Below, one piece after another: positions 1 through 64,000 of a stretch of DNA of 64,000 bases. This stretch comes from Agromyces sp. Soil535. Lineage in GTDB: Bacteria; Actinomycetota; Actinomycetes; Actinomycetales; Microbacteriaceae. The notes beneath the pieces are model-generated. The model was not told the DNA's origin. It saw nothing but the letters and a program-made list of their open reading frames with translations, and did no database searches. Both the position numbers and the translations under genes were made by a program. The stretch's first letter is position 1. Every line of letters begins with the position of its first letter. The stretch spans positions 1 through 64,000 of the forward strand of contig NZ_LMRW01000027.1 in assembly GCF_001428255.1 (NCBI RefSeq), in the 5' to 3' direction.

Positions 1-82
1 CGCCCGGACACATTCCGAACCCGGAAGCTAAGACTCGCAGCCGCCCGGACACATTCCGAACCCGGAAGCTAAGACTCGCAGC
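1..82 (+). repeat. 41-bp exact tandem duplication inside 5S rRNA sequence
   Basis: Bases 1-41 and 42-82 are identical, both beginning CGCCCGGACACATTCC and ending GACTCGCAGC. Only the second copy runs on into the rest of the 5S rRNA (GCCGATGGTACTGC). A genuine 5S gene has this loop region once. Because the duplicate sits at the very first base of the window, a contig-end artefact at a collapsed rRNA operon is the simplest explanation; a real 5S variant is possible but less likely. Confidence 0.9.
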
Positions 83-134
83 GCCGATGGTACTGCAGGG
101 GCGACCCTGTGGGAGAGTAGGACACCGCCGGACA
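42..134 (+). rRNA. rrf: 5S ribosomal RNA, 3' part (5' end missing)
   Basis: The sequence CCCGGACACATTCCGAAC, then GGAAGCTAAG, GCGCCGATGGTACTGC and GTGGGAGAGTAGGACACCGCC is the standard actinobacterial 5S rRNA from helix III to the 3' end. About the first 25-30 nt, including the 5' strand of helix I that should pair with the 3' GGACACCGCCGGAC, are absent or replaced by the duplicated segment at 1-41. The 3' end is estimated from family alignment. A rho-independent terminator follows within 10 nt, so this is the last gene of an rRNA operon on the + strand. Confidence 0.9.
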
Positions 135-142
135 TTCATTCG

Positions 143-174
143 AAGAGAGCCGCCCAGAGTTGGGCGGCTCTCTT
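143..174 (+). terminator. Intrinsic terminator of the rRNA operon
   Basis: A perfect 14-bp stem (AAGAGAGCCGCCCA pairing with TGGGCGGCTCTCTT) with a GAGT loop and a short T run lies directly after the 5S rRNA. It is the strongest hairpin terminator I see in the window. Confidence 0.92.
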
Positions 175-253
175 TGGTTAACGTGCGTGTTCGACTTGGG
201 CAGCTTCGCGTCAAGCCGGCGCGGTAGGGCGCGGCCCGTCCTACGCTGGAGAG

Positions 254-2146
254 ATGGCGAACCGCTTGGGGGATGCGCTGAGTCCCTACCTCCGCGCCCA
301 CGCCGGCAACCCCGTCGACTGGTATCCGTGGGGCGAGGACGCATTCGAGGCGGCGCGCGAGCGCGATGTGCCGGTGCTCGTCTCCATCGGCTACGCCACG
401 TGCCACTGGTGTCACGTGATGGCCAGGGAGAGCTTCAGCGATCCCGGGATCGCGGAGACGCTCAACGAACGCTTCGTCTCGATCAAGGTGGACCGCGAGG
501 AACATCCCGATGTCGACGCGAGCTACCTGGCCGCTGCCTCAGCGTTCACACGCGAGCTGGGGTGGCCGCTCACGGTCTTCGCCACGCCCGACGGGCGAGC
601 GTTCTACGCGGGCACGTACTTCCCGCCGCGGCCGGTGCACGGCATTCCGGCGTTCGCGGAGGTACTCGCGGCCGTCGACGAGGCGTGGCGCGAACGGCGA
701 CGCGATCTCGACGAGACGGCCGACGCGGTCGCGGGCGCCCTCGCGGCGGCATCCGTCGCGTCGACCGCCGGCGAGCTGCCGGGCCCGGTGGAGCTCGGGC
801 GAGCGGTGGACACCCTCGCCGAGGATGAGGATCGCCTCCACGGCGGGTTCGGAACCGCCCCCAAGTTCCCGGTCGCGCCCGTCCTCGGATTCCTCGTGAA
901 CTCGGGACCGGAAGGACGCCGCCTCGCGGAGCGGACGATGCGGATGATGGGGGCATCACCACTGTGCGACGCCATCGAGGGAGGGTTCTTCCGCTATTCG
1001 ACGCGCGCCGACTGGAGTGAGCCGCACTACGAGCGCATGCTCACCGACAACGCGCTCCTCCTCGACGTGGCCGCCGAGCTCAGTCGCGGTGAAGGCGCCA
1101 CGACGTTCGCGGCACCGCTCGCCGCCGGTGTCATCCGCTTCCTCATCGAACGGATGCAACTCGCGGGTGGCGGGTTCGCGAGTGCGCAGGACTCCGAGAG
1201 CGTCGTCGACGGCGAGCGCAGTGAGGGCGGCTACTACCGGCTCGACGCGGCCGGCCGCGCGCGCCTCCAGCCACCCGCCCTCGACCAGAAGGTTCTCACC
1301 GGCTGGAACGGCCTGGCCATCGGCGGGCTAGCCCGAGCCGGGTTCGTGCTCGACGAGCCGGCGGCTGTCGACGCTGCCCGCCGGGCGGCCGACCATCTCC
1401 TGGAGCACCACGTGCGCGAGGACGGCACCCTCGTGCGCGCGTCGCTCGACGGCGTGCCGTCGAGTGCCGCGTCGACCCTCGAGGACACCGGCATGTTCGC
1501 GTGCGGCCTCATCGACCTCGCGTGTGCGACGGGCGACGCCGCGTATGCGTCGATGGCCCGCGTGCTCGTCGATCGGGCCGCATCCGCAGCCGAGGAGGAT
1601 GCCCAGGTGCCGTTCGCCGCGCCGGCAGGCGGCGACCCGGTGCTCGTCGCACACGGCCTCGCGCTCCCCGCGGACCCCGCCGAGGGCGCAACGCCGTCGG
1701 GCGTCACGGCGTGTGCGGATGCGGCATGGCGCCTGTACACGCTCGGGGCGGGCGAGCGTTACCTCGATCTCGCCGAGCAGGCGATGCGGTCGGTCGCCGG
1801 CATGGCGGTGCAGCGCCCGCTCGCGTTCGGCGGCGCGCTGGGGCTCATGGCGCGGCTCGCCGCGCCGCTCGTGCAGCTCGTCACGGTCGTGCCGGACGAG
1901 CGGGACGGGCCCGGTGGTGCGGGCGAGGCGCTGCTCGGTGCAACGCGGCGGCACGCGGCATCCGTCGCCACGATCGTGACCGAGCGGCAGGCGCGCGAAT
2001 TCGCAGCGGCGGGATTCGAGCTCTTCGAGGGGCGGAGCGCCCAGCACGACGAGGCGTCCGCCTACCGCTGCAGGTCGTTCGTGTGCGCACTGCCCGTGCA
2101 CGACGCGGGGGCGCTCGAGGAACTCGTCGAGCGCCCGGGGGAGTGA
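254..2146 (+). CDS. Thioredoxin-domain protein of the YyaL/DUF255 (SPATA20) family
   Basis: A 630-residue protein with the family hallmark CHWCH at residues 50-54 inside an N-terminal thioredoxin-like fold that opens with the typical [14 protein letters not shown] segment. The rest resembles the (alpha/alpha)6 barrel of the family, for example the GWNGLAI segment. No enzymatic activity is established for these proteins; a cytosolic redox or sugar-related role has been suggested. The start ATG lies 6 nt after TACGCT (242-247), which reads as a -10 box of a leaderless promoter. It is monocistronic by position, after the rRNA terminator. Length is slightly shorter than many family members of about 650-690 residues. 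Confidence 0.9.
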
Positions 2147-2181
2147 CGTCGTAGACCCCTCCGCATCCGTACGATGGTCGC

Positions 2182-2589
2182 ATGGGTGAACGCGCACGCA
2201 CGGGCACGGCGTCCGTGGTCGGCGCGCTGGCGCTCGACGCAGCGCTCGTGCTCGTCTTCGCGATCGTCGGCCGGCGCAGCCATGCCGAGGGGCTCGACCT
2301 CGCGGGCATCTGGGGTACGGCCTGGCCGTTCCTCTTCGGCCTCGGTGTCGGCTGGCTCGCGGCACGGGCGTGGCGGCATCCGCTCGCCCCCTGGCCCACG
2401 GGAGCCGTGATCTGGGCGGCGACCCTCGTGGTCGGGATGCTGCTGCGCCTCGCGAGCGGCCAAGGCGTGCAGCTCGCGTTCGTGCTGGTGGCGGCGATCT
2501 CGCTCGCGATCCTCCTCATCGGATGGCGTGGCCTCGCTGCGCTGATCAGGCGGTCGACCCGCGCTCGCGCCCGGTCGGTCGTTCCGTGA
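2182..2589 (+). CDS. DUF3054 membrane protein
   Basis: This 135-residue protein has four predicted hydrophobic segments and the GRRSHAEG motif near residue 31 that is typical of DUF3054 proteins of actinobacteria. The function of the family is unknown. The ATG follows TACGAT (2170-2175) by 6 nt, again the leaderless pattern. Its stop overlaps the GTG start of pnuC by four bases (GTGA at 2586-2589), so the two are translationally coupled. That coupling hints at a membrane role connected with the transporter, but this is inference. Confidence 0.85.
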   Translation: MGERARTGTASVVGALALDAALVLVFAIVGRRSHAEGLDLAGIWGTAWPFLFGLGVGWLAARAWRHPLAPWPTGAVIWAATLVVGMLLRLASGQGVQLAFVLVAAISLAILLIGWRGLAALIRRSTRARARSVVP

Positions 2590-3269
2590 ATCCCATCGAG
2601 TGGCTCTTCGACGCGCAGCTCGTGATCGGCGGGCAGGTGATCCTCTGGCGCGAGATCGTCGGGAACCTGTTCGGGCTCGCGAGCGCGCTCGGCGGCCTGC
2701 GCCGCAAGGTGTGGGCGTGGCCCGTGGGCATCGTCGGCAACGTGCTGCTGTTCACGGTGTTCATGGGTGCGGTGTTCGACACTCCGAATCCGGTGAACCT
2801 GCTCGGCCAGGCGGGCCGGCAGCTCATGTTCATCGCCGTGTCCATCTACGGCTGGGTGCGGTGGGCCCAACATCGGCACGTGAGCGGCACCGGCGTGGAA
2901 CCGCGATGGGCGGGTGCCAGAGCGCGCATCCTGCTGGGCGTGGGCATGATCGGCGGCACGTTGCTGCTCACGCCCATCTTCCGCGCGCTCGGTTCGTTCG
3001 AGCCGGTCTGGGCGGACGCGTGGATCTTCATGGGGTCGCTGCTCGCGACCTACGGCATGGCGAAGGGCTGGACGGAGTTCTGGCTCATCTGGGTGGCCGT
3101 CGACGTCGTCGGCGTGCCGCTGCTCGTGAGCGCCGGCTACTACGCCTCGGCGCTGCTGTACGTGTTCTACGGCGCGTTCACGATCTTCGGCTTCATCACG
3201 TGGATGCGCGTGCAGCGCCTCACCAGCGTGACGGAACCCGGTCGAGCACCAACCACACCGCAGAACTGA
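2586..3269 (+). CDS. pnuC: Nicotinamide riboside/vitamin transporter PnuC
   Basis: The 227-residue integral membrane protein begins MNPIEWLF and contains the conserved N-terminal part with GNLFGLASALGGLRRKVWAWP and the tryptophan-rich segments (IYGWVRWA, FWLIW) characteristic of PnuC. PnuC proteins facilitate diffusion of nicotinamide riboside, which is trapped by phosphorylation for NAD synthesis. GTG at 2586 is chosen because it overlaps the upstream DUF3054 stop and starts the conserved region at once. The 3' end overlaps the convergent gene at 3220-3555 by 50 bp. I see no riboswitch or NadQ/NrtR-type operator upstream. Confidence 0.9.
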   Translation: MNPIEWLFDAQLVIGGQVILWREIVGNLFGLASALGGLRRKVWAWPVGIVGNVLLFTVFMGAVFDTPNPVNLLGQAGRQLMFIAVSIYGWVRWAQHRHVSGTGVEPRWAGARARILLGVGMIGGTLLLTPIFRALGSFEPVWADAWIFMGSLLATYGMAKGWTEFWLIWVAVDVVGVPLLVSAGYYASALLYVFYGAFTIFGFITWMRVQRLTSVTEPGRAPTTPQN

Positions 3270-3555
3270 GCTCGGGGTGGTCGAGCGCGATGTCGCGCAG
3301 CAGCTCGAACTCGAACCTGGCGGCATCGCCGTCGCGCGCGGTGGGGTGGTACGCGCGCGCTCGCGCGGGGCTCCACCGCTCGGAGTGGAGCCGCTCCTCG
3401 CGCAGCGTCGCCACGACCTGCTCGTCGACGGAGGGGAGATCGGGGAGGAAGACCCACGGGTCCTCGCCGAGCCGGCAGCGCAGTTCGATGAGCGCCGAGA
3501 GCTCGTCGCGCGCGTCTTGCCGCAGGCGCTCGAGCGTCAATTCGTCGTCATCCAT
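3220..3555 (-). CDS. Hypothetical acidic protein, 111 residues
   Basis: I do not recognise a named family. The protein begins MDDDELTLERLRQDARDELS, is rich in Asp, Glu and Arg, mostly helical in appearance and lacks signal peptide or membrane segments. The start is well supported: a strong Shine-Dalgarno (GGGGAGGT) precedes the ATG at 3555, and TACGAT (3585-3580, minus strand) could serve as -10. It converges on and overlaps the end of pnuC by 50 bp, which is unusual but feasible for two real genes. Confidence 0.7.
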   Translation of the reverse strand: MDDDELTLERLRQDARDELSALIELRCRLGEDPWVFLPDLPSVDEQVVATLREERLHSERWSPARARAYHPTARDGDAARFEFELLRDIALDHPELSSAVWLVLDRVPSRW

Positions 3556-3605
3556 CTGCGACCTCCCCTCGCTTCCTCGATCGTAGCCAACGCTACGTGC
3601 ACCGT

Positions 3606-3664
3606 ATGACGACGGGGTTACGCCGCGTGACGGCACGTGTACGCCAGATGACGCGGACGTGACG
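3606..3664 (+). repeat. Iterated TGACG boxes with 21/21/11-bp spacing
   Basis: TGACG occurs at 3607, 3628, 3649 and 3660, that is with 21, 21 and 11 bp between starts, within longer imperfect units of the type TACGCC-N4-TGACG. The phasing puts all four on one DNA face. The block lies between the divergent hypothetical gene (start 3555) and the hydrolase gene (start 3729), so it may be a regulatory iteron-like site for either one. Confidence 0.6.
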
Positions 3665-3728
3665 GCGGCGGCCTGGGGCCGCCCGGCGCCCTGATTGAAT
3701 GGACCGCATTCGGCGAGAGGAGTCGGGC

Positions 3729-4313
3729 GTGGCCGAGGAATACCTGATCCTGCACGGATGGCAGAACCATCGGCCGGACGGGCACTGGCAGCGGTGGCTC
3801 GCCCGTGAGCTCGAGACGCGCGGGGCCGTCGTGCGGTATCCGCAGCTGCCGGGGGCCGACGAGCCGGTGCTCGACGACTGGATCGAGGCGCTCGAGACCG
3901 AGCTGCGCGGCACGGATCCGGCATCGCTGACGGTGATCGCGCACAGCCTCGGGTGCCTGCTGTGGCTGGCGTACGCGGCTCGGCGCGCAGCGCGGAGTGC
4001 GCCGGGTGCGGCCGCTCGGCGCGTCATCCTCGTGGCGCCGGCCGCACCCGAGGTGCTGCAGGGGATCCCCGAGATCGCGGCGTTCGCGCCGCTGCTCGGG
4101 GGTGCTGCCGCCCGCGCGGCGCTCGCCGCAACGACGTGGGAGCGCGGCACGGTCATCGCGGGCACCGACGACCCGTTCTGCCCCGCCGGCGCCGACCGTG
4201 TCTATGCGCGCCCGCTCGACCTGGACTTCGTGCCGGTCGAGGGCGGCGGCCACCTCACCATGGACGACGGCTACGGCCCGTTCCCGCTCGTGCTGGAGCT
4301 CGCGACCAGATGA
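3729..4313 (+). CDS. RBBP9/YdeN-family serine hydrolase
   Basis: A small alpha/beta hydrolase of 194 residues. It carries the N-terminal LILHGWQN, the nucleophile elbow AHSLG, an acid region TDDPFCPA and the catalytic histidine in GGGHLTMDDGYGPFP near the C-terminus, all as in the RBBP9/YdeN family. The natural substrates are mostly unknown; an esterase role is likely. I prefer GTG at 3729 because AGAGGAG precedes it at the right distance; an upstream ATG at 3699 would add 10 residues not seen in the family. The next gene starts 70 bp downstream. Upstream iterated TGACG boxes may regulate it. Confidence 0.85.
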   Translation: MAEEYLILHGWQNHRPDGHWQRWLARELETRGAVVRYPQLPGADEPVLDDWIEALETELRGTDPASLTVIAHSLGCLLWLAYAARRAARSAPGAAARRVILVAPAAPEVLQGIPEIAAFAPLLGGAAARAALAATTWERGTVIAGTDDPFCPAGADRVYARPLDLDFVPVEGGGHLTMDDGYGPFPLVLELATR

Positions 4314-4383
4314 GCGGACGCCCCGGCGCAACCTGGTCGCCATGGCACGATCCGCGCCGATGGCCGTGCGGTTGAATGGTGCG

Positions 4384-5991
4384 GTGAGCACCGACACCGT
4401 ACCCGGCGACCCGCACGCACGCGACCTGCTGGCGCGGCTCCGGGTCGACCTCGTCGCGGCCGGCTTCACGGTTCCGGTGCTCGAGGCACTCTGGGGAGCG
4501 GATGCCGCGGCGGCGCTGCACCGCGGCGAGCGGGTGCCGGCGCGGCGCGTGCTCGACGGCAAGCGCGGGGCGCACGGCGCATCCGCCGACCTCGCGACCC
4601 TCGCCGAGCTGTTCGTGCTCGGCCTGCCGGTGCCGGCGTCGGAGGCGGAGCATGCCCTCCCGACGCTCGGTGTCGACGGCGCGGCCGAGCTGGGGCTGCT
4701 GGCGACGGGTGCGCCCGCGTCGGATCGTGCCGGCGCGGCCGGCGACGCGGCATCCGTTCGCGCGTTGCTCGACCTGCGCCCGTACGCCTTCCTCGACGCC
4801 CGCGGCGACGGACACTGGTGGATCCTCTCGGACCTCGGCGAGGTCGCACTCGGCCACGCGCTCGGCGAGCAGCACGTGCTCGGCGTCGGCGGCGCGTCGA
4901 TGACGCTGTCGAGCCTCATGCTGCCGACGCCCGCGCGGTCGGTGCTCGACCTGGGCACCGGCTGCGGCATCCAGGCGATGCACGCGTCGCGCTTCGCGGA
5001 TCGCGTCGTGGCCACCGACATCTCGGAGGGGGCACTGCGTCTCGCACGGCTCAATGTCGAGCTGAACGGGATCGAGGGCGTGGAGCTCCGGCTCGGCAGC
5101 CTCTTCGAGCCCGTGACCGGGGAGCGGTTCGAGCGCATCGTGTCGAATCCGCCGTTCGTGATCACGCCGAGGGCGCTCGGCGTACCCGAGTACGAGTACC
5201 GCGATGGCGGCATGGTGGGCGACGGTATCGTCGAGGCGGTGATGCGGGCCGCGGTCGAGCATCTCGAGCCCGGCGGCGTGGCGCAGCTGCTCGGCAACTG
5301 GGAGTACCACGAAGGTGACGACGGGCTCGAGCGCCTGCGCGCCTGGGCCGGCCCGCTCGAGCACTGGATCGTCGAGCGCGAGGTGCAGCGCGTCACGGAG
5401 TACGCGGAGACGTGGATCCGCGACGGCGGCTCGCGCTCCGGCACGCCTGAGTTCGATCGGCTCTACGACGCCTGGCTCGACGATTTCGAGCGGCGCGGCG
5501 TGCGCGAGATCGGCCTCGGCTACGTGCTGTTGCGGCGGCCCGACCGGGCGGCAGTCGGGGGCGACGCGCGGCGCCTCGCGCGTGTCGAGCGGCTGCACGG
5601 CCCGCTCGGCGACATGGTCGGCGGTCTCGGCACCCACCTCGCGGCCTGCCTCGACGCGCACGACGTGCAAGCGTCGCTCGACGACGCGACGCTCGCGGCG
5701 ACGCGGCTCACCGTCGCCGGGGACGTGACGGAGGAGCGGCACTACTGGCCGGGCGACGACGACCCCACCGCCATGCTGCTGCGGCAGGGCGGCGGCTTCG
5801 GGCGCGTCGTGCCCCTCGACACGGGCCTCGCCGCGCTGGTCGGCGCGTGCGATGGCGAGCTGCCGGTCGGCGCGATCGTCGCCGCGCTCGCCGAGCTCCT
5901 CGACGTCGACGCGACGGCGCTCGCTGCGGACCTGCTGCCGGCGGTGCGTGCCCTCATCGACGACGGGATGCTGCTGCTGCCAGCGGAATGA
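4384..5991 (+). CDS. Class I SAM-dependent methyltransferase, N5-glutamine/N6-adenine type (NPPF motif)
   Basis: The 535-residue protein has a central Rossmann methyltransferase domain with motif I VLDLGTGCG at residues 187-195, motif II ATDIS, and the catalytic NPPF at 255-258. The tetrapeptide (N/D)PP(F/Y) marks enzymes that methylate amide or exocyclic nitrogen, such as PrmC, RsmC and RlmG. An N-terminal region of about 150 residues and a C-terminal region of about 200 residues flank it; I believe these correspond to uncharacterised domain families seen in actinobacterial homologues. The substrate is unknown. The GTG at 4384 is preferred because TTGAAT sits 6 nt upstream, but in-frame ATGs at 4342 and 4360 exist, so the start is uncertain. 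Confidence 0.8.
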   Translation: MSTDTVPGDPHARDLLARLRVDLVAAGFTVPVLEALWGADAAAALHRGERVPARRVLDGKRGAHGASADLATLAELFVLGLPVPASEAEHALPTLGVDGAAELGLLATGAPASDRAGAAGDAASVRALLDLRPYAFLDARGDGHWWILSDLGEVALGHALGEQHVLGVGGASMTLSSLMLPTPARSVLDLGTGCGIQAMHASRFADRVVATDISEGALRLARLNVELNGIEGVELRLGSLFEPVTGERFERIVSNPPFVITPRALGVPEYEYRDGGMVGDGIVEAVMRAAVEHLEPGGVAQLLGNWEYHEGDDGLERLRAWAGPLEHWIVEREVQRVTEYAETWIRDGGSRSGTPEFDRLYDAWLDDFERRGVREIGLGYVLLRRPDRAAVGGDARRLARVERLHGPLGDMVGGLGTHLAACLDAHDVQASLDDATLAATRLTVAGDVTEERHYWPGDDDPTAMLLRQGGGFGRVVPLDTGLAALVGACDGELPVGAIVAALAELLDVDATALAADLLPAVRALIDDGMLLLPAE

Positions 5992-6012
5992 CGGGCATGC
6001 GGCATCCGCGAC

Positions 6013-6438
6013 TCAGACGGTGCCGGCGGGCGGCCACAGCCCGATGATGAGCGCCATGACGACGACCGTCACCAGCTCGTGCGCGATGTTCAGGATCGTG
6101 AGCCCCGCGGGCCGGCCTTCGAACGCGTCGTGGGTGATGAAGCGGGCCGCGGTGAACCCCGCCCACAGCAGGATGCCGGTGAGCAGCGCCGTCACGAGGT
6201 AGTTGCCTCCGAACGCCGTCCACGCGACCTGCGTGGCGATGGCGAGCACCCACGCGGAGATGAAGCTCACGATGACCGTCGTGATGATCGGCACCACGGC
6301 GCTGCGATCGCCGGGGTCGACCTTGGCGACGCGCATCCAGTAGTTGCCGAACACCTTCGGTGTGTACCAGATCGACCCGACGACCATGGTCGAGATCGTC
6401 GCGATCGCGACGGCCCAGTAGTTCACGTCGATGAGCAT
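6013..6438 (-). CDS. DUF1761 membrane protein
   Basis: A 141-residue protein with four hydrophobic segments. The N-terminal INYWAVAIATI-like stretch and MVVGSIWYTPKVFGNYWM are typical for DUF1761, where a tryptophan-tyrosine motif ends the first membrane segment. Function is unknown. A TAGAAT box (6483-6478, minus strand) and a GGGGGGAG Shine-Dalgarno lie upstream, giving a leader of about 40 nt, unlike most genes here that look leaderless. Confidence 0.85.
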   Translation of the reverse strand: MLIDVNYWAVAIATISTMVVGSIWYTPKVFGNYWMRVAKVDPGDRSAVVPIITTVIVSFISAWVLAIATQVAWTAFGGNYLVTALLTGILLWAGFTAARFITHDAFEGRPAGLTILNIAHELVTVVVMALIIGLWPPAGTV

Positions 6439-6577
6439 GCCGGCTCCCCCCTCACTGCCCCCGCGGGCCTGCCCCGGATTCTAGCGGGGAGCATCCCGCG
6501 AGGCCGGGAGCGCCACGACTCGGCGATCACCGAGCCGCCGGGGGTATCCTCGTGGTCGCACACCCGAAAGCGAGCCC

Positions 6578-7510
6578 ATGGCCGACAGTCCGCTCTCCGA
6601 TTCCCCGTACGAGGTGCTCGGCGTCCCTGCCGACGCGGATGCCGCCGCGCTGCGTCTGGCGTACCGTCGTGCGCTGCGCACCGCCCACCCCGATACGGGC
6701 GGCGATGCGGCGCGGTTCCACGCGGTGCAACGGGCCTGGCTGCTCGTCGGCACGCCTGAGGCGCGGGCCGCATTCGACCGCGGCGTCCGGGGTGCGGTGC
6801 CCGCGCCGACTCGTGAGGCGTGGGCGCCGGCCGCGCCGCGACGACCGAGGGACTCGCGTCCGCTGGCGCGCTCGTACGGGCATCCGGGCGGGCTGACCCG
6901 GGAGCTCTACCTCGACCGCATCCGGGAGTGGGTGGGGCGCGGGGTCGACGTGCCCGACCCGTACGATCCCACGCTCGTGCGGCGCGCGCCCCGCGACATC
7001 CGGCACATCCTCGCCGATGCGCTCGTCGAGGAGGCGACCGCCCGCGCGCTGTCGACGCTCGGCATCGCCTACACCGTCTGGCACGATATCGCCACGGATG
7101 CCGCCGGGCCCGGCCTGCCCCCGAAGCTCGATCACCTCGTGCTGGGGCCGACGGGGCTGTTCGCGATCCAGTCGGAGGACTGGGGCGGGCCGGTCGGTGT
7201 GAGGCGCGGCGAGCTCGTGGGTGAGGCGCTCGCGGGCGAACGGCCGATCCGCGCGCTCGCCGCCCGGGCGAAGGCGATCGGGAGGGCGGCGCGCGTGAAG
7301 CCCACGGCGCTGATCGTCGTCGTGCCAGACGAGTACGCGGCGGAGCCGCTGGAGCTCGCAGGCACGGTGCGCGGTGCCGTCGTCGCGCTCGTGCGGAGCT
7401 CCCGCCTCGGGAGCGCTGTGCGCGAGGGCCTGCGGGGTTCCGCGCACCTCGGCGGCACCGAGCTCATGGAAGTGCGCTCGCGGCTGCAGGCGACCGTGCG
7501 GTTCGCCTGA
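6578..7510 (+). CDS. J-domain protein with NERD-like nuclease-related region
   Basis: The first 70 residues form a DnaJ J-domain: YEVLGV at the start, the helix II/III loop motif HPDTGGD, and the FHAVQRAWLLV segment. A proline-rich linker follows. The C-terminal half (residues about 140-300) contains KLDHLVLGPTGLFAIQSEDW, matching the core of the NERD fold (asp, then glycine-rich loop, then a strand with a polar residue), a domain associated with nucleases. I infer a chaperone-recruiting protein with a possible DNA-processing part. No zinc-finger or G/F region of a full DnaJ is present. TATCCT at 6544-6549 may be the -10 box. Confidence 0.8.
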   Translation: MADSPLSDSPYEVLGVPADADAAALRLAYRRALRTAHPDTGGDAARFHAVQRAWLLVGTPEARAAFDRGVRGAVPAPTREAWAPAAPRRPRDSRPLARSYGHPGGLTRELYLDRIREWVGRGVDVPDPYDPTLVRRAPRDIRHILADALVEEATARALSTLGIAYTVWHDIATDAAGPGLPPKLDHLVLGPTGLFAIQSEDWGGPVGVRRGELVGEALAGERPIRALAARAKAIGRAARVKPTALIVVVPDEYAAEPLELAGTVRGAVVALVRSSRLGSAVREGLRGSAHLGGTELMEVRSRLQATVRFA

Positions 7511-7616
7511 CCGCCGCATCCACGGGCTCGCGGCCTGCGCGGTGTCCGCGGGGTCGCCGGCACGCGGCATCCGGCAGCCCGACTCGACCGCGGGACGCCG
7601 GGCGGTGTTGGATGGG

Positions 7617-8906
7617 ATGGTGCCTGACCTCGATCGTGACGCCCACCTCTCCGCCTTCGCCGACTTCATCCCCGACTCGCCCTCGTCGTATCACGCCGCC
7701 GCTGCCGTCGCCGCGCGCCTCGAGGCCGCCGGCTTCGACCGGCTCGACGAGCGCGACGAATGGCCGTCGGGGCCGGGGCGACGCGTGGTGGTGCGCGATG
7801 GCGCGGTCATCGCCTGGGTGCAACCGGATGCCGCGACGCCGACGACCCCGTTCCGCATCCTCGGGGCGCACACCGACTCGCCGTCGTTCAAGGTGAAGCC
7901 GAACCCGGATTCGACGGGGGCAGGGCTCCTTCGCGCGGGCGTCGAGGTCTACGGCGGCCCGCTCCTGAACTCGTGGCTGGACCGCGAGCTCGAGGTCGCA
8001 GGGCGAGTCGTCACGCGCGACGGCGGGGAGCACCTCGTGCGCACCGGGCCGATGCTGCGCATCCCGCAGCTGGCGATCCACCTCGATCGCGGCGTGAACG
8101 ACGCGCTCAAACTCGACAAGCAGTTGCACACCCAGCCGATCTGGGGCGCGGCGTCCGACGCCGCCGGCGCGGAGCTCCTGGCTGAGACCGTGCGCGATGC
8201 GGGCATCGAACCCGCCGACATCGCCGGTCACGACCTGCTGCTGGCCGACACGCAGGCGCCGGCGCGCTTCGGTCAGGGGGGCGCGTTCTTCGCAGCCGGT
8301 CGCATGGACAACCTGAGCTCCGTGTTCGCGGGACTCGTGGCCCTGCTCGGCGCGCCCGACGACGCGCCGCACGTGAGCGTACTCGCCGCGTTCGACCACG
8401 AGGAGCTCGGGTCGGCGTCGCGGTCGGGTGCGAGCGGCCCGTTCCTCGAGGACGTGCTCGCACGCGTCGCAGCAGGGCTCGGCGCCGACCCGACCGAGCG
8501 TCGACGCGCATTCGCCGACTCCTGGCTGCTCTCCTCGGACGCCGGTCATGCGGTGCATCCGAACTACCCGGAACGCCACGATCCCGGCAACCGCCCGGTG
8601 CTCGGCGGTGGCCCGTTGCTGAAGCTCAACGCGAACCAGCGCTACGCGAGCGACGCCGTGGGCTCCGCGCTCTGGGCGCGCCTCTGCGAGCAGGCGGGCG
8701 TCGCCACCCAGCCGTTCGTCTCGAACAACGCCATCCCGTGCGGCTCGACGATCGGGCCGCTGAGCTCGACCCGGCTCGGAATCCGCACGGTCGACGTCGG
8801 CGCGCCGCTCCTGTCGATGCACTCGGCTCGGGAGCTCGCCCACGTCGACGACCTCGTCTCGCTCGCCGCAGCGGTCACCGCGTTCTTCGCGCCCGACGCC
8901 GACTGA
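7617..8906 (+). CDS. apeB: M18 family aminopeptidase (aspartyl aminopeptidase-like)
   Basis: A 429-residue cytosolic dinuclear zinc peptidase. Metal-binding and catalytic motifs are visible: GAHTDSP (83-89), DHEELGS (260-266) and MHSARE with His402; SNNAIPCGSTIGP is also typical of M18. The enzyme removes acidic N-terminal residues from peptides. The start is either ATG at 7617 or the adjacent in-frame GTG at 7620. The gene is alone between the J-domain gene and a rhodanese gene; nothing suggests special regulation. Confidence 0.93.
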   Translation: MVPDLDRDAHLSAFADFIPDSPSSYHAAAAVAARLEAAGFDRLDERDEWPSGPGRRVVVRDGAVIAWVQPDAATPTTPFRILGAHTDSPSFKVKPNPDSTGAGLLRAGVEVYGGPLLNSWLDRELEVAGRVVTRDGGEHLVRTGPMLRIPQLAIHLDRGVNDALKLDKQLHTQPIWGAASDAAGAELLAETVRDAGIEPADIAGHDLLLADTQAPARFGQGGAFFAAGRMDNLSSVFAGLVALLGAPDDAPHVSVLAAFDHEELGSASRSGASGPFLEDVLARVAAGLGADPTERRRAFADSWLLSSDAGHAVHPNYPERHDPGNRPVLGGGPLLKLNANQRYASDAVGSALWARLCEQAGVATQPFVSNNAIPCGSTIGPLSSTRLGIRTVDVGAPLLSMHSARELAHVDDLVSLAAAVTAFFAPDAD

Positions 8907-9006
8907 GGCAGGTGCGGGGCTCCCCACCGGCACGGTGACCGGATGTCGCGGCACGACGGCGCGATTTCACGTTCGCCACGGCGCACTCCGGTGCGAGGGT
9001 GAAGGC

Positions 9007-9519
9007 ATGACCGAGACCATCACCCCCGCCGCATCAGCCCTCTTCCAGCACGTCGCGACGCAGGCCGACGCGATCTCGCACTTCCGCGGGCGCCTCGGCT
9101 TCGAGTCCGACGTGTCGGATGTCGCGGCCGCGCTGGCCGAACCCGAGCCCGGGTTCGTGCTCGTCGACACCCGCAACGACGCGTCGTGGGCGCAGGGGCA
9201 CGTGCCCGGCGCGATCCATCTGCCCTGGCGCCGCATCGCGGCGGAGGCGGCCGAGCGCATCCCTGCCGGCACCCCCGTCGTCGTCTACTGCTGGGGTCCC
9301 GGATGCAACGGCGCCACCCACGCCGCGCTCGAGTTCGCCTTGCTCGGGCATCCCGTGAAGGAGATGCTCGGCGGGTTCGAGTACTGGGTGCGCGAGGGCT
9401 TCGCGTTCGACACGACGGAGGGCCTCGCGCAGCTGCCGGCCGACGCGCTCACCAACGTCGCGGAGGCGGGACTCGCCGGCGGCGCGGTCGTGGACCACGA
9501 CATCACCTGCGCCTGCTGA
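9007..9519 (+). CDS. Single-domain rhodanese-like protein
   Basis: This 170-residue protein carries one rhodanese domain: FVLVDTRNDASWAQGHVPGAIHLPW followed by the active-site loop starting at Cys95 (YCWGPGCNGA). The family transfers sulfane sulfur or handles persulfides. An N-terminal helical extension of about 45 residues precedes the domain, as in many actinobacterial homologues, and the C-terminus ends CAC. It is followed 16 bp later by the convergent two-domain sulfurtransferase gene, so both sulfur-handling genes meet tail to tail. Confidence 0.88.
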   Translation: MTETITPAASALFQHVATQADAISHFRGRLGFESDVSDVAAALAEPEPGFVLVDTRNDASWAQGHVPGAIHLPWRRIAAEAAERIPAGTPVVVYCWGPGCNGATHAALEFALLGHPVKEMLGGFEYWVREGFAFDTTEGLAQLPADALTNVAEAGLAGGAVVDHDITCAC

Positions 9520-9535
9520 CCCGCACCCGCCGGGC

Positions 9536-10414
9536 TCAGACGAGCGTGATGAGCGGAGCGTCGGGATCGGCGGCCCACTCGTCGAGCGACCCGTCGTAGA
9601 CGGCGACATCCGTGTGGCCGGCCCGGCGCAGGGCGAACCCCGTTCCGGCCGCCGCGATACCGCCGCCGCAGTACACCACGACCCGTTTCGCACCGGCGGC
9701 CGTGGCGGGGGCGAGGCGGGCGGCGAGTTCCGCGTCGCGCAGGTGCGTGCGCGATTCCCGATCGATGACGGAGGAGACCGGCACACTGACACTGCCCGGG
9801 ATGTGCCCGCGTCGTGCACGCCCGCCGGTCTCGCCGCGGAAGTCGCTGGCCGGAAGCGCGCACACGAGCGCGGCATCCGCTTCTCCTGCGACGATGCGGC
9901 GCACCTCCTGGCCGTCGGCCCAGAACTCCGGTCGAGGCGCCAATGTCAGGTGCCCGGCCGCGCGAGGGGCTTCGAATCCTGGCTCGAGCGACCGGCCTTC
10001 GGTCCGCCAGCGGGTGAGGCCGCCGTCGAGCAGGGCGACCCGGTCGATGCCGGCCGAGGCGAGCAGCCACCAGAGGCGTGCGGCCCACTGCCCGAGCGAC
10101 GTGTCGTAGACGACGACGGCGACCTCGTCGTCGATGCCGAGTTCGCGGGTGACGCGTTCGAGTCGCGCGGCGTCGGGCCTCGTGAACGAGTACGGGCCGT
10201 CGGGGTCGGAGAACTCCTCGAGGAGGTCGGCGAACACGGCCCCGGGCACGTGGCCCTGGATCAGGTAGTCGTCGAGGCCGCTGAGCCAGCGGAAGCCGGC
10301 CGGCGTGTCGACGCCGAGCACGCTGGCGTCGACGACGACGAGCCCGGGATGCTCGAGGTGCGCGGCGAGCCACTCCGTCGTGACGAGGTCGCCGGGAAGG
10401 TCGAGTGCTGGCAT
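9536..10414 (-). CDS. Two-domain sulfurtransferase (thiosulfate/3-mercaptopyruvate type)
   Basis: A 292-residue protein with two rhodanese domains. The N-terminal, structural one has GHVPGAVFADL and YDTSLGQWAARLWW without a catalytic cysteine. The C-terminal one has RGHIPGSVSVPV and the active-site loop VVYCGGGIAA. The loop is nearer to the mercaptopyruvate (CGSGVTA) than to the thiosulfate (CRKGVTA) type, so substrate is left open. ATG at 10414 lies 6 nt after TAGCGT (10426-10421, minus strand), the leaderless pattern. Confidence 0.9.
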   Translation of the reverse strand: MPALDLPGDLVTTEWLAAHLEHPGLVVVDASVLGVDTPAGFRWLSGLDDYLIQGHVPGAVFADLLEEFSDPDGPYSFTRPDAARLERVTRELGIDDEVAVVVYDTSLGQWAARLWWLLASAGIDRVALLDGGLTRWRTEGRSLEPGFEAPRAAGHLTLAPRPEFWADGQEVRRIVAGEADAALVCALPASDFRGETGGRARRGHIPGSVSVPVSSVIDRESRTHLRDAELAARLAPATAAGAKRVVVYCGGGIAAAGTGFALRRAGHTDVAVYDGSLDEWAADPDAPLITLV

Positions 10415-10484
10415 GCCGACACGCTAGTCGCGTCGGCGCGCACCGCGTGCGGAGGCCGCAACAGGCCGTAACCGGCCGAGGCCG

Positions 10485-10667
10485 TCAGCGCAGCGGGCCC
10501 CGGCGACTCTCCAGCCACATCGAGTGCTCGCGAAGGCCGTTGCGCACGGCCGCCTTGATGATGAGGTAGCCGATCCAGAGCATGAGCGCCAGCACCGCGA
10601 GGTAGATCGCGAGGCCGATGACGAGGCCGATGAGGCCGGCGCCGGTGAGGAGGTCGTTCGGGTCCAT
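10485..10667 (-). CDS. Small single-pass membrane protein, 60 residues
   Basis: The peptide starts MDPNDLLTGAGLIGLVIG and has a long hydrophobic stretch (about residues 8-40) ending in a positively charged tail, REHSMWLESRRGPLR. I do not recognise a function. An alternative ATG at 10694 would add nine residues. It lies between two minus-strand genes and could be cotranscribed after sdaA, 76 bp upstream. Confidence 0.6.
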   Translation of the reverse strand: MDPNDLLTGAGLIGLVIGLAIYLAVLALMLWIGYLIIKAAVRNGLREHSMWLESRRGPLR

Positions 10668-10743
10668 CTGCACAGGTTGCCAGAAGCATGCCATGGTGCG
10701 CGAGAGTCCCGATCGGGGGACAGCGTTCAGCAGGCACCGTCGT

Positions 10744-12120
10744 TCAGCACTCGATGACGTTCACCGCGAGGCCGCCCTCGCTCGTCTCCTTGTACTTCGT
10801 CATCATGTCGAGTCCGGTCTGCCGCATGGTCTCGATGACCGTGTCGAGCGAGACCAAGTGGGTGCCGTCGCCGTGCAGCGCGAGCCTCGCGGCCGAAACA
10901 GCGGTCGACGACGCGATCGCATTGCGCTCGATGCAGGGCACCTGCACGAGGCCTGCGACCGGGTCGCAGGTGAGGCCGAGGTGGTGCTCCATCGCGATCT
11001 CCGCCGCGTTCTCGATCTGTCGAGGGGTGCCCCCGAGTACGGCGCAGAGCGCCCCGGCTGCCATTGCGCAGGCCGATCCGACCTCGGCCTGGCATCCGCC
11101 CTCTGCGCCCGAGATCGAGGCGTTCTTCTTCACGAGCGAGGCGATCGCCGCGGCGGTGAGCAGGTAACGGCGGATGCCCGCGGCATCCGCACCGGGCACG
11201 AAGCGCAGGTAGTAGTGCCCGACGGCCGGGATGATGCCGGCCGCGCCGTTGGTCGGCGCGGTGACCACGCGTCCACCGGAGGCGTTCTCCTCGTTGACCG
11301 CGAGGGCGAAGGCGTGCAGCCACTCGGTGGAGGTGTCGCGCACGTGCTCGTCGCGGTCGTACTCCTCGAGTCGCCTGCGCACCTCGGGCGCGCGGCGCTT
11401 CACGCCGAGGCCGCCGGGCAGCGTGCCCTCGGTCGCGAGGCCGCGCTCGACGCACACCGCCATGGCCGCCCAAATCGCGTCGAGGCCGGCGTCGATGCCC
11501 TCCGCACCGTGCACCGCGACCTCGTTGGAGCGCGCGACGTCGCACAACGAGACGCCGTGCTCCTCGCAGAGGGCCAGCAGTTCGTCGGCGGTGTCGTAGG
11601 GCAGCGGATGCCGCAGCGCCTCCGACTCGTGCACCGCGTCGCCCTCGCGGCGGATGAAGCCCCCGCCGACCGAGTAGTACGTCTCCTCGGCGAGGGGGAG
11701 GGCGTCGTCGGCGCCCCACCCATGCAGCGTCATCGCGTTCGGGTGGCCGGGCAGGCGGGTTCGCGGCTCGAGGCTCAGGTCGCCCTGCGTCATCGTGACC
11801 GCGTGCCGGCCCGCGACGCGCACCTCGGCACCGTCGTCGCTGAGCCGCGTCCACGCGCCGCGCACCTCGTCGGGGTCGCAGTCGTCTGGCCTCAGCCCGG
11901 CGAGGCCAGCGATGACGGCGTCGGGGGTGCCGTGGCCGAGCCCGGTCGCACCGAGCGAGCCGTACAGCGAGCAGGTGACGCGGGTGACGCGGTCGAGGAT
12001 GCCGTCGTCGGCGAGTCGCTCGGCGAACGCACGGGCCGCCCGCATCGGGCCGACGGTGTGCGAACTCGAAGGACCGATCCCGATCGAGAAGAGATCGAGG
12101 GCTGAGACGAACGCTGTCAC
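10744..12120 (-). CDS. sdaA: L-serine ammonia-lyase, single-chain iron-sulfur type
   Basis: A 458-residue enzyme with fused beta and alpha domains, converting L-serine to pyruvate and ammonia. The N-terminal IGIGPSSSHTVGPMRAA is the diagnostic motif; the alpha part has GAEGGCQAEVGSACAMAAGAL and CDPVAGLVQVPC, which supply cysteines for the [4Fe-4S] cluster. The GTG start at 12120 is preceded at 6 nt by TAGCCT (12132-12127, minus strand), so it is probably leaderless. The length is as expected for SdaA. Confidence 0.96.
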   Translation of the reverse strand: MTAFVSALDLFSIGIGPSSSHTVGPMRAARAFAERLADDGILDRVTRVTCSLYGSLGATGLGHGTPDAVIAGLAGLRPDDCDPDEVRGAWTRLSDDGAEVRVAGRHAVTMTQGDLSLEPRTRLPGHPNAMTLHGWGADDALPLAEETYYSVGGGFIRREGDAVHESEALRHPLPYDTADELLALCEEHGVSLCDVARSNEVAVHGAEGIDAGLDAIWAAMAVCVERGLATEGTLPGGLGVKRRAPEVRRRLEEYDRDEHVRDTSTEWLHAFALAVNEENASGGRVVTAPTNGAAGIIPAVGHYYLRFVPGADAAGIRRYLLTAAAIASLVKKNASISGAEGGCQAEVGSACAMAAGALCAVLGGTPRQIENAAEIAMEHHLGLTCDPVAGLVQVPCIERNAIASSTAVSAARLALHGDGTHLVSLDTVIETMRQTGLDMMTKYKETSEGGLAVNVIEC

Positions 12121-12253
12121 GGCTCAAGGCTACGCCGGTGCCCGCGCATGCATCCGGCGTCACGTCGCAGGATCCTGCGTCGGATGCGCCGTGACGCGGG
12201 TGCCGGCGCAGGGCGTGCGATGCCCGCGCGCCCATAGGCTGGTCTGGATCCCC

Positions 12254-13306
12254 ATGACTGACGTACCCCCCTCCTCCCTGCCGCGAATCGCCCCGGTCCT
12301 CCCGCACGAAGCCGCCGACGAGGCGGGCGTCATCCACCGCGCCTTCGCGACGGGCCCGTACGGCCACGTCCCGACGAGCGCAGAGCGACGCGCGTTCGAA
12401 CACGACACCGCCGGGCGCGTGGCATCCGGTACCGTGCTCGTCGCCCGTCGAGAGGGCCGCGTCGTCGGGAGCGCGAGCGTGTTGCGTGCCGAAACGCCGT
12501 ACTCGCGCGTGGCCGTGCCCGCCGAGGCGGAGATCGGGCTGCTCGCGGTCGACCCGGGCGCGCAGGGGGCTGGCTTCGGCGAGGCGCTGATGCGTGCGAG
12601 CCTCGAGGCCGCCCTCGAGTGGGGCGCCGATGCGTTGGTGGTCGACACCGGGCGCCTGAACGTCCGTGCGCGGGCCCTCGACGAGCGGCTCGGCTTCGAG
12701 CATGCGCCCGAGCGTGACGCGGCGGCCTCGAACGGCGACGTCGACGCGGTCGTGTACCGGTACGCGCTGCAGGAGCGCGCCGACGTGCGCATGCGGCTCA
12801 TGCGCACCGACGAGGCCGATGAGGTGTCGGCCCTGGTCGAGGCGGCGTACGCCGCCGACTTCGAGCTGAGCGAGGCCTACCGCGCGGACATCGCCGCGGT
12901 CGCCGAGCGGGCACGTGATCACCAGGTCTGGGTGGCGACGGATGCCGCGAGCGGCATGCTTCTCGGCACCGTGTCCACGCCGCGCGCGGGGCGGGCCATC
13001 TCGCCGCTCGCGCGAGCCGGCGAGCTCGACTTCCGCTTCCTCGGGGTGACCGCCGGCGCACGTCGCCGCGGGATCGGCGCGCTCCTCGTCGAGCATGTGC
13101 TGCTGTTGGCGCGGCTTCGTGGCACCCCGCGCGTGGTGCTCAACACCGGCCCCGACATGGTGGCGGCGCAACGACTGTACGAGGGCATGGGCTTCCACCG
13201 TCTCCATGCGCGCGAGTTCGTGTTCGAGCGGCCCGACGGCTCGAGCTTCCTCATGCTCGCGTACGGCCGCGACATCGAGGCGGCCGGCGTGGGCGCCGCG
13301 GCCTGA
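12254..13306 (+). CDS. Tandem GNAT N-acetyltransferase
   Basis: A 350-residue protein with two GNAT domains. The first has the acetyl-CoA loop region EIGLLAVDPGAQGAGFGEALM (about residues 95-115) and the second FRFLGVTAGARRRGIGALLVEH (about 256-277); both keep the Q/RxxGxG/A type pyrophosphate loop. Each domain ends in LGFEHA or MGFHRL, as usual. The acceptor substrate is unknown. TAGGCT at 12235-12240 may be the -10 box. The gene precedes the exporter locus by 104 bp; a functional link, for example drug acetylation, is possible but not shown. Confidence 0.85.
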   Translation: MTDVPPSSLPRIAPVLPHEAADEAGVIHRAFATGPYGHVPTSAERRAFEHDTAGRVASGTVLVARREGRVVGSASVLRAETPYSRVAVPAEAEIGLLAVDPGAQGAGFGEALMRASLEAALEWGADALVVDTGRLNVRARALDERLGFEHAPERDAAASNGDVDAVVYRYALQERADVRMRLMRTDEADEVSALVEAAYAADFELSEAYRADIAAVAERARDHQVWVATDAASGMLLGTVSTPRAGRAISPLARAGELDFRFLGVTAGARRRGIGALLVEHVLLLARLRGTPRVVLNTGPDMVAAQRLYEGMGFHRLHAREFVFERPDGSSFLMLAYGRDIEAAGVGAAA

Positions 13307-13369
13307 GCCGCGGCAGCGCGCGGCATCCGCTGCCCCGCTCACACGCCGCGCACGCGGGCCCACGGCCGT

Positions 13370-13398
13370 GTGAGCGCCGCGTGAGTCGCGTGTGAGCG
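13370..13398 (+). promoter_or_regulatory. Candidate SARP box: three GTGAG repeats at 11-bp phase
   Basis: GTGAGCG (13370-13376), GTGAGTC (13381-13387) and GTGAGCG (13392-13398) are spaced by exactly 11 bp; the outer two extend to the 13-mer CGTGTGAGCGCCG, repeated 22 bp apart. An inverted copy, CGCTCACACG, sits at 13336-13345. SARP regulators (DnrI, ActII-ORF4, AfsR) are known to bind heptamer direct repeats spaced by 11 or 22 bp just upstream of the -10 box. The repeat block ends 12 bp before the drrA-like start and a SARP gene lies in the same locus. I see no clear -10 box, so the exact promoter is open. Confidence 0.6.
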
Positions 13399-13410
13399 CC
13401 GGCGAGCAGC

Positions 13411-14430
13411 ATGGTCGGCATGCACACCATTACACGAAACGGCGACTGGGCCGTCGAGGCCGATGGCCTCGTCAAGGTGTTCGGTACGAACCGCGCGGTC
13501 GACGGCGTCGACCTGCGGGTCGCGACCGGCACCGTCTACGGCGTCCTCGGACCCAACGGCGCCGGCAAGACCACCACGATCTCGATGCTCGCGACGCTGC
13601 TGCGGCCCGACGCCGGCACCGGCCGGATCTTCGGGCACGACGTGCAGCGGGAGGCGCAGGTCGTGAGACAGCTGATCGGCGTCACCGGACAGTACGCCTC
13701 GGTCGACGAGACCCTCTCCGCCACCGAGAACCTCGTGCTGTTCTCCCGCCTGCTCGGCCTCACGCACACCGCCGCGAAGGCCAAGGCCGCCGAGCTGCTC
13801 GAGGAGTTCGGACTGACGGATGCCGCGAAGCGGCCGCTCAAGAAGTTCTCCGGCGGCATGCGTCGCCGCCTGGACCTCGCCGCGAGCCTCATCGCGCAGC
13901 CGCCGCTCATCTTCCTCGACGAGCCCACCACCGGGCTCGACCCGCGCACGCGCGCGCAGATGTGGGACACGATCCGCCGCCTCGTGGCGACGGGCTCGAC
14001 GGTGCTGCTCACGACGCAGTACCTCGACGAGGCCGACCAGCTCGCCGACCGCATCGCGGTGATCGACCACGGTCGCGTCGTCGCCGAGGGCACCGCCGAC
14101 GAGCTCAAGGCGTCGATCGGCGCGTCGAGCCTTCAACTGCGACTCCAGGACCCGCGCGACCTCGACGACGTGCGCGTCGCGATCGAGCGGGTGCTCCGGG
14201 TGACGCCGACGATCTCACCCGAGGCCGGCCGCATCACCGCTCCGATGGACGACCCCGACGTCGTCACGGAACTGCTCCTCACCCTGCGCGACGAGGGCGT
14301 GCACCTCGCCGAGCTGAGCGTGCAGAAGCCCACGCTCGATGAGGTCTTCCTCACGCTCACCGGCCACGGCGTCGAGGACGCGGCATCCGCCACCGAAGCC
14401 GAAACCGAGCTCGAACGGAGCCGCGCATGA
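13411..14430 (+). CDS. DrrA-type ABC exporter ATPase, copy 1
   Basis: A 339-residue ATPase of the daunorubicin-resistance (DrrA) family. Walker A GPNGAGKTT is at 47-55, the signature FSGGMRRRLDLA and Walker B LIFLDEPTTGLDPRTR follow, and the H-loop region reads LLTTQYLDEADQLADR, a DrrA hallmark. The C-terminal accessory region ends with KPTLDEVFLTLTGHG. It powers export of a hydrophobic compound through the permease encoded next, whose ATG overlaps its stop by four bases. ATG at 13420 is an alternative start. It is highly similar along its full length to the protein at 19354-20367. Confidence 0.93.
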   Translation: MVGMHTITRNGDWAVEADGLVKVFGTNRAVDGVDLRVATGTVYGVLGPNGAGKTTTISMLATLLRPDAGTGRIFGHDVQREAQVVRQLIGVTGQYASVDETLSATENLVLFSRLLGLTHTAAKAKAAELLEEFGLTDAAKRPLKKFSGGMRRRLDLAASLIAQPPLIFLDEPTTGLDPRTRAQMWDTIRRLVATGSTVLLTTQYLDEADQLADRIAVIDHGRVVAEGTADELKASIGASSLQLRLQDPRDLDDVRVAIERVLRVTPTISPEAGRITAPMDDPDVVTELLLTLRDEGVHLAELSVQKPTLDEVFLTLTGHGVEDAASATEAETELERSRA

Positions 14431-15251
14431 CCACCATCGCCACCACCCCCATCACGCCGGGCGCGGCCCGCTCGCTGAAGAACCGCGTGAGCACGAGCGA
14501 GACCCTCTCGCACACGATCACGATGGCCTACCGCGGGTTGCTGAAGATCAAGCGCACGCCCGAGCAGCTCTTCGACGTGACCCTGCAGCCGATCATCTTC
14601 ACCGTGATGTTCACGTACATCTTCGGCGGCGCGATCGCGGGCGACGTGCAGAGCTACCTGCCGATCATCATCCCCGGCATCCTCGTGCAGACCGTCATCT
14701 CGACCTCGATCGTCACCGGGGTGCAGTTGCGCGAGGACATGGACAAGGGCGTGTTCGACCGGTTCCGCTCACTGCCGATCGCGCGCATCGCCCCGCTGTC
14801 CGGAGCACTGCTCGCCGACACGGTTCGCTACCTCATCGCCACGACCCTGACGTTCGTCATGGGATACCTCATGGGCCTCCGCCCGGAGGGCGGGCTCGGA
14901 GGCGTCATCGGTGCGGCGCTGCTCGTGATCGTGTGCGCCTGGTCGCTGTCGTGGATCTTCGCCTTCTTCGGCGTGATCGCGCGCAGCGCCTCGAGCGTGC
15001 AGGGCATCTCGATGCTCATCCTGTTCCCGCTTACGTTCCTCTCGAACGCGTTCGTGCCCGTCGACACCATGCCCGGCTGGCTGCAGTGGTTCGTCGACAT
15101 CAACCCCGTCTCTTACATCGTCACGGCAGTGCGCGACCTCGTGAACAGCGGAACGATCGGCGCGGACTTCGGCTGGTCGCTGGTCGGCTCGGCCGTGGTC
15201 GTCGCGGTGTTCGCTCCACTCACCGTGAAGGCCTACATGCGGAGGGCATGA
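14427..15251 (+). CDS. DrrB-type ABC-2 exporter permease, copy 1
   Basis: The 274-residue permease has about six membrane segments and the DrrB/ABC-2 features RTPEQLFDVTLQPIIFTVMF, YIFGGAIAG and FPLTFLSNAFVPVDTMP. Its start ATG overlaps the ATPase stop (ATGA, 14427-14430), indicating a two-subunit exporter made in stoichiometric amounts. The substrate cannot be read from the sequence. The convergent SARP gene ends 18 bp downstream. The protein shares long identical stretches with the permease at 20364-21194. Confidence 0.92.
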   Translation: MTTIATTPITPGAARSLKNRVSTSETLSHTITMAYRGLLKIKRTPEQLFDVTLQPIIFTVMFTYIFGGAIAGDVQSYLPIIIPGILVQTVISTSIVTGVQLREDMDKGVFDRFRSLPIARIAPLSGALLADTVRYLIATTLTFVMGYLMGLRPEGGLGGVIGAALLVIVCAWSLSWIFAFFGVIARSASSVQGISMLILFPLTFLSNAFVPVDTMPGWLQWFVDINPVSYIVTAVRDLVNSGTIGADFGWSLVGSAVVVAVFAPLTVKAYMRRA

Positions 15252-15268
15252 GACGGACGGCCTGCGCG

Positions 15269-18200
15269 TCAGGGTGCGTCGGCCGGCGGAACGGGCGTTG
15301 CGAGCAACTCGTGCGCCCGTTCCGCGCATTCGTCGGTGGTGAGCGCGGCCGCAGCGTCGCGCGCGGCCGCGACCCGCTCCGCGCCGACGCGCGCCTCGGC
15401 GGCCGCGAGCAATCGGGCGAGGTTGAGCCCCGGAGTGTCCTGACGGCCCGACATGCGCTCGCCGAGCGCGAGCATCTCCAGCCCGCGTTCCTCGAGGCCC
15501 GGCTGGTGCATCGCCCACGAGCCCCAACCGATCGCGACCGTGCCGAGCACCGGCTTGTCGGTGAATCCCGGTCGCGCGCGGGCGGTTGCGGTCACGCGGT
15601 GACGCAGCCGCTCGGCCCAGCCGCGCACCTCGTCGGGCGGCCACCCCTCTAGTGCGCCGCGCGCGGCGAAGCCGGCTAGCACGATGAGGAACCAGGGGTC
15701 CCCTCGGCGGCGACCGTCATGGAACGCCGCGATCGCATGACGCGCGTGGGCCAACGACTCGGCCCGCCTGCCCTCGACGTGGGCGATCTCCGCGAGCCCG
15801 AGATCGGCGATGGTCGCGACCGTCATGCCGTCGGGGAGGGTGCGGTCGTCCTCCGCCATCGCGTCGAGCATGACTCGCGCCTCGTCGAGGCGGTCTGCGG
15901 CCACGAGCGCGCCCGCGATCATCCAGTCCACATGGAGCAGGTCCTGCTCGGCGTCGAGGCGCTCGAGCCCGATCCTGGCCTGGCGGGCGTGGCGGAGGGT
16001 CTCGAGAGGACGGCCCGACTGGCTCGCGAGCTGCGCGAGCATCATGGACGACACCGCCTCGACCAACACGTCGCCCAGGCGCTGCGCGAGCTCATGCGCG
16101 CGCAGCGCATACTCGCGTGCGGTTGCCGGATCCCCCTCGTTCTCGGCGAACTGCGACATCATGATGGAGCCGACCACTGCGGTGTCGGGATCGTCCGACT
16201 CCGACATCGCGCGGAGCCTGGACAGCGACTCGCCCACGTCGGGGAGCGCGAGCAGGAAGCCGCTCGTCGCCGCGATCCACGGTGGCATCGGATGTCCCGA
16301 CCGGGCGAGCAGGCGAAGGCGGGCGAGGCCGCGCGTGGCGGTCGTCGTGCCGGCGGCGAGGTGGGTCGCCGAAACGAGTGTGAGCGCCAGGGTCGCCGGC
16401 GCGGCCAGTTCCGGCCCCGGACGACTGCCGCGGGTGCCGTCGAGCACGGCGTCGCCGAACGCCAGGATCTCGGAGTGCGCGCTCCGCGCGGTCCATCGAT
16501 AGGCGAGCGTCGCGAACACCGGGTACACCGTCTCCGCCCGACCATCGGCGATGGCGCGCCGCAGGATCGCGACGAGGTTGTCCTCTTCGAGGTCCAACGT
16601 TCGGAAGGCCTCGATCTGACCGGGTCCGCGGACGACGGCGAGGGCGTGCGTGGACAGCGCCACCGCCCACGCGTCCATCGCCGCGAGCGCGCCGGCCTCG
16701 TCGCCGGATTCGGTCAGGCGCAGCTGCCCGAACTCGCGCACGGTCTCGAGCATGCGGTAGCGGGGGGCGGGCGACCCCATGGACGCGGCCACCGAGAGCA
16801 GCGACTGGGCGATGAGCCCGTCGAGGAGCCAGAGGGCGTCGCCCGACCCGGTCACGGCGTCGGCCGCGTCGAGGCCGAAGCCGTCGGGGAACCACGAGAG
16901 CCGGGCCATGGCGAGCCGCTCGTCGGGCGTGAGCAGCGCCCAGCTCCAGTCGATGACGGCGTGGAGCGTGCGCTGACGCGCGGGCGACGAGCGGTCGCCG
17001 CCGGCCAGGAGCGCGAACCGGTTCGCCAGGCGCGCCTCGATCTGCTCCACCGTCATCGAGCGCACCCTGGCTGCCGCGAGTTCGATCGCGAGGGGCAGTC
17101 CGTCGAGTCGCGTGCACAGCCGGGCGACCGCCTCGAGCGGCAGGTCGGCGGCGGGCCTCGCCGCGACGGCCCGCTCGAGGAAGAGCTCGACCGCCGGCCC
17201 GGCGACGTCGGCGGCGAGCGCCTCGAGCGGATACGCCTGCTCGGCGCCGATCATGAGCGGGCTCCGGCTCGTCGCCAGGACGCGTAGCGACGCGATCGAA
17301 CCCAGGAGGTCGGCTGCCCAGCGGGCCGCCCCCTCGATCACGTGCTCGCAGTTGTCGAGGACGAGGAGCGCCGGCCACTCCTCAAGCCGGGCGATGATGC
17401 GCCCCCGCACGTCGAGCCTCGCCTCGCCGAGGCGCTGGCTCGTCGACGCCTCGCGAACGCCCAGCGTCGACGCGAGCGCCAGCACGACGTCGTCATCCGT
17501 GCGGATGCTCGCCAGCTCGACCACGACGACGAGGGGATCGTCGGCCCGTGCCGCGACCTCCTGCGCGATGCGCGTCTTGCCGAGTCCGCCACCGCCGAGC
17601 ACGGTCACGAGCCGACGCCGGCGGAGCAGCCGTTCGATGGCGACGATGTCCTCGTCGCGGCCGATCAGGGCGTTCGCGGCGGCCCGCACGCCGATGCGCA
17701 CCGAGCCTCGACGGGGCTGCTCGTCGGCGCGCAGCAGCTCGGCGTTCAGTTCGACGAGTTCGCTCGCGGGCGACACTCCGAGCTCTTCGCCGAGCCGCTC
17801 GCGGAACGCGCCGAACTCGGCGATGGCTTCGACACGACGGCCGGATGCCGCGAGCGCACGCAGTCGGCGGGCGACGAGGTCCTCGTTCGCGGGTGACGCC
17901 GCCATGAGCACGGCGAGGTCGTCTGCCGCCCCGGTGTGATCGCCCGCCGCGTCGCGCGCAGCGGCGCGCCGCGCGAGCAGTTGCAGGCGCAGCGCACCGG
18001 CGCGCTCGGCGAGGGTCTGGGCGATCGGGGCATCCCCGAGGTCGAGTGCCGGCTCGCCGCGCCACAGGGCGAGCGCCTCGTCCACTCCGACGGCCGAACC
18101 CTCCCCGTCGGCCGCCCCGGCCACGCCGAGGTCGAGTTCCGAGGATGAGATCGCCAGTGCGTAGCCGCCCGGATGGGAGGCGATGAGGTCGTCGGCCGTG

Positions 18201-18451
18201 ACCGCGCGCACCCGGCTCACGAGCGTCTGCAGGGCGGCCCTCGCGTTGCGAGGCGTCGCGTCGCCCCAGAGCTCGTCGGCGATGACGTCGATGCCGACGG
18301 TGCCGCCCACCGTGCGGGGCAGCACGGCGAGCGCGGCCACGAGCGCCTTCGCCAGCGCGCCGGGCGGCTCGATGAGGGCGCCGGAACGACCTTCGAGAAG
18401 GACCGGGCCGAGCACGCCCACACGAAGGTCTGGGCGTGGTTCGATCGGCAC
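15269..18451 (-). CDS. AfsR-like SARP transcriptional regulator with STAND ATPase and TPR-like regions
   Basis: A 1060-residue regulator. The N-terminal 95 residues form an OmpR-like winged helix (LRVGVLGPVLLEG to SHPGGYALAI), followed by a bacterial transcriptional activation domain to about residue 245. A STAND-type ATPase comes next, with Walker A GGGGLGKT near residue 285 and Walker B ALLVLDNCEHV, then DGLPLAIELAAARV. The C-terminal 450 residues are helical repeats of TPR type. Such proteins activate secondary-metabolite or export genes on ligand or signal binding. The GTG at 18451 is 7 nt after TAGGCT (18464-18459, minus strand), hence leaderless; GTG at 18457 is an alternative. It is convergent with one exporter pair and divergent from the operon of the other. 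Confidence 0.9.
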   Translation of the reverse strand: MPIEPRPDLRVGVLGPVLLEGRSGALIEPPGALAKALVAALAVLPRTVGGTVGIDVIADELWGDATPRNARAALQTLVSRVRAVTADDLIASHPGGYALAISSSELDLGVAGAADGEGSAVGVDEALALWRGEPALDLGDAPIAQTLAERAGALRLQLLARRAAARDAAGDHTGAADDLAVLMAASPANEDLVARRLRALAASGRRVEAIAEFGAFRERLGEELGVSPASELVELNAELLRADEQPRRGSVRIGVRAAANALIGRDEDIVAIERLLRRRRLVTVLGGGGLGKTRIAQEVAARADDPLVVVVELASIRTDDDVVLALASTLGVREASTSQRLGEARLDVRGRIIARLEEWPALLVLDNCEHVIEGAARWAADLLGSIASLRVLATSRSPLMIGAEQAYPLEALAADVAGPAVELFLERAVAARPAADLPLEAVARLCTRLDGLPLAIELAAARVRSMTVEQIEARLANRFALLAGGDRSSPARQRTLHAVIDWSWALLTPDERLAMARLSWFPDGFGLDAADAVTGSGDALWLLDGLIAQSLLSVAASMGSPAPRYRMLETVREFGQLRLTESGDEAGALAAMDAWAVALSTHALAVVRGPGQIEAFRTLDLEEDNLVAILRRAIADGRAETVYPVFATLAYRWTARSAHSEILAFGDAVLDGTRGSRPGPELAAPATLALTLVSATHLAAGTTTATRGLARLRLLARSGHPMPPWIAATSGFLLALPDVGESLSRLRAMSESDDPDTAVVGSIMMSQFAENEGDPATAREYALRAHELAQRLGDVLVEAVSSMMLAQLASQSGRPLETLRHARQARIGLERLDAEQDLLHVDWMIAGALVAADRLDEARVMLDAMAEDDRTLPDGMTVATIADLGLAEIAHVEGRRAESLAHARHAIAAFHDGRRRGDPWFLIVLAGFAARGALEGWPPDEVRGWAERLRHRVTATARARPGFTDKPVLGTVAIGWGSWAMHQPGLEERGLEMLALGERMSGRQDTPGLNLARLLAAAEARVGAERVAAARDAAAALTTDECAERAHELLATPVPPADAP

Positions 18452-18533
18452 GCGCACGAGCCTACCCGTGGGCACGGACGCCCCGCCTCGATCCTGACAG
18501 GTTCGCCGTCGCCGACGCCTCGAGATGCGGATA

Positions 18534-18580
18534 AGCAACAAGGGTTGACAAAACACTATTAGCAACCTAAGTTGCTTACA
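18534..18580 (+). promoter_or_regulatory. Leaderless promoter with two inverted-repeat operators
   Basis: TTGACA (18545-18550) and TAAGTT (18568-18573) are separated by 17 bp; the expected transcription start is the A of the ATG at 18580. Two related palindromes cover it: AGCAAC-AAGG-GTTGAC (18534-18549, imperfect) includes the -35 box, and AGCAAC-CTAA-GTTGCT (18561-18576, perfect) includes the -10 box. They are 27 bp apart centre to start. Occupancy would block RNA polymerase, so I infer repression, most likely by the HTH protein encoded immediately downstream. Confidence 0.85.
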
Positions 18581-18816
18581 TGACCCCGCGAATCCCGGAA
18601 CCGATCGGCGCCGAAGCCGACGACCTCGCCGCCGTCGTTGCGCTGCGCGAGCTTGCAGACCGGCTCGAGGACGCCGCCGTCGAGCGGGCGATGCGCGCCG
18701 GTTGGAGCTGGACGCAGGTTGCCGAGGCGCTCGGCGTCACGCGCCAGGCCGTGCACAAGAAACACCACCGGCGACTCGAAGCCGCCGGCATCGAACTGAG
18801 GAGGCGCAATGCGTGA
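18580..18816 (+). CDS. Small helix-turn-helix protein, partner of the Clp N-domain protein
   Basis: This 78-residue protein is little more than a DNA-binding domain: an acidic helix (DDLAAVVALRELADRLEDAAVERAM) followed by GWSWTQVAEALGVTRQAVHKKHHRRLEAAG, a clear helix-turn-helix of the sigma-region-4/AsnC type. Translation starts at the predicted transcription start, so the mRNA has no leader. The stop overlaps the next gene by eight bases, implying a shared complex. Pairs of this kind are common in actinobacteria. I infer that it binds the AGCAAC palindromes at its own promoter. Confidence 0.85.
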   Translation: MTPRIPEPIGAEADDLAAVVALRELADRLEDAAVERAMRAGWSWTQVAEALGVTRQAVHKKHHRRLEAAGIELRRRNA

Positions 18817-19306
18817 GGTACCCGAACCCCTCGACGGCGGCGTGGGCGTCAGCCTGAAGCGCATCGTCCAGCGAGCCATCGACGAGGCCGTGCGGCGAGG
18901 CGCGCCGAATGTCGAGGCCGAGCACCTGCTGCTCGTGATCTCGGCCGGAGACGATGCAGCCGGGAGGGCGCTCGCCGAGGTCGGACTCGATCACGCGGGC
19001 GTGGAGGCAGCGCTCCGCGAAGAACGCGAGCGAGCCCTCGCGGCAGCGGGGGTCGAGCCCGTGGCCGAGGAGCGGCTGCGGTCCACCCGCAGGTCGCGAC
19101 CCGGCTGGGGCGCCTCGTTCCGCGAGGCCATGCTCCGTGCGGACTTCCGCACACGTCGCGACCGCAGCCGCGACGAGCGCGAGCGACTCGCGGTCGCCTC
19201 CGCGCTGCTCGGCATCCTGCGTGCCGACCTCGGTACCGTGCCGCGTGCGCTCGCCTACGCGGGCGTCGACCGGCGCGCCCTCATCAACCGACTCGAACAG
19301 CTCTGA
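18809..19306 (+). CDS. Stand-alone Clp N-terminal domain protein
   Basis: A 165-residue protein made almost only of a Clp_N (double ClpA/ClpC N-repeat) domain: SLKRIVQRAIDEAVRRGAPNVEAEHLLLVIS gives repeat one and RLAVASALLGILRADLGTVPRALAYAGVDRRAL repeat two. No AAA+ module follows. In ClpC such domains bind adaptors, phosphoarginine and cyclic peptide antibiotics. Mycobacterial ClpC2, another orphan N-domain protein, is reported to bind cyclomarin and to control its own expression. Coupling to an HTH gene and a drug-type exporter suggests a ligand-sensing role here. The two repeats are joined by an Arg-rich linker (RSTRRSRPGWG). Confidence 0.85.
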   Translation: MREVPEPLDGGVGVSLKRIVQRAIDEAVRRGAPNVEAEHLLLVISAGDDAAGRALAEVGLDHAGVEAALREERERALAAAGVEPVAEERLRSTRRSRPGWGASFREAMLRADFRTRRDRSRDERERLAVASALLGILRADLGTVPRALAYAGVDRRALINRLEQL

Positions 19307-19353
19307 CGGCTCGAACGACCTGACGACTCGAACAATTCTGAGAGGACCGTGCC

Positions 19354-20367
19354 GTGACCACCTCCACCACCGGCTGGGCCGTTGAGGCCGAGGGCCTCGT
19401 GAAGGCCTTCGGGGACACCCGTGCGGTCGACGGCGTCGACTTGCACGTCCCCACCGGTTCCGTCTACGGCGTGCTCGGCCCGAACGGGGCCGGGAAGACC
19501 ACGACGATCTCGATGCTCGCGACGCTCCTTCGTCCCGACGCCGGGAGTGCCCGCGTCTTCGGCCACGATGTCGTGCGGGAACCGCAGATCGTGCGCCAGC
19601 TCGTCGGGCTCACCGGCCAGTACGCCTCACTCGACGAAGCCCTCTCGGGCGTCGAGAATCTCGTGCTGTTCTCGCGGCTGCAGGGTTGCAGTCGCGCAGG
19701 GGCAAGGCGAAAGGCCGCCGAACTCCTCGAGGAGTTCGGGCTCGCGGATGCCGCGAAGAAGCCCGTCACGCAGTACTCGGGCGGCATGCGCCGGAGGCTC
19801 GACCTCGCGGCGAGCCTCATCGCCCAGCCGCCCCTCATGTTCCTCGACGAGCCGACCACCGGCCTCGATCCGCGTACGAGGGCGCGGATGTGGCAGACGA
19901 TCCGCCGCCTCGTCGCGACCGGGTCGACGGTGCTCCTCACCACGCAGTACCTCGACGAGGCCGACCAGCTCGCCGACCGCATCGCGGTCATCGACCACGG
20001 TCGTGTGGTCGCCGAGGGCACCAATGAGGAGCTCAAGGCTTCGGTCGGGGAGTCGAGCCTGCATCTCCGCCTCGTCGACGCCGACGATCTCGACGACGCC
20101 AGCGTCGCTCTTGAACGCGTGCTCGGCGCCCGCCCGGCCGTCTCGCCCGAAGCCGGCCGCCTGACTGCGCCGATACAGAATGCCGACCGCGTGACCGACC
20201 TGCTCGTTACGCTTCGCGAGTCCGGCATCCGCGTCGCCGAGATGAGCGTCTCGAAGCCGACACTCGACGAGGTGTTCCTCACGGTCACGGGCCACGGGGT
20301 CGAGCCAGACCAGATGGACGACGTCGACGCCGAGGCATCCGCCGCACTCGAAGGGAGCCGCGCATGA
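19354..20367 (+). CDS. DrrA-type ABC exporter ATPase, copy 2
   Basis: A 337-residue ATPase with Walker A GPNGAGKTT, signature YSGGMRRRLDLAASLIAQPP, Walker B LMFLDEPTTGLDPRTR and the DrrA hallmark LLTTQYLDEADQLADR. It starts at GTG 19354 after GAGAGGA and lies 47 bp after the Clp N-domain gene in the same direction, so it is probably part of one operon driven from 18545. It is a close paralogue of the ATPase at 13411-14430; the cores are almost identical and differences cluster at the N-terminus and in the linker before residue 300. Confidence 0.93.
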   Translation: MTTSTTGWAVEAEGLVKAFGDTRAVDGVDLHVPTGSVYGVLGPNGAGKTTTISMLATLLRPDAGSARVFGHDVVREPQIVRQLVGLTGQYASLDEALSGVENLVLFSRLQGCSRAGARRKAAELLEEFGLADAAKKPVTQYSGGMRRRLDLAASLIAQPPLMFLDEPTTGLDPRTRARMWQTIRRLVATGSTVLLTTQYLDEADQLADRIAVIDHGRVVAEGTNEELKASVGESSLHLRLVDADDLDDASVALERVLGARPAVSPEAGRLTAPIQNADRVTDLLVTLRESGIRVAEMSVSKPTLDEVFLTVTGHGVEPDQMDDVDAEASAALEGSRA

Positions 20368-21194
20368 CCACCGCGACCGTCACCCCTGCGCTCATCATCC
20401 CCGGCGCCGAGCGCTCACTCAAGAACTCCGTGGGCCTTGGCCAGACGCTCTCGAACTCGTTCGCGATGGCGTGGCGGGGGCTCCTGAAGATCAAGCGGAC
20501 GCCCGAGCAGCTCTTCGACGTGACGTTCCAGCCGATCCTGCTCACCGTCATGTTCACGTACATCTTCGGCGGCGCGATCGCCGGTACACCCGAGGACTAC
20601 CTGCCGTTCATCGTGCCGGGCATCCTCGTGCAGACCGTCATCATGACCTCCGTCGTGACCGGGGTGCAGCTCCGCGAGGACATGACGAAGGGAGTCTTCG
20701 ATCGGTTCCGATCGTTCCCGATCGCACGCGTCGCGCCCCTCGCGGGCGCGTTGCTCGCGGACACCGTTCGGTACGCGATCGCGTCGCTCGTGACGTTCGC
20801 CACCGCCCTCGTGATGGGCTACCGGCCCGACGGCGGTCTCGCCGGCGTGCTCCTCGCGAGCGTGCTCGTGATCGTGTCGGCCTGGTCGCTCAGCTGGATC
20901 TTCGCGTTCTTCGGCGTCATAGCGCGCTCGGCGGGCGCGGTGCAGGGCATCTCGCTGATGATCCTGTTCCCGCTCACGTTCCTCTCGAACGCCTTCGTCC
21001 CGGCGTCGACGATGCCCGACTGGCTCGCGTGGTTCGTCAGCGTGAACCCGGTTTCGCACCTCGTCACCGCCACACGGGAACTCACGACGACGGGCGCGTC
21101 GGGCGTCGAGGTCTGGGTGGCGCTCGCCGCGTCCGCCGCAGTGGTCGCCGTGTTCGCACCGCTCACGGTGCGCGCCTACATGCGGAAGGCGTGA
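20364..21194 (+). CDS. DrrB-type ABC-2 exporter permease, copy 2
   Basis: The 276-residue permease overlaps the ATPase gene by ATGA (20364-20367). It repeats the DrrB features of copy 1 (LLKIKRTPEQLFDVTFQPILL, YIFGGAIAGTPEDYLP, FPLTFLSNAFVPASTMPDW). It is the last gene of the inferred HTH/Clp-N/ATPase/permease operon; the next gene converges on it 21 bp downstream. The region around residues 215-250, facing outward in ABC-2 proteins, differs more from copy 1 than the rest and may reflect a different substrate. Confidence 0.92.
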   Translation: MTTATVTPALIIPGAERSLKNSVGLGQTLSNSFAMAWRGLLKIKRTPEQLFDVTFQPILLTVMFTYIFGGAIAGTPEDYLPFIVPGILVQTVIMTSVVTGVQLREDMTKGVFDRFRSFPIARVAPLAGALLADTVRYAIASLVTFATALVMGYRPDGGLAGVLLASVLVIVSAWSLSWIFAFFGVIARSAGAVQGISLMILFPLTFLSNAFVPASTMPDWLAWFVSVNPVSHLVTATRELTTTGASGVEVWVALAASAAVVAVFAPLTVRAYMRKA

Positions 21195-21215
21195 TCCCGC
21201 CCGTCGGCCGAGGGC

Positions 21216-21875
21216 TCAGCGCACCGTCTTGCGGCTCGTGATCTGACCCGTGTCGAAGCCGAGCAGGTGCAGGCCGCCGTGGAAGCGGGCGTGCTCGACC
21301 TTGATGCAGCGGTCCATGACGACGGTGAGCCCCTGCTCCTCGCCGTAGTACGCGGCATCCTGGTTCCAGATGCCGAGCTGCACCCAGATCGTCTTCGCGC
21401 CCGAGGCGAGCACCTCGTCGACCACCTGCGGGATGTCGCTGCCGCGTCGGAACACCACGACGATGTCGGGCACCTCGGGCAGGTCGGAGAGGCTCGCGTA
21501 TGCCGGCTGACCGAGGATCTCGGTGGAGTTCGGGTTCACGAAGTAGAGCCGGTAGTCGCTCGACTGCTGCAGGTAGGTGCCGACGAAGTAGCTCGAGCGC
21601 GCCGGGTTCGGCGACGCGCCGACGATCGCGACGGACTTGGCGGCGTTGAGGATCCTCAGCCGTTGCTTCGCGTCGGGTCCGATCCACGTGCGCTGCGAGT
21701 GCAGCAGCTTCGCGAGCGGCGAATTCGCGGGCAGCTCGCAGGAGAGCCCGTTGACGAGGCGCACGGTCTCGAGACTCGTGCTGAGCTCCGTCGAAGTGTC
21801 GGCCCCTCCAGCCGGGGCGGATGCCGCGGCATCCGCCCCGGTCAGGACGGCCGTGGTCGTGGCATCCGTCGTCAT
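21216..21875 (-). CDS. CoA-binding domain protein, coupled to metY
   Basis: A 219-residue protein with a Rossmann-type CoA-binding domain: SVAIVGASPNPARSSYFVGTYL at about residues 82-103, VNPNSTEILGQPAYASLSDLP and DIVVVFRRGSDIPQVVDEV. It belongs to the YccU-like group of unknown function. About 75 N-terminal residues are low-complexity (Ala, Thr, Gly) and then LVNGLSCELPANSPLAKLLHSQ, a segment shared by family members in actinobacteria. Its ATG overlaps the metY stop by four bases (21872-21875), so it is made together with the sulfhydrylase. Confidence 0.85.
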   Translation of the reverse strand: MTTDATTTAVLTGADAAASAPAGGADTSTELSTSLETVRLVNGLSCELPANSPLAKLLHSQRTWIGPDAKQRLRILNAAKSVAIVGASPNPARSSYFVGTYLQQSSDYRLYFVNPNSTEILGQPAYASLSDLPEVPDIVVVFRRGSDIPQVVDEVLASGAKTIWVQLGIWNQDAAYYGEEQGLTVVMDRCIKVEHARFHGGLHLLGFDTGQITSRKTVR

Positions 21876-23167
21876 CGTGCTGCTCCTGTCGCGGCCGTGA
21901 GGGCCTGGTCGAGATCGTCGATGATGTCTTCAACGTCTTCGATGCCCACGCTAATCCGCACCACGCCGGGGAGCACTCCCGCATCGGCGAGCTGCTGTTC
22001 GGTGAGCTGCGCGTGCGTGGTCGACGCCGGGTGGATGATGAGCGTCTTCGCATCGCCGATGTTGGCGAGGTGCGAGGCGAGGTTCACCGACTCGATGAGC
22101 TGCTGGCCGACGGCGCGGCCGCCCTTCACCTCGAAGCTGAACACCGAACCGGGCCCCTTCGGCAGGTACTTCCGGGCGCGCTCGTGGTGCGGGTGGTTGG
22201 GAAGGCCGGCCCACAGCACGCGCTCGATGCGCGGGTCGGTCTCGAGCCACTCGGCGACCGCGCGGGCGTTGTCGACGTGCGCCTGGATGCGGTACGGCAG
22301 CGTCTCCACCCCCTGTGCGAGCAGGAACGCCGAGTGCGGCGCGAGGGCGGGGCCGATGTCGCGCAGCTGCTCGGCGCGGAGGCGCGTGAGGAACGCGTAC
22401 TCGCCGAAGTTGCCCGACCACTGGAGGCCGCCGTAGCTCGGCACGGGCTGGCCGAACAGCGGGAACTTCTCGGAGTGCCAGTGGAACCGGCCCGACTCCA
22501 CGACGACTCCGCCGAGGGTGGTGCCGTGGCCGCCGAGGAACTTCGTGGCCGAGTGCGTGACGATGTCGGCGCCCCACTCGATCGGACGGTTGAGGTAGGG
22601 CGTCGGGATCGTCGAGTCGACGATGAACGGGATGCCGTGGGCGCGGGCGACATCGGCGAGGCCCTCGAGGTCGGCGATCTCGCCCGACGGGTTCGCGATC
22701 GTCTCGACGAACAGGGCCTTGGTCTTCTCGGTGATCGCCGCGGCGTAATCGGCCGGGTCGGAGGAGCGCACGAACGTCGTCTCGACGCCGAACCGGCGGA
22801 GCGTGACGTCCAGTTGCGTGATCGAGCCGCCGTAGAGGTTCGCCGAGGCCACGATGTGGTCGCCGGTGCCGGCCAGGCTGGCGAAGGTGATGTACTGCGC
22901 GCTGAGGCCGCTCGCCGTGGCGACGGCGCCGAGGCCGCCCTCGAGGCTCGCGACGCGCTCCTCGAAGCTCGCGACGGTGGGGTTCGCGAGTCGGGAGTAG
23001 ATGTTGCCGTACTTCTGCAGGGCGAATCGGGCCGCGGCATCCGCCGTGTCGTCGAAGACGAACGCGGTCGACTGGTAGATCGGGAGCGCGCGGGCGCCCG
23101 TCACCGGGTCGGGGATGTTGCCCGCATGGATGGCGCGGGTCTTGAAGCCGAATTCGCGGTCTGCCAT
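21872..23167 (-). CDS. metY: O-acetylhomoserine sulfhydrylase (bifunctional OAH/OAS aminocarboxypropyltransferase)
   Basis: A 431-residue PLP enzyme of the Cys/Met metabolism family. FKTRAIHAGNIPDPVTGARALPIYQSTAF is the typical N-terminus; the PLP lysine lies in HSATKFLGGHG. MetY makes homocysteine directly from O-acetylhomoserine and sulfide for methionine synthesis. ATG at 23167 lies 6 nt after TAGCGT (23179-23174, minus strand), the leaderless pattern. I see no SAM riboswitch upstream. The following gene encodes a CoA-binding protein. Confidence 0.95.
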   Translation of the reverse strand: MADREFGFKTRAIHAGNIPDPVTGARALPIYQSTAFVFDDTADAAARFALQKYGNIYSRLANPTVASFEERVASLEGGLGAVATASGLSAQYITFASLAGTGDHIVASANLYGGSITQLDVTLRRFGVETTFVRSSDPADYAAAITEKTKALFVETIANPSGEIADLEGLADVARAHGIPFIVDSTIPTPYLNRPIEWGADIVTHSATKFLGGHGTTLGGVVVESGRFHWHSEKFPLFGQPVPSYGGLQWSGNFGEYAFLTRLRAEQLRDIGPALAPHSAFLLAQGVETLPYRIQAHVDNARAVAEWLETDPRIERVLWAGLPNHPHHERARKYLPKGPGSVFSFEVKGGRAVGQQLIESVNLASHLANIGDAKTLIIHPASTTHAQLTEQQLADAGVLPGVVRISVGIEDVEDIIDDLDQALTAATGAAR

Positions 23168-23241
23168 GGCTTCACGCTACTGCCCGCTGTTGCGGCCTCC
23201 GCTTCGGGCCGTAACGCGAGGCAACGGATGCCGCGGCGCGG

Positions 23242-23805
23242 TCAGTCGACGCCGACGACCTCGTCCGTGGTGACGACGCGGGCGAATCCGCCCCCGTCGA
23301 GGTTCACGGCGGTCGCGCGCGCGAGGTCGGCCGCGGCGAGTCGGATGCCCCCCGGCCCCTCGAGGTCGAACGTGTGCGTGGCGTCGAGGGGGACGACGAC
23401 GTCGTACCCGAGGTTGCCGGCCATGCGGGCCGTGGTCTCGACGCACATGTTCGTCTGGATGCCGCAGATCACGAGCTGCCGGATGCCGCGTTCCGCCAGC
23501 CATGCGTGCAGGTCGGGGTCGCCGTAGAACGCCGAGTTCACCTGCTTCGTCACGAACAGGTCGTGCCCGGCATCCGCCACCACGTCCTTCAGCGCGTTGC
23601 CGGGGGAGCCGACCGCGAGCGGCGACCCGGGGGAGACGGAGTCGTGCCGCACGAGCACGATCGGCCGGGCGGCCTCCGCCCACGTGGCGACGAGCCGGCC
23701 GATGTTCGCCTCCGCGTCGGGATTGTCGCGCTCGCCCCACGCGGGGTCGTCGAAGCCACGCTGCACGTCGATCACGATGAGGGCGGCGGTGTCGTCGAAG
23801 TCCAT
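23242..23805 (-). CDS. Isochorismatase-like cysteine hydrolase
   Basis: A 187-residue protein of the isochorismatase/nicotinamidase-like fold. The catalytic triad is visible: Asp in VIDVQRGFDDP, Lys in FVTKQVNSAFYG and Cys in GIQTNMCVETTARMAGNLGY. The substrate is not certain; nicotinamidases carry metal-binding histidines that I do not see, so an amidase of another small molecule is more likely. Start at 23805 is supported by GATGGAGCC upstream; a further in-frame ATG at 23820 is less likely. Confidence 0.85.
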   Translation of the reverse strand: MDFDDTAALIVIDVQRGFDDPAWGERDNPDAEANIGRLVATWAEAARPIVLVRHDSVSPGSPLAVGSPGNALKDVVADAGHDLFVTKQVNSAFYGDPDLHAWLAERGIRQLVICGIQTNMCVETTARMAGNLGYDVVVPLDATHTFDLEGPGGIRLAAADLARATAVNLDGGGFARVVTTDEVVGVD

Positions 23806-23996
23806 GGCTCCATCGTGCACGCCGTTCCGGACCGGCGGTCGGCGGAGGGGCCTTGTTGGCGGCTTGTCGCCGAAGACAGGCAGACACGCCGCGTCGGCTG
23901 CGAGAGCAGGAAGGCGCGCCCGCCGCGTCGGCGTCCCTGCCTGCTTCCGATGCGCATCGCATCTCGCCGGCCGTCTGCCGCGACTACGGTGGGCGG

Positions 23997-24296
23997 GTGA
24001 TCCTCGAACACGCGATCCTGCCCGTCATCCCCGGCCGGGAGGTCGACTTCGAAGCCGCCTTCGCGCACGCGGAGGCGATCATCTCGGGCATGCCCGGATT
24101 CGTCGACCTCCGCCTGTCGCGGTCGATCGAGACGCCGAACGAGTACCTGCTGCTCGTGCACTGGGAGAGTGTCGACGCGCACGAGCAGGGCTTCCGCGGG
24201 TCGCCCGAGTACGCGCGGTGGCGGGAGCTGCTGCACGGGTTCTACGAGCCGTTCCCGATCGTGGAGCATTTCGCCGAGGTCGCGCGGGTCGGGTGA
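23997..24296 (+). CDS. Antibiotic biosynthesis monooxygenase (ABM) domain protein
   Basis: A 99-residue ferredoxin-like-fold protein: ILEHAILPVIPGREVDFEAAF, then GFVDLRLSRSIETPNEYLLLVHWESVDAHEQGFRGSPEYARW. These small dimeric proteins include quinol monooxygenases and haem-degrading enzymes, but most have unknown substrates. The name reflects the family, not evidence for antibiotic synthesis. GTG 23997 is 6 nt after TACGGT (23985-23990), so leaderless. Confidence 0.87.
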   Translation: MILEHAILPVIPGREVDFEAAFAHAEAIISGMPGFVDLRLSRSIETPNEYLLLVHWESVDAHEQGFRGSPEYARWRELLHGFYEPFPIVEHFAEVARVG

Positions 24297-24406
24297 GGCG
24301 ATCGGATGCGTGGATGGTGCGCCGCGGCATCCGCTGCACAGGGCCTGCTCAGTCCCGCTTGCTAGCTTGAGCGCAGGTCGCCGCCGGAATGATCGAAACG
24401 CAGCGG

Positions 24407-24450
24407 CCCCGGACGAGGGATCAGTACCCGGAACGCGACAAGACTGGCCA
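24407..24450 (+). promoter_or_regulatory. Guanidine-III (ykkC-III) riboswitch
   Basis: The leader of the SMR gene contains CCGGACGAGG (24409-24418), GTACCCGG (24424-24431) and GACAAGAC (24437-24444) in the order and spacing of the ykkC-III class. The pseudoknot also fits: GATCAGT can pair with ACTGGCC (five to six of seven pairs), replacing GCGCCGT/ACGGCGC of the Thermobifida fusca example as I recall it. This compensatory change supports a real fold. It ends 16 nt before the start codon, so ligand binding probably frees the ribosome binding site GGGAG. The upstream -10 candidate is TAGCTT at 24363-24368. Confidence 0.88.
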
Positions 24451-24465
24451 CGGGAGCGAACAGTC

Positions 24466-24792
24466 ATGGCGTGGGTCATCCTCATCGTCTCCGGCGTGCT
24501 CGAGGCCGTCTGGGCCACCGCGCTCGGCAAGTCCGAGGGCTTCACGAAGCTCTGGCCGTCGGTCGTCTTCTTCGGCGCACTCGCCCTGAGCATGGGCGGT
24601 CTCGCGTGGGCCATGCGCGACATCTCCACCGGCACGGCGTATGCGGTGTGGGTCGGCATCGGCGCGGCCCTCACGGTGATCTGGGCGATGATCACGGGCG
24701 ACACGGATGTCTCGTGGGTGAAGCTCGCGCTCATCGTCGGGCTCGTCGGCTGCGTGGTCGGCCTGAAGCTCGTCGACGGTGCAGGTCACTAG
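24466..24792 (+). CDS. sugE: SMR-family guanidinium exporter (SugE/Gdx)
   Basis: A 108-residue four-helix transporter of the small multidrug resistance family. Conserved Glu13 in VLEAVWATALG and the WxxxGxGAALTVIWAMI segment mark the SugE/Gdx branch, which exports guanidinium in exchange for protons. The riboswitch in its leader supports this assignment over QacE. It works as an antiparallel dimer in the membrane. Its 3' end overlaps the convergent ltrA-like gene by four bases. Confidence 0.93.
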   Translation: MAWVILIVSGVLEAVWATALGKSEGFTKLWPSVVFFGALALSMGGLAWAMRDISTGTAYAVWVGIGAALTVIWAMITGDTDVSWVKLALIVGLVGCVVGLKLVDGAGH

Positions 24793-25952
24793 TCCGACAC
24801 GACGGCTCCACGCGCATCCTGACGGAGGCGCTGGCGGAGTCGGTGGGAGATCATCGCGAGCCCGAAGAGGATGACGCCGAGCAGCGCGACCTCCGCGAGC
24901 GCGACCAGCGCGGCGCCCCGCCACATCGCCACGATGCACACGGCGGTCGCGGCACCCGACGCGAGCCACTGGATGCCGCCGGCGGCTGCGACGGCCTGTC
25001 GAAACGCCGCGATGCCCAGGATGTAGATGCCCGCGCCGCCCGCGAGGAATGCTGCGCCGCTCGGCGACAAGCGGTCGAGCGGATGTTCGAGCACCTCGGC
25101 GAGGCCCGCGGAGATCATGACGATGCCGCCGAGGAGCGGGACGAAGCCGTACCCGAATGCGCGTCCCGCGATTCGGACCACCCGCTCGGACGGCGCTGTC
25201 TCGAGCGAACGCTCGGCGTCGTCGTCGAGGTCGAGGAAGTAGAGCGACCAGAGGGCGGCCGCGAGGCCGAGGCTCATGAGCGCTGCGACCAGGAGCGCCG
25301 GGTCCAGGACGCGATCTCCGATGCCGATGCCCAGCGCGACCATCGACTCTCCGAGCGCGACGATGAGCACGACGGAGTGGCGTTCCACGAAGTGGGCCGC
25401 GAGCAGCGAGAAGCTCCCGTATCGGCCGAACTCCAGCAGGCCGACGTGCAACGCCGCGGCGATGCCCCAGAGCCACCAGTCCGCCGCGCCCTCGACGAAC
25501 CCGGCGATGATGAGCAGCACGGCCGATCCGAGGTTGGAGACCGCGGCCTGCATCACCGCCCGGCCGCCGCCGCGCTGGAATGACAGGGTGATGACGAGGT
25601 GCACCACGACGACGACGAGGTACGCCAGGCCGAACGCGAGCCCGTCGGCGCCGAACGCATTCGGCGTCGCGATCGCCATGACCAGGAATCCGCCCATCGC
25701 GACGAACAGGAGCAGTCGGCTCGGCAGCGACGACGTGGCCCTGTTGCTCGTGAGCCAGCCGTACCCGGCATACATCCACCAGATGTTGCCGAGGATCAGG
25801 AACACGGTCAGCAACCCGATGACGTCGGGCTCGTGGTGCAGCACCTCGGTGAGTCTCGTGATCGTGAGCACGAAGACGAGGTCGAAGAACAGCTCGAAGG
25901 TCGTCACCCTCGTCGTGGGCGCCGGTGCCGGCGCGAGATGGTCGCCCCTCAT
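24789..25952 (-). CDS. ltrA: Low-temperature requirement A (LtrA) family membrane protein
   Basis: A polytopic membrane protein of 387 residues, starting TTRVTTFELFFDLVFVLTITRLTEVL at residue 14, the hallmark of LtrA. WHFVERHSVVLIVALGESMVALGIGIGD in the middle is also conserved. LtrA was found as needed for growth of Listeria at low temperature; its biochemical role is unknown. The ATG at 25952 is chosen because the family begins there; a longer frame reaches 26072. It is divergent from the operon starting at 26136 with 183 bp between. Confidence 0.87.
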   Translation of the reverse strand: MRGDHLAPAPAPTTRVTTFELFFDLVFVLTITRLTEVLHHEPDVIGLLTVFLILGNIWWMYAGYGWLTSNRATSSLPSRLLLFVAMGGFLVMAIATPNAFGADGLAFGLAYLVVVVVHLVITLSFQRGGGRAVMQAAVSNLGSAVLLIIAGFVEGAADWWLWGIAAALHVGLLEFGRYGSFSLLAAHFVERHSVVLIVALGESMVALGIGIGDRVLDPALLVAALMSLGLAAALWSLYFLDLDDDAERSLETAPSERVVRIAGRAFGYGFVPLLGGIVMISAGLAEVLEHPLDRLSPSGAAFLAGGAGIYILGIAAFRQAVAAAGGIQWLASGAATAVCIVAMWRGAALVALAEVALLGVILFGLAMISHRLRQRLRQDARGAVVSD

Positions 25953-26062
25953 GGGCTCAGTGTGGCGGCCGTCGGCACTCTCCGCCAACAGCCGCGTCGG
26001 GTGGTCGAGGACGCTCGACGCGAGGGCAGAGCGACCGCCGCCGACAAGGTTGTAAAGAATCA

Positions 26063-26115
26063 TTGACATCATGTCTGCAACGCTTTACGCTGAGCATGTC
26101 AAACAATCTTGACAT
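26063..26115 (+). promoter_or_regulatory. Promoter with TTGACAT-type inverted repeats
   Basis: TTGACA (26063-26068), 17 bp, TACGCT (26086-26091) form a good sigma-70-type promoter with a start near 26098. Two repeat elements sit on it: TTGACAT-C-ATGTC (26063-26075) over the -35 box and ATGTCAA-ACAATC-TTGACAT (26096-26115), a perfect 7-6-7 palindrome at the transcription start. This looks like a pair of repressor sites; the XRE protein encoded third in the operon is the obvious candidate. The leader is about 38 nt and contains GTGAGGAG before the ATG. Confidence 0.85.
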
Positions 26116-26135
26116 TCTGACGTGAGGAGACAGCG

Positions 26136-26837
26136 ATGGAGCGACGTGGTGCGACCCCGGTCGAGTGGTTCGCCGCAGCGGGTGGACTGGTGCTCATGGC
26201 GGGGCTCGCGGTTGCGGGCACCGGCGCGATCGGTCGGGCGCGGTCGGATGCATCGATCGACGCGATAGGAGCCGCGGCGTTCGGATGGGGCGTCGTCGCG
26301 CTCTACGTCGTGGTCCTGCTCGACATCATCGTGGCCTGGGCGCTCTGGCGCGTGTTCCGCGCCGATCGCCCCGGGGGCGCGGCGCTCGCCGCAGCCTTCC
26401 GGCTGGCGTATGCCGCGGCATTCGCGGCAGCGATCGCCTTCCTGGCAGACGCGCACCGGATCGCGGCCGGACTCGATGGGACCGGGGCGTTCGACGCAGA
26501 GGCTCGCGACGCGACCGTGTTCATGCGGCTCGGCGAGTTCGACACCGCCTGGAGTGGGGCGCTCCTCGTGTTCGCGGCGCACCTGGTCGTGATCGGCTGG
26601 CTGCTGGTGCGTCGCGGGGGCGTCTTCGCGATCATCGTGGGGGTGCTCGTGTTCGTGGCGGGCGCCGGGTACGCGGTCGATTCGGTGGTGCGGATCGTGA
26701 CGCCGGAGTCCGACACCGGGGTCGCGCAATTCACGTTCATCGGCGAACTGGTGCTCATCGCGTGGCCCGTCGTGGGCGGCATCGGCTCCATCCGTGCGGT
26801 TCGTCGCCCGACTGGCGCGATGCGAGAAGGTGCGTGA
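26136..26837 (+). CDS. DUF4386-type membrane protein
   Basis: A 233-residue protein with about seven hydrophobic segments. FDTAWSGALLVFAAHLVVIGWLLV and the following GYAVDSVVRI fit the DUF4386 family of unknown function. It heads a five-gene run with very short gaps: 2 bp to the next gene, and overlaps at the next three junctions. Co-occurrence with an XRE regulator and further membrane protein suggests a membrane-stress or lipid role, but this is inference. Confidence 0.75.
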   Translation: MERRGATPVEWFAAAGGLVLMAGLAVAGTGAIGRARSDASIDAIGAAAFGWGVVALYVVVLLDIIVAWALWRVFRADRPGGAALAAAFRLAYAAAFAAAIAFLADAHRIAAGLDGTGAFDAEARDATVFMRLGEFDTAWSGALLVFAAHLVVIGWLLVRRGGVFAIIVGVLVFVAGAGYAVDSVVRIVTPESDTGVAQFTFIGELVLIAWPVVGGIGSIRAVRRPTGAMREGA

Positions 26838-26839
26838 GC

Positions 26840-27271
26840 ATGTCGTACGAGGAGAAGGGCACCTGGGTCTACCTGGTCATCGCGGTCGTCGGCTACACCG
26901 TGTACCTCTCGCTCGTACTGCCGCAGGTGATCGGCGGCGTCGGCGTCGAGGACGTCGACTACGTGCCGGTCATGCTCTGGACCATCGGCGGCGCGATCGT
27001 CGCGTCGATCGTGCTCCGCATCCTCGTCGAGATCGTCTTCCCGAGCGAGAGCACGAAGGGCGACGTGCGCGACCGCGACATCGACCGGCTCGGCGAGCGC
27101 GTCGGCAGCTCGTTCGTCGTGATCGGCGCACTCAGCGCCCTCGTGCTCGCCATGCTCGAGGCCGACTGGTTCTGGATCGCGAACGTCGTGTACCTGTGCT
27201 TCGTGCTGTCGGCGCTCCTGTCGAGCGTCACGCGGCTGGTCGCCTATCGCAAGGGCGTGCCGACATGGTGA
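26840..27271 (+). CDS. Four-helix membrane protein of unknown function
   Basis: A 143-residue protein beginning MSYEEKGTWVYLVIAVVGYTVYLSLVLPQV with four hydrophobic segments and a charged loop (STKGDVRDRDIDRLGERVGSS) between helices two and three. Proteins of this look regularly precede a small XRE regulator in actinobacteria and firmicutes, but I cannot name a function. Its stop overlaps the start of the XRE gene by seven bases. Confidence 0.8.
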   Translation: MSYEEKGTWVYLVIAVVGYTVYLSLVLPQVIGGVGVEDVDYVPVMLWTIGGAIVASIVLRILVEIVFPSESTKGDVRDRDIDRLGERVGSSFVVIGALSALVLAMLEADWFWIANVVYLCFVLSALLSSVTRLVAYRKGVPTW

Positions 27272-27501
27272 AGCCCACGAGGGTCACGAACGACATCCGC
27301 TCGCTGCGCTTCCGGGCGGGCGAGATGACCCAGGCCGAGCTGGCGAAGCGGATCGGGGTGACCCGTCAGACCGTCATCGCCATCGAGCAGGGGCGGTACT
27401 CGCCGTCGCTCGAGATGGCCTTCCAGATCGCGCGGGTGTTCGGGGTCCCGCTCGACGAGGTGTTCCAGTACCCCGACGAGCAGCAGGGAGCAGCATCATG
27501 A
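27265..27501 (+). CDS. XRE-family transcriptional regulator (Cro-like)
   Basis: A 78-residue single-domain HTH protein: LRFRAGEMTQAELAKRIGVTRQTVIAIEQGRYSPSLEMAFQIARVFGVPLDEVFQY, the YozG-like pattern of small Cro/CI regulators. It overlaps the preceding membrane gene (ATGGTGA) and the following dehydrogenase gene (ATGA). The operon's promoter has paired TTGACAT palindromes, so I infer autorepression. No effector domain is present; the upstream membrane protein may control it by sequestration. Confidence 0.88.
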   Translation: MVKPTRVTNDIRSLRFRAGEMTQAELAKRIGVTRQTVIAIEQGRYSPSLEMAFQIARVFGVPLDEVFQYPDEQQGAAS

Positions 27502-28556
27502 GAGTCGCAGCCTACGAACGGTACGGACCGCCCGAGGTCGTCGGCATGATCGAACGGCCCGATCCGATTCCGGGCGCAGGTGAGGTGCGCATGCGGGTGC
27601 ACGCGGTGTCGGTCGGCGCGTCGGACAGCGCCGCGCGGTCGGGAACCCCATGGTTCGCACGCCTGGCCTTCGGGCTCCGGGCGCCGCGGAAGGCGGTGCT
27701 GGGATCGGACTTCGCGGGGGTCGTCGACGCCATCGGGCCCGGCGTCACGCGGTTCGCGGTCGGCGACCGGGTCTTCGGCGCCACGGGCGCCGCCTCGGGC
27801 GCCCATGCGGAGCTGCTGGTGGTCGCCGAGTCGTCCGCGATCGTGCCGCTGCCCGGCGCGGTGGGCATGGCGGACGCCGCGGCGATCTGCGACGGCGCAC
27901 TGACCGCGCTGCCCTTCCTGCGCGACGGCGGGCACGTGGGCGTGGGTGATCGCGTGCTCGTCAACGGCGCTTCGGGCAGCGTCGGCGCTGCCGCCGTGCT
28001 GCTTGCGAAGCACCTCGGCGCCGAGGTGACTGCGGTCTGCGGGCCTGCCCACGTCGAGCTCGTCTCCGGGCTCGGCGCCGACCGCGTCGTCGACCGCACC
28101 CGCGAGGATGTCACGCGCGGCGACGCCATGTTCGACGTCTTCTTCGATGCGGTCGGCAAGACCACGTTCGTGCGAGCGCGGCGCATTCTGGCGCCGGGCG
28201 GCGTCTACCTCACGACGGTGCCGTCGTGGGCGATCATGTTCCAGCAGCTCACGTCTCGGCTCGGCCGCCGGCGGGCCGTGATCATGTTCACGGGCCTCCG
28301 CAAGGACGCGGACAAGGTGCCCGACCTCGAATACCTCGCGGCGCTCGCCGCGACGGGTGCGCTTCGGCCGCCGATCGAACGCGAAGTGCCGCTCGAGCAG
28401 GTCGCCGACGGGTACCGTCTCGTTGACGCGGGGCACAAGGCCGGGAGTGTCATCCTGCGGCCCGTGCCCGAGAACGTCGAGGCCGCGGACGCCGCCACCG
28501 AGCCCGAGTCGACGCACGCGGCATCCGCACGGCCCGAGACGAGGGCCGGCGCATGA
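27498..28556 (+). CDS. NAD(P)-dependent medium-chain dehydrogenase/quinone oxidoreductase, first of a tandem pair
   Basis: A 352-residue MDR-superfamily protein: YERYGPPEVVGMIERPDP at the N-terminus, GSDFAGVVDAIGPGVTRFAVGDRVFG and nucleotide-binding VNGASGSVGAAAVLLAKHLGAEVTAVCG. It lacks the structural and catalytic cysteines of zinc alcohol dehydrogenases, so it belongs to the quinone oxidoreductase-like group. It is coupled to the XRE gene by ATGA and to the next dehydrogenase by ATGA. About 35 residues at the C-terminus (ENVEAADAATEPESTHAAS) are low-complexity. Confidence 0.88.
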   Translation: MRVAAYERYGPPEVVGMIERPDPIPGAGEVRMRVHAVSVGASDSAARSGTPWFARLAFGLRAPRKAVLGSDFAGVVDAIGPGVTRFAVGDRVFGATGAASGAHAELLVVAESSAIVPLPGAVGMADAAAICDGALTALPFLRDGGHVGVGDRVLVNGASGSVGAAAVLLAKHLGAEVTAVCGPAHVELVSGLGADRVVDRTREDVTRGDAMFDVFFDAVGKTTFVRARRILAPGGVYLTTVPSWAIMFQQLTSRLGRRRAVIMFTGLRKDADKVPDLEYLAALAATGALRPPIEREVPLEQVADGYRLVDAGHKAGSVILRPVPENVEAADAATEPESTHAASARPETRAGA

Positions 28557-29518
28557 GGGCGATCGTGCAACATGCCTACGGCGGGCCCGAGCGGCTCTCG
28601 CTCGCCGAGGTCGAGGCGCCGGTGCCGGCCGACGACGAGGTGCTGATCCGGGTGGCCGCCGTCGCCGTGAGCGTCGGCGACGTGTTCCTGTTGCACGGCG
28701 AGCCGCGGGCCGTGCGCCTCGCGTTCGGCCTCAGGCGCCCGAAGCATGCCGTGATCGGGCGGGACGTCGCGGGCGTCGTCGAGGCCGTCGGCGCGGCGGT
28801 CACGCGGTTCCACGTCGGCGACGCCGTGTTCGGCGAGTCCGAGCAGGGCGGATTCGCCGAGCTCGTCGCCGTGCCCGAGCGGTTCGTCGCCGCCCGTCCG
28901 GTGAGCGTCGACGCCGTCCACGCCGCCGCAATGGTCGTGTCGGGCACCACCGCGCTGCAGGGCCTGCGGCTCGCGGGCGTCGGGCCCGGGCAGCACGTGC
29001 TCGTGAACGGTGCGTCAGGCGGGGTCGGCGGGTTCGCCGTGCAGCTCGCGAAGGCGATGGGCGCCGAGGTGACCGGCGTGTGTCGCGGCGCCAAGGCCGA
29101 GCACGTGCGGGCGATCGGCGCCGACCACGTCATCGACTACACCCGCGAGGACTTCACCGCGGGCGACGTGCGGTACGACGTGATCTTCGACCTCGTGGCG
29201 GATCATCCGCTCGGCCGCGTGCGACGCTCGCTCGTGCCGCGAGGCACCCTCGTGCTGTCGTCGGGCAAGGGCGGGAAGGTGTTCGGCCCGTTCGGTCGCA
29301 TCGTCCGCGCGTCCGTGCTCTCCCCGTTCGTGTCGCAGCGACTGCGCCCGCTCGCAGCGAGGCGCAGCGGCGAAGACCTCGCCGAGCTCGCGCGTCGCAT
29401 CGACGCGGGCGACGTGCGGCCGGTCGTCGACGAGGTGTTCCCGCTCGAGCGGGCGGCCGAGGCGGTGGCCAGGCTCGAGTCCGGCGAGGTGCGCGGCAAG
29501 GTGGTCATCGCGGTCTGA
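28553..29518 (+). CDS. NAD(P)-dependent medium-chain dehydrogenase/quinone oxidoreductase, second of a tandem pair
   Basis: A 321-residue paralogue of the preceding protein, with RRPKHAVIGRDVAGVVEAVGAAV, FGESEQGGFAEL and VNGASGGVGGFAVQLAKAMGAEVTGVC. It also lacks zinc ligands. Both likely reduce or handle enones or quinones; the real substrates are unknown. It is the last gene of the operon that starts at 26136. The convergent YeiH gene ends 12 bp downstream. Confidence 0.88.
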   Translation: MRAIVQHAYGGPERLSLAEVEAPVPADDEVLIRVAAVAVSVGDVFLLHGEPRAVRLAFGLRRPKHAVIGRDVAGVVEAVGAAVTRFHVGDAVFGESEQGGFAELVAVPERFVAARPVSVDAVHAAAMVVSGTTALQGLRLAGVGPGQHVLVNGASGGVGGFAVQLAKAMGAEVTGVCRGAKAEHVRAIGADHVIDYTREDFTAGDVRYDVIFDLVADHPLGRVRRSLVPRGTLVLSSGKGGKVFGPFGRIVRASVLSPFVSQRLRPLAARRSGEDLAELARRIDAGDVRPVVDEVFPLERAAEAVARLESGEVRGKVVIAV

Positions 29519-29530
29519 GCCGGCCCCCGC

Positions 29531-30511
29531 TCAGCCGAGCAGCACCGCGCCGTACGCGAGCGCGGCGACGAGCACCCACGACGTCAGGCCGACGATGAGC
29601 GCGCGCCACCCCGTGTGCACGAGCTCGCCGACCCGGATCGACGCACCGAGTGCGAACAGCGCCGTCGCGAGCAGGGCGGTCTGCACCCAGTCGGTCCCCG
29701 TCAGGAGCCACTCGGGGAGCGGCACGAACGTGTTGAGCAGCACGGCGGCGAGGAACCCGGCGATGAACAGCGGCACGATCGCAGGCGGCGGTCCCGATGG
29801 CTCGATCGCGCGTCGCCGCTCGACGGCGGCCGTGATCGCGACAATCGGCGCGAGCATGAGCACGCGCGTGAGCTTCACGACGACGGCCACCGCGAGCGCA
29901 GTGGGCCCTGCCAGCTGCGCGGTCGCGACCACCTGGCCGACGTCGTGCACGCCCGCGCCCACCCAGTGGCCGAAACCCGTCGCCGAGAGGCCGAGCGGAT
30001 GCCACAGCGCGGGCAGCACCGCGATGGCGAGCGTGCCGCACAGCGTGACGAGCGCGATCGGCACCGCCTGCTCCTCATCCTTGGCGCGCACGGTCGCGGC
30101 CATCGCGCCGATCGCGGACGCGCCGCAGATCGAGAACCCGCTCGCGACGAGCACCGGCTGGTGCCCCGGCAGGCCGAGCGCACGGCCGAGGCCGATCGTG
30201 CCGACGAACGTGACCACGACCACGCCGAGGGTCGTGACGATCGTCACCCAGCCCAGCCCGGCGATGTCCACGAGGCTGAGCTTGAGGCCGAGCAGCACGA
30301 TGCCGAGGCGCAGCAGGCGACGCGAGGCGATGCGGAGTCCGGGCGCGAGACGGCCCTCGAGCACCGGCTGCAGGGCCGGCACCTGCCCCACGACGATGCC
30401 GAGGGCCACTGCGGCGGTGAGGATCGGCACGGCGGGCACCGCGAGGTGCACGAGCCACGAGACGAGGGCCGCGGATGCCGCGACGACGAGTCCCGGCATC
30501 CGCTCGCGCAT
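29531..30511 (-). CDS. YeiH-family putative sulfate/anion exporter
   Basis: A 326-residue membrane protein with about ten helices. RLGIVLLGLKLSLVDIAGLG, GFSICGASAIGAMAATVRAKDEEQA and HWVGAGVHDVGQVVATAQLAG are the conserved segments of the UPF0324/YeiH family, sometimes annotated as sulfate exporters; substrate is not proven. The ATG at 30511 lies 6 nt after TAGCGT (30523-30518, minus strand), fitting a leaderless start and arguing against the GTG at 30514. No LysR gene is adjacent, unlike in enterobacteria. Confidence 0.88.
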   Translation of the reverse strand: MRERMPGLVVAASAALVSWLVHLAVPAVPILTAAVALGIVVGQVPALQPVLEGRLAPGLRIASRRLLRLGIVLLGLKLSLVDIAGLGWVTIVTTLGVVVVTFVGTIGLGRALGLPGHQPVLVASGFSICGASAIGAMAATVRAKDEEQAVPIALVTLCGTLAIAVLPALWHPLGLSATGFGHWVGAGVHDVGQVVATAQLAGPTALAVAVVVKLTRVLMLAPIVAITAAVERRRAIEPSGPPPAIVPLFIAGFLAAVLLNTFVPLPEWLLTGTDWVQTALLATALFALGASIRVGELVHTGWRALIVGLTSWVLVAALAYGAVLLG

Positions 30512-30583
30512 CACCCCACGCTAGCGGAGGCGTGCGCGACCGCCCGCCGCCGTTCGCGGTGGCCGGACCGCCGGCCCGCGCGG

Positions 30584-31396
30584 TCAGCGGGTGCCCGCGT
30601 GGCGATCGACGAAGGCGAGCACCTCGGCTCCGGCCGGGTCGATGAGGTGGCCGCCGGGCACCCGCGCGAGTTCCGCCCCGATGAGGAGCTGGGCGAGCCG
30701 TTCGGCGCACTCGCGCAGCGGCTTCGGCGAGTCGGCGGCCACGACCATGAGCACCGGAACCCGGGTCGGAAGCTCCGCAAGCTCCGCAGCGCGGTAGGTG
30801 CGAGGATGGGCGCTGAGGTCGAGGCCGTCGCCGTGCAACTCGGCGCGGGTGCCGTCGTTCGCGCCCGCGAACATCTCGACGATCTCGGCCGGGAACGCGT
30901 CCCACGTCGCGTCGCCGAGTGCGTCGCGTACCACCGTTTCTGCGACGCCGCCCGCATCGACCGCCTCCGCGTCGAGCACGCGGCCTCGGAGGTCGGCCGC
31001 CCACCGTCGGATCGCGTCGTCGATCGAGAACACGGCGGGCTCGAGCAGCACGAGGGCGCGCACGGCATCCGGCGAGCGAAGCGCGAGCTCGAGCGCGATG
31101 AGGCCGCCCGTGCTGCGGCCGATCACGATCGCCGGCGTCGCGTCGAGCGCCTCGAGGAGCGCGAGCGCATCGCCGACGTGGTCGTCGAGGTCGACGGACG
31201 GCAGCGGGTCGTCGCCCCGACTGCGCAGGAACCCGCGCCGGTCATAGGTGATGCAGCGACCATGCCGGGCCAGCTCGCCCGCGGCGGACTCCCACATCAC
31301 TGCGGAACTGGGCGTGCCGTGGATACCGAGTATCGGGACTCCTCCGCCCCTGATCTCGACGTGCAGCTCGACCGCATTCACGGTGATGCGAGGCAT
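30584..31396 (-). CDS. Alpha/beta hydrolase
   Basis: A 270-residue hydrolase. Oxyanion motif LGIHGTPSSAVMW (about 25-37), nucleophile elbow VIGRSTGGLIALELAL with Ser in GRSTGG, and a late histidine in VPGGHLIDPAG are visible. It has no signal peptide. The substrate is not known; esterase or epoxide hydrolase-like activities are typical of this group. ATG 31396 is 6 nt after TAGCCT (31408-31403, minus strand), the leaderless pattern. Confidence 0.85.
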   Translation of the reverse strand: MPRITVNAVELHVEIRGGGVPILGIHGTPSSAVMWESAAGELARHGRCITYDRRGFLRSRGDDPLPSVDLDDHVGDALALLEALDATPAIVIGRSTGGLIALELALRSPDAVRALVLLEPAVFSIDDAIRRWAADLRGRVLDAEAVDAGGVAETVVRDALGDATWDAFPAEIVEMFAGANDGTRAELHGDGLDLSAHPRTYRAAELAELPTRVPVLMVVAADSPKPLRECAERLAQLLIGAELARVPGGHLIDPAGAEVLAFVDRHAGTR

Positions 31397-31420
31397 GACG
31401 TCAGGCTACGCCCGGGCCGG

Positions 31421-33088
31421 TCAGGTCGCCCAGCTCGGCGCCCAGAAGTGGAGCTGCCGGAACTCGGGCGTCACCGGCACCGCCGTCCAGATCGGGTAGT
31501 AGTACGCCGAGACGAGCACCACGAAGCCGAGGAAGATCGCCACCGTCGCGATGCCGCGTTGCCGCCGCCACGTCACGTCGTCGCGGCGGCCGAGCGCGAG
31601 CGCGATGACCGCCGCGAGCGCCAGCATCGTGTAGGGCTGGAACGCGATCGAGTAGAACTGGAACACCGTGCGGTCGAGGTACGCGAGCCAGGGCAGGTAC
31701 CCGGCGGCGAGGCCGAGCAGGATCGCACCCGTCTGCCACTCCCGGTAGCGGGCGAGCCGATAGACGAGGTAGACGGATGCCGCGGCCGCCGCCCACCAGA
31801 TGAGCGGGTTGCCGATGCCGATGATCGATTCCCAGCACGTGTCGGCGCCGCATCCGCCCGACCCGTCGTCCGTGGACGCGAAGTACATGTTCGTCGGCTT
31901 GAACATGATGAGCCAGGTGAGCGGGTTCGACTGCGACGGATGCTCGCCGTGCACGCCGATGTGGTACGTGTAGGCCGACTGGTGGTAGTGCCAGAGGCTC
32001 TGCAGTGCGTGCGGCACCCAGGCGAGCCATCCGGTCGCCTCGTTGCCGGCTTCGTCGGCCCAGTGCCGGTAGTAGCCGCCGTCGGTGACGAGCCAGCCCG
32101 ACCAGGAGGCGAGGTACACCGCCACGGCGACCGGTACGAGCAGCAGGAACGTCACCGGCCCCTGCTTCAGCACGGAGCCGGTCAGCCAGAACGGCACGCC
32201 CGCGCGCCGACGGGCGAGTGCGTCGACCACCACGAGGTAGAGCCCGAACGCCGCGAGGAACCACACTCCCGACCACTTCACGGCACACGCGGCGCCGATC
32301 GCCACGCCAGCCGCGACCACCCACGGTCGCGCCCAGATGGCGGGCCCGTAGTGCGGGTCCCGCCCGACCTCCCGTGCCGCATCGAGCCTGCGCTCGAGCT
32401 CCCGCCTGGCCTGCTCGCGGTCGAGGAGCACGAACCAGAAGCCGAGCAGCGCGAAGAGCATGACCCAGTTGTCGAGCAACGCCACGCGCGACATCACGAT
32501 GGCGTTGCCGTCGACGGCGAGCAGGAACGCCGCGATCACGGCGACGATCGTGGACGGCCAGAGGCGCCGCGCGACCATCGCGAGCACGAACACGGCGACC
32601 GTACCGGCGAGCGCGGTGCTGGCGCGCCACCAGAAGGCGTCGCCCGCGCCGAAGGCCGCCATGCCGAGCGCGATCATCCACTTGCCCAGCGGCGGGTGCA
32701 CGACATAGGCGGGGTCGTCGAGGTAGATCCCGGTGTCGCCGCGTGCGAAGTCCTCGTCGGCGCCGTCGGGCCAGCTCGACTCGTAGCCGTTCTGCAGCAG
32801 CGTCCAGGCGTCCTTCACGTAGTACGTCTCGTCGAAGATCATGGCCTGCGGGTGCCCGAGGTTCCAGAAGCGCAGCACCGCGGCGAAGAGGGTCACGAGG
32901 ATCGGGCCGCCCCAGTACCAGAGGGTCCGCCGCCGCGGCGTCGCGAGCACGCGGCCCCACCAGTCGTCGAGCCGCGTGCCGCGGGACTCGGCGATGGGCT
33001 CTTCGATGAGCCCGGACGCCGCAGGGTGGTCGCCGTCAGCACCGCCCTGCGATGCGCGCGCGTCGGCGGCGTCGGTCTCAACACCCAT
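31421..33088 (-). CDS. Dolichyl-phosphate-mannose-type protein O-mannosyltransferase
   Basis: A 555-residue GT39 enzyme with about eleven membrane helices. The catalytic DE pair appears in MIFDETYYVKDAW, and VVHPPLGKWMIALGMAAFG and WSGVWFLAAFGLY are further family landmarks. It transfers mannose from polyprenyl phosphate to Ser/Thr of secreted proteins in actinobacteria. ATG 33088 follows TACGCT (33101-33096, minus strand) by 7 nt, so leaderless. It is divergent from rsmI, with only 66 bp between starts, a conserved actinobacterial arrangement. Confidence 0.93.
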   Translation of the reverse strand: MGVETDAADARASQGGADGDHPAASGLIEEPIAESRGTRLDDWWGRVLATPRRRTLWYWGGPILVTLFAAVLRFWNLGHPQAMIFDETYYVKDAWTLLQNGYESSWPDGADEDFARGDTGIYLDDPAYVVHPPLGKWMIALGMAAFGAGDAFWWRASTALAGTVAVFVLAMVARRLWPSTIVAVIAAFLLAVDGNAIVMSRVALLDNWVMLFALLGFWFVLLDREQARRELERRLDAAREVGRDPHYGPAIWARPWVVAAGVAIGAACAVKWSGVWFLAAFGLYLVVVDALARRRAGVPFWLTGSVLKQGPVTFLLLVPVAVAVYLASWSGWLVTDGGYYRHWADEAGNEATGWLAWVPHALQSLWHYHQSAYTYHIGVHGEHPSQSNPLTWLIMFKPTNMYFASTDDGSGGCGADTCWESIIGIGNPLIWWAAAAASVYLVYRLARYREWQTGAILLGLAAGYLPWLAYLDRTVFQFYSIAFQPYTMLALAAVIALALGRRDDVTWRRQRGIATVAIFLGFVVLVSAYYYPIWTAVPVTPEFRQLHFWAPSWAT

Positions 33089-33154
33089 GCGCCCCAGCGT
33101 AACCGCGACCGCCGTACGGCTGACCGAGCGGCGCCCGTGAGAGACACTGGGGGC

Positions 33155-33979
33155 ATGATCATCCTCGCGGCGACGCCCATCGGCAACCTCGGCGACGCCT
33201 CGGCGCGGCTCCGCGAGGCGCTCGCGCAGGCGACGGTCGTGGCATCCGAGGACACGCGAGTCACCCAGCGGCTTCTCGCGGGACTCGGCATCGAGCACCG
33301 CCCCCGCCTGATCGCGCTGCACGAGCACAACGAGCGCCGGAAGGCCGCCGAGCTCGTCGAGCTGGCGCGCGACGCGGACCTCCTCGTGCTGAGCGACGCG
33401 GGCATGCCGACCGTCTCCGACCCGGGGTTCCCGCTCGTGCAGGCCGCCGTGGCCGCGGGCGTCGAGGTCACCGTGATCCCCGGGCCGTCCGCCGTCATCA
33501 CCGCGCTCGCCGTGTCGGGCCTGCCCACGGACCGGTTCGCATTCGAGGGGTTCCTGCCGCGCAAGGCGGGGGAACGCGCCCGGCGCCTCGCCGAGCTCGC
33601 CGGCGATCGACGCACGCTCGTCTTCTTCGAGGGTCCGTCGCGCCTCGCCGCGAGCCTCGCGGCGCTCGCCGAGGCGTTCGGCGCCGACCGGCCCGCCGCG
33701 GTCTGCCGGGAGCTCACGAAGCTCCACGAGGAGGTGCGCCGCGGCGGACTCGGCGAGCTGGCGACGTGGGCGGCCCCCGGCGTGCGCGGCGAGATCTGCA
33801 TCGTCGTCGGCGGTGCACCCGAGCAGCGGGCGGATCCGGCGGGGGCCCTCGACCGCGTGCTCGAGCTCGCGGCATCCGGCATGCGGCTGAAGGACGCCGC
33901 CGCGCTCGTGGCCGCGGAGAGCGGCCTCGGCCGGCGGGACCTCTACGAGGCGGCGCTGGCCGCTCGCAACGGCCGCTGA
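33155..33979 (+). CDS. rsmI: 16S rRNA (cytidine1402-2'-O)-methyltransferase RsmI
   Basis: The 274-residue enzyme starts MIILAATPIGNLGDASARLREAL and includes EDTRVTQRLL, LSDAGMPTVSDPG, VIPGPSAVITALAVSGLPTDRFAFEGFLPRK and FFEGPSRL, all RsmI signatures of the tetrapyrrole methylase fold. It methylates the ribose of C1402 in the decoding centre together with RsmH. GACACT at 33143-33148 lies 6 nt before the ATG. Divergent from pmt. Confidence 0.96.
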   Translation: MIILAATPIGNLGDASARLREALAQATVVASEDTRVTQRLLAGLGIEHRPRLIALHEHNERRKAAELVELARDADLLVLSDAGMPTVSDPGFPLVQAAVAAGVEVTVIPGPSAVITALAVSGLPTDRFAFEGFLPRKAGERARRLAELAGDRRTLVFFEGPSRLAASLAALAEAFGADRPAAVCRELTKLHEEVRRGGLGELATWAAPGVRGEICIVVGGAPEQRADPAGALDRVLELAASGMRLKDAAALVAAESGLGRRDLYEAALAARNGR

Positions 33980-34067
33980 CCCACCGGTGACGGCTCGCTG
34001 AACGTTTCCCCCGCTGTCCCTCGAAGTGGGGGACAATGACACTACCGCGCATCGGTGGAGGTGCAAC

Positions 34068-35147
34068 ATGGCGCACGCAGTCAGGTTCTCCGAGTTCGGC
34101 GGCCCCGAGGTGCTCGAGGTCGTCGAGGTGCCCACGCCGGAGCCCGGCGAGGGCGAGGTGCTCGTCGAGGTGTTCGCGGCCGGCCTGAACCCCGCCGAGA
34201 GCGCGGTGCGGCGCGGCGATCACCGCGAGCGATGGCCGGTGCAGCTGCCGGCGACGCAGGGCCGCGACCTCGCGGGCCTCGTGGTCGCGACCGGCCCCGG
34301 GGTCTCCCGGTTCGCGCGGGGCGACGAGGTGATGGGGTTCGTCGACCACGGCGCGCAGGCCACGCACGTGGTCGTGCCGGAGACGAACCTGCTCCCGCGC
34401 CCGCCCGCGCTGTCATGGGAGGTTGCCGGCTCGCTCTACACCGCCGGCACCACGGCCTGGACCGCAGTGGAGGGCCTCGGGCTCTCGCCGAGCGACACGG
34501 TCGTCGTGACGGCCGCAGCGGGCGGCGTCGGATGCCTCGCCGCGCAGTTCGCCCGCATGCGAGGTGCCACCGTGGTCGGCACGAGCGTGGAGACCCGCTT
34601 CGACTTCCTGCGGCAGTTCGGCGTGCTCCCCACGCCGTATGGGCCGGCGCTCGCCGAGCGCGTGCGCGCCCTCACGTCGCAACCCGTGTCCGCGTTCTTC
34701 GACTTCCTCGGCGGCGAGACCGACGCGGCGCGCGAGCTCGGCGTGCCCGCCGCCCGCGTGTTCACCGTGCTCGATTGGGACGCCGTCGACGGGCACGACG
34801 CCGTGCGGGCCTCGGCCGGCGACGTCGTGGCGCTCAGCCGCGTCGCCGCGCTGGCGGCGGCACGACGCATCCGCCTTCCCATCGCCGACGTGTTCCCGCT
34901 CGACGCGGTGGGCGACGCGTACCGCGCGCTCGACAAGCGCGAGGCGCCCGGCAAGATCGTGCTCGGCCTGCGCGTCGTCGACTACCCCGCGCAGCGCGTG
35001 CGCGAACCCGAGATCAAGGAGCAGGACGTCACGCTCGGGGTCGCCACGCCGCACGAGCACCTCGACGTGGAGGAGGCGGTGCCGCCCGCGATCGGCGACG
35101 GCAGTGTCCGGCGACGGCATCGCGAGGAGCGCGCTCGGGAGGCGTGA
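34068..35147 (+). CDS. NADP-dependent oxidoreductase of the MDR superfamily
   Basis: A 359-residue quinone-oxidoreductase-like protein: FSEFGGPEVLEVVEVPTPEPGEGEVLV, TQGRDLAGLVVATGPGVSRFARGDEVMG and VVTAAAGGVGCLAAQFARMRGATVVGTS. After the usual C-terminus (KIVLGLRVVDYP, about residue 305) it continues for some 50 residues of charged sequence not expected in the family. The ATG at 34068 has a good Shine-Dalgarno (GGTGGAGGTG); GACAAT (34032-34037) may be the -10 box. Start codons further upstream are possible but unsupported. Confidence 0.87.
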   Translation: MAHAVRFSEFGGPEVLEVVEVPTPEPGEGEVLVEVFAAGLNPAESAVRRGDHRERWPVQLPATQGRDLAGLVVATGPGVSRFARGDEVMGFVDHGAQATHVVVPETNLLPRPPALSWEVAGSLYTAGTTAWTAVEGLGLSPSDTVVVTAAAGGVGCLAAQFARMRGATVVGTSVETRFDFLRQFGVLPTPYGPALAERVRALTSQPVSAFFDFLGGETDAARELGVPAARVFTVLDWDAVDGHDAVRASAGDVVALSRVAALAAARRIRLPIADVFPLDAVGDAYRALDKREAPGKIVLGLRVVDYPAQRVREPEIKEQDVTLGVATPHEHLDVEEAVPPAIGDGSVRRRHREERAREA

Positions 35148-35204
35148 CCCGGCGCCGGCGTAACGCGGACCCTGCGGCATCCGTGCGCCCATAAGATTGA
35201 GCGC

Positions 35205-36764
35205 ATGGCCGACGCCTCCTCGTTCTACATCACCACGCCCATTTTCTACGTGAACGACGTGCCCCACATCGGGCACGCCTACACGGAGGTGGCGACCGAC
35301 GTGCTCGCGCGCTGGAACCGCCAGGCGGGCAACGACACGTGGATGCTCACGGGCACCGACGAGCACGGCCAGAAGATCCTGCGCACCGCCACGGCCAACG
35401 GCGTGACGCCGAAGGAGTGGGCAGACACGCTCGTCGCCGACGCGTGGAAGCCGCTGCTCGAGACGATCGACGTGGCGAACGACGACTTCATCCGCACGAC
35501 CGACGAGCGCCACGAGCAGAACGTGCAGAAGTTCCTGCAGAAGCTCTACGACGACGGGCACATCTACACCGGCGAGTACGAGGGCTACTACTGCGTGGGC
35601 TGCGAGGAGTACAAGCAGCAGTCCGAGCTCGTGCCGGGCACCGGCGAGTACGAGGGCCAGCTCGTCTGCGCCATCCACTCGAAGCCCGTCGAGCTCTTGC
35701 ACGAGAAGAACTACTTCTTCCGCATGTCCGCATTCGCCGACAAGCTGCTCGCGCTCTACGAGGAGCGGCCCGACTTCGTGCAGCCCGAGTCGGCGCGCAA
35801 CGAGGCGGTGTCGTTCGTGAAGCAGGGGCTCGCCGACCTCTCCATCTCGCGGTCGACGTTCGATTGGGGCGTGAAGGTGCCGTGGGATGACTCGCACGTC
35901 GTCTACGTCTGGTTCGACGCGCTCCTCAACTACGTCACGGCGGTCGGCTACGGACAGGACGACGAGGAGTTCGCACGCCGCTGGCCCGCGCAGCACATCA
36001 TCGGCAAGGACATCCTGCGGTTCCACGCGGTCATCTGGCCCGCCATGCTCATGGCGGCCGGCCTCGACGTGCCTCGCGGCGTCTTCGGTCATGGATGGCT
36101 GCTCGTGGGCGGCGAGAAGATGTCGAAGTCGAAGCTCACGGGCATCGCGCCCGAGCAGATCACCGCGACGTTCGGGTCGGACGCGTTCCGGTACTACTTC
36201 CTCTCGGCGATCCACTTCGGCCAGGACGGCTCGTTCTCGTGGGAGGACCTCGCGGCCCGCTACCAAGCCGAGCTCGCGAACGGCTTCGGCAACCTCGCCT
36301 CGCGCGTCGTCGCCATGATCATCCGCTACTGCGACGGCGTCGTGCCCGAGGCGTCCGAATTGTCGGCCGCCGACCACGAGATCGCGGCCATCGAGGAGCG
36401 CGCGACGGATGCCGCATGGGCGGCGGTCGGCCGGCTCGCGATCCACGAGTCGATCGCCGCCGCGTGGGAGCTCGTCGACGCCCTGAACGGGTATCTCACC
36501 GTCGAGGAGCCGTGGACGCTCGCGAAGGACCCGCACCAGCGCGCCCGCCTCGAGACGGTGCTGGCCACCGCGTACCACGGTCTCGGCACGCTCGCCGTGC
36601 TGCTCTCGCCCGTGCTGCCCAAGGCGACCGCGAAGCTCTGGACGGCGCTCGGCGCCGCCGGCACCGTGCAGGAGCAGCGCATCGACCGGGCCCACGAGTG
36701 GGCCGTCGGCGAGCGGGTGGCGCCGCTCGAGGCGCTCTTCCCGCGCGTCGAGGTCCACGCGTGA
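35205..36764 (+). CDS. metG: Methionyl-tRNA synthetase
   Basis: A 519-residue class I synthetase of the short type without C-terminal dimerisation domain. The HIGH motif reads HIGHAY (in NDVPHIGHAYTEV) and KMSKS appears as KMSKSKLTG. YYCVGCEEY and nearby residues form the connective-peptide region with a partial zinc-binding arrangement. ATG is 7 nt after TAAGAT (35192-35197), so translation likely starts at the mRNA 5' end. It begins the metG-tatD-rsmA run. Confidence 0.97.
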   Translation: MADASSFYITTPIFYVNDVPHIGHAYTEVATDVLARWNRQAGNDTWMLTGTDEHGQKILRTATANGVTPKEWADTLVADAWKPLLETIDVANDDFIRTTDERHEQNVQKFLQKLYDDGHIYTGEYEGYYCVGCEEYKQQSELVPGTGEYEGQLVCAIHSKPVELLHEKNYFFRMSAFADKLLALYEERPDFVQPESARNEAVSFVKQGLADLSISRSTFDWGVKVPWDDSHVVYVWFDALLNYVTAVGYGQDDEEFARRWPAQHIIGKDILRFHAVIWPAMLMAAGLDVPRGVFGHGWLLVGGEKMSKSKLTGIAPEQITATFGSDAFRYYFLSAIHFGQDGSFSWEDLAARYQAELANGFGNLASRVVAMIIRYCDGVVPEASELSAADHEIAAIEERATDAAWAAVGRLAIHESIAAAWELVDALNGYLTVEEPWTLAKDPHQRARLETVLATAYHGLGTLAVLLSPVLPKATAKLWTALGAAGTVQEQRIDRAHEWAVGERVAPLEALFPRVEVHA

Positions 36765-36780
36765 GCGCAGGGCTCGCCGC

Positions 36781-37728
36781 ATGACGGCCGCCTCGCCCGA
36801 GCCTCGGGTCGAGGAGCCCGCGGAGCGGGCGTCTCGAGACCATCTGCGCACGCGCTCGGACGGCGGCCGGGCCGTCGAGTACCCGCCACCGCCCGAGCCG
36901 CTGGCCGTCGGCGTGTACGACAACCACACGCACCTCGAGATCGCCGACGGCGCCCTGCCGCTCGACGTGCACGAGCACCTCGAGCGCGCGGCATCCGTCG
37001 GTGTCGTGGGCGCGGTGCAGGTGGGCACGGATGTCGCGACGAGCCGCTGGTCGGCCGACGTCGCCGAGCGCGAGCCCCGCCTGCTCGCCGCCGTCGCCCT
37101 CCACCCCAACGAGGCGCCCGTGCTCGAGGCGGCGGGTGCGCTCGACGACGCCCTCGCCGTGATCGACGAGCTCGCCGCGCGGCCCCGGGTGCGCGCGATC
37201 GGCGAGACCGGCCTCGACTTCTACCGCACCGGCGAAGACGGGCGCGACGCCCAGTTCCGCTCGTTCGAGGCGCACATCGACATCGCGAGGCGTCACGGGC
37301 TCGCCCTGCAGATCCACGACCGCGACGCCCACGACGAGGTGCTCGAGACGCTGCGCCGGGTCGGCGCACCCGAGCGCACCGTGTTCCACTGCTTCTCGGG
37401 AGGGGACGAGCTCGCCCGCGTCGCGACCGAGGCCGGCTGGTACCTCTCGTTCGCCGGCAACGTCACGTTCAAGAACGCCGAGACGCTGCGCGACGCGCTG
37501 CTGGCGACGCCGCGCGACCGCATCCTCGTCGAGACGGATGCCCCGTACCTCACTCCGGTGCCGCTCCGCGGCCGGCCGAACGCGCCCTACCTGGTGCCGC
37601 ACACCATGCGGTTCATGGCCGGGGTGCTCGGCGCGGACCTCGACGAGTTGTGCGCACAGGTCGCGTCGAACACGCGGGCGGTGTACGGAGCGTGGCATGA
37701 TGAGCCCGTGCGGGGGGCATCGGGGTGA
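36781..37728 (+). CDS. TatD-family metal-dependent hydrolase (DNase)
   Basis: A 315-residue TIM-barrel hydrolase. Metal-binding motifs are DNHTHLE (about residues 47-53), [29 protein letters not shown] and [10 protein letters not shown] proline-rich N-terminal extension of about 40 residues precedes the catalytic barrel, longer than in E. coli TatD. In actinobacteria the gene sits between metG and rsmA as here. It overlaps rsmA by GTGA. Confidence 0.93.
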
Positions 37729-38615
37729 ACGCGCATCGGCATGCGGCCGAAGGCGCCGAGAGCGCGCCGCGGCTGCTCGGGCCGGCCGAGATCCGCGACC
37801 TCGCCGAGCTCCTCGACGTGACGCCGACGAAGAAGCTCGGCCAGAACTTCGTGCACGACGGCAACACCGTCCGCCGCATCGTGCTGACGGCGGGCGTGCA
37901 ACCGGGGGAGACCGTGCTCGAGATCGGGCCGGGCCTCGGCTCGCTCACGCTCGGGCTGCTCGAAGCCGGGGCATCCGTCATCGCCGTCGAGATCGACGGT
38001 CGCCTCGCCGAGCAGTTGCCGCACACCGTGCGCCTCATGCAGCCGGGCACCTCCCTGGCGGTCGTGCACGACGACGCATTGCGCGTGACCGAGCTGCCAG
38101 GCGAGCCGGTGCGGCTCGTCGCGAACCTGCCCTACAACGTGTCGGTGCCGGTGCTGCTGCACCTGCTCGAGCACTTCCCGACCCTGCAATCGGGCATCGT
38201 CATGGTGCAGGCCGAGGTGGGGCACCGGCTCGCCGCCGAGCCCGGCTCGAAGGTGTACGGCGCGCCGAGCGCGAAGGCCGCGTGGTACGGCCACCGGCGG
38301 CTCGCGGGCCAGGTCTCGCGCATGGTCTTCTGGCCGGTGCCGAACGTCGACTCGGTGCTCGTCGGCTTCGAGCGTCGCGACCAGCCGGGCACAGAGGCGG
38401 AACGGAAGGCGACGTTCGCCCTCGTCGACGCGGCGTTCCAACAGCGTCGGAAGATGCTGCGGCAGTCGCTCTCGAGCGTGCTCGGCGGGTCGTCGGCGTC
38501 GGCGGTGCAGGCGCTCGAGCGGGCCGGCATCGACCCGCAGGCGCGGGGCGAGCAGCTGCGCATCGAGGACTTCCTCGCGATCGCGCGGGCCGCATCCGCG
38601 TCGGTCGACGCGTGA
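37725..38615 (+). CDS. rsmA: 16S rRNA (adenine1518/1519-N6)-dimethyltransferase
   Basis: A 296-residue KsgA/RsmA enzyme: [23 protein letters not shown] motif [17 protein letters not shown] and catalytic [11 protein letters not shown]. It dimethylates two adenines in helix 45 of 16S rRNA. GTG at 37725 overlaps the tatD stop by four bases. The first 25 residues ([10 protein letters not shown]) are non-conserved. Confidence 0.96.
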
Positions 38616-38683
38616 CGGCTGCGCGCCGCGTCGTCGCGTGGCGACACCTTCCGCGGCCCATCGGACCGCACTAGCGTGGAGGC

Positions 38684-39223
38684 ATGGGCACGCCGGTGGG
38701 GAGCAGCGCCGAGGGGGTCGGCGACGAGGCCGTCCGTGAGGCGACGGGAAGGGACCGCGCGGAGTGGTTCGCCCTGCTCGACAGTGCCGGCGCAACCGCC
38801 TGGAAGCACAAGCACATCGGGAGCTGGCTCGTGGCCGAGCACGGCGTGGACGGGTGGTGGGCGCAGGGCATCACGGTGGGCTACGAGCAGGCACGCGACA
38901 TCCGCCAGCCCGGCCAGCGCCAGGACGGCACGTTCGAAGCCAGCGTGAGCCGCACCGTCGACCTCGACACCGGCGCCGCGCTGCGGGCGCTCGCCGCGAT
39001 CGTGACCCTCGAGCTCGACGTCGACCCGCTTGCGCTCAACGTGACCGCGAAGCATCCGACCGCGCGGTTCCCGCTCGACGGCGGCGAGTTCGTGCTCGCA
39101 TCGGTCAGCCCCATCGACGACGGCCGATCGTCGATGGGGCTCACCTGGGGCCGCATGCCCGACGGGTCCCGACTCGCCGAGGTCAAGGTGCGCATGCGCG
39201 AGTGGTTGCGGGCGGTCGACTGA
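38684..39223 (+). CDS. DUF4287-type protein
   Basis: A 179-residue protein. The segment [50 protein letters not shown] matches DUF4287, a helical domain found in many actinobacterial proteins; the C-terminal half ([23 protein letters not shown]) resembles the SRPBCC-like part that often accompanies it. Function is unknown. ATG lies 6 nt after TAGCGT (38672-38677). It sits between rsmA and ispE. Confidence 0.78.
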
Positions 39224-39260
39224 CCGGGTCGCGCCGGGGCCGTGGGATAGCGTTGGAAGC

Positions 39261-40193
39261 ATGACGATCGCGGCGACGGACGAGGCGGTGCACGTTCGGG
39301 CGCCCGGCAAGATCAACCTGTTCATGCGGGTCGGCGAGGCCCAGCCCGACGGCTATCACGACGTCGCGACCGCGTACCAGGCGGTGTCGCTCTACGAGGA
39401 CGTGCGGGCGTGGCCCGACGACGAGTTCAGCGTCGCCTTCGGCGGGAGTGTCGACACTTCGGGCCTGCCGACGGATGCCTCGAACCTCGCGATCCGCGCC
39501 GCCAAGCTGCTCGCGCGCACGTCAGGCGTCCCTGGCGGCGTGCACCTCGAGATCGACAAGCACGTGCCCATCGCCGGAGGCATGGGCGGCGGGTCCGCGG
39601 ATGCCGCTGCGACCCTGGTGGCCTGCGACGCGATGTGGGGCACCGCGCTGTCGAAGGAGGAGTTGCACGCGCTCGCGGCGAAGCTCGGCGCCGACGTGCC
39701 GTTCGCCCTCTCGGGCGGCACGGCGATCGGCACCGGCCGAGGCGACCGCCTCAACCCCGCACTCGCGACGGGGTCGTTCCACTGGGTGCTCGCCGTCGCC
39801 GAGTTCGGCCTGTCGACGCCCGGCGTCTACCGCGAGCTCGACCGCCGACGCGAGGAGAAGCCGCGGCTCGCGCCGGTGCACGCGCCACCCACGGTAGATA
39901 CGTCGGTACTGCAGGCGCTGCGCGCCGGGGATCCCCGGCTCCTCGCCGACGCGCTGCACAACGACCTCCAGTCCGCCGCGCTCGGCCTTGCGCCAGGGCT
40001 CGGCGGCATCCTCGAACTCGGCGAGTCGCATGGTGCGCTCGCCGGTCTCGTGTCGGGATCGGGGCCAACGGTCGCGTTCCTCGCCGACGACGCGGACTCG
40101 GCCCTCGAGCTGCAGATCGCACTCTCCGCGGCGCGACTGAATGCCGTGCACGTGCACGGGCCGGTGCACGGCGCCCGCATCATCCGCGGCTGA
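39261..40193 (+). CDS. ispE: 4-diphosphocytidyl-2-C-methyl-D-erythritol kinase
   Basis: A 310-residue GHMP kinase of the non-mevalonate isoprenoid pathway. [29 protein letters not shown] is the start motif, [17 protein letters not shown] the ATP-binding loop and [16 protein letters not shown] the third motif. ATG follows TAGCGT (39248-39253) by 7 nt. Together with rsmA and the ABC-F gene it forms a conserved actinobacterial order. Confidence 0.96.
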
Positions 40194-40235
40194 GCGCCGG
40201 GCGCGCCCGCGCGGGGCGGCTAGGCTCGGTGGGAC

Positions 40236-42143
40236 ATGGCACACCTCTTCGGCGCCGAGCGCCTGCACCTCGAGTTCCCGACGCGCACCGTCTTCGACGA
40301 GGTCACGCTCGGCATCGACGAGGGCGACCGCATCGGCGTCGTCGGCCGCAACGGCGACGGCAAGTCCTCGCTGCTGAAGCTGCTCGCCGGCCGGCTCGAG
40401 GCCGACGCCGGGCGGGTCACACGCCGCCGCGGCATCCGCATCGGCATGCTCGACCAGGCCGACGTCGTGGACCCCGGCATGACGGTCGCCGAGGCCGTGG
40501 TCGGCGGCATCGAGGAGCACGTGTGGGCGGGCGACGCGAAGGTGCGCGACGTCATCGGCGGCCTGCTCGCGGATGTGCCGTGGCACGCCCAGATCGCCAG
40601 CCTCTCGGGCGGCCAGCGACGGCGCGTGGGCCTCGCAGCGCTGCTCGTGGGCGACTGGGACGTGGTGTTCCTCGACGAGCCGACGAACCACCTCGACGTC
40701 GAGGGCATCGCCTGGCTCGCCCGCCACCTGAAGGGTCGATGGGCCGCGGATTCCGGTGCGCTCGTCGTCGTGACGCACGACCGCTGGTTCCTCGACGAGG
40801 TGTGCACCGGCACATGGGAGGTGCACGACGGCCTCGTCGAGCCGTTCGAGGGCGGGTACGCCGCGTACGTGCTGCAACGCGTCGAGCGGGACCGCATGGC
40901 CGCGGCATCCGAGGCGAAGCGGCAGAACCTCATGCGCAAGGAGCTCGCGTGGTTGCGCCGCGGTGCCCCTGCACGTACGTCGAAGCCGAAGTTCCGCATC
41001 GAGGCGGCGAACCAGCTCATCGAGAACGAGCCGCCGGTGCGGAACCCGGTCGAGCTCAGCCGACTCGCGGTGTCTCGGCTCGGCAAGGACGTCGTCGACC
41101 TGCTCGACGTGTCGATCGTGTACCCGGTGACGGATGCCGCGCCGGGCGCCCCGACCGACCGCACCGTGCTGCACGACGTCGAGTGGCGCATCGCGCCGGG
41201 GGAGCGCACCGGCATCCTCGGGGTGAACGGCGCCGGCAAGTCGACGCTGCTCGGGCTCGTGACCGGCGCGGTGCAGCCGACGACCGGGCGCGTGAAGCGC
41301 GGCAAGACCGTGAGGATCGCGACCCTGAGCCAGGAACTCGCGGAGCTCGCCGAGTGGGCCGATCAGCGCGTGAGCGCCGTCATCGCTGAGCAGCGCACCG
41401 CCTACAGGGTCGGCGAGGGCTCCAAGGCCGTCGAGCTCACGCCGGGCCAGCTGCTCGAGCGGCTCGGCTTCACGAACGCGCAGCTGTCGACCCCGGTGAA
41501 GAACCTCTCGGGCGGCCAGAAGCGCCGCCTGCAGCTGCTGCTCATCCTCCTCAGCGAGCCGAACGTGCTCATCCTCGACGAGCCCACGAACGACCTCGAC
41601 ACCGATATGCTCGCCGCGATCGAGGACCTCCTCGATTCCTGGCCCGGGACCCTGCTCGTCGTGAGCCACGACCGCTACCTCGTCGAGCGCGTGACCGACC
41701 GCCAGCTCGCGATCCTCGACGGGCACCTGCGTGACCTCCCTCGCGGCGTCGAGCAGTACCTGGAGCTACGGCGACAGCAGGCGGATGCCGTGGGCGGCGT
41801 CGCCGCCGCCGAGGCGTCCCGTCCGATCGCGGCAGGCGGTTCCGCGCCCGTGGCGACGACGGGAGTCGGTGCTGCGGCGTCGACGACCGTCGCCGGCGCC
41901 GCGGCATCCGCTGCCCTCACCGGCGCGGAGCGCCGTGCCGCCGAGAAGGAGCGGTCGTCGATCGACCGCCGGCTGGAGAAGCTTCAGGCGCAGATCGCGG
42001 AGCAGCACGAGAAGCTCGCGCGGCACGACCAGGGCGACTACGTGGGGCTCGGCGTGCTCGGAGACGAGCTCGCCGAGCTCGAGGCATCCGTCGCCGAGCT
42101 GGAGACCCGGTGGCTCGAGGTGTCGGAGGCGCTGGAGACCTGA
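40236..42143 (+). CDS. ABC-F family ATPase (Uup-like)
   Basis: A 635-residue soluble protein with two ABC domains and no membrane part. Walker A motifs are GRNGDGKSS and GVNGAGKST; signatures are LSGGQRRRVGL and LSGGQKRRLQL; Walker B reads VVFLDEPTNHLD and VLILDEPTNDLD. A linker between the domains contains RKELAWLRRGAPART, as in Uup. The C-terminal 80 residues (ERSSIDRRLEKLQAQIAEQHEKL) form a coiled coil after an Ala-rich stretch. ABC-F proteins act at the ribosome. TAGGCT lies at 40221-40226. Confidence 0.94.
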   Translation: MAHLFGAERLHLEFPTRTVFDEVTLGIDEGDRIGVVGRNGDGKSSLLKLLAGRLEADAGRVTRRRGIRIGMLDQADVVDPGMTVAEAVVGGIEEHVWAGDAKVRDVIGGLLADVPWHAQIASLSGGQRRRVGLAALLVGDWDVVFLDEPTNHLDVEGIAWLARHLKGRWAADSGALVVVTHDRWFLDEVCTGTWEVHDGLVEPFEGGYAAYVLQRVERDRMAAASEAKRQNLMRKELAWLRRGAPARTSKPKFRIEAANQLIENEPPVRNPVELSRLAVSRLGKDVVDLLDVSIVYPVTDAAPGAPTDRTVLHDVEWRIAPGERTGILGVNGAGKSTLLGLVTGAVQPTTGRVKRGKTVRIATLSQELAELAEWADQRVSAVIAEQRTAYRVGEGSKAVELTPGQLLERLGFTNAQLSTPVKNLSGGQKRRLQLLLILLSEPNVLILDEPTNDLDTDMLAAIEDLLDSWPGTLLVVSHDRYLVERVTDRQLAILDGHLRDLPRGVEQYLELRRQQADAVGGVAAAEASRPIAAGGSAPVATTGVGAAASTTVAGAAASAALTGAERRAAEKERSSIDRRLEKLQAQIAEQHEKLARHDQGDYVGLGVLGDELAELEASVAELETRWLEVSEALET

Positions 42144-42228
42144 CCGCGCAGACATAGTGACGCGCGGGCCACTCGCGATTCGCGGCGGACTGCAACCGGG
42201 TCCCTCGCTCTGCGGGAGTCGCGCGAGC

Positions 42229-42720
42229 TCAGTCGAACCCGAGGCTGAGCTTGCGCAGCAGCCCTGCGAGGCGCTTCTGCTCGGCGGCGGGCAGGCTGCC
42301 GAGGAGCTCCGCCTCCGCGTCGACGAGCCGGGTGATCGCGGCATCCACCCGGGTGAGTCCGGCGGGGCTCATCTCCACGAGGATGCCGCGTCCGTCGTTC
42401 GGGTCGGTCTGGCGGGTCACGAGGCCGCGCTCGACGAGCCGGTCGATGCGGTTCGTCATGGTGCCGCTCGAGACGAGGGTCTGCTGCAGCAGCTGCTTGG
42501 GGGAGAGGCGGTACGGGGCGCCTGCACGGCGAAGGGCGGAGAGCACGTCGAACTCGGATGCCTCGAGCTCCGACCGCGCGAAGGCCTGGCGCCTGGCGCG
42601 GTCGAGGTGCTTCGAGAGGCGAGCCACGCGGGAGAGCACCTGCAGGGGAGCGAAGTCGAGGTCGGGGCGCTCGCGCTCCCAGTCGTCGACGATCCGGTCG
42701 ACCTCGTCAGCTTCCGTCAT
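42229..42720 (-). CDS. MarR-family transcriptional regulator
   Basis: A 163-residue winged-helix regulator: LEASEFDVLSALRRAGAPYRLSPKQLLQQTLVSSGTMTNRIDRLVERGLVTRQTDPNDGRGILVEMSPAG is the canonical MarR DNA-binding region. Its ATG overlaps the stop of the SRPBCC gene by four bases (42717-42720), so it is the third gene of an ArsR-SRPBCC-MarR operon. GATAAT just upstream might allow a separate start as well. Ligand and targets are unknown. Confidence 0.92.
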   Translation of the reverse strand: MTEADEVDRIVDDWERERPDLDFAPLQVLSRVARLSKHLDRARRQAFARSELEASEFDVLSALRRAGAPYRLSPKQLLQQTLVSSGTMTNRIDRLVERGLVTRQTDPNDGRGILVEMSPAGLTRVDAAITRLVDAEAELLGSLPAAEQKRLAGLLRKLSLGFD

Positions 42721-43226
42721 CCCACCATTATCCCGCGCCGCCCTCGGGCGCCCGATGCGCGGCGCGGCCGCGGCGGCTCGCGGCGCCTCAACTCGCGCGG
42801 AAGCCCCTCGCCCGTCTCGAGCAGCGTCTTCATCGAGCTGAGCACGTACATCCAGCCCGCGCCCGAGACATCCGCCGCCGTCTTCGGCGAGGCCTCCAGC
42901 CGGGCGTGGGTGAGGGTCACGAGGCACATGGTGCCGCCCTCCTGCGGGGTGATCTCCCACGTCACGCGGCTCGCCGGCTCGGCGGCGAGCTCCTCGTCGT
43001 ACACGGACTTCCACTCGTGCACGAGCCGCCTCGGCGGATCGAACTCGAGCACCGCGTCGGTGCCCCAATCCTCGCCGCCGGGTCCGCGCGACGAACGGAG
43101 TCCGGGGGCGATCTCGATGGTCGTTCCGAAGAAGTACTTCGACGTGCGCTCGGGGCTCGTGATCGCCTCCCAGATCTCGTCCGCCGTCGCGCGGATGAAG
43201 ACGTGGTGGACCTGCGTCGTCGTCAT
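42717..43226 (-). CDS. SRPBCC (AHSA1-like) domain protein
   Basis: A 169-residue protein with an activator-of-Hsp90-homologue type START-like fold: VFIRATADEIWEAITSPERTSKYFFGTTIE, then DAVLEFDPPRRLVHEWKS and VTWEITPQEGGTMCLVTLTHARL. Such proteins form a hydrophobic ligand cavity. The C-terminus (RRREPPRPRRASGARGRRG) is an unusual basic tail. ATGA overlaps couple it to the ArsR gene before it and the MarR gene after it. ArsR-SRPBCC pairs are frequent in actinobacteria. Confidence 0.9.
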   Translation of the reverse strand: MTTTQVHHVFIRATADEIWEAITSPERTSKYFFGTTIEIAPGLRSSRGPGGEDWGTDAVLEFDPPRRLVHEWKSVYDEELAAEPASRVTWEITPQEGGTMCLVTLTHARLEASPKTAADVSGAGWMYVLSSMKTLLETGEGLPRELRRREPPRPRRASGARGRRGIMVG

Positions 43227-43543
43227 GGTCGTTGCTCCAGTTCTCGTTTGAGGTCGGCGAGCGCCGAGGCGGGCCCGACCCGGTACTTGTCGATCCAGCG
43301 GTCGTGGATGAGTCGGATCGGCACGACGTTCAGGAAGTGCAGCTTCTCGCGGCCCGAACGCCGGGTGGTGACGAGTCCGGCGTCCTCGAGCACGCGCAGG
43401 TGCTTCATCACGCCGAACCGCGTCATGTCGGCGAGCGACTCGAGATCGGCGAGGCGTGCGCCGTCGTGCTCGAAGAGGTGGTCGAGCAGGCGCCGTCTCG
43501 TGGGATCCGCAAGGGCCTTGAACACGGCATCGTCGTCATCCAT
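43223..43543 (-). CDS. ArsR-family transcriptional regulator
   Basis: A 106-residue winged-helix repressor: DAVFKALADPTRRRLLDHLFEHDGARLADLESLADMTRFGVMKHLRVLEDAGLVTTRRSGREK. No metal-binding CxC motif is present, so it belongs to the non-metal group that partners SRPBCC proteins. ATG 43543 is preferred over 43552 because TATCAT (43556-43551, minus strand) lies 7 nt upstream, making it leaderless. Confidence 0.92.
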   Translation of the reverse strand: MDDDDAVFKALADPTRRRLLDHLFEHDGARLADLESLADMTRFGVMKHLRVLEDAGLVTTRRSGREKLHFLNVVPIRLIHDRWIDKYRVGPASALADLKRELEQRP

Positions 43544-43550
43544 CGCGATC

Positions 43551-43580
43551 ATGATACGTGACTAATAGGTCACATGACAA
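43551..43580 (-). promoter_or_regulatory. arsR promoter with inverted-repeat operator
   Basis: On the minus strand TTGTCA (43580-43575), an 18-bp spacer and TATCAT (43556-43551) form a promoter for the ArsR-SRPBCC-MarR operon. The spacer contains the perfect palindrome GTGAC-TAATAG-GTCAC (43558-43573), placed as expected for autorepression by the ArsR-type protein. Confidence 0.8.
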
Positions 43581-43653
43581 GGCCGGAACGCCACGCCCCG
43601 ACCCGGCAGGTCTGGCAGACTGGAGGACGCTCGGAATCACGTGTTCCGCGCGG

Positions 43654-43725
43654 TCCGCCATGGTGTAACGGCAGCACGACAGCCTTTGGAGCTGTGAGGA
43701 CCAGGTTCGAATCCTGGTGGCGGAG
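43654..43725 (+). tRNA. tRNA-Gln (anticodon TTG)
   Basis: A complete 72-nt cloverleaf: acceptor TCCGCCA/TGGCGGA with discriminator G, D-arm, anticodon stem CAGC/GCTG with loop CTTTGGA (anticodon TTG), and T-arm with GGTTCGAATCC. The genome-encoded sequence continues CA, not CCA. No integrase or duplicate tRNA end is nearby, so it does not look like an occupied attachment site. glmU starts 63 bp downstream. Confidence 0.97.
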
Positions 43726-43788
43726 CATGGCGGCGCCGATGCCGTCCCAGATCCACCACGAACGCGCGACCGCACCCACAGGAGACGC

Positions 43789-45249
43789 ATGACCGACCAG
43801 AACCTCGCCATCATCGTGCTCGCCGCCGGCCAGGGCACCCGCATGAAGTCGGCCACCCCGAAGCTCCTGCACCCCCTCGCGGGGTCGCCGATCGTCGCGC
43901 ACGTGCTGCGCACGGCGCAGGCGCTCGACGCCGCCCACGTCGTCGCCGTCGTGCGGCACGAGCGCGACGAGGTCGCCGCGATGGTGGAATCGGTGCTGCC
44001 CGGCACGCTCGTCGTCGACCAGGACGAGATCCCCGGCACCGGCCGGGCGGTCGAGCAGGCGCTCGCCGCGCTTCCGCTCGACTTCGAGGGCGAGGTGCTC
44101 GTGCTGAACGGCGACGTGCCGCTCCTCGACGCCGACACGCTCGCCGCCTTCCTCGAGCAGCACCGCGCGGATGCCGCGGAGGCATCCGTGCTCTCGGCGA
44201 TCTATGACGACCCGAACGGCTACGGCCGCGTCGTGCGCGACGAACACGGCGGGTTCGACCGCATCGTCGAGCAGAAGGACGCGACCGACGACGAGCGGGC
44301 GATCGATGAGATCAACGCGGGCATCTACGCGTTCGGCGCCAACGCCCTGCGCGACCAGCTCGCGAACCTCACCACCGACAACGCCCAGGGCGAGAAGTAC
44401 CTCACCGACGTGATCCAGCTGTTGCGCGAGGCGGGCTCCGAGGTGGAGGCCGTGCCGGTGTCGGAGCCGTGGCTCGTGGCCGGGATCAACGACCGCGCGC
44501 AGCTGTCGGAGACCGCCGCCCGCCTCAACGCGCTCATCGTGCGCGGCTGGCAGCTCGCCGGGGTCACGATCGAGGACCCGGCCACCACCTGGATCGACCT
44601 CGACGTGACGATCGAGCCCGACGTCACCATCCGCCCCGGCACGCAGTTGAAGGGCGCCACCGTCATCGCCACGGGCGCAGTGGTCGGTCCCGACACGACG
44701 CTCGTCGACTGCGAGGTCGGGCGGGGCGCCGAGGTGAAGCGAACGGATGCCACGCTCTCGGTCATCGGCGACGGGGCATCCGTCGGCCCGTTCGCGTACC
44801 TCCGCCCCGGCACCGTGCTCGGAGTCGACGGCAAGATCGGCACGTTCGTCGAGACGAAGAACGCGAGGATCGGCGAGGGCACCAAGGTGCCGCACCTCTC
44901 GTACGTCGGCGACGCGACGATCGGCGTGCACTCGAACATCGGCGCCGGCTCGATCTTCGCCAACTACGACGGCGTGCGGAAGCACCACTCCGACATCGGC
45001 TCGCACGTGAAGACCGGTGCGCACGGCGTGTTCATCGCGCCGGTTAGGATTGGCGACGGGGCCTACACGGGTGCCGGCACCGTCGTCCGCAAGGACGTCC
45101 CCGCGGGCGCGCTGGGCGTGAACGTGGCCCCGCAACGCAACATCGAAGGATGGGTCCAGAAGCAACGGCCCGGCACCGCGGCAGCGCAAGCGGCTGAGGC
45201 GGCCGAGGCGGCATCCGGCCCGGCATCGATCGACGCACCCGAAGACTGA
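43789..45249 (+). CDS. glmU: Bifunctional UDP-GlcNAc pyrophosphorylase/glucosamine-1-phosphate acetyltransferase
   Basis: A 486-residue enzyme making UDP-GlcNAc for peptidoglycan. The N-terminal pyrophosphorylase has LAAGQGTRMKSATPKLLHPL and LNGDVPLLD; the C-terminal left-handed beta helix contains hexapeptide repeats and YVGDATIGVHSNIGAGSIFANYDG. An Ala/Glu-rich tail of about 25 residues ends the protein. Start ATG follows AGGAG. It is followed after 36 bp by prs, as in many Gram-positive bacteria. Confidence 0.97.
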   Translation: MTDQNLAIIVLAAGQGTRMKSATPKLLHPLAGSPIVAHVLRTAQALDAAHVVAVVRHERDEVAAMVESVLPGTLVVDQDEIPGTGRAVEQALAALPLDFEGEVLVLNGDVPLLDADTLAAFLEQHRADAAEASVLSAIYDDPNGYGRVVRDEHGGFDRIVEQKDATDDERAIDEINAGIYAFGANALRDQLANLTTDNAQGEKYLTDVIQLLREAGSEVEAVPVSEPWLVAGINDRAQLSETAARLNALIVRGWQLAGVTIEDPATTWIDLDVTIEPDVTIRPGTQLKGATVIATGAVVGPDTTLVDCEVGRGAEVKRTDATLSVIGDGASVGPFAYLRPGTVLGVDGKIGTFVETKNARIGEGTKVPHLSYVGDATIGVHSNIGAGSIFANYDGVRKHHSDIGSHVKTGAHGVFIAPVRIGDGAYTGAGTVVRKDVPAGALGVNVAPQRNIEGWVQKQRPGTAAAQAAEAAEAASGPASIDAPED

Positions 45250-45285
45250 CGCACCGGCGGATCGCGGGTGGAGAGGACAGACCAC

Positions 45286-46263
45286 ATGTCGGGAATCGAG
45301 ACCACCGGATCGAAACGCCTCGTCCTGGTTTCCGGGCGCGCCCACCCCGCGCTCGCCGAGCAGATCGCCGAGGAGCTCGGCACCGAGCTCATGCCGACCG
45401 ATGCGCGCACGTTCGCGAACGGCGAGCTGTATGCCCGCTTCGATGAGAGCGTGCGGGGAACGGATGCCTTCGTGATCCAGTCGCACTCGGCGCCGATCAA
45501 CGAGTGGCTCATGGAGCAGCTCATCATGATCGACGCGCTGAAGCGCGCCTCGGCGAAACGCATCACGGTCGTCGCGCCGTTCTACCCGTACGCCCGTCAG
45601 GACAAGAAGGGCCGCGGGCGGGAGCCCATCTCGGCGCGCCTCGTGGCCGACCTCTTCAAGGCGGCCGGAGCCGACCGGATCATGTCGATCGACCTGCACG
45701 CCGCGCAGATCCAGGGGTTCTTCGACGGACCGGTCGACCACCTCTTCGCCATGCCGGTGCTGCTCGAGCACTTCAAGGAGAAGCTCGACCCCGAAACCCT
45801 CACGGTCGTCTCGCCCGACATGGGCCGCGTGCGCGTCGCCGACATCTGGAGCGACAAGCTCGGCGCGCCGCTTGCCATCATCCACAAGCGGCGCGACCCG
45901 CTCGTGCCCAACCAGGTCTCGGTGCACGAGATCGTCGGCGAGGTGCACGGCCGGGTGTGCCTGCTCGTCGACGACCTCATCGACACCGGTCGCACCATCG
46001 TGAAGGCCGCCGAGGCGCTGAAGGCGAACGGCGCGATCGGCGTCGTCGTCGCCGCGACGCACGCCGTGTTCTCGAACCCGGCGACGCAGATCCTCCAGTC
46101 GGACTTCATCGACAGCGTCGTCGTCACCGACACCCTCCCTGTACCGGAAGAGAAGCGGTGGGATCGGCTCACCGTGCTTCCGATCGCGCCGCTCCTCGCT
46201 CGCGCCATCCACGAGGTCTTCGAGGACGGCTCGGTGACGAGCATGTTCGACGGCGCGGCCTAG
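45286..46263 (+). CDS. prs: Ribose-phosphate pyrophosphokinase
   Basis: A 325-residue PRPP synthase: FANGELYARFDESVRGTDAFVIQS, VVAPFYPYARQDKKGRGREPISARLVADLF with the flexible loop, and the PRPP-binding VCLLVDDLIDTGRTIV. It supplies PRPP for nucleotide, histidine and NAD synthesis. GGAGAGGA lies upstream of the ATG. The next gene begins 8 bp downstream. Confidence 0.97.
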   Translation: MSGIETTGSKRLVLVSGRAHPALAEQIAEELGTELMPTDARTFANGELYARFDESVRGTDAFVIQSHSAPINEWLMEQLIMIDALKRASAKRITVVAPFYPYARQDKKGRGREPISARLVADLFKAAGADRIMSIDLHAAQIQGFFDGPVDHLFAMPVLLEHFKEKLDPETLTVVSPDMGRVRVADIWSDKLGAPLAIIHKRRDPLVPNQVSVHEIVGEVHGRVCLLVDDLIDTGRTIVKAAEALKANGAIGVVVAATHAVFSNPATQILQSDFIDSVVVTDTLPVPEEKRWDRLTVLPIAPLLARAIHEVFEDGSVTSMFDGAA

Positions 46264-46270
46264 GCGCACG

Positions 46271-47971
46271 ATGGCGATCACCACACCGCGACCCTGGCTG
46301 GCCAGCTACGCCGAGGGCGTGCCGCACGACATCGAGGAGCAGGACGGCTCGCTCTACGATCTCGTGCGGGGCTCCGTCGAGCAGTACGGCGACCACGTCG
46401 CGCTCGAGTTCTTCCGTGCCACCACGACCTACGCCGAGCTCGGCGACCAGATCGAACGCGCCGCCGAGGGGCTGCGCCTGCTGGGCGTGCAGAAGGGCGA
46501 TCCCGTCGCGCTCGTACTGCCGAACTGCCCGCAGCACATCGTCGCGTTCTACGCGGTGCTCCGCCTCGGCGCCATCGTCGTCGAGCACAACCCGCTGTAC
46601 ACGCCGCGAGAGCTGCGCCACCAGTTCGAGGACCACGGCGCCCGTGTGGTGATCGCCTGGGACAAGGTGGTCGCCACCATCCAGGCCTTCCCGGCGGATG
46701 TCGCGGTGCAGTCGATCATCTCGGTCGACGTCACGCGCGCCATGCCGTTCCTCACCCGGTTCATGCTCCGGCTGCCCGTCGCGAAGGCACGGGAGTCCCG
46801 CGCTGCGCTCACCACGAAGGTGCGCGGTGCGATGCCGTGGCGCGAGCTCGTGGCATCCGCCCCCATCGATGGCCACATCATCGGCCCCGAGGCCGGTGAC
46901 GTCGCGCTCATCCAGTACACGAGCGGCACCACCGGCAGCCCGAAGGGCGCCACGCTCACGCACGCGAACCTCGGCGCGAACGCGGCTCAGGCGCGCGCCT
47001 GGGTGCCGCAGATCGAACGCGGCACGTCGGTCGTCTACGCCGTGCTGCCGATGTTCCATGCCTACGGGCTCACGCTCTGCCTCGCGTTCGCGATGAGCAT
47101 GGGCTCGCGGCTCGTGCTGTTCCCGAGGTTCGATCCCGACCTCGTGCTCAAGGTGATCACGCGGCATCCGCCGACCTTCTTCCCCGCCGTGCCGCCGATC
47201 TACGACCGGCTGACGAAGGCGGCCGCCGCCGAGGGCGTCTCGCTGCAGGGCATCCAGATCGCGATCTCCGGCGCGATGCCGCTGTCGGCCGATGTGGTCG
47301 AGCCGTGGGAGGCCGCGACCGGCGGGTACCTCGTCGAGGGCTACGGCCTGTCGGAGACCTCGCCCGTGCTGATGGCCAACCCGGTGGCGCCCACCCGCAA
47401 GGCCGGCACCGTGGGCCTGCCGCTGCCCTCCACCGAGGTGCGTGTCGTCGACCCCGACGAGCCCACCGTCGACCGCGAACCGGGCGCAGAGGGCGAGCTC
47501 ATCGTGCGCGGCCCGCAGGTGTTCTCGGGGTACTGGCGCAAGCCCGAGGAGACCGAGGCGGTGTTCGTGCCCGCCGACGACGGCGGCGCGGACTGGTTCC
47601 GCACGGGCGACATCGTGGCGATCGACGACGAGGGCTTCGTGCGCGTCGTCGATCGCATCAAGGAGCTCATCATCACGGGCGGCTTCAACGTGGCGCCGAG
47701 CGAGGTCGAGGAGGCCATCCGCGCCCACCCCGACATCGAGGACTGCGCCGTGGTGGGCCTGCCCGACGAGCACTCGGGCGAGCAGGTCGTCGCGGTCGTG
47801 GTGCTGAAGGACGGCGCCTCGTTCGACGAGACGGCCATCCGCGACTTCGCACGCGGCGGGCTCACCGCCTACAAGGTGCCGAAGCGGGTCGTGCAGGCCG
47901 ACGACCTGCCGCGGTCGCTCATCGGCAAGGTGCTGCGCCGCCAGGTGCGCAACGGCCTGCTCGAGGGCTGA
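46271..47971 (+). CDS. Long-chain fatty acid-CoA ligase (AMP-forming)
   Basis: A 566-residue ANL-superfamily enzyme. The phosphate loop YTSGTTGSPKGATLTH, GYGLSETSPV, the hinge region WFRTGDIVAIDDEGFVRVVDRIKELIITGGFNV and the C-terminal lysine in LPRSLIGKVLRR are all present. It activates fatty acids to acyl-CoA. It lies 8 bp after prs, probably cotranscribed, and 9 bp before a small HTH gene. Chain-length preference cannot be inferred. Confidence 0.93.
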   Translation: MAITTPRPWLASYAEGVPHDIEEQDGSLYDLVRGSVEQYGDHVALEFFRATTTYAELGDQIERAAEGLRLLGVQKGDPVALVLPNCPQHIVAFYAVLRLGAIVVEHNPLYTPRELRHQFEDHGARVVIAWDKVVATIQAFPADVAVQSIISVDVTRAMPFLTRFMLRLPVAKARESRAALTTKVRGAMPWRELVASAPIDGHIIGPEAGDVALIQYTSGTTGSPKGATLTHANLGANAAQARAWVPQIERGTSVVYAVLPMFHAYGLTLCLAFAMSMGSRLVLFPRFDPDLVLKVITRHPPTFFPAVPPIYDRLTKAAAAEGVSLQGIQIAISGAMPLSADVVEPWEAATGGYLVEGYGLSETSPVLMANPVAPTRKAGTVGLPLPSTEVRVVDPDEPTVDREPGAEGELIVRGPQVFSGYWRKPEETEAVFVPADDGGADWFRTGDIVAIDDEGFVRVVDRIKELIITGGFNVAPSEVEEAIRAHPDIEDCAVVGLPDEHSGEQVVAVVVLKDGASFDETAIRDFARGGLTAYKVPKRVVQADDLPRSLIGKVLRRQVRNGLLEG

Positions 47972-47979
47972 GGCCGGTC

Positions 47980-48471
47980 GTGCCGTTCCTGTCCGCCGAC
48001 GCAGCCCGTGAGCTCGCGCGCCTCGCAGAGCTCGAGGCGGGGTCGGCGGATCCCGCGCCGCTCGAGCGGCTGCGCGGCATCCGCTCGCTCGTGGCCGCCC
48101 TCGACGCCGACCCGGTCGCCTTGGACGCGGTGCGCGAGGCCCTCGACGGGGGCGCGACGTGGGACGACGTGGCGGATGCCGCGGGCCTCAGCCCGTCGGC
48201 GGCGAAGTACCGCTGGGCGGGCGACGACGCCGCCATCGCGCACCGCCAGGAGGCGAGCCGGAAGCGCAAGCGCGAACGGCCGTCGAGCGTACCCGCCGAC
48301 CTGCCCGGTCTCTCGGTCGCGGAGGCGGCGAAGCGGCTCGGCGTGACCCCGCAGGCGATCTACCAGCGCGTGGCGCGCGGGCTCCTCGAGGCGCTGACCG
48401 TTGAATTGCCCGACGGGCGCAGCTACAAGCGGGTGTTCCTCGCGGAGACGCCTCCGGCAGAGGAGGAGTGA
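47980..48471 (+). CDS. Helix-turn-helix DNA-binding protein
   Basis: A 163-residue protein. The N-terminal part has one putative HTH (GATWDDVADAAGLSPSAAKYRWAG) and the C-terminal part a second (LSVAEAAKRLGVTPQAIYQRVARGLLEAL) of the MerR/excisionase-like type. A basic linker (SRKRKRER) separates them. I do not recognise a named family. GTG at 47980 is the only sensible start, 9 bp after the acyl-CoA ligase stop, suggesting cotranscription. Confidence 0.78.
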   Translation: MPFLSADAARELARLAELEAGSADPAPLERLRGIRSLVAALDADPVALDAVREALDGGATWDDVADAAGLSPSAAKYRWAGDDAAIAHRQEASRKRKRERPSSVPADLPGLSVAEAAKRLGVTPQAIYQRVARGLLEALTVELPDGRSYKRVFLAETPPAEEE

Positions 48472-48498
48472 CGCGGGACGCCACGGGCCCGCGTCACT
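48467..48498 (+). terminator. Hairpin overlapping the end of the HTH gene
   Basis: AGTGACGCGGG (48467-48477) and CCCGCGTCACT (48488-48498) form a perfect 11-bp stem around the stop codon TGA, with a loop ACGCCACGGG-type of 10 nt. Only TT follows, so it would be a weak-tail or bidirectional terminator for the converging HTH and SDR genes. Confidence 0.7.
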
Positions 48499-48519
48499 TG
48501 CATCACCGGTATCCCTCCG

Positions 48520-49215
48520 TCACCAGGCGACGGGTCCGGATGCCGCGACGAACGACCCGGTCGGGCCGTCGGCCCCGATCGTCGCCATGCCGACGATGAT
48601 CGCGGCGCCCTCTGCCACGGACTGGATGCCTCGATGGCCGTTGAGGTCGGTTGCGGTGTAGCCGGGGTCCACGACGTTGACGCGGAACCGCGGCAGACCT
48701 TTCGCGTACTGCGAGGTGATCATGTTCACCGCGGTCTTCGAGGACGGATAGCCGATGCCGACGAGGGTGGACTCGAGCCGCTCGGGGTCCGTCGTGACGG
48801 CGAGCGAGCCCATGCCGCTGCCCACGTTGACGACGACGGGCGCCGTCGACCGCTCGAGCAGGGGGATGAACGCGTGCATCATGCGGACGATGCCGAAGAC
48901 GTTCGTCTCGTAGACGCGCAGCACGTCGTCGGCGCGGGTGTCGCGCGGCGGCGAGAGCGACCCCGCGATGCCGGCGTTGTTCACGAGCACGTCGAGCACG
49001 CCCTCGCGTTCCTCGATGAGGGCGGCCGCCGCGGCCACGGAGGTGTCGTCGGTGACGTCGAGGGTGAGGTGCCGCGCGCCGAGCGCGGCGGCGGCGGCCT
49101 CGCCGCGACCGGGGTCGCGGGCGCCGAGGTAGACGGTGTGGCCGGCCCCGAGGAGTGCGCGGGCGGTTTCGAATCCGAGGCCTTTGTTGCCGCCGGTGAT
49201 GAGGGTGATGGTCAT
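48520..49215 (-). CDS. Short-chain dehydrogenase/reductase
   Basis: A 231-residue classical SDR: TLITGGNKGLGFETARALLGAGH (TGxxxGxG), LDVLVNNAGIAG, catalytic YPSSKTAVN (YxxxK) and PGYTATDLNGHRG. Probably NADP-dependent; substrate unknown. ATG 49215 is preceded by ATGAGGAT. It is divergent from an XRE/MmyB-like regulator 101 bp away, which is a common regulator-target pairing. Confidence 0.93.
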   Translation of the reverse strand: MTITLITGGNKGLGFETARALLGAGHTVYLGARDPGRGEAAAAALGARHLTLDVTDDTSVAAAAALIEEREGVLDVLVNNAGIAGSLSPPRDTRADDVLRVYETNVFGIVRMMHAFIPLLERSTAPVVVNVGSGMGSLAVTTDPERLESTLVGIGYPSSKTAVNMITSQYAKGLPRFRVNVVDPGYTATDLNGHRGIQSVAEGAAIIVGMATIGADGPTGSFVAASGPVAW

Positions 49216-49316
49216 ATCCTCATCGTCGGATGCCGGGGGGAGCCTGCCCAGTCGTCTCGTCATCCTGGGACCGGCGGTACCAGCTTCGCGGTCGTGATCC
49301 GCGGCATACTCGAAGG

Positions 49317-50186
49317 ATGAGCAGTGAGGGGCGGGAGCTCGGACGGATGCTGCGCGTCTGGCGCGACCGCGTCGATCCCGGCGAGGCCGGCATCCCGGTC
49401 GGCCCCAAGCGGCGATCCGCCGGCCTTCGACGTGAAGAGGTCGCGCTCGCGGCGGGCGTGTCGGTTGACTACCTCACGCGGCTCGAACAGGGACGCTCGC
49501 AACATCCGTCGCCGCAGGTGCTTTCTGCGCTGGCCCGCACGCTTCGGCTGAGCACCGCGGAACGCGATCACCTGTTCCTGCTCGCCGGCCTCCTCGCACC
49601 GACGGCCGGCACCGTCGATGCGCACCTGACGCCGGGGGTGCAACGCCTCGTCGAGCGGATGCGCGACCTGCCGGTCGCGGTCTTCGACGCGCGCTGGTCG
49701 CTCATCACCTCGAGTCCGCTGTGGGACGCGCTCATGGGCGCGCCACTCGCCGGCGATGCTCGTGGGCGCAACCTCCCTTGGCAGATCTTCCTCGGCTCAC
49801 CGGGCCGGGTGCGCCACAGTCCAGACGAGCGGCGGGCACTCGAGTCCGAGGTCGTCGCCGACCTCCGTCAGGCGAGCGCCCGCTACCCGCGCGATCGCGA
49901 GCTCGCCGACCTCGTGCACGGGCTTCGGGCGGAATCGCCCAGGTTCGCCGAGCTCTGGGAGCGCGCCGAAGTGACTGCGCACACGGCCGACCGCAAGACG
50001 ATCGAGCACCCCGAAGTCGGAACGCTCACGCTCGACTGCGACGTGCTCACCGTGCAGGGAGCCGACCTGCGGATCGTCGCCTACTCCGCCGTGGCCGGCA
50101 GCGCCGATGCTGCGGCGCTCGACCTGCTTCGGGTCATCGGAGGGGTGCCGCACGCCGAGTCCCACGCCCGAGCCCAGGCTCGATGA
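49317..50186 (+). CDS. XRE-family regulator with MmyB-like ligand-binding domain
   Basis: A 289-residue protein. The HTH is RRSAGLRREEVALAAGVSVDYLTRLEQGRSQHPSPQVLSALARTL; the C-terminal part LTPGVQRLVERMRDLPVAVFDARWSLITSSPLWDALMG belongs to the MmyB-like (PAS-related) domain thought to bind fatty acids or other hydrophobic ligands. CATACT (49305-49310) lies 6 nt before the ATG, hence leaderless. It probably controls the divergent SDR gene. Confidence 0.93.
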   Translation: MSSEGRELGRMLRVWRDRVDPGEAGIPVGPKRRSAGLRREEVALAAGVSVDYLTRLEQGRSQHPSPQVLSALARTLRLSTAERDHLFLLAGLLAPTAGTVDAHLTPGVQRLVERMRDLPVAVFDARWSLITSSPLWDALMGAPLAGDARGRNLPWQIFLGSPGRVRHSPDERRALESEVVADLRQASARYPRDRELADLVHGLRAESPRFAELWERAEVTAHTADRKTIEHPEVGTLTLDCDVLTVQGADLRIVAYSAVAGSADAAALDLLRVIGGVPHAESHARAQAR

Positions 50187-50232
50187 TGCCCGGCGGCTGG
50201 CTTGGGCTGCCGTCGCTCCCGGCGATGCGCCG

Positions 50233-50595
50233 TCACACGTCACGCTCGTCGGGCGGGACCGGCCGTGGCGCGGCGGGCAGCAGCCCGAGGTTCGCGAGGA
50301 GGGTGGCGACGCCGCCGTCCGACACGGAGAAGCACTCCCAGCCCGGCCCGCCCGGCGCGAAGACCTCGAACGACGTGCGGAATCCGGCCGCGCTCGTGTC
50401 GTACGCGGCGACGTAGACGGCGCACACCCGGTCGGCGGCGGACTTCGCCACGCCGTACGCCGAGAGCACGAGGGGGAGCACCAGCGCGCCGAGCGCGACG
50501 AGCACGGCGACGCGCAGCGCCTTCTGTCGGCGCTGGCCGGGCGTGGGCGCGTCGTCCCAGGGGTCGGGCTCGAGCTCAGGATGCCGCTCGCTCAT
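50233..50595 (-). CDS. Single-pass membrane protein, 120 residues
   Basis: Starts MSERHPELEPDPWDDAPTPGQ, followed by one membrane helix (ALRVAVLVALGALVLPLVLSAYGVA, about residues 27-51) and an extracytoplasmic tail with two cysteines (DRVCAVY, GWECFSV) that could form a disulfide. No family recognised. It lies 46 bp from the convergent XRE gene and may follow gnd in the same transcript. Confidence 0.75.
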   Translation of the reverse strand: MSERHPELEPDPWDDAPTPGQRRQKALRVAVLVALGALVLPLVLSAYGVAKSAADRVCAVYVAAYDTSAAGFRTSFEVFAPGGPGWECFSVSDGGVATLLANLGLLPAAPRPVPPDERDV

Positions 50596-50663
50596 GCTGC
50601 ACCGCCTCCGACGAAGACCGACGCCACGCCCGGCATCCGCTCGCCCCTTCGCTCGCTCCCCAC

Positions 50664-52127
50664 CTAGTGCGAGGAGGGCGCGGTCTCGATCTCGCTGTGG
50701 TCGCCCGACCAGAGCGTGTGGAACACGCCCGGCTTGTCGACGCGCTTGTAGGTGTGTGCCCCGAAGAAGTCGCGCTGGCCCTGGATGAGCGCGGCCGGGA
50801 GCCGCTTCGCGCGCAGGCCGTCGTAGTACGCGAGCGACGACGAGAAAGCGGGGGTGGGGATACCGGCCTGCGCGGCGATCGCGATGACACGGCGCCAGCT
50901 CTCCTGCGCGCCGGCGACCGCATCGCGGAAGTACGGGGCGACCACGAGGGCGACGAGCGACGGGTCGTCGGCGTACGCCTCGGCGATGCGGTTGAGGAAG
51001 CGCGCGCGGATGATGCAACCCGCACGCCAGATCTTGGCGATGTCGCCCTTCCTGATGTCCCAGCCGAACTGCTCGGCGCCGGCGACGATCTCATCGAAGC
51101 CCTGCGAGTACGCGATGATCTTCGAGGCGTACAGGGCGCGGCGCACGTCCTCGATGAACGCGTCGGCGTCGGCCTCGGCCACCTTCCACTCGCTCGAGGG
51201 ACCGGGCAGGTCGGATGCCGCGTCGCGCTGCGCGCGCTTGGACGAGAGGCTGCGCGCGAACACGGCCTCGGCGATGCCCGAGGTCGGCACGCCGAGGTCG
51301 AGGGCGTTCTGCACGGTCCACGCGCCGGTGCCCTTGGCGCCCGCCTCGTCGAGGATGACGTCGACGAGCGGCTCGCCCGTCGCGGCATCCGTCTGGCGCA
51401 GCACCTCGGCGGTGATCTCGATGAGGTAGCTCTCGAGCTCGCCGGTGTTCCACTCGGCGAAGACGTCGGCGATCTCGGCGGGGCTCTTGCCCGTGCCCTG
51501 GCGGATGAGGTCGTAGGCCTCGGCGATGAGCTGCATGTCGGCGTACTCGATGCCGTTGTGCACCATCTTCACGAAGTGGCCGGCGCCGTCGGTGCCGACA
51601 TGCGTGACGCACGGCTCGCCGTCGGGCGCGACCGCCGCGATCGTGCGAAGGATCGGGCCGAGCGTCTCGTATGCCTCGGCGGTGCCGCCGGGCATGATCG
51701 AGGGGCCGTTGAGCGCGCCCTCCTCGCCGCCCGAGACGCCCATGCCGACGAAGTGGATGCCGGTGGGCTTGATCTCGGTCTCGCGGCGGATCGTGTCGTG
51801 GAAGTTCGCGTTGCCGCCGTCGACGATGATGTCGCCCGGCTCGAAACGGGAGACGAGCTCGGAGATCACGGCGTCGGTGCCCTTGCCGGCCTGCACCATG
51901 ATGATCGCGGTGCGCGGCTTCGCGAGCGAGGCGACGAACTCGTCGTAGCCCTCGGAGGCGACGAAGTCCGCTTCGGGGTGCTCGGAGGTCAGCGTGCGGG
52001 TGCGCCCGGGAGTGCGGTTGAACACCGCCACGGAGTTGCCCTCGCGGCTCGCGAGGTTGCGGGCGAGGTTCGACCCCATCACCGCGAGTCCGACGACGCC
52101 GATGTTTGCTGATCCGTTTGCAGGCAC
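50664..52127 (-). CDS. gnd: 6-phosphogluconate dehydrogenase, decarboxylating
   Basis: A 487-residue enzyme of the pentose phosphate pathway. NIGVVGLAVMGSNLARNLA is the NADP-binding start, DGGNANFHDTIRRE and VGMGVSGGEEGALNGPSIMPGG follow, and the signature ILDEAGAKGTGAWT is typical. GTG at 52127 is preferred over GTG 52133 because the GAGGAG Shine-Dalgarno is about 7 nt from the former and only 1 nt from the latter. It is divergent from gntK, which feeds it 6-phosphogluconate. Confidence 0.96.
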   Translation of the reverse strand: MPANGSANIGVVGLAVMGSNLARNLASREGNSVAVFNRTPGRTRTLTSEHPEADFVASEGYDEFVASLAKPRTAIIMVQAGKGTDAVISELVSRFEPGDIIVDGGNANFHDTIRRETEIKPTGIHFVGMGVSGGEEGALNGPSIMPGGTAEAYETLGPILRTIAAVAPDGEPCVTHVGTDGAGHFVKMVHNGIEYADMQLIAEAYDLIRQGTGKSPAEIADVFAEWNTGELESYLIEITAEVLRQTDAATGEPLVDVILDEAGAKGTGAWTVQNALDLGVPTSGIAEAVFARSLSSKRAQRDAASDLPGPSSEWKVAEADADAFIEDVRRALYASKIIAYSQGFDEIVAGAEQFGWDIRKGDIAKIWRAGCIIRARFLNRIAEAYADDPSLVALVVAPYFRDAVAGAQESWRRVIAIAAQAGIPTPAFSSSLAYYDGLRAKRLPAALIQGQRDFFGAHTYKRVDKPGVFHTLWSGDHSEIETAPSSH

Positions 52128-52247
52128 GAACACTCTCCTCGTGGGTTCTGGGGGGTCGCCTCCAGCGTACTGTGAGCGCGGCTCACCGTTGCGCGCTGTT
52201 GCTGTGAGGGCCGGATGCCGCGGCACCGTGTGGGCTAGCCTGCACGC

Positions 52248-52775
52248 ATGACCGACGACGCCGATCCGCCCCGCCTCGTCGTCATGGGTCCGAGCGGCGC
52301 CGGCAAGTCCGTGGTGGGCGCCGCGCTCGCCGACCGCCTCGCCGAGCGCTTCCCCGGCGTCGAGTTCGTCGACGCCGACGACCTGCACCCGACGTCGAAC
52401 GTCGAGAAGATGCGCCACGGCATCCCGCTGGACGACGACGACCGGTGGCCGTGGCTCCGGCTGGTGGGGGAGGCGCTCGCGGCGGGCGATGGCGGCCGCG
52501 TGGTGGCGTGCTCTGCGCTGCGACGGGCGTACCGTGACGCCATCCGTTCGGCCTGTCCCGATGCGGAGTTCGTGGAACTCGTCGTGCCTGCCCGTGAGCT
52601 CGACGAGCGCGTCGGCGGCCGCCCCGGCCACTTCATGCCCGCCGCGCTGCTCGTGTCGCAGCTCGATGCCCTCGAGCCCCTGGGCGCCGACGAACCGGGC
52701 GTGCGCGTCGAGAATGTCGGGCCCGTCGAGACGGTCGTCACGCGCGCGATCGCAGCGCTCCGGCCGGGCTGGTAG
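52248..52775 (+). CDS. gntK: Gluconokinase
   Basis: A 175-residue P-loop kinase: VVMGPSGAGKSVVGAALADRL (Walker A), FVDADDLHPTSNVEKMRHGIPLDDDDRWPWL and ACSALRRAYRDAIR are typical of GntK. It phosphorylates gluconate to 6-phosphogluconate, the Gnd substrate. ATG is 6 nt after TAGCCT (52236-52241), so leaderless. I see no GntR-type gene nearby. Its stop codon overlaps the -10 box of the rplY promoter. Confidence 0.95.
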   Translation: MTDDADPPRLVVMGPSGAGKSVVGAALADRLAERFPGVEFVDADDLHPTSNVEKMRHGIPLDDDDRWPWLRLVGEALAAGDGGRVVACSALRRAYRDAIRSACPDAEFVELVVPARELDERVGGRPGHFMPAALLVSQLDALEPLGADEPGVRVENVGPVETVVTRAIAALRPGW

Positions 52776-52995
52776 ACTCTCCCCTTGGTCTTCCGTGCTC
52801 AGGCGCGGGGGCTGGCAACTTCGGCGAGGGAGGCCCGGGTCGTTCGCGAGAGCGAGCGGCGGGGCATCCGTGATCGACGCGGTGGAACCAGGCTTCACGG
52901 CTTTTCCTCACGCACCAGCGCATGTCACATGCCGCGCGTTCGAGTCGAAACAACAGACACACGATCTGGGCCGCGAGCCCGCTAGGAGAACCACC
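52773..52995 (+). promoter_or_regulatory. rplY promoter and long 5' leader
   Basis: TAGACT (52773-52778) overlaps the gntK stop and is the likely -10 box; transcription would start near 52785, giving a leader of about 210 nt, by far the longest in the window. It contains hairpin-forming segments, for example CGTTCGC-GAGA-GCGAGCG (near 52842-52859) and GCATG-TCA-CATGC (near 52919-52931), then GGAGAA before the ATG. I see no reading frame with coding character in it. Such a leader suggests post-transcriptional control, possibly ribosomal-protein feedback. Confidence 0.55.
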
Positions 52996-53634
52996 ATGGA
53001 CGAAGAGAACAAGGTCGTCGCAGACCCGCGCGAGACGTTCGGCAAGGGCGCGGCCCGCAAGATCCGCGCCGCCGGCAAGATCCCTGCCGTGCTCTACGGC
53101 CACGGCACCGACCCGCAGCACCTCACGCTCCCCGGCCACCAGGTCGGGCTGCTCATCCGCAAGGCGAACGCCGTGCTCGACCTGCAGATCGCGGGCAAGA
53201 GCCAGATCGCCCTCGTGAAGGACGTGCAGAAGGACCCGGTGCACCAGGTCATCGAGCACATCGACCTCATCGTCATCAGGCGCGGCGAGAAGGTCCAGGT
53301 CGAGGTGCCCGTGCACCTCGAGGGCGAGTCGTACCCCGGCACCATCGCCGATCTCGATGCCAAGACCCTCCTGCTCGAGGTCGAGGCGACGCGCATCCCC
53401 GAGAACATCGTCGTGTCGATCGAGGGTCTCGAGGACGGCTCGCAGATCCACGCCACCGAGGTCGAGCTGCCCGCGGGCGCGACGCTCGTGAGCGACCCCG
53501 AGACGCTCGTCGTGCTCGTGCACGTGCCGCAGAAGGTCGACCTGGGTGAGGAGGCCGCCGAGGCCGCCGCCGAGGAGGCCGCCGAGGCCGAGGCGCCCGT
53601 CGCCGAGGAGGCTGCGGCCGAGTCGGCCGAGTAG
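52996..53634 (+). CDS. rplY: 50S ribosomal protein L25 / general stress protein Ctc
   Basis: A 212-residue protein of the long (TL5/Ctc) type: FGKGAARKIRAAGKIPAVLYGHGTDPQHLTL starts the 5S rRNA-binding domain, and RRGEKVQVEVPVHLEGESYPG begins the C-terminal domain. The last 35 residues are an Ala/Glu-only tail. L25 binds 5S rRNA in the large subunit. It precedes pth, with which it is usually clustered. Confidence 0.95.
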   Translation: MDEENKVVADPRETFGKGAARKIRAAGKIPAVLYGHGTDPQHLTLPGHQVGLLIRKANAVLDLQIAGKSQIALVKDVQKDPVHQVIEHIDLIVIRRGEKVQVEVPVHLEGESYPGTIADLDAKTLLLEVEATRIPENIVVSIEGLEDGSQIHATEVELPAGATLVSDPETLVVLVHVPQKVDLGEEAAEAAAEEAAEAEAPVAEEAAAESAE

Positions 53635-53752
53635 CCACCGCGCGACCACGCGCACGGGGCCTGCGGCACCGCATCCGGGTACTCTCGGAGGCGGGCCACA
53701 GGCCCCGTTCCACTTCCCCGTTCGTTTCCACGCAGTCGAGAGGAGCCGTGTG

Positions 53753-54382
53753 ATGGGTCTCCTCGATCGGCTGCGCCCCCGCCGGAAGGACGACGCCGTG
53801 GCTGACAACACGTGGCTCGTGGTGGGGCTCGGCAATCCCGGGCCCCAGTACGCCGGCAACCGGCACAACGTCGGCCAGATGGTCGCCGACGAGCTCTCGG
53901 CACGCATCGGCGCCGCCTTCAAGACGCATAAGACGCCGTCGCGGGTGGCCGAGGGCTTCCTCGGCCCGGGCGGCCCGAAGCTCGTGATCGCGAAGCCGAA
54001 CGGCTACATGAACGTCTCAGGCGGCCCGGTGTCGGCGCTGCTCAAGTACTACTCGGTGCCCGTCGACCGACTCATCGTCATCCACGACGAGCTCGACATC
54101 CCCTTCGACACCGTGCGGCTGAAGCAGGGAGGCGGCCACGGCGGCCACAACGGCATCCGCGACGTCTCGAAGGCGACCGGCGCGGGTCCGTTCACGCGCG
54201 TGCGAGTCGGCATCGGCCGCCCGCCCGGCCGCCAGGACGCGGCCGATTTCGTGCTGAAGGACTTCTCGGGCACCGAGCGCCAGGCGCTGCCGAACCTGCT
54301 GTCGGATGCCGCGGACGCCGTCGAGGCGATCGTGTCGGAGGGCATCGTGGCCGCGCAGCAGCGGTTCCACTCGCCGGCCTGA
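53753..54382 (+). CDS. pth: Peptidyl-tRNA hydrolase
   Basis: A 209-residue enzyme that recycles peptidyl-tRNA. WLVVGLGNPGPQYAGNRHNVGQM includes the catalytic histidine and Asn; KPNGYMNVSGGPV and HDELDIPFDTVRLKQGGGHGGHNGIRDV are further Pth motifs. ATG 53753 has AGGAG at the right distance; GTG 53798, just before the conserved part and itself after GGAAGGA, is a good alternative that would remove 15 residues. Follows rplY by 118 bp. Confidence 0.95.
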   Translation: MGLLDRLRPRRKDDAVADNTWLVVGLGNPGPQYAGNRHNVGQMVADELSARIGAAFKTHKTPSRVAEGFLGPGGPKLVIAKPNGYMNVSGGPVSALLKYYSVPVDRLIVIHDELDIPFDTVRLKQGGGHGGHNGIRDVSKATGAGPFTRVRVGIGRPPGRQDAADFVLKDFSGTERQALPNLLSDAADAVEAIVSEGIVAAQQRFHSPA

Positions 54383-54432
54383 GCGACTGCGCCTCGGCGC
54401 CGGCGTTCGACCCTCGTCGGAGCCGACCCCGC

Positions 54433-55158
54433 TCAGATGAGGCCGCGGAGGAAGTCCTCTGGCGAGACGCCCTCGCTCCTCGCCCGCTGCAGCAGCCGCT
54501 CGTACTCCTCGGTCGAGAGCTCGATCGTGAGCGCGTGCCACGGCTCTGCGGGCTCATCGAGCACGAAGAGCGCGTCGTCATCGTCGTCGGATGCCACCTC
54601 GAACGCACCATCGGGGCCTTCATCGACGTCGGGCTCGACGTCACCGGGCCACTCGACGATCTCGTCCACCTGGATCGGGACCGAGGGTGGGCCGTCATAG
54701 GTCCACCCCGGCCCGGACGGCACCGACGTGGCTCCGCGGCGGTAGGCCTCCGCGACCGCGCGCGCCCGGGCATCCGCCGCCTCGTTGAGGGTGTGGCCGA
54801 CGTGTCCCTTCACCCACTCGAACCGATAGCGGCGGCCGGCCAGCACGGCGTCGAGCTGCTGGAGCAACTCGACGTTCATGACCGGCTTGCCGTCGGCCTT
54901 GCGCCACCCCTTGCGCTTCCACCCGGCCATCCACCTCGTCACGGCGTTGATCACGTACTGGCTGTCGCACAGCACGTGCACCTCGTCGTCGAGGTGCGCC
55001 GTCGCGCGGAAGAGCTCGAGCACCGCCGTGAGCTCGGCCTGGTTGTTCGTCGCGTGCGGCCACCCGCCCGCGGCCCAGCACCCGTCGTCCACGTACCAGG
55101 CCCAGCCGGCGGGGCCGGGGTTTCCGAGAGCCGATCCGTCGGCAGCGGCGATGATCAC
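54433..55158 (-). CDS. Ribonuclease HI-like protein with C-terminal extension
   Basis: Residues 1-135 form an RNase HI domain with the catalytic carboxylates Asp7 (AADGSALGNPG), Glu42 (NNQAELTAV), Asp65 (LCDSQYVINA) and Asp129, plus His119 in VKGHVGHT. It should cleave RNA in RNA-DNA hybrids. A further 100 residues follow: an acidic linker (EVASDDDDDALFV) and a terminal LTIELSTEEYERLLQRARSEG-type strand-helix-helix of ribbon-helix-helix look. The standard enzyme ends near residue 150. GTG 55158 is preceded by AAGGGA. It lies convergent to pth and divergent from mfd. Confidence 0.9.
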   Translation of the reverse strand: MIIAAADGSALGNPGPAGWAWYVDDGCWAAGGWPHATNNQAELTAVLELFRATAHLDDEVHVLCDSQYVINAVTRWMAGWKRKGWRKADGKPVMNVELLQQLDAVLAGRRYRFEWVKGHVGHTLNEAADARARAVAEAYRRGATSVPSGPGWTYDGPPSVPIQVDEIVEWPGDVEPDVDEGPDGAFEVASDDDDDALFVLDEPAEPWHALTIELSTEEYERLLQRARSEGVSPEDFLRGLI

Positions 55159-55268
55159 AGGGGTCCCTTCGAGCGCGGTGCGCGCTCATCGTATCGGGAG
55201 CCCGGAACTCGGCGGGCGAGTTGCATCCGCGCTCAGCGGACGGCGGCGGCCGCGTCGGAGGCCGCGCG

Positions 55269-55281
55269 TAGACTCGTACGG
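55269..55281 (+). promoter_or_regulatory. Leaderless promoter of mfd
   Basis: TAGACT (55269-55274) is followed after 6 nt by the GTG start codon of mfd at 55281, so RNA synthesis would start at or next to the codon. It is a representative of the TANNNT-N6/7-start pattern seen at many genes of this window. Confidence 0.7.
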
Positions 55282-58200
55282 TGATCCTGCAGGGCTTGAA
55301 CACGGCGCTTTCGCGCGCCTCCACAATCGACGGCGCACTCGCCGAGGCCCTGCGGAATGCCGACTTCTCGGCGCCCGCCGGCATCGACGCGTCCCTCCTG
55401 GCCGGCCTCCTGCAGCGTCGAGCCGAGGCCGGACTGCCGCCGGCGCTGCTCGTCATCACCGCGACGAGCCGGGAGGGGGAGTCGGTGCGATCGTCGATCG
55501 CGCCCTACCTCGACGGTGCCGAGGTCCTCGAGTTCCCCGCATGGGAGACGCTGCCGCACGAGCGGCTGAGCCCGTCGGCCGAGACGGTCGGTCGCCGCCT
55601 GCACGCCCTGCGCCGCATGCGCGAGTGGGCCGAGGCCGGCTCGCGGCATCCGCTCGTCGTCGTCGCCTCGGTGCGGGCGGCGCTGCAGCCGCTCGCCGAC
55701 AACCTCGCCGAGCTCGCGCCGATCGAGCTCGTCGCGGGCGGCCGGGGGTACGACCTCGCCGACCTCGCCACCCACCTCGTCGACCTCGCCTACTCGCGCG
55801 TCGACATGGTCGCCCGGCGCGGCGAGTTCGCCGTGCGCGGCGGCATCCTCGACGTGTTCCCGCCCACCGCCGATCACCCCGTGCGGGTGGAGTTCTTCGG
55901 CGACGAGGTCGAGGAGCTGCGCGCGTTCTCCGTCGCCGACCAGCGGTCGCTGCCCGGCGCGGTCGAGCGGGTTCAGCTCGCCCCGAGCCGGGAGCTCCTG
56001 CTGACCCCGGCCGTCCGGCAGCGCGCCCGCGAGATGGTGCACGAGTTCCCGAGCCTCGCCGGCCTGCTCGAGAAGGTCGCGGAGGGCATCCCGGTCGAGG
56101 GCATGGAGTCGCTCGCCCCAGCCCTGCTCGAGCGATTGGTGCCGCTCGCCCACTACCTGCCCGAGGGGGCCGCCGTCGCCGTGCTCCAACCCGAGCGCGT
56201 CACCGGCCGGGCGGTCAGCCTCGCCGAGACGAATCGCGAGTTCCTCGGCGCGGCGTGGAGCGCCGCCACCGCCGGCGCGGAGGCGCCGATCGACCCTTCG
56301 ACGTGGCTCAGGACAAGCCTCGCGGCCGGCGATTTCCTCACCGTCCGCGAGTTCCGTCGGGCGGCGCTGTTCAGCGCACCGGGCGAGCCCGACCCGCGGC
56401 GGGTGTGGTGGACGTTCTCGAGCTTCGACATGGGCGATGCCGCCGAGGTCGTGGCTGCATCGTCGGATGCCGCGGCAGCCGAGGCGGCGGCGGGTGTCGC
56501 GTCCGAGTACGTGCGCGTCGCCGCGAACGCGATGCCGACCTTCGCGGGCAACGTCGCCGGTGCGGTCGACCACGCCGGAGAGCGTCTGCGCGACGGGTGG
56601 AGCCTCGTCGTCGCATCCGCAGGGCACGGACTCGTGGAGCGCGCCCGCGACGTGCTCGCCGAGGCGGGGCTCGCCGCACGCATCGTCGAGCAGGTCCCGG
56701 CCGAGCTCGAACCGGGCGTCGCCTACCTCGTCCAGGCCGACGCATCACGAGGGTTCGAGGTGCCCGAGGCGAAGCTCTCGCTCATCGCCGAGGCCGAGTT
56801 CTACGGGCGCGCCGCCGGGTATGACGCGCGCCAGAGCAACAAGCTCGCCACCCGCCGGCGCAACGTCGTCGACCCGTTGCAGTTGAAGGCGGGCGACCAC
56901 GTCGTGCACCAGACGCACGGCATCGGCCGCTTCGTCGAGATGGTGCAGCGCGAGGTCGCGACCGGCAGCCGCCCGACCGGTCCCAGCCGCACCGCCGGCA
57001 TCCAGCAGGCTCCGACCGCGGTGAGGGAGTACCTCGTGCTCGAGTACGCGCCGTCGAAGCGCGGCCAGCCGGGCGACAAGCTGTTCGTGCCGACCGACCA
57101 GCTCGACCTGCTGAGCCGCTACGTCGGCGGCGAGGCGCCGGCGCTGTCGAAGATGGGCGGCAGCGACTGGGCGCAGGCGAAGGGCCGCGCTCGCAGGGCC
57201 GTGCGCGAGATCGCGGTCGAGCTCGTGAAGCTCTACTCGGCGCGCATGGCCGCCAAGGGTCACGCGTTCGGCCCCGACACCCCGTGGCAGCACGAGCTCG
57301 AGGAGGCGTTCCCGTTCGCCGAGACGCCCGACCAGCTGCAGACCATCGACGAGGTGAAGGCCGACATGCAGCGGCCGATCCCCATGGATCGACTCCTCGC
57401 GGGCGACGTGGGCTTCGGCAAGACCGAGGTCGCGGTGCGCGCCGCGTTCAAGGCCATCCAGGAGGGCAAGCAGGTCGCGATGCTCGTGCCGACGACCCTG
57501 CTGGTGAGGCAGCACTTCGAGACCTTCGGCGAGCGGTTCGCGGGATTCCCCGTGCACGTGCGCGCGCTGTCGCGGTTCCAGTCCGACAAGGAGGTGCGCG
57601 AGACCGTCGCGGGCCTCGCCGACGGCACGGTCGACATGGTCATCGGCACCCATCGCATCCTCACCGAGCAGGTGAAGTTCAAGGACGTGGGCCTCCTCAT
57701 CATCGACGAGGAGCAGCGGTTCGGCGTCGAGCACAAGGACGCGCTGAAGAAGCTCAAGACCAACGTCGACATCCTCGCCATGAGCGCCACGCCCATTCCG
57801 CGCACGCTCGAGATGGCCGTCACCGGCATCCGCGAGATGTCCACGCTGGCCACGCCGCCCGAGGACCGCCACCCGATCCTCACGTTCGTGGGCCCGTACT
57901 CCGAACAGCAGGTCGCCGCGGCGATCCGGCGCGAGATGCTCCGCGAGGGCCAGGTGTTCTTCGTGCACAACCGCGTGTCCTCCATCAACCGGATCGCCGC
58001 GCAACTCTCCGAGCTCGTGCCAGAGGCGCGCATCGCCGTCGCGCACGGGCAGCTCAACGAGCACCTGCTCGAGCAGATCGTGGTCGACTTCTGGGAGCGC
58101 AAGTTCGACGTGCTCGTCTCGACGACGATCATCGAGACCGGCCTCGACATCTCCAACGCCAACACGATCATCATCGACCGGGCCGACAAGTACGGCCTCT

Positions 58201-59003
58201 CGCAGCTGCACCAGCTCCGCGGCCGCGTCGGCCGCGGTCGCGAGCGCGCCTACGCGTACTTCCTCTGGGATCCGCAGAAGCCGCTCTCCGAGACGGCGCA
58301 CGACCGGCTGTCGACCATCGCGGCGAACAACGAGCTCGGCAGCGGCATGCAGGTCGCCCTGAAGGACCTCGAGATCCGTGGCGCCGGCAACCTGCTCGGC
58401 GCCGAGCAGGCCGGGCACATCGCGGGCGTGGGCTTCGACCTCTACCTGCGCATGATCGGTGAGGCCGTGTCGGCGTTCCGGGGCGACGTGGCCGACGGGC
58501 AGACCGAGCTGCGGCTCGAGCTGCCGGTCGACGCGCACATCCCCGAGGACTACGTCGACTCCGAGCGGCTGCGCCTCGAGGCCTACCAGAAGCTCTCCGC
58601 GGCGAGCGGACCGGCCGCGAAGGAGGGGCAGATCGACGCCGTCCTCGACGAGCTCGTCGACCGCTACGGCGCGCCGCCCGACGCCGTGAAGCACCTCGTC
58701 GCGATCTCGCGGCTCCGCCGCCGGGCGCAGCTCGCGGGCCTCTCCGACGTCATCGCCACCGGCTCCAAGCTGCGCATCGCACCCGCGAACATCCCCGACT
58801 CGCGCCGCGTGCGGCTCGAGCGGCTCTACCCGGGCGCCAGGCACTTCGCCCAGAACGACGTCATCCTCGTGCCGTTCCCCACGCCCGGCGGCGAGCTGCC
58901 CGACGACGCCGATCTCATCGATTGGGTGTCGAAGCTCGTCACGGCGATCTTCCCGGTGCCGGATGCCGCAGTCGAGGCATCCGAGGCATCCGCCACCGCC
59001 TGA
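55281..59003 (+). CDS. mfd: Transcription-repair coupling factor
   Basis: A 1240-residue SF2 translocase that removes stalled RNA polymerase and recruits UvrA. The UvrB-like N-terminus has [23 protein letters not shown]; the RNA polymerase-interacting domain starts at [19 protein letters not shown]; Walker [13 protein letters not shown] is near residue 707 and [12 protein letters not shown] near 809; a C-terminal D7 domain follows. About 20 extra residues ([19 protein letters not shown]) are inserted in the RID loop after VQREV. GTG start is supported by TAGACT 6 nt upstream. Confidence 0.97.
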   Translation: [1240 protein letters not shown]

Positions 59004-59027
59004 CGGGAGCGACGATGAGCCGACGAC

Positions 59028-60530
59028 TCAGATGAGCAACGCGACCGTGACCAATCCGGTCGTCGTCATGGTGACCGTGTAGGGCAGGGCCATCCACAGC
59101 ATCCGGCCGAACCCCAGCCGGATGAGTGGTGCCAGCGCTGACGTGAGCAGGAACAGGAAGGCGGCCTGGCCGTTCGGGGTCGCAACACTCGGGATGTTCG
59201 TGCCCGCGTTCACGACGATCGCGAGCGACTCGAACTGCTCATGCGTGATCGAACCGGCGTCGAAGGCCTGAGCGATCTCCGTGATGTAGACGGTCGCGAC
59301 GAAGACGTTGTCGGTCACGGCCGAGAGCGCACCCGCCGCGACGAACAGCATGGCCCCCTGCTGTGGTCCGTCTTGAGCGAGCACGAAGTCGATCACGGGC
59401 GTGAACAGTCCCTGATCATCGATGACGGCGACGATGGCGAAGAACGTCACGAGCAGCGCGGTGAACGGCAGCGCCTCCTGGAAGGCGCGCCCGAGCGAGG
59501 GTTCGTTCGTGACGCCGTTGAACGCGGTCGCAACGACGATCACCATGAGGCCGACCAGTCCGACCTCCGCGAGTTGGAACGCAAGCGAGACGACGAGCAG
59601 GACCGCGGTGATCGCCTGGATCGTGAGTCTGGCCTTCTGGCGGGGCCCCCTTCGGGCCGCCTCCCGGCGCTCCCACCGCTCCATCACCTCGCGCACCGAC
59701 GGGGGAAGCTCCACGCCGTAGCCGAACCAGCGGGTCTTCTCGACCAGGACCGTGGTGAGCAGCCCGACGATGAGCAGCGGGAGCGAAACCGGCAGCATGC
59801 GCACGAGGAACTCGACGAAGCCCCATCCGACGAGTTGGCCGATGAGGAGGTTCTGGGGCTCGCCCACGATCGTGACGAGTCCACCCAGAGCCGTCCCGAC
59901 CGCTGCGTGCATCATGATGTTGCGCAGGAAGCCGCGGAAGCGATCCAGATCGCCCTTCATCGGGTCGTTCACCAGCTCGTCGTCGGCATGATCATGCTCG
60001 TCGTCGAAGCCGCGATCCGAGGCGAAACGGTGGTAGACCGCGTAGAGCCCGGTCGCCACCGCGATGATGACGGCGACCACGGTGAGCGCGTTGAGGAAGG
60101 CTGAGAGCAACGCCGTCGCGCCGACGAAGGTGAGCGAGAGCATGAGCTTCGAGCGCACGGCGACCAGCAGCTTCGTGAACACCACCAGCAGCACGTCCCG
60201 CAAGAAGTAGATGCCCGCGACCATGAAGATCAGCAGCAGGATGACGGAGAAGTTCGCCGCGGTCTCGTCGTACACGCTCTCGGCGCTGGTCATGCCGATG
60301 ATGACCCCCTCGATCGCGATGAGGCCCCCGGGCTGGAGCGGGTAGCACTTCAGCGCCATGACCAGGGTGAAGATGAACTCCGCCACGAACACCCACCCGG
60401 TGATGAAGGGACCGGATGCGAGGAGCACGAACGGATTCAGCACCAGGAACGCGACGATCGTCGCCTTGTACCAATCGGGGGCCTCGCCGAGGAAGTTGCG
60501 CGTCACCGCTCTCAGGAACTCGCGAACCAT
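59028..60530 (-). CDS. nhaB: Na+/H+ antiporter NhaB
   Basis: A 500-residue membrane protein with about twelve helices. [41 protein letters not shown]-like segment near residue 64, [16 protein letters not shown] and [15 protein letters not shown] are typical of NhaB. It exchanges Na+ for H+. The start 60530 has GGAGGAGGT upstream at good spacing. It follows nhaA by 55 bp in the same direction. Confidence 0.92.
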
Positions 60531-60585
60531 GCGCGTACCTCCTCCGTATCCGTCTGTTGTCCGGTCGTGTCGTCGCCGGGGGGCC

Positions 60586-61785
60586 TCAATGCGCGAATGG
60601 GCCCCCCACGCCGGCATGCTCGCCGCGGCGGCGGTATCGCCGTGACTGCAGATTGACGGCGACGCTGGAGAGGACGATCGCCACGCCGGAGCCGAGGAGC
60701 ACCGCGAGCGTTCCCTCGTCGGCGACCCCGGGCCGACCGGCGAACGCGAGCTCGTTCATGAGGAGCGAAACGGTGAAGCCGATGCCGCCGAGCGCGCCCA
60801 CGATGGCGAGGTCGCTGAGACGGAGCGGCGTGCCGCTCTTCGGTCGCGCCACGAACCCACCGAGGGCGCCCACGACCGTGATGCCGATGAACTTGCCGAC
60901 GGGCAGGCCGATGAGGATGCCCCAGAATGCAGGATCGAGGGCGCTCGGGCTCACCCGCGGCACCACGACCATCGCCGCCGAGAATGCGAACAGCGGGAGG
61001 ATGACGCCGTTCGACCACGGCTCGAGCGCGTGCGCCGAGCGACCGCCGGGTCGCCTGGCCATCACGAGGCCGAGCGCGACGCCTGCGACCGTCGCGTGCA
61101 CGCCCGACCGGTACACGAAGTACCAGGCGAGCACGGCGAGCACCGTGAGCACGACGATGATGGGCCAATGCGGCCGGCGCGACAGGATCCAGGGCGACCG
61201 GGGCTTCATCAGGCGACTGAATGCACCGAACAGCGCGATCGCCATGGTGGCGAACCCGAGCGAGGCGAAGTCGACGTCGCTGGTGAAGAAGAACGCGATG
61301 ATGAGGATCGCGATGAGGTCGTCGAGCACTGCGAGGGCCAGCAGGAACACGCGCACGCGCGTCGGGAGGAATGTGCCGAAGATCGCGAGCACGCCCAGCG
61401 CGAAGGCGATGTCCGTCGCGGTGGGGATCGGCCAGCCGTCGACCGTGTCGGTGCCCGCGGTGAACGCCACGAAGATCACGGCCGGAACGACGACGCCGCC
61501 CACGGCGGCGATCGCGGGCGCCATGGCCTTCGAGGGACTGTTGAGCTCGCCGATCACGAGCTCGCGCTTGAGCTCGACCGCCACGATGAAGAAGAAGATC
61601 GCGAGCAGTCCGTCGCTGATCCAGTGGCCGGCCGAGAGGTCGAGACCGATCCAGGTCAGGTCGAGGTGTTCGTCCTTGAGCTCGATGAGCCGGGGTCCGA
61701 ACGGGAGGTTGGCGATCACGAGGCCGAGCACCGCGGCGATGAGCAGGAGGGCGGCCGACATACGCTCGGAGCGGAGGAAGTTCAT
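60586..61785 (-). CDS. nhaA: Na+/H+ antiporter NhaA
   Basis: A 399-residue antiporter with the NhaA hallmarks: [35 protein letters not shown] (with the discontinuous helix Thr and Asp), and [15 protein letters not shown] with the paired aspartates that bind Na+ or H+. Start 61785 is supported by CAGGAG; a longer frame would add 44 non-conserved residues. NhaA and NhaB next to each other make a dedicated sodium or pH homeostasis operon. Confidence 0.95.
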
Positions 61786-61880
61786 GAGACTCCTGTTCGG
61801 CGGCGCCCGTCGATGGCGGTGCGGCGTGGGCAACGACGGCGGTCTCCCGCCGGCCGACCAGTCTTCCCGGCGCTCCGCCT

Positions 61881-61893
61881 CCGATACTATCGG
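61881..61893. promoter_or_regulatory. Palindrome CCGATA-C-TATCGG between nhaA and mazG
   Basis: A perfect 6-1-6 inverted repeat lies 96 bp before the nhaA start and 83 bp before the mazG start. On the minus strand it includes GATAGT, a possible -10 for nhaA. It could be a repressor site for nhaAB. mazG has its own -10 candidate TAGCAT at 61935-61940. Confidence 0.45.
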
Positions 61894-61975
61894 GCGGCTC
61901 CCGACCCTCGCGGGCATCCCACGACCGAGCGTTTAGCATGGCTGCGAGGGCGCGTCCGCCCGGAGGGGAGCGATC

Positions 61976-62713
61976 GTGGGAGACATCCGACACGGGAACA
62001 CGACGGAGTCCACCCCGCCCGAGACCAGGCGGCTCGACGAGCTGATCGAGACCGTCGCATTGCTCCGCGCCCCCGGCGGATGCCCCTGGGACGCCGACCA
62101 GACGCACGCCTCGCTCGTGCAGTACCTCGTCGAGGAGAGCTGGGAGCTCATCGACGCGATCGAGTCGGGCGACCGCGACGAGATGATCGAGGAGCTCGGC
62201 GACGTGCTCTACCAGGTGCTGTTCCACGCCGACATCGCCGCCCACACCCCCGGTGAGGACTTCGACATCCAGGATGTCGCGGCGCACATGACGGCGAAGA
62301 TGGTGTCGCGGCATCCGCACGTCTTCGGCGGCGACCGCACGGCCGAGACGGCCGACGACGTCGTCTCGTTCTGGGATGAGCTGAAGGCCGACGAGAAGCC
62401 GCACCGCACCAGCGTGCTCGACGGGATCCCGCGGGGCATGCCCGCGCTCGCGCTGGCGCAGAAGGTGCTCGGCAAGGCCGAGAAGGTCGGCGTGGGAGCC
62501 GCGTCCGCGCCGCGGACGAACGCGTCCGCGTCGACGGTGACGGATGCCGCTGCGTCGCCCGCGCCCGCCACGGAGGAGGAGCTCGGCCGCGCGCTGCTCG
62601 CGCTCGTGGCATCCGCTCGCTCGCAGGGACTCGACGCGGAGCGGGCCCTGCGCCACGCGGTGCGAGGACTCGAGGACGACGTGCGCGCCGCGGAGCGGGG
62701 TTCCGGGGAGTAG
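61976..62713 (+). CDS. mazG: Nucleoside triphosphate pyrophosphohydrolase MazG
   Basis: A 245-residue protein. The N-terminal MazG domain has LRAPGGCPWDADQTHASLVQYLVEESWELIDAI and EELGDVLYQVLFHA, giving the metal-binding ExxE and ExxD pattern. After GDRT and the linker ADEKPHRTSVLDGIPRGMPALALAQK only a degenerate second half with an Ala-rich insert remains. It hydrolyses non-canonical and other NTPs. GTG at 61976 follows GGAGGGGAG. Confidence 0.93.
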   Translation: MGDIRHGNTTESTPPETRRLDELIETVALLRAPGGCPWDADQTHASLVQYLVEESWELIDAIESGDRDEMIEELGDVLYQVLFHADIAAHTPGEDFDIQDVAAHMTAKMVSRHPHVFGGDRTAETADDVVSFWDELKADEKPHRTSVLDGIPRGMPALALAQKVLGKAEKVGVGAASAPRTNASASTVTDAAASPAPATEEELGRALLALVASARSQGLDAERALRHAVRGLEDDVRAAERGSGE

Positions 62714-62835
62714 CCCGAGTCGGCCGTCAGGCCACTCGGCTCCCGGTCGGCAGGCGCGCGCCGCCCACTGAGGGGTCGCGCGCGACCGCGGGGGCAGCGT
62801 ACGGTCGGGGCAGGGTCATCGACGAGGAGGGGTCC

Positions 62836-63279
62836 ATGGGCATCGAGGAGGAACGGCTCGCCGAGTTCTTCGACGCGTATGCCGCTGCGCTCCGCGAGTT
62901 CGACGCCGACGCCACCGCGCAGCTCTGGGGCCTGCCGGGCATGATCGTGACCGACGACTTCGCCGGCGCGCTCGAGAGCCGGGCCGACATGGCCGCGGGA
63001 CTCGCGTCGTCGTATCCGGTCTACCGCATGCTCGGGCTCGAGTCGGCACTGCCGGAGATCCGTGCGGTGAGCGCCCTCACCGACCGCATCGCGACGGTAC
63101 GGGTGCGCTGGAGCTATCTCGACGCCGATGACGACCTCATCGTCACCACCGATTACGAGTACCTCGTGCGCGACGACGCCGACGGGTTGCACGTCTACCT
63201 CGCCGTGGGCATCGACGAGGCCGAGGCGCTCCAGCGGGCGGCGCGCATCCGCGGCGTCGACCTCGACCTGTTCGGCTGA
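62836..63279 (+). CDS. NTF2/SnoaL-like protein of unknown function
   Basis: A 147-residue protein beginning EEERLAEFFDAYAAALREFDADATAQLWGLPGMIVTDDFAGAL, which looks like a cone-shaped NTF2-like fold with a pocket; RVRWSYLDADDDLIVTTDYEYLVR gives the later strands. No catalytic residues can be assigned. ATG has GAGGAGGGG upstream and TACGGT (62800-62805) is a possible -10. It lies between mazG and hisS. Confidence 0.78.
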   Translation: MGIEEERLAEFFDAYAAALREFDADATAQLWGLPGMIVTDDFAGALESRADMAAGLASSYPVYRMLGLESALPEIRAVSALTDRIATVRVRWSYLDADDDLIVTTDYEYLVRDDADGLHVYLAVGIDEAEALQRAARIRGVDLDLFG

Positions 63280-63341
63280 GGCGTGCGCGTGCGCGCGGCG
63301 CACGCGCAGGTGCGCCCGCGCGTGCTGGAAGAATGGTCGGC

Positions 63342-64000
63342 ATGGCCGCATCCGTCACCCCTCCGCGCGGCATGCGCGACTTCCTGCCCGCCGAGAAGGC
63401 CCGGCGCGAGCACGCGCTCGGCGTGATCCGCGGCGTCTACGCGGCGCACGGCTTCGACGAGATCGAGACGCCCGTGATGGAGGACTCGTCCCGCCTGCAC
63501 GCCGGCCTCGGCGGCGACAACGAGAAGCTCGCGTTCGCGGTGATGAAGCGCGGCCTGACCGCCGACGACCTTGCGGCGGCCGCGGCATCCGGCGACGCCC
63601 TCTCACTCGCCGACCTCGGCCTGCGCTACGACCTCACCGTGCCGCTCGCACGGTTCTACGCCACGCACCGCGCGGCGCTGCCGCCCGTGTTCCGCGCCAT
63701 CCAGATCGCGCCCGTCTGGCGGGCCGAGCGCCCGCAGAAGGGTCGCTACCGCCAGTTCGTGCAGTGCGACATCGACATCATCGGCGAGGCCGGCCCGCTC
63801 GCCGAGCTCGAACTGCTCACCGCCACGGTAGCGACGCTCGATGCGCTCGGCCTCGGCGGCTGCACGATCCGCCTGAACGACCGGCGCATCCTCGCGCGCA
63901 TCCTCGGTTCGTGGGGCGTGCCGGCCGAGCTGCGGGAGCGCGCTCTCATCACGATCGACAAGCTCGACAAGATCGGCACCGGGGGAGTGGCGGCCGAGCT
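63342..64000 (+). CDS. hisS: Histidyl-tRNA synthetase, N-terminal part (cut by window end)
   Basis: The first 219 residues of a class II synthetase: PPRGMRDFLPAEKARREHALGVIRGVYAAHGFDEIETPVMED, motif 1 region, LGLRYDLTVPLARFYA and motif 2 FRAIQIAPVWRAERPQKGRYRQFVQCDIDIIG. The remainder, with motif 3 and the anticodon-binding domain, lies beyond base 64000. A short insert (LTADDLAAAAASGDAL) precedes motif 2. The start ATG at 63342 agrees with the family N-terminus. Confidence 0.96.
   Translation, partial: MAASVTPPRGMRDFLPAEKARREHALGVIRGVYAAHGFDEIETPVMEDSSRLHAGLGGDNEKLAFAVMKRGLTADDLAAAAASGDALSLADLGLRYDLTVPLARFYATHRAALPPVFRAIQIAPVWRAERPQKGRYRQFVQCDIDIIGEAGPLAELELLTATVATLDALGLGGCTIRLNDRRILARILGSWGVPAELRERALITIDKLDKIGTGGVAAE

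Follow-up and report, generated by a model that had tools for sequence, protein, structure and literature searches.

Among the drug targets in tuberculosis is ClpC1, and a natural counter-measure to one of its ligands is provided by ClpC2. This protein (Rv2667 and its M. smegmatis orthologue) is established experimentally as an autorepressor whose repression is lifted by a Clp_N ligand; it also serves as a cyclomarin sponge, is mildly heat-induced, and is expressed from a likely leaderless promoter with two palindromes over the -35 and -10 elements (PMC10030653). DNA contact was assigned there to the Clp_N domain, a double mutant of R185 and R189 binding less, which speaks against the HTH region as the sole reader of DNA; the main text describes no exporter output, and the words "transporter" and "operon" are absent from it. 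A compound may bind Clp_N and still fail to induce: in M. tuberculosis, ClpC2 levels do not rise with ilamycin or ecumicin, although both are bound by the protein (PMC12913811). ClpC2 is itself a fusion of HTH and Clp_N and not, as the original prediction had it, an orphan N-domain protein, so that the nearest known relative of the locus described below is the fused form rather than a bare N-domain. A similarity between the HTH region of ClpC2 and RelI (Rv2664) has already been noted by HHpred; RelI pairs with the RelS toxin, and no evidence of RelSI binding DNA was reported (PMC13284704). The HTH similarity of ClpC2 is already in print (NAR 2026). A search restricted to PMC open-licence full text found no published work in which a split HTH/Clp_N module accompanies an exporter.

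The locus described here lies in a 64-kb stretch of Agromyces DNA (the window), and its four genes apparently form one operon behind two palindromes. The first gene (18580-18816, + strand) encodes a 78-aa HTH DNA-binding protein (Pfam HTH_23, E 7.5e-6, above the family cut-off). It overlaps by 8 bp (18809-18816), in a different frame, with the gene for a stand-alone, ClpC N-domain-like Clp_N protein of 165 aa (18809-19306, + strand; Pfam Clp_N, E 1.5e-7, above cut-off, with one repeat at residues 24-73). These are followed by genes for a DrrA-type ABC exporter ATPase of 337 aa (19354-20367, + strand) and a DrrB-like ABC-2 permease of 276 aa (20364-21194, + strand), which overlap by 4 bp. This arrangement had been claimed in the original prediction and is confirmed by ORF calls, Pfam and a motif scan; a terminator scan of the + strand from 18450 to 21300 reported no terminator-like site. 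As in daunorubicin-type DrrAB exporters, DrrA passes the curated drrA model (NCBIfam TIGR01188, 374.7 bits for a cut-off of 312.45) and has an ABC-2 permease next to it; it also matches Pfam ABC_tran (E 3e-29) and DrrA1-3_C, and Walker A (GPNGAGKTT), signature (SGGM) and Walker B motifs can be read in its sequence. Unlike DrrB, the permease (Pfam ABC2_membrane, E 1e-30) remains under the curated drrB cut-off (NCBIfam TIGR01247, 75 bits for 223.05), and drug export is putative. An AfsR/SARP-like regulator gene with BTAD and NTPase domains (15269-18511, - strand; Pfam/NCBIfam, start codon uncertain) diverges from the module and has its upstream promoter region in common with it. Paralogues of the exporter genes, drrA2 (13411-14430, + strand, product about 76% identical to DrrA) and drrB2 (14427-15251, + strand, Pfam), are also present.

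Operator 1, AGCAAC-AAGG-GTTGAC (18534-18549), is an exact match whose position and spacing are kept in relatives, and its right half, GTTGAC, supplies the -35 element TTGACA (18545-18550, + strand) as read from the sequence. Operator 2 (18561-18576), also an exact match and conserved in relatives, is the perfect palindrome AGCAAC-CTAA-GTTGCT and contains a -10-like TAAGTT (18568-18573, + strand), 17 nt past the -35 element, which fits TAnnnT and not TATAAT. A simple sigma-70 scan reported no promoter here. The position of the -10 element within operator 2 would make the A of the HTH start codon, or a base close to it, the first transcribed nucleotide, giving a leaderless transcript. With zero mismatches, AGCAACNNNNGTTG occurs at two places only in the 64-kb window, 18534 and 18561, and at one further place in the whole 4.83-Mb assembly, so that the circuit is probably local. 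The idea that the HTH protein also controls DrrA2B2 was rejected, with no exact or one-mismatch operator in front of drrA2.

The window resembles ClpC2 in having an HTH of the same family, a Clp_N domain and GTTG half-sites, as well as operators that overlap -35 and -10 ahead of a predicted leaderless start. It differs in that HTH and Clp_N are two ORFs in different frames rather than one polypeptide, and in that its operators have the forms AGCAAC-n4-GTTGAC and AGCAAC-n4-GTTGCT, where that of ClpC2 is CGTCAAC-n5-GTTGACG. The HTH profile (A5) matches residues 31-72 of the ClpC2 crystal structure 8ADA with E 4.5e-5 and the RelI structure 9SDC with E 1.9e-7; the Clp_N profile (A4) matches ClpC2 (8AD9) with E 4e-14 and ClpC with E 1e-22. 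In all 20 fused proteins fetched, HTH precedes Clp_N; CAAC-n5-GTTG was found upstream of 18/20 of their genes and CAAC-n4-GTTG upstream of 0/20. Alignment of split and fused HTH profiles by hhalign (15/20 fused proteins used) gave a probability of 97.7% and E 1.8e-12, and at the level of profile homology the N-terminus of the fused ClpC2-like proteins is the same HTH as that of the split module. The HTH model, with a long helix (11-39), a second helix (44-51) and a recognition helix (55-68) predicted, is structurally generic: Foldseek gave no match below E 0.5, and the best VIA-align Z was a middling 6.8. Because 8ADA was absent among the structural matches listed, the link to ClpC2 is based on sequence profiles. 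Alignments for the two structure predictions comprised 44/65 and 39/70 eligible relatives, each plus the window sequence. The window HTH is, like RelI, a short actinomycete HTH protein of the same superfamily, but its partner is Clp_N and its operators are conserved; a RelI-type antitoxin was rejected, as the HTH gene is flanked by Clp_N and DrrA on one side and by the divergent SARP gene on the other (ORF calls and Pfam) instead of by RelS.

HTH and Clp_N homology, together with the promoter layout of ClpC2, suggest that a split, ClpC2-like autoregulator is encoded in the window and has an exporter as its output, in agreement with the original idea that sensor-type Clp_N, HTH and output are divided among separate genes. 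We consider it probable that a split ClpC2 regulates the locus, an export operon that would respond to stress and control itself locally. The sequence itself shows the gene order, the operators, the geometry of the promoter, the homology of both parts to fused ClpC2 and variable, exporter-rich outputs; from these we infer an HTH-Clp_N complex, its direction of control, a ligand class and transport. An HTH dimer would bind the two GTTG half-site palindromes covering -35 and -10 of the leaderless promoter and repress HTH, Clp_N, DrrA and DrrB together. Clp_N, made from the overlapping gene, would bind HTH non-covalently and act as the sensor, a ligand in its groove relieving repression. Such a ligand would most likely be a peptide-like foreign compound, of a kind other than cyclomarin, which extra Clp_N could soak up and DrrAB could pump out. 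TipA of Streptomyces is a MerR-type activator whose drug-binding part is also made alone. Described as an autoregulated multidrug sensor (PMC7762955), it is similar in outline to the circuit proposed here, in which drug binding is likewise postulated, but the folds are unrelated and TipA is a single gene.

The phenylalanines that anchor cyclomarin (F96/F172 in ClpC2) align to D9 and W100 in the window Clp_N. This difference from ClpC2 makes cyclomarin an unlikely ligand, and a cyclomarin-type pocket was rejected for the same reason; the suggestion of a detector for known ClpC-binding drugs is unsupported as it was put.

HTH-Clp_N is a conserved module that recurs widely in actinobacterial sequences. 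Loci were collected by fetching 100 chosen places from the matches listed, of which 80 were mostly short frames with the best E-values and a few weak ones and 20, intended for the fused set, had open frames of 238-286 aa; a further set of matches was the best 80 of 563. As Clp_N was often missed by the gene caller, stop-to-stop frames were used to count pairs. Among the matches listed, Clp_N lies at most 1.8 kb behind HTH at 167/177 loci. The proportion is 149/159 without the 18 loci fetched via Clp_N, so that the gene order extends beyond this strain, and 144/154 with repeats removed. Clp_N starts within -25 to +30 nt of HTH at 145 of the 158 distinct loci among the matches listed, with a 4-bp overlap at 66 of them. 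The AGCAAC sites, originally proposed as the DNA sites of the module, belong to operators that are also conserved: CAAC-n4-GTTG is found upstream at 116/157 distinct loci among the matches listed, compared to 5/2833 equal-length control stretches from the same loci, and at least two copies are found at 80/157. Other spacers are rare in this set (n3 0/157, n5 0/157, n6 2/157). The strict operator is absent at 41/157 loci; among those inspected, many carry variants such as GTCAAT-n4-GTTGAC, while others show no variant, and some starts are badly called. A pair of operators 24-29 bp apart is present at 80/158 of the listed loci, window included, and of these 80, 74 have GTTGAC as the right-hand half of operator 1 and 71 have TAnnnT in operator 2; the 65 with both elements have a spacer of 16-18 nt. 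In view of the pairing frequency and the operator conservation, a chance neighbourhood of HTH and Clp_N was rejected.

Clp_N could alternatively be a sponge or anti-repressor without ligand-gated control, buffering a toxin or shielding ClpC, with HTH as a plain autorepressor. The soaking up of cyclomarin by ClpC2 (PMC10030653) would fit such a role, as would the far lower conservation of Clp_N, with 42-63% identity to the window at the eleven closest loci compared to 66-90% for HTH at the ten of those that bear one. Instead, genes that pair closely and overlap, and covalent fusions that use the same half-sites, suggest a single regulator made up of both proteins, and we regard the sponge reading as quite improbable. 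It is even harder to believe that the divergent AfsR/SARP gene is the main target of the module and the exporter a passenger of natural-product biology. This would account for the divergence of that gene from the same promoter region and for the SARP-like genes that neighbour the module at L014, L062, L165, L166, L206 and L221, but these are only 6/177 loci in a scan that took in at most three upstream and five downstream genes, with some flanks short and three of the six Pfam-scanned, and none is found in 12-kb stretches of A. ramosus (L162) and A. albus (L163).

With respect to the favoured split-ClpC2 export operon, the genes behind the module indicate several interchangeable outputs, of which the exporter is one. 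The next same-strand gene after Clp_N encodes an ABC_tran protein in 27/73 cases among the matches listed, compared to 4/130 upstream neighbours (Fisher p 2e-10, the loci not being independent). The downstream set represents 73/75 next genes, two under 100 aa being omitted, and the upstream set 130/131 genes of at least 100 aa, L163:5528-6004 being omitted because it overlaps HTH. A PF00144 hydrolase is found in 9/73 cases, and three such hydrolases scanned with NCBIfam gave no family above its cut-off; subtilases (3/73), a single dioxygenase and a phosphatase also occur. At 83/158 loci the gene caller placed no same-strand gene in the 300 nt that follow Clp_N, in part through gene-calling failures, so that coupling to an exporter is not universal. 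The defining unit is therefore HTH-Clp_N, and not Clp_N plus exporter as originally envisaged.

In the tree of outputs (136/159 rows, odd lengths omitted; ABC labels of L007, L184 and L191 assigned by hand; "none" labels partly gene-calling failures), exporters (12, two of them labelled by hand) alternate with PF00144 hydrolases (9) in one clade of 29 rows. In Agromyces, unrelated exporters stand behind the module at one site; the DrrA tree includes one S12 protein (L213). Such outputs also bear on a proteotoxic-stress sensor, in which unfolded or damaged proteins would titrate Clp_N off HTH and the exporter or hydrolase would be a broad envelope or stress output and not a pump for the compound that induces it. 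In favour of this, Clp_N has the fold of ClpC, and it is the N-domain of ClpC that binds substrates and adaptors; the mild heat induction of ClpC2 (PMC10030653) points the same way, and the subtilases, dioxygenase and phosphatase have no obvious drug relevance. The strong over-representation of ABC ATPases downstream and the exporter/hydrolase alternation, which fits one class of small foreign molecule, nevertheless make this reading unlikely.

Extending the split-ClpC2 export operon to the phylum, it is tempting to speculate, as a possibility rather than a probability, that HTH-Clp_N pairs are xenobiotic sensors in which the fold of the ClpC antibiotic target serves as an exchangeable receptor. 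A fixed HTH and a GTTG operator code, with a spacer of 4 in split and 5 in fused systems insulating co-resident circuits, would drive exporters, PF00144 hydrolases and acetyltransferases. ClpC2 would then be a fused, output-less branch whose operator is read by the HTH recognition helix missing from the crystal and not by the Clp_N surface. The 8ADA fragment ends at residue 72, where this helix begins, and the expected DNA-reading part of ClpC2 would shift accordingly. Were ClpC2 part of such an exporter- and hydrolase-coupled family, the operons could point to new natural Clp_N ligands and hint at resistance genes against them, and the operator could serve as a simple reporter for finding such compounds.

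When the assembly was searched for the Clp_N family, five matches came up: the window gene, two in an ORF of 903 aa and two in one of 896 aa. This leaves the window Clp_N as the only stand-alone one found. A fragment of a broken ClpC was rejected in view of its intact ORF, an AlphaFold2 model predicting a full double-repeat N-domain (mean pLDDT 91), and its own C-terminal motif, of GTVPRA type, which occurs in Microbacteriaceae and in a Nocardia/Streptosporangiaceae group.

The four genes and two palindromes of the original prediction were borne out by open reading frame coordinates and family models. On the + strand, the HTH gene (18580-18816) and the Clp_N gene (18809-19306) overlap by 8 bp, a 47-bp gap separates the latter from the DrrA gene (19354-20367), and the DrrB gene (20364-21194) follows with a 4-bp overlap. 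The AlphaFold2 model of the 165-residue Clp_N protein is a full ClpC-type N-domain (mean pLDDT 91) whose best-matching PDB structures are ClpC N-domains; no other stand-alone Clp_N was found in the 4.83-Mb assembly. The HTH model (mean pLDDT 86) features a first helix of 29 residues, a short second helix, and a recognition helix at residues 55-68.

Clp_N matches were found in 26 of 150 genomes of the Microbacteriaceae, and outside this strain, as the prediction required, HTH, Clp_N and DrrA follow one another in this order in nine scanned loci (L008-L014, L016 and L017), with DrrB next wherever the flank is long enough. In locus L015, Clp_N and DrrAB are present, and no HTH was found within the short stretch examined. 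An HTH profile search of the phylum matched 109 of 396 genomes at E 1e-5. In a species collection the HTH profile gave 563 confirmed relatives; among the best 80 of these, which were kept, the module's closest named relatives are in A. ramosus and A. albus. In all, 185 loci were scanned (80 from the phylum HTH search, 80 from the species collection and 25 from the family search). An HTH was recognisable in 177, of which 167 have Clp_N no more than 1.8 kb downstream of it. As 18 of the 177 were retrieved by their Clp_N, the count excluding these is 149/159, or 144/154 with repeats removed. Of the ten exceptions, nine (L130-L136, L138, L139) match the HTH family more weakly, with E values no better than 2e-15 against 5e-16 or better at every locus with Clp_N; in the tenth (L179), Clp_N is called farther downstream. 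A weaker HTH subfamily lacking Clp_N sits immediately 5′ of ABC transporter genes (L133, L138, and the own-genome copy L137 at G000:C12:134747-134875, which has a stop codon inside its frame). Removal of repeats left 158 distinct loci with Clp_N, in 145 of which Clp_N starts between -25 and +30 nt from the HTH stop (classical 4-bp overlap in 66). The hosts of these loci span many families of actinobacteria, and a few are gammaproteobacterial MAGs (L218, L219, L229, L231), which may reflect transfer of the module between phyla, unless these contigs are misbinned.

In the region from -150 to +130 around each called HTH start, the operator CAAC-n4-GTTG occurs in 116 of 157 distinct loci, with at least two copies in 80. 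Other spacers are rare in the same stretches (n3 and n5, 0/157 each; n6, 2/157), and the n4 pattern was found in 5 of 2833 equal-length control stretches of the same loci. Operator pairs 24-29 bp apart are present in 80 of 158 loci, the window included (27-29 bp in 79 of the 80). Of these pair loci, 74 have GTTGAC, the -35 element, as right half of the first operator and 71 have TAnnnT inside the second; the 65 loci having both elements display a -35/-10 spacer of 16-18 nt. The window promoter, TTGACA-17-TAAGTT, ends 6 bases before the ATG, so that the transcript is probably leaderless. Elsewhere in the genome the strict operator is matched just once, which makes a local circuit probable. Variants such as GTCAAT-n4-GTTGAC are evident in many of the 31 loci with printed upstream regions; in some of these 31 no operator was seen, partly because of badly called starts.

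ClpC2 is reported to repress its own gene through CGTCAAC-n5-GTTGACG operators overlapping -35 and -10, with a likely leaderless transcript and with repression lifted by cyclomarin (PMC10030653). All 20 ClpC2-like fused proteins (L142-L161, 235-277 aa as called) have the HTH in their N-terminal part and Clp_N behind it. CAAC-n5-GTTG is found near the start in 18 of the 20 loci and n4 in none, and the -35/-10 geometry of the 16 with an operator pair is that of the split loci. Split and fused forms therefore share half-site and layout, with spacing differing by one base. As 11 of the 20 fused-form genomes also contain the split pair (five with a strict n4 operator), the n5 spacing of fused versus the n4 spacing of split forms suggests insulation of sister circuits in shared genomes. 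The window module is of the same design as ClpC2, but is split rather than one-chain and wired to an exporter, and has neither the n5 operator nor the Phe pair. A search of the open-access literature found no paper on a split HTH/Clp_N module with an exporter.

DNA contact of ClpC2 has been assigned to R185/R189 of its Clp_N part, the double mutant binding more weakly (PMC10030653); a word search of the main text of that paper found neither "HTH" nor "helix-turn-helix". An HTH region in ClpC2 had already been noted by HHpred in the RelS-RelI paper (PMC13284704). Our HTH profile matches residues 31-72 of 8ADA (E 4.5e-5), the crystal structure of a ClpC2 fragment (residues 4-72). The last residue of this fragment is the one preceding the HTH recognition helix, so that the element that probably reads DNA could not be seen in the structure. 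Where ClpC2 has R185 and R189, the window has F and R, and Nonomuraea (L177) has A and G; the operators are conserved nevertheless. Taken together, these findings suggest that in split and fused forms alike DNA is read mainly by the HTH. The published R185/R189 mutant counts against the HTH being the only DNA reader.

In 75 of 158 loci, gene calling placed a same-strand gene no more than 300 nt past Clp_N. The 73 next-gene proteins scanned include 27 ABC ATPases, 9 PF00144 serine hydrolases, 3 subtilases and 2 GNAT proteins. Among 130 upstream neighbours, used as control, ABC_tran occurs in 4 (downstream versus upstream, Fisher p 2e-10, related loci not being independent), and the 25 families listed (lowest count 2) do not include PF00144. 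PF00144 is the class C beta-lactamase/D-peptidase/esterase superfamily. The nine hydrolases (four scanned by name, nine by tally and cluster) lie directly 3′ of the module (L168, L169, L174, L175, L185, L188, L189, L213, L215) in Nocardia, Nonomuraea, Crossiella, Herbidospora and other hosts, and possibly inactivate the sensed compound.

In the closest loci, identity to the window is 42-63% for Clp_N versus 66-90% for the HTH. The window Clp_N fold fits a peptide-binding groove, and the two phenylalanines by which ClpC2 holds cyclomarin align with D9 and W100, which makes cyclomarin an unlikely ligand. Of three ClpC1-binding peptides reported to bind ClpC2 in M. tuberculosis, only cyclomarin raises the ClpC2 level (PMC12913811), so that binding to ClpC2 does not equal induction. 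NCBIfam D-aminopeptidase models match the three PF00144 hydrolases tested weakly, and none passes a cut-off. Members of PF00144 include enzymes cutting D-peptides. Gramicidin is reported to be hydrolysed by a D-stereospecific peptidase (PMC9541196). On these grounds, a peptide-like ligand is a reasonable lead rather than a result. Sequence comparison shows the genes, their operators, the geometry of the promoter, common descent with ClpC2, and outputs that are recurrently exporters or hydrolases; beyond these, we infer an HTH-Clp_N complex, its release, a ligand and transport. In the likeliest scheme, a dimer of the HTH protein carrying Clp_N would repress the operon, a Clp_N ligand would relieve repression, and Clp_N would then double as a sponge, with DrrAB performing export.

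The outputs behind the module are exchanged. At one syntenic Agromyces site, DrrAB follows the window's module, an unrelated ABC-2 exporter (ATPase 38-40% identical to DrrA) follows in A. albus (L163) and in genome G142 (L062), and only a 97-aa DrrB end (L162:6743-7036), i.e. a deletion, is present in A. ramosus, where the HTH and Clp_N genes are still open with most of the exporter lost. In a tree, the A. albus ATPase clusters apart from the window's and together with ATPases of Nonomuraea and Actinoplanes (support 91). Exporters (12) and PF00144 hydrolases (9) alternate within a clade of 29 rows, in a quick tree with open forks and two exporter labels set by hand. A second class (17/158 loci) has Clp_N proteins of 326-356 aa with Clp_N at the start, followed in L018, the sole one scanned, by an AHSA1/SRPBCC-type domain. 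In the window itself, a second exporter pair, DrrA2-DrrB2 (13411-15251), lies without operator beyond the divergent AfsR/SARP-like gene; DrrA2 is ~76% identical to DrrA and its sister in the tree (support 90), and the Leifsonia pumps behind Clp_N are nearer to DrrA2 than to the window's DrrA.
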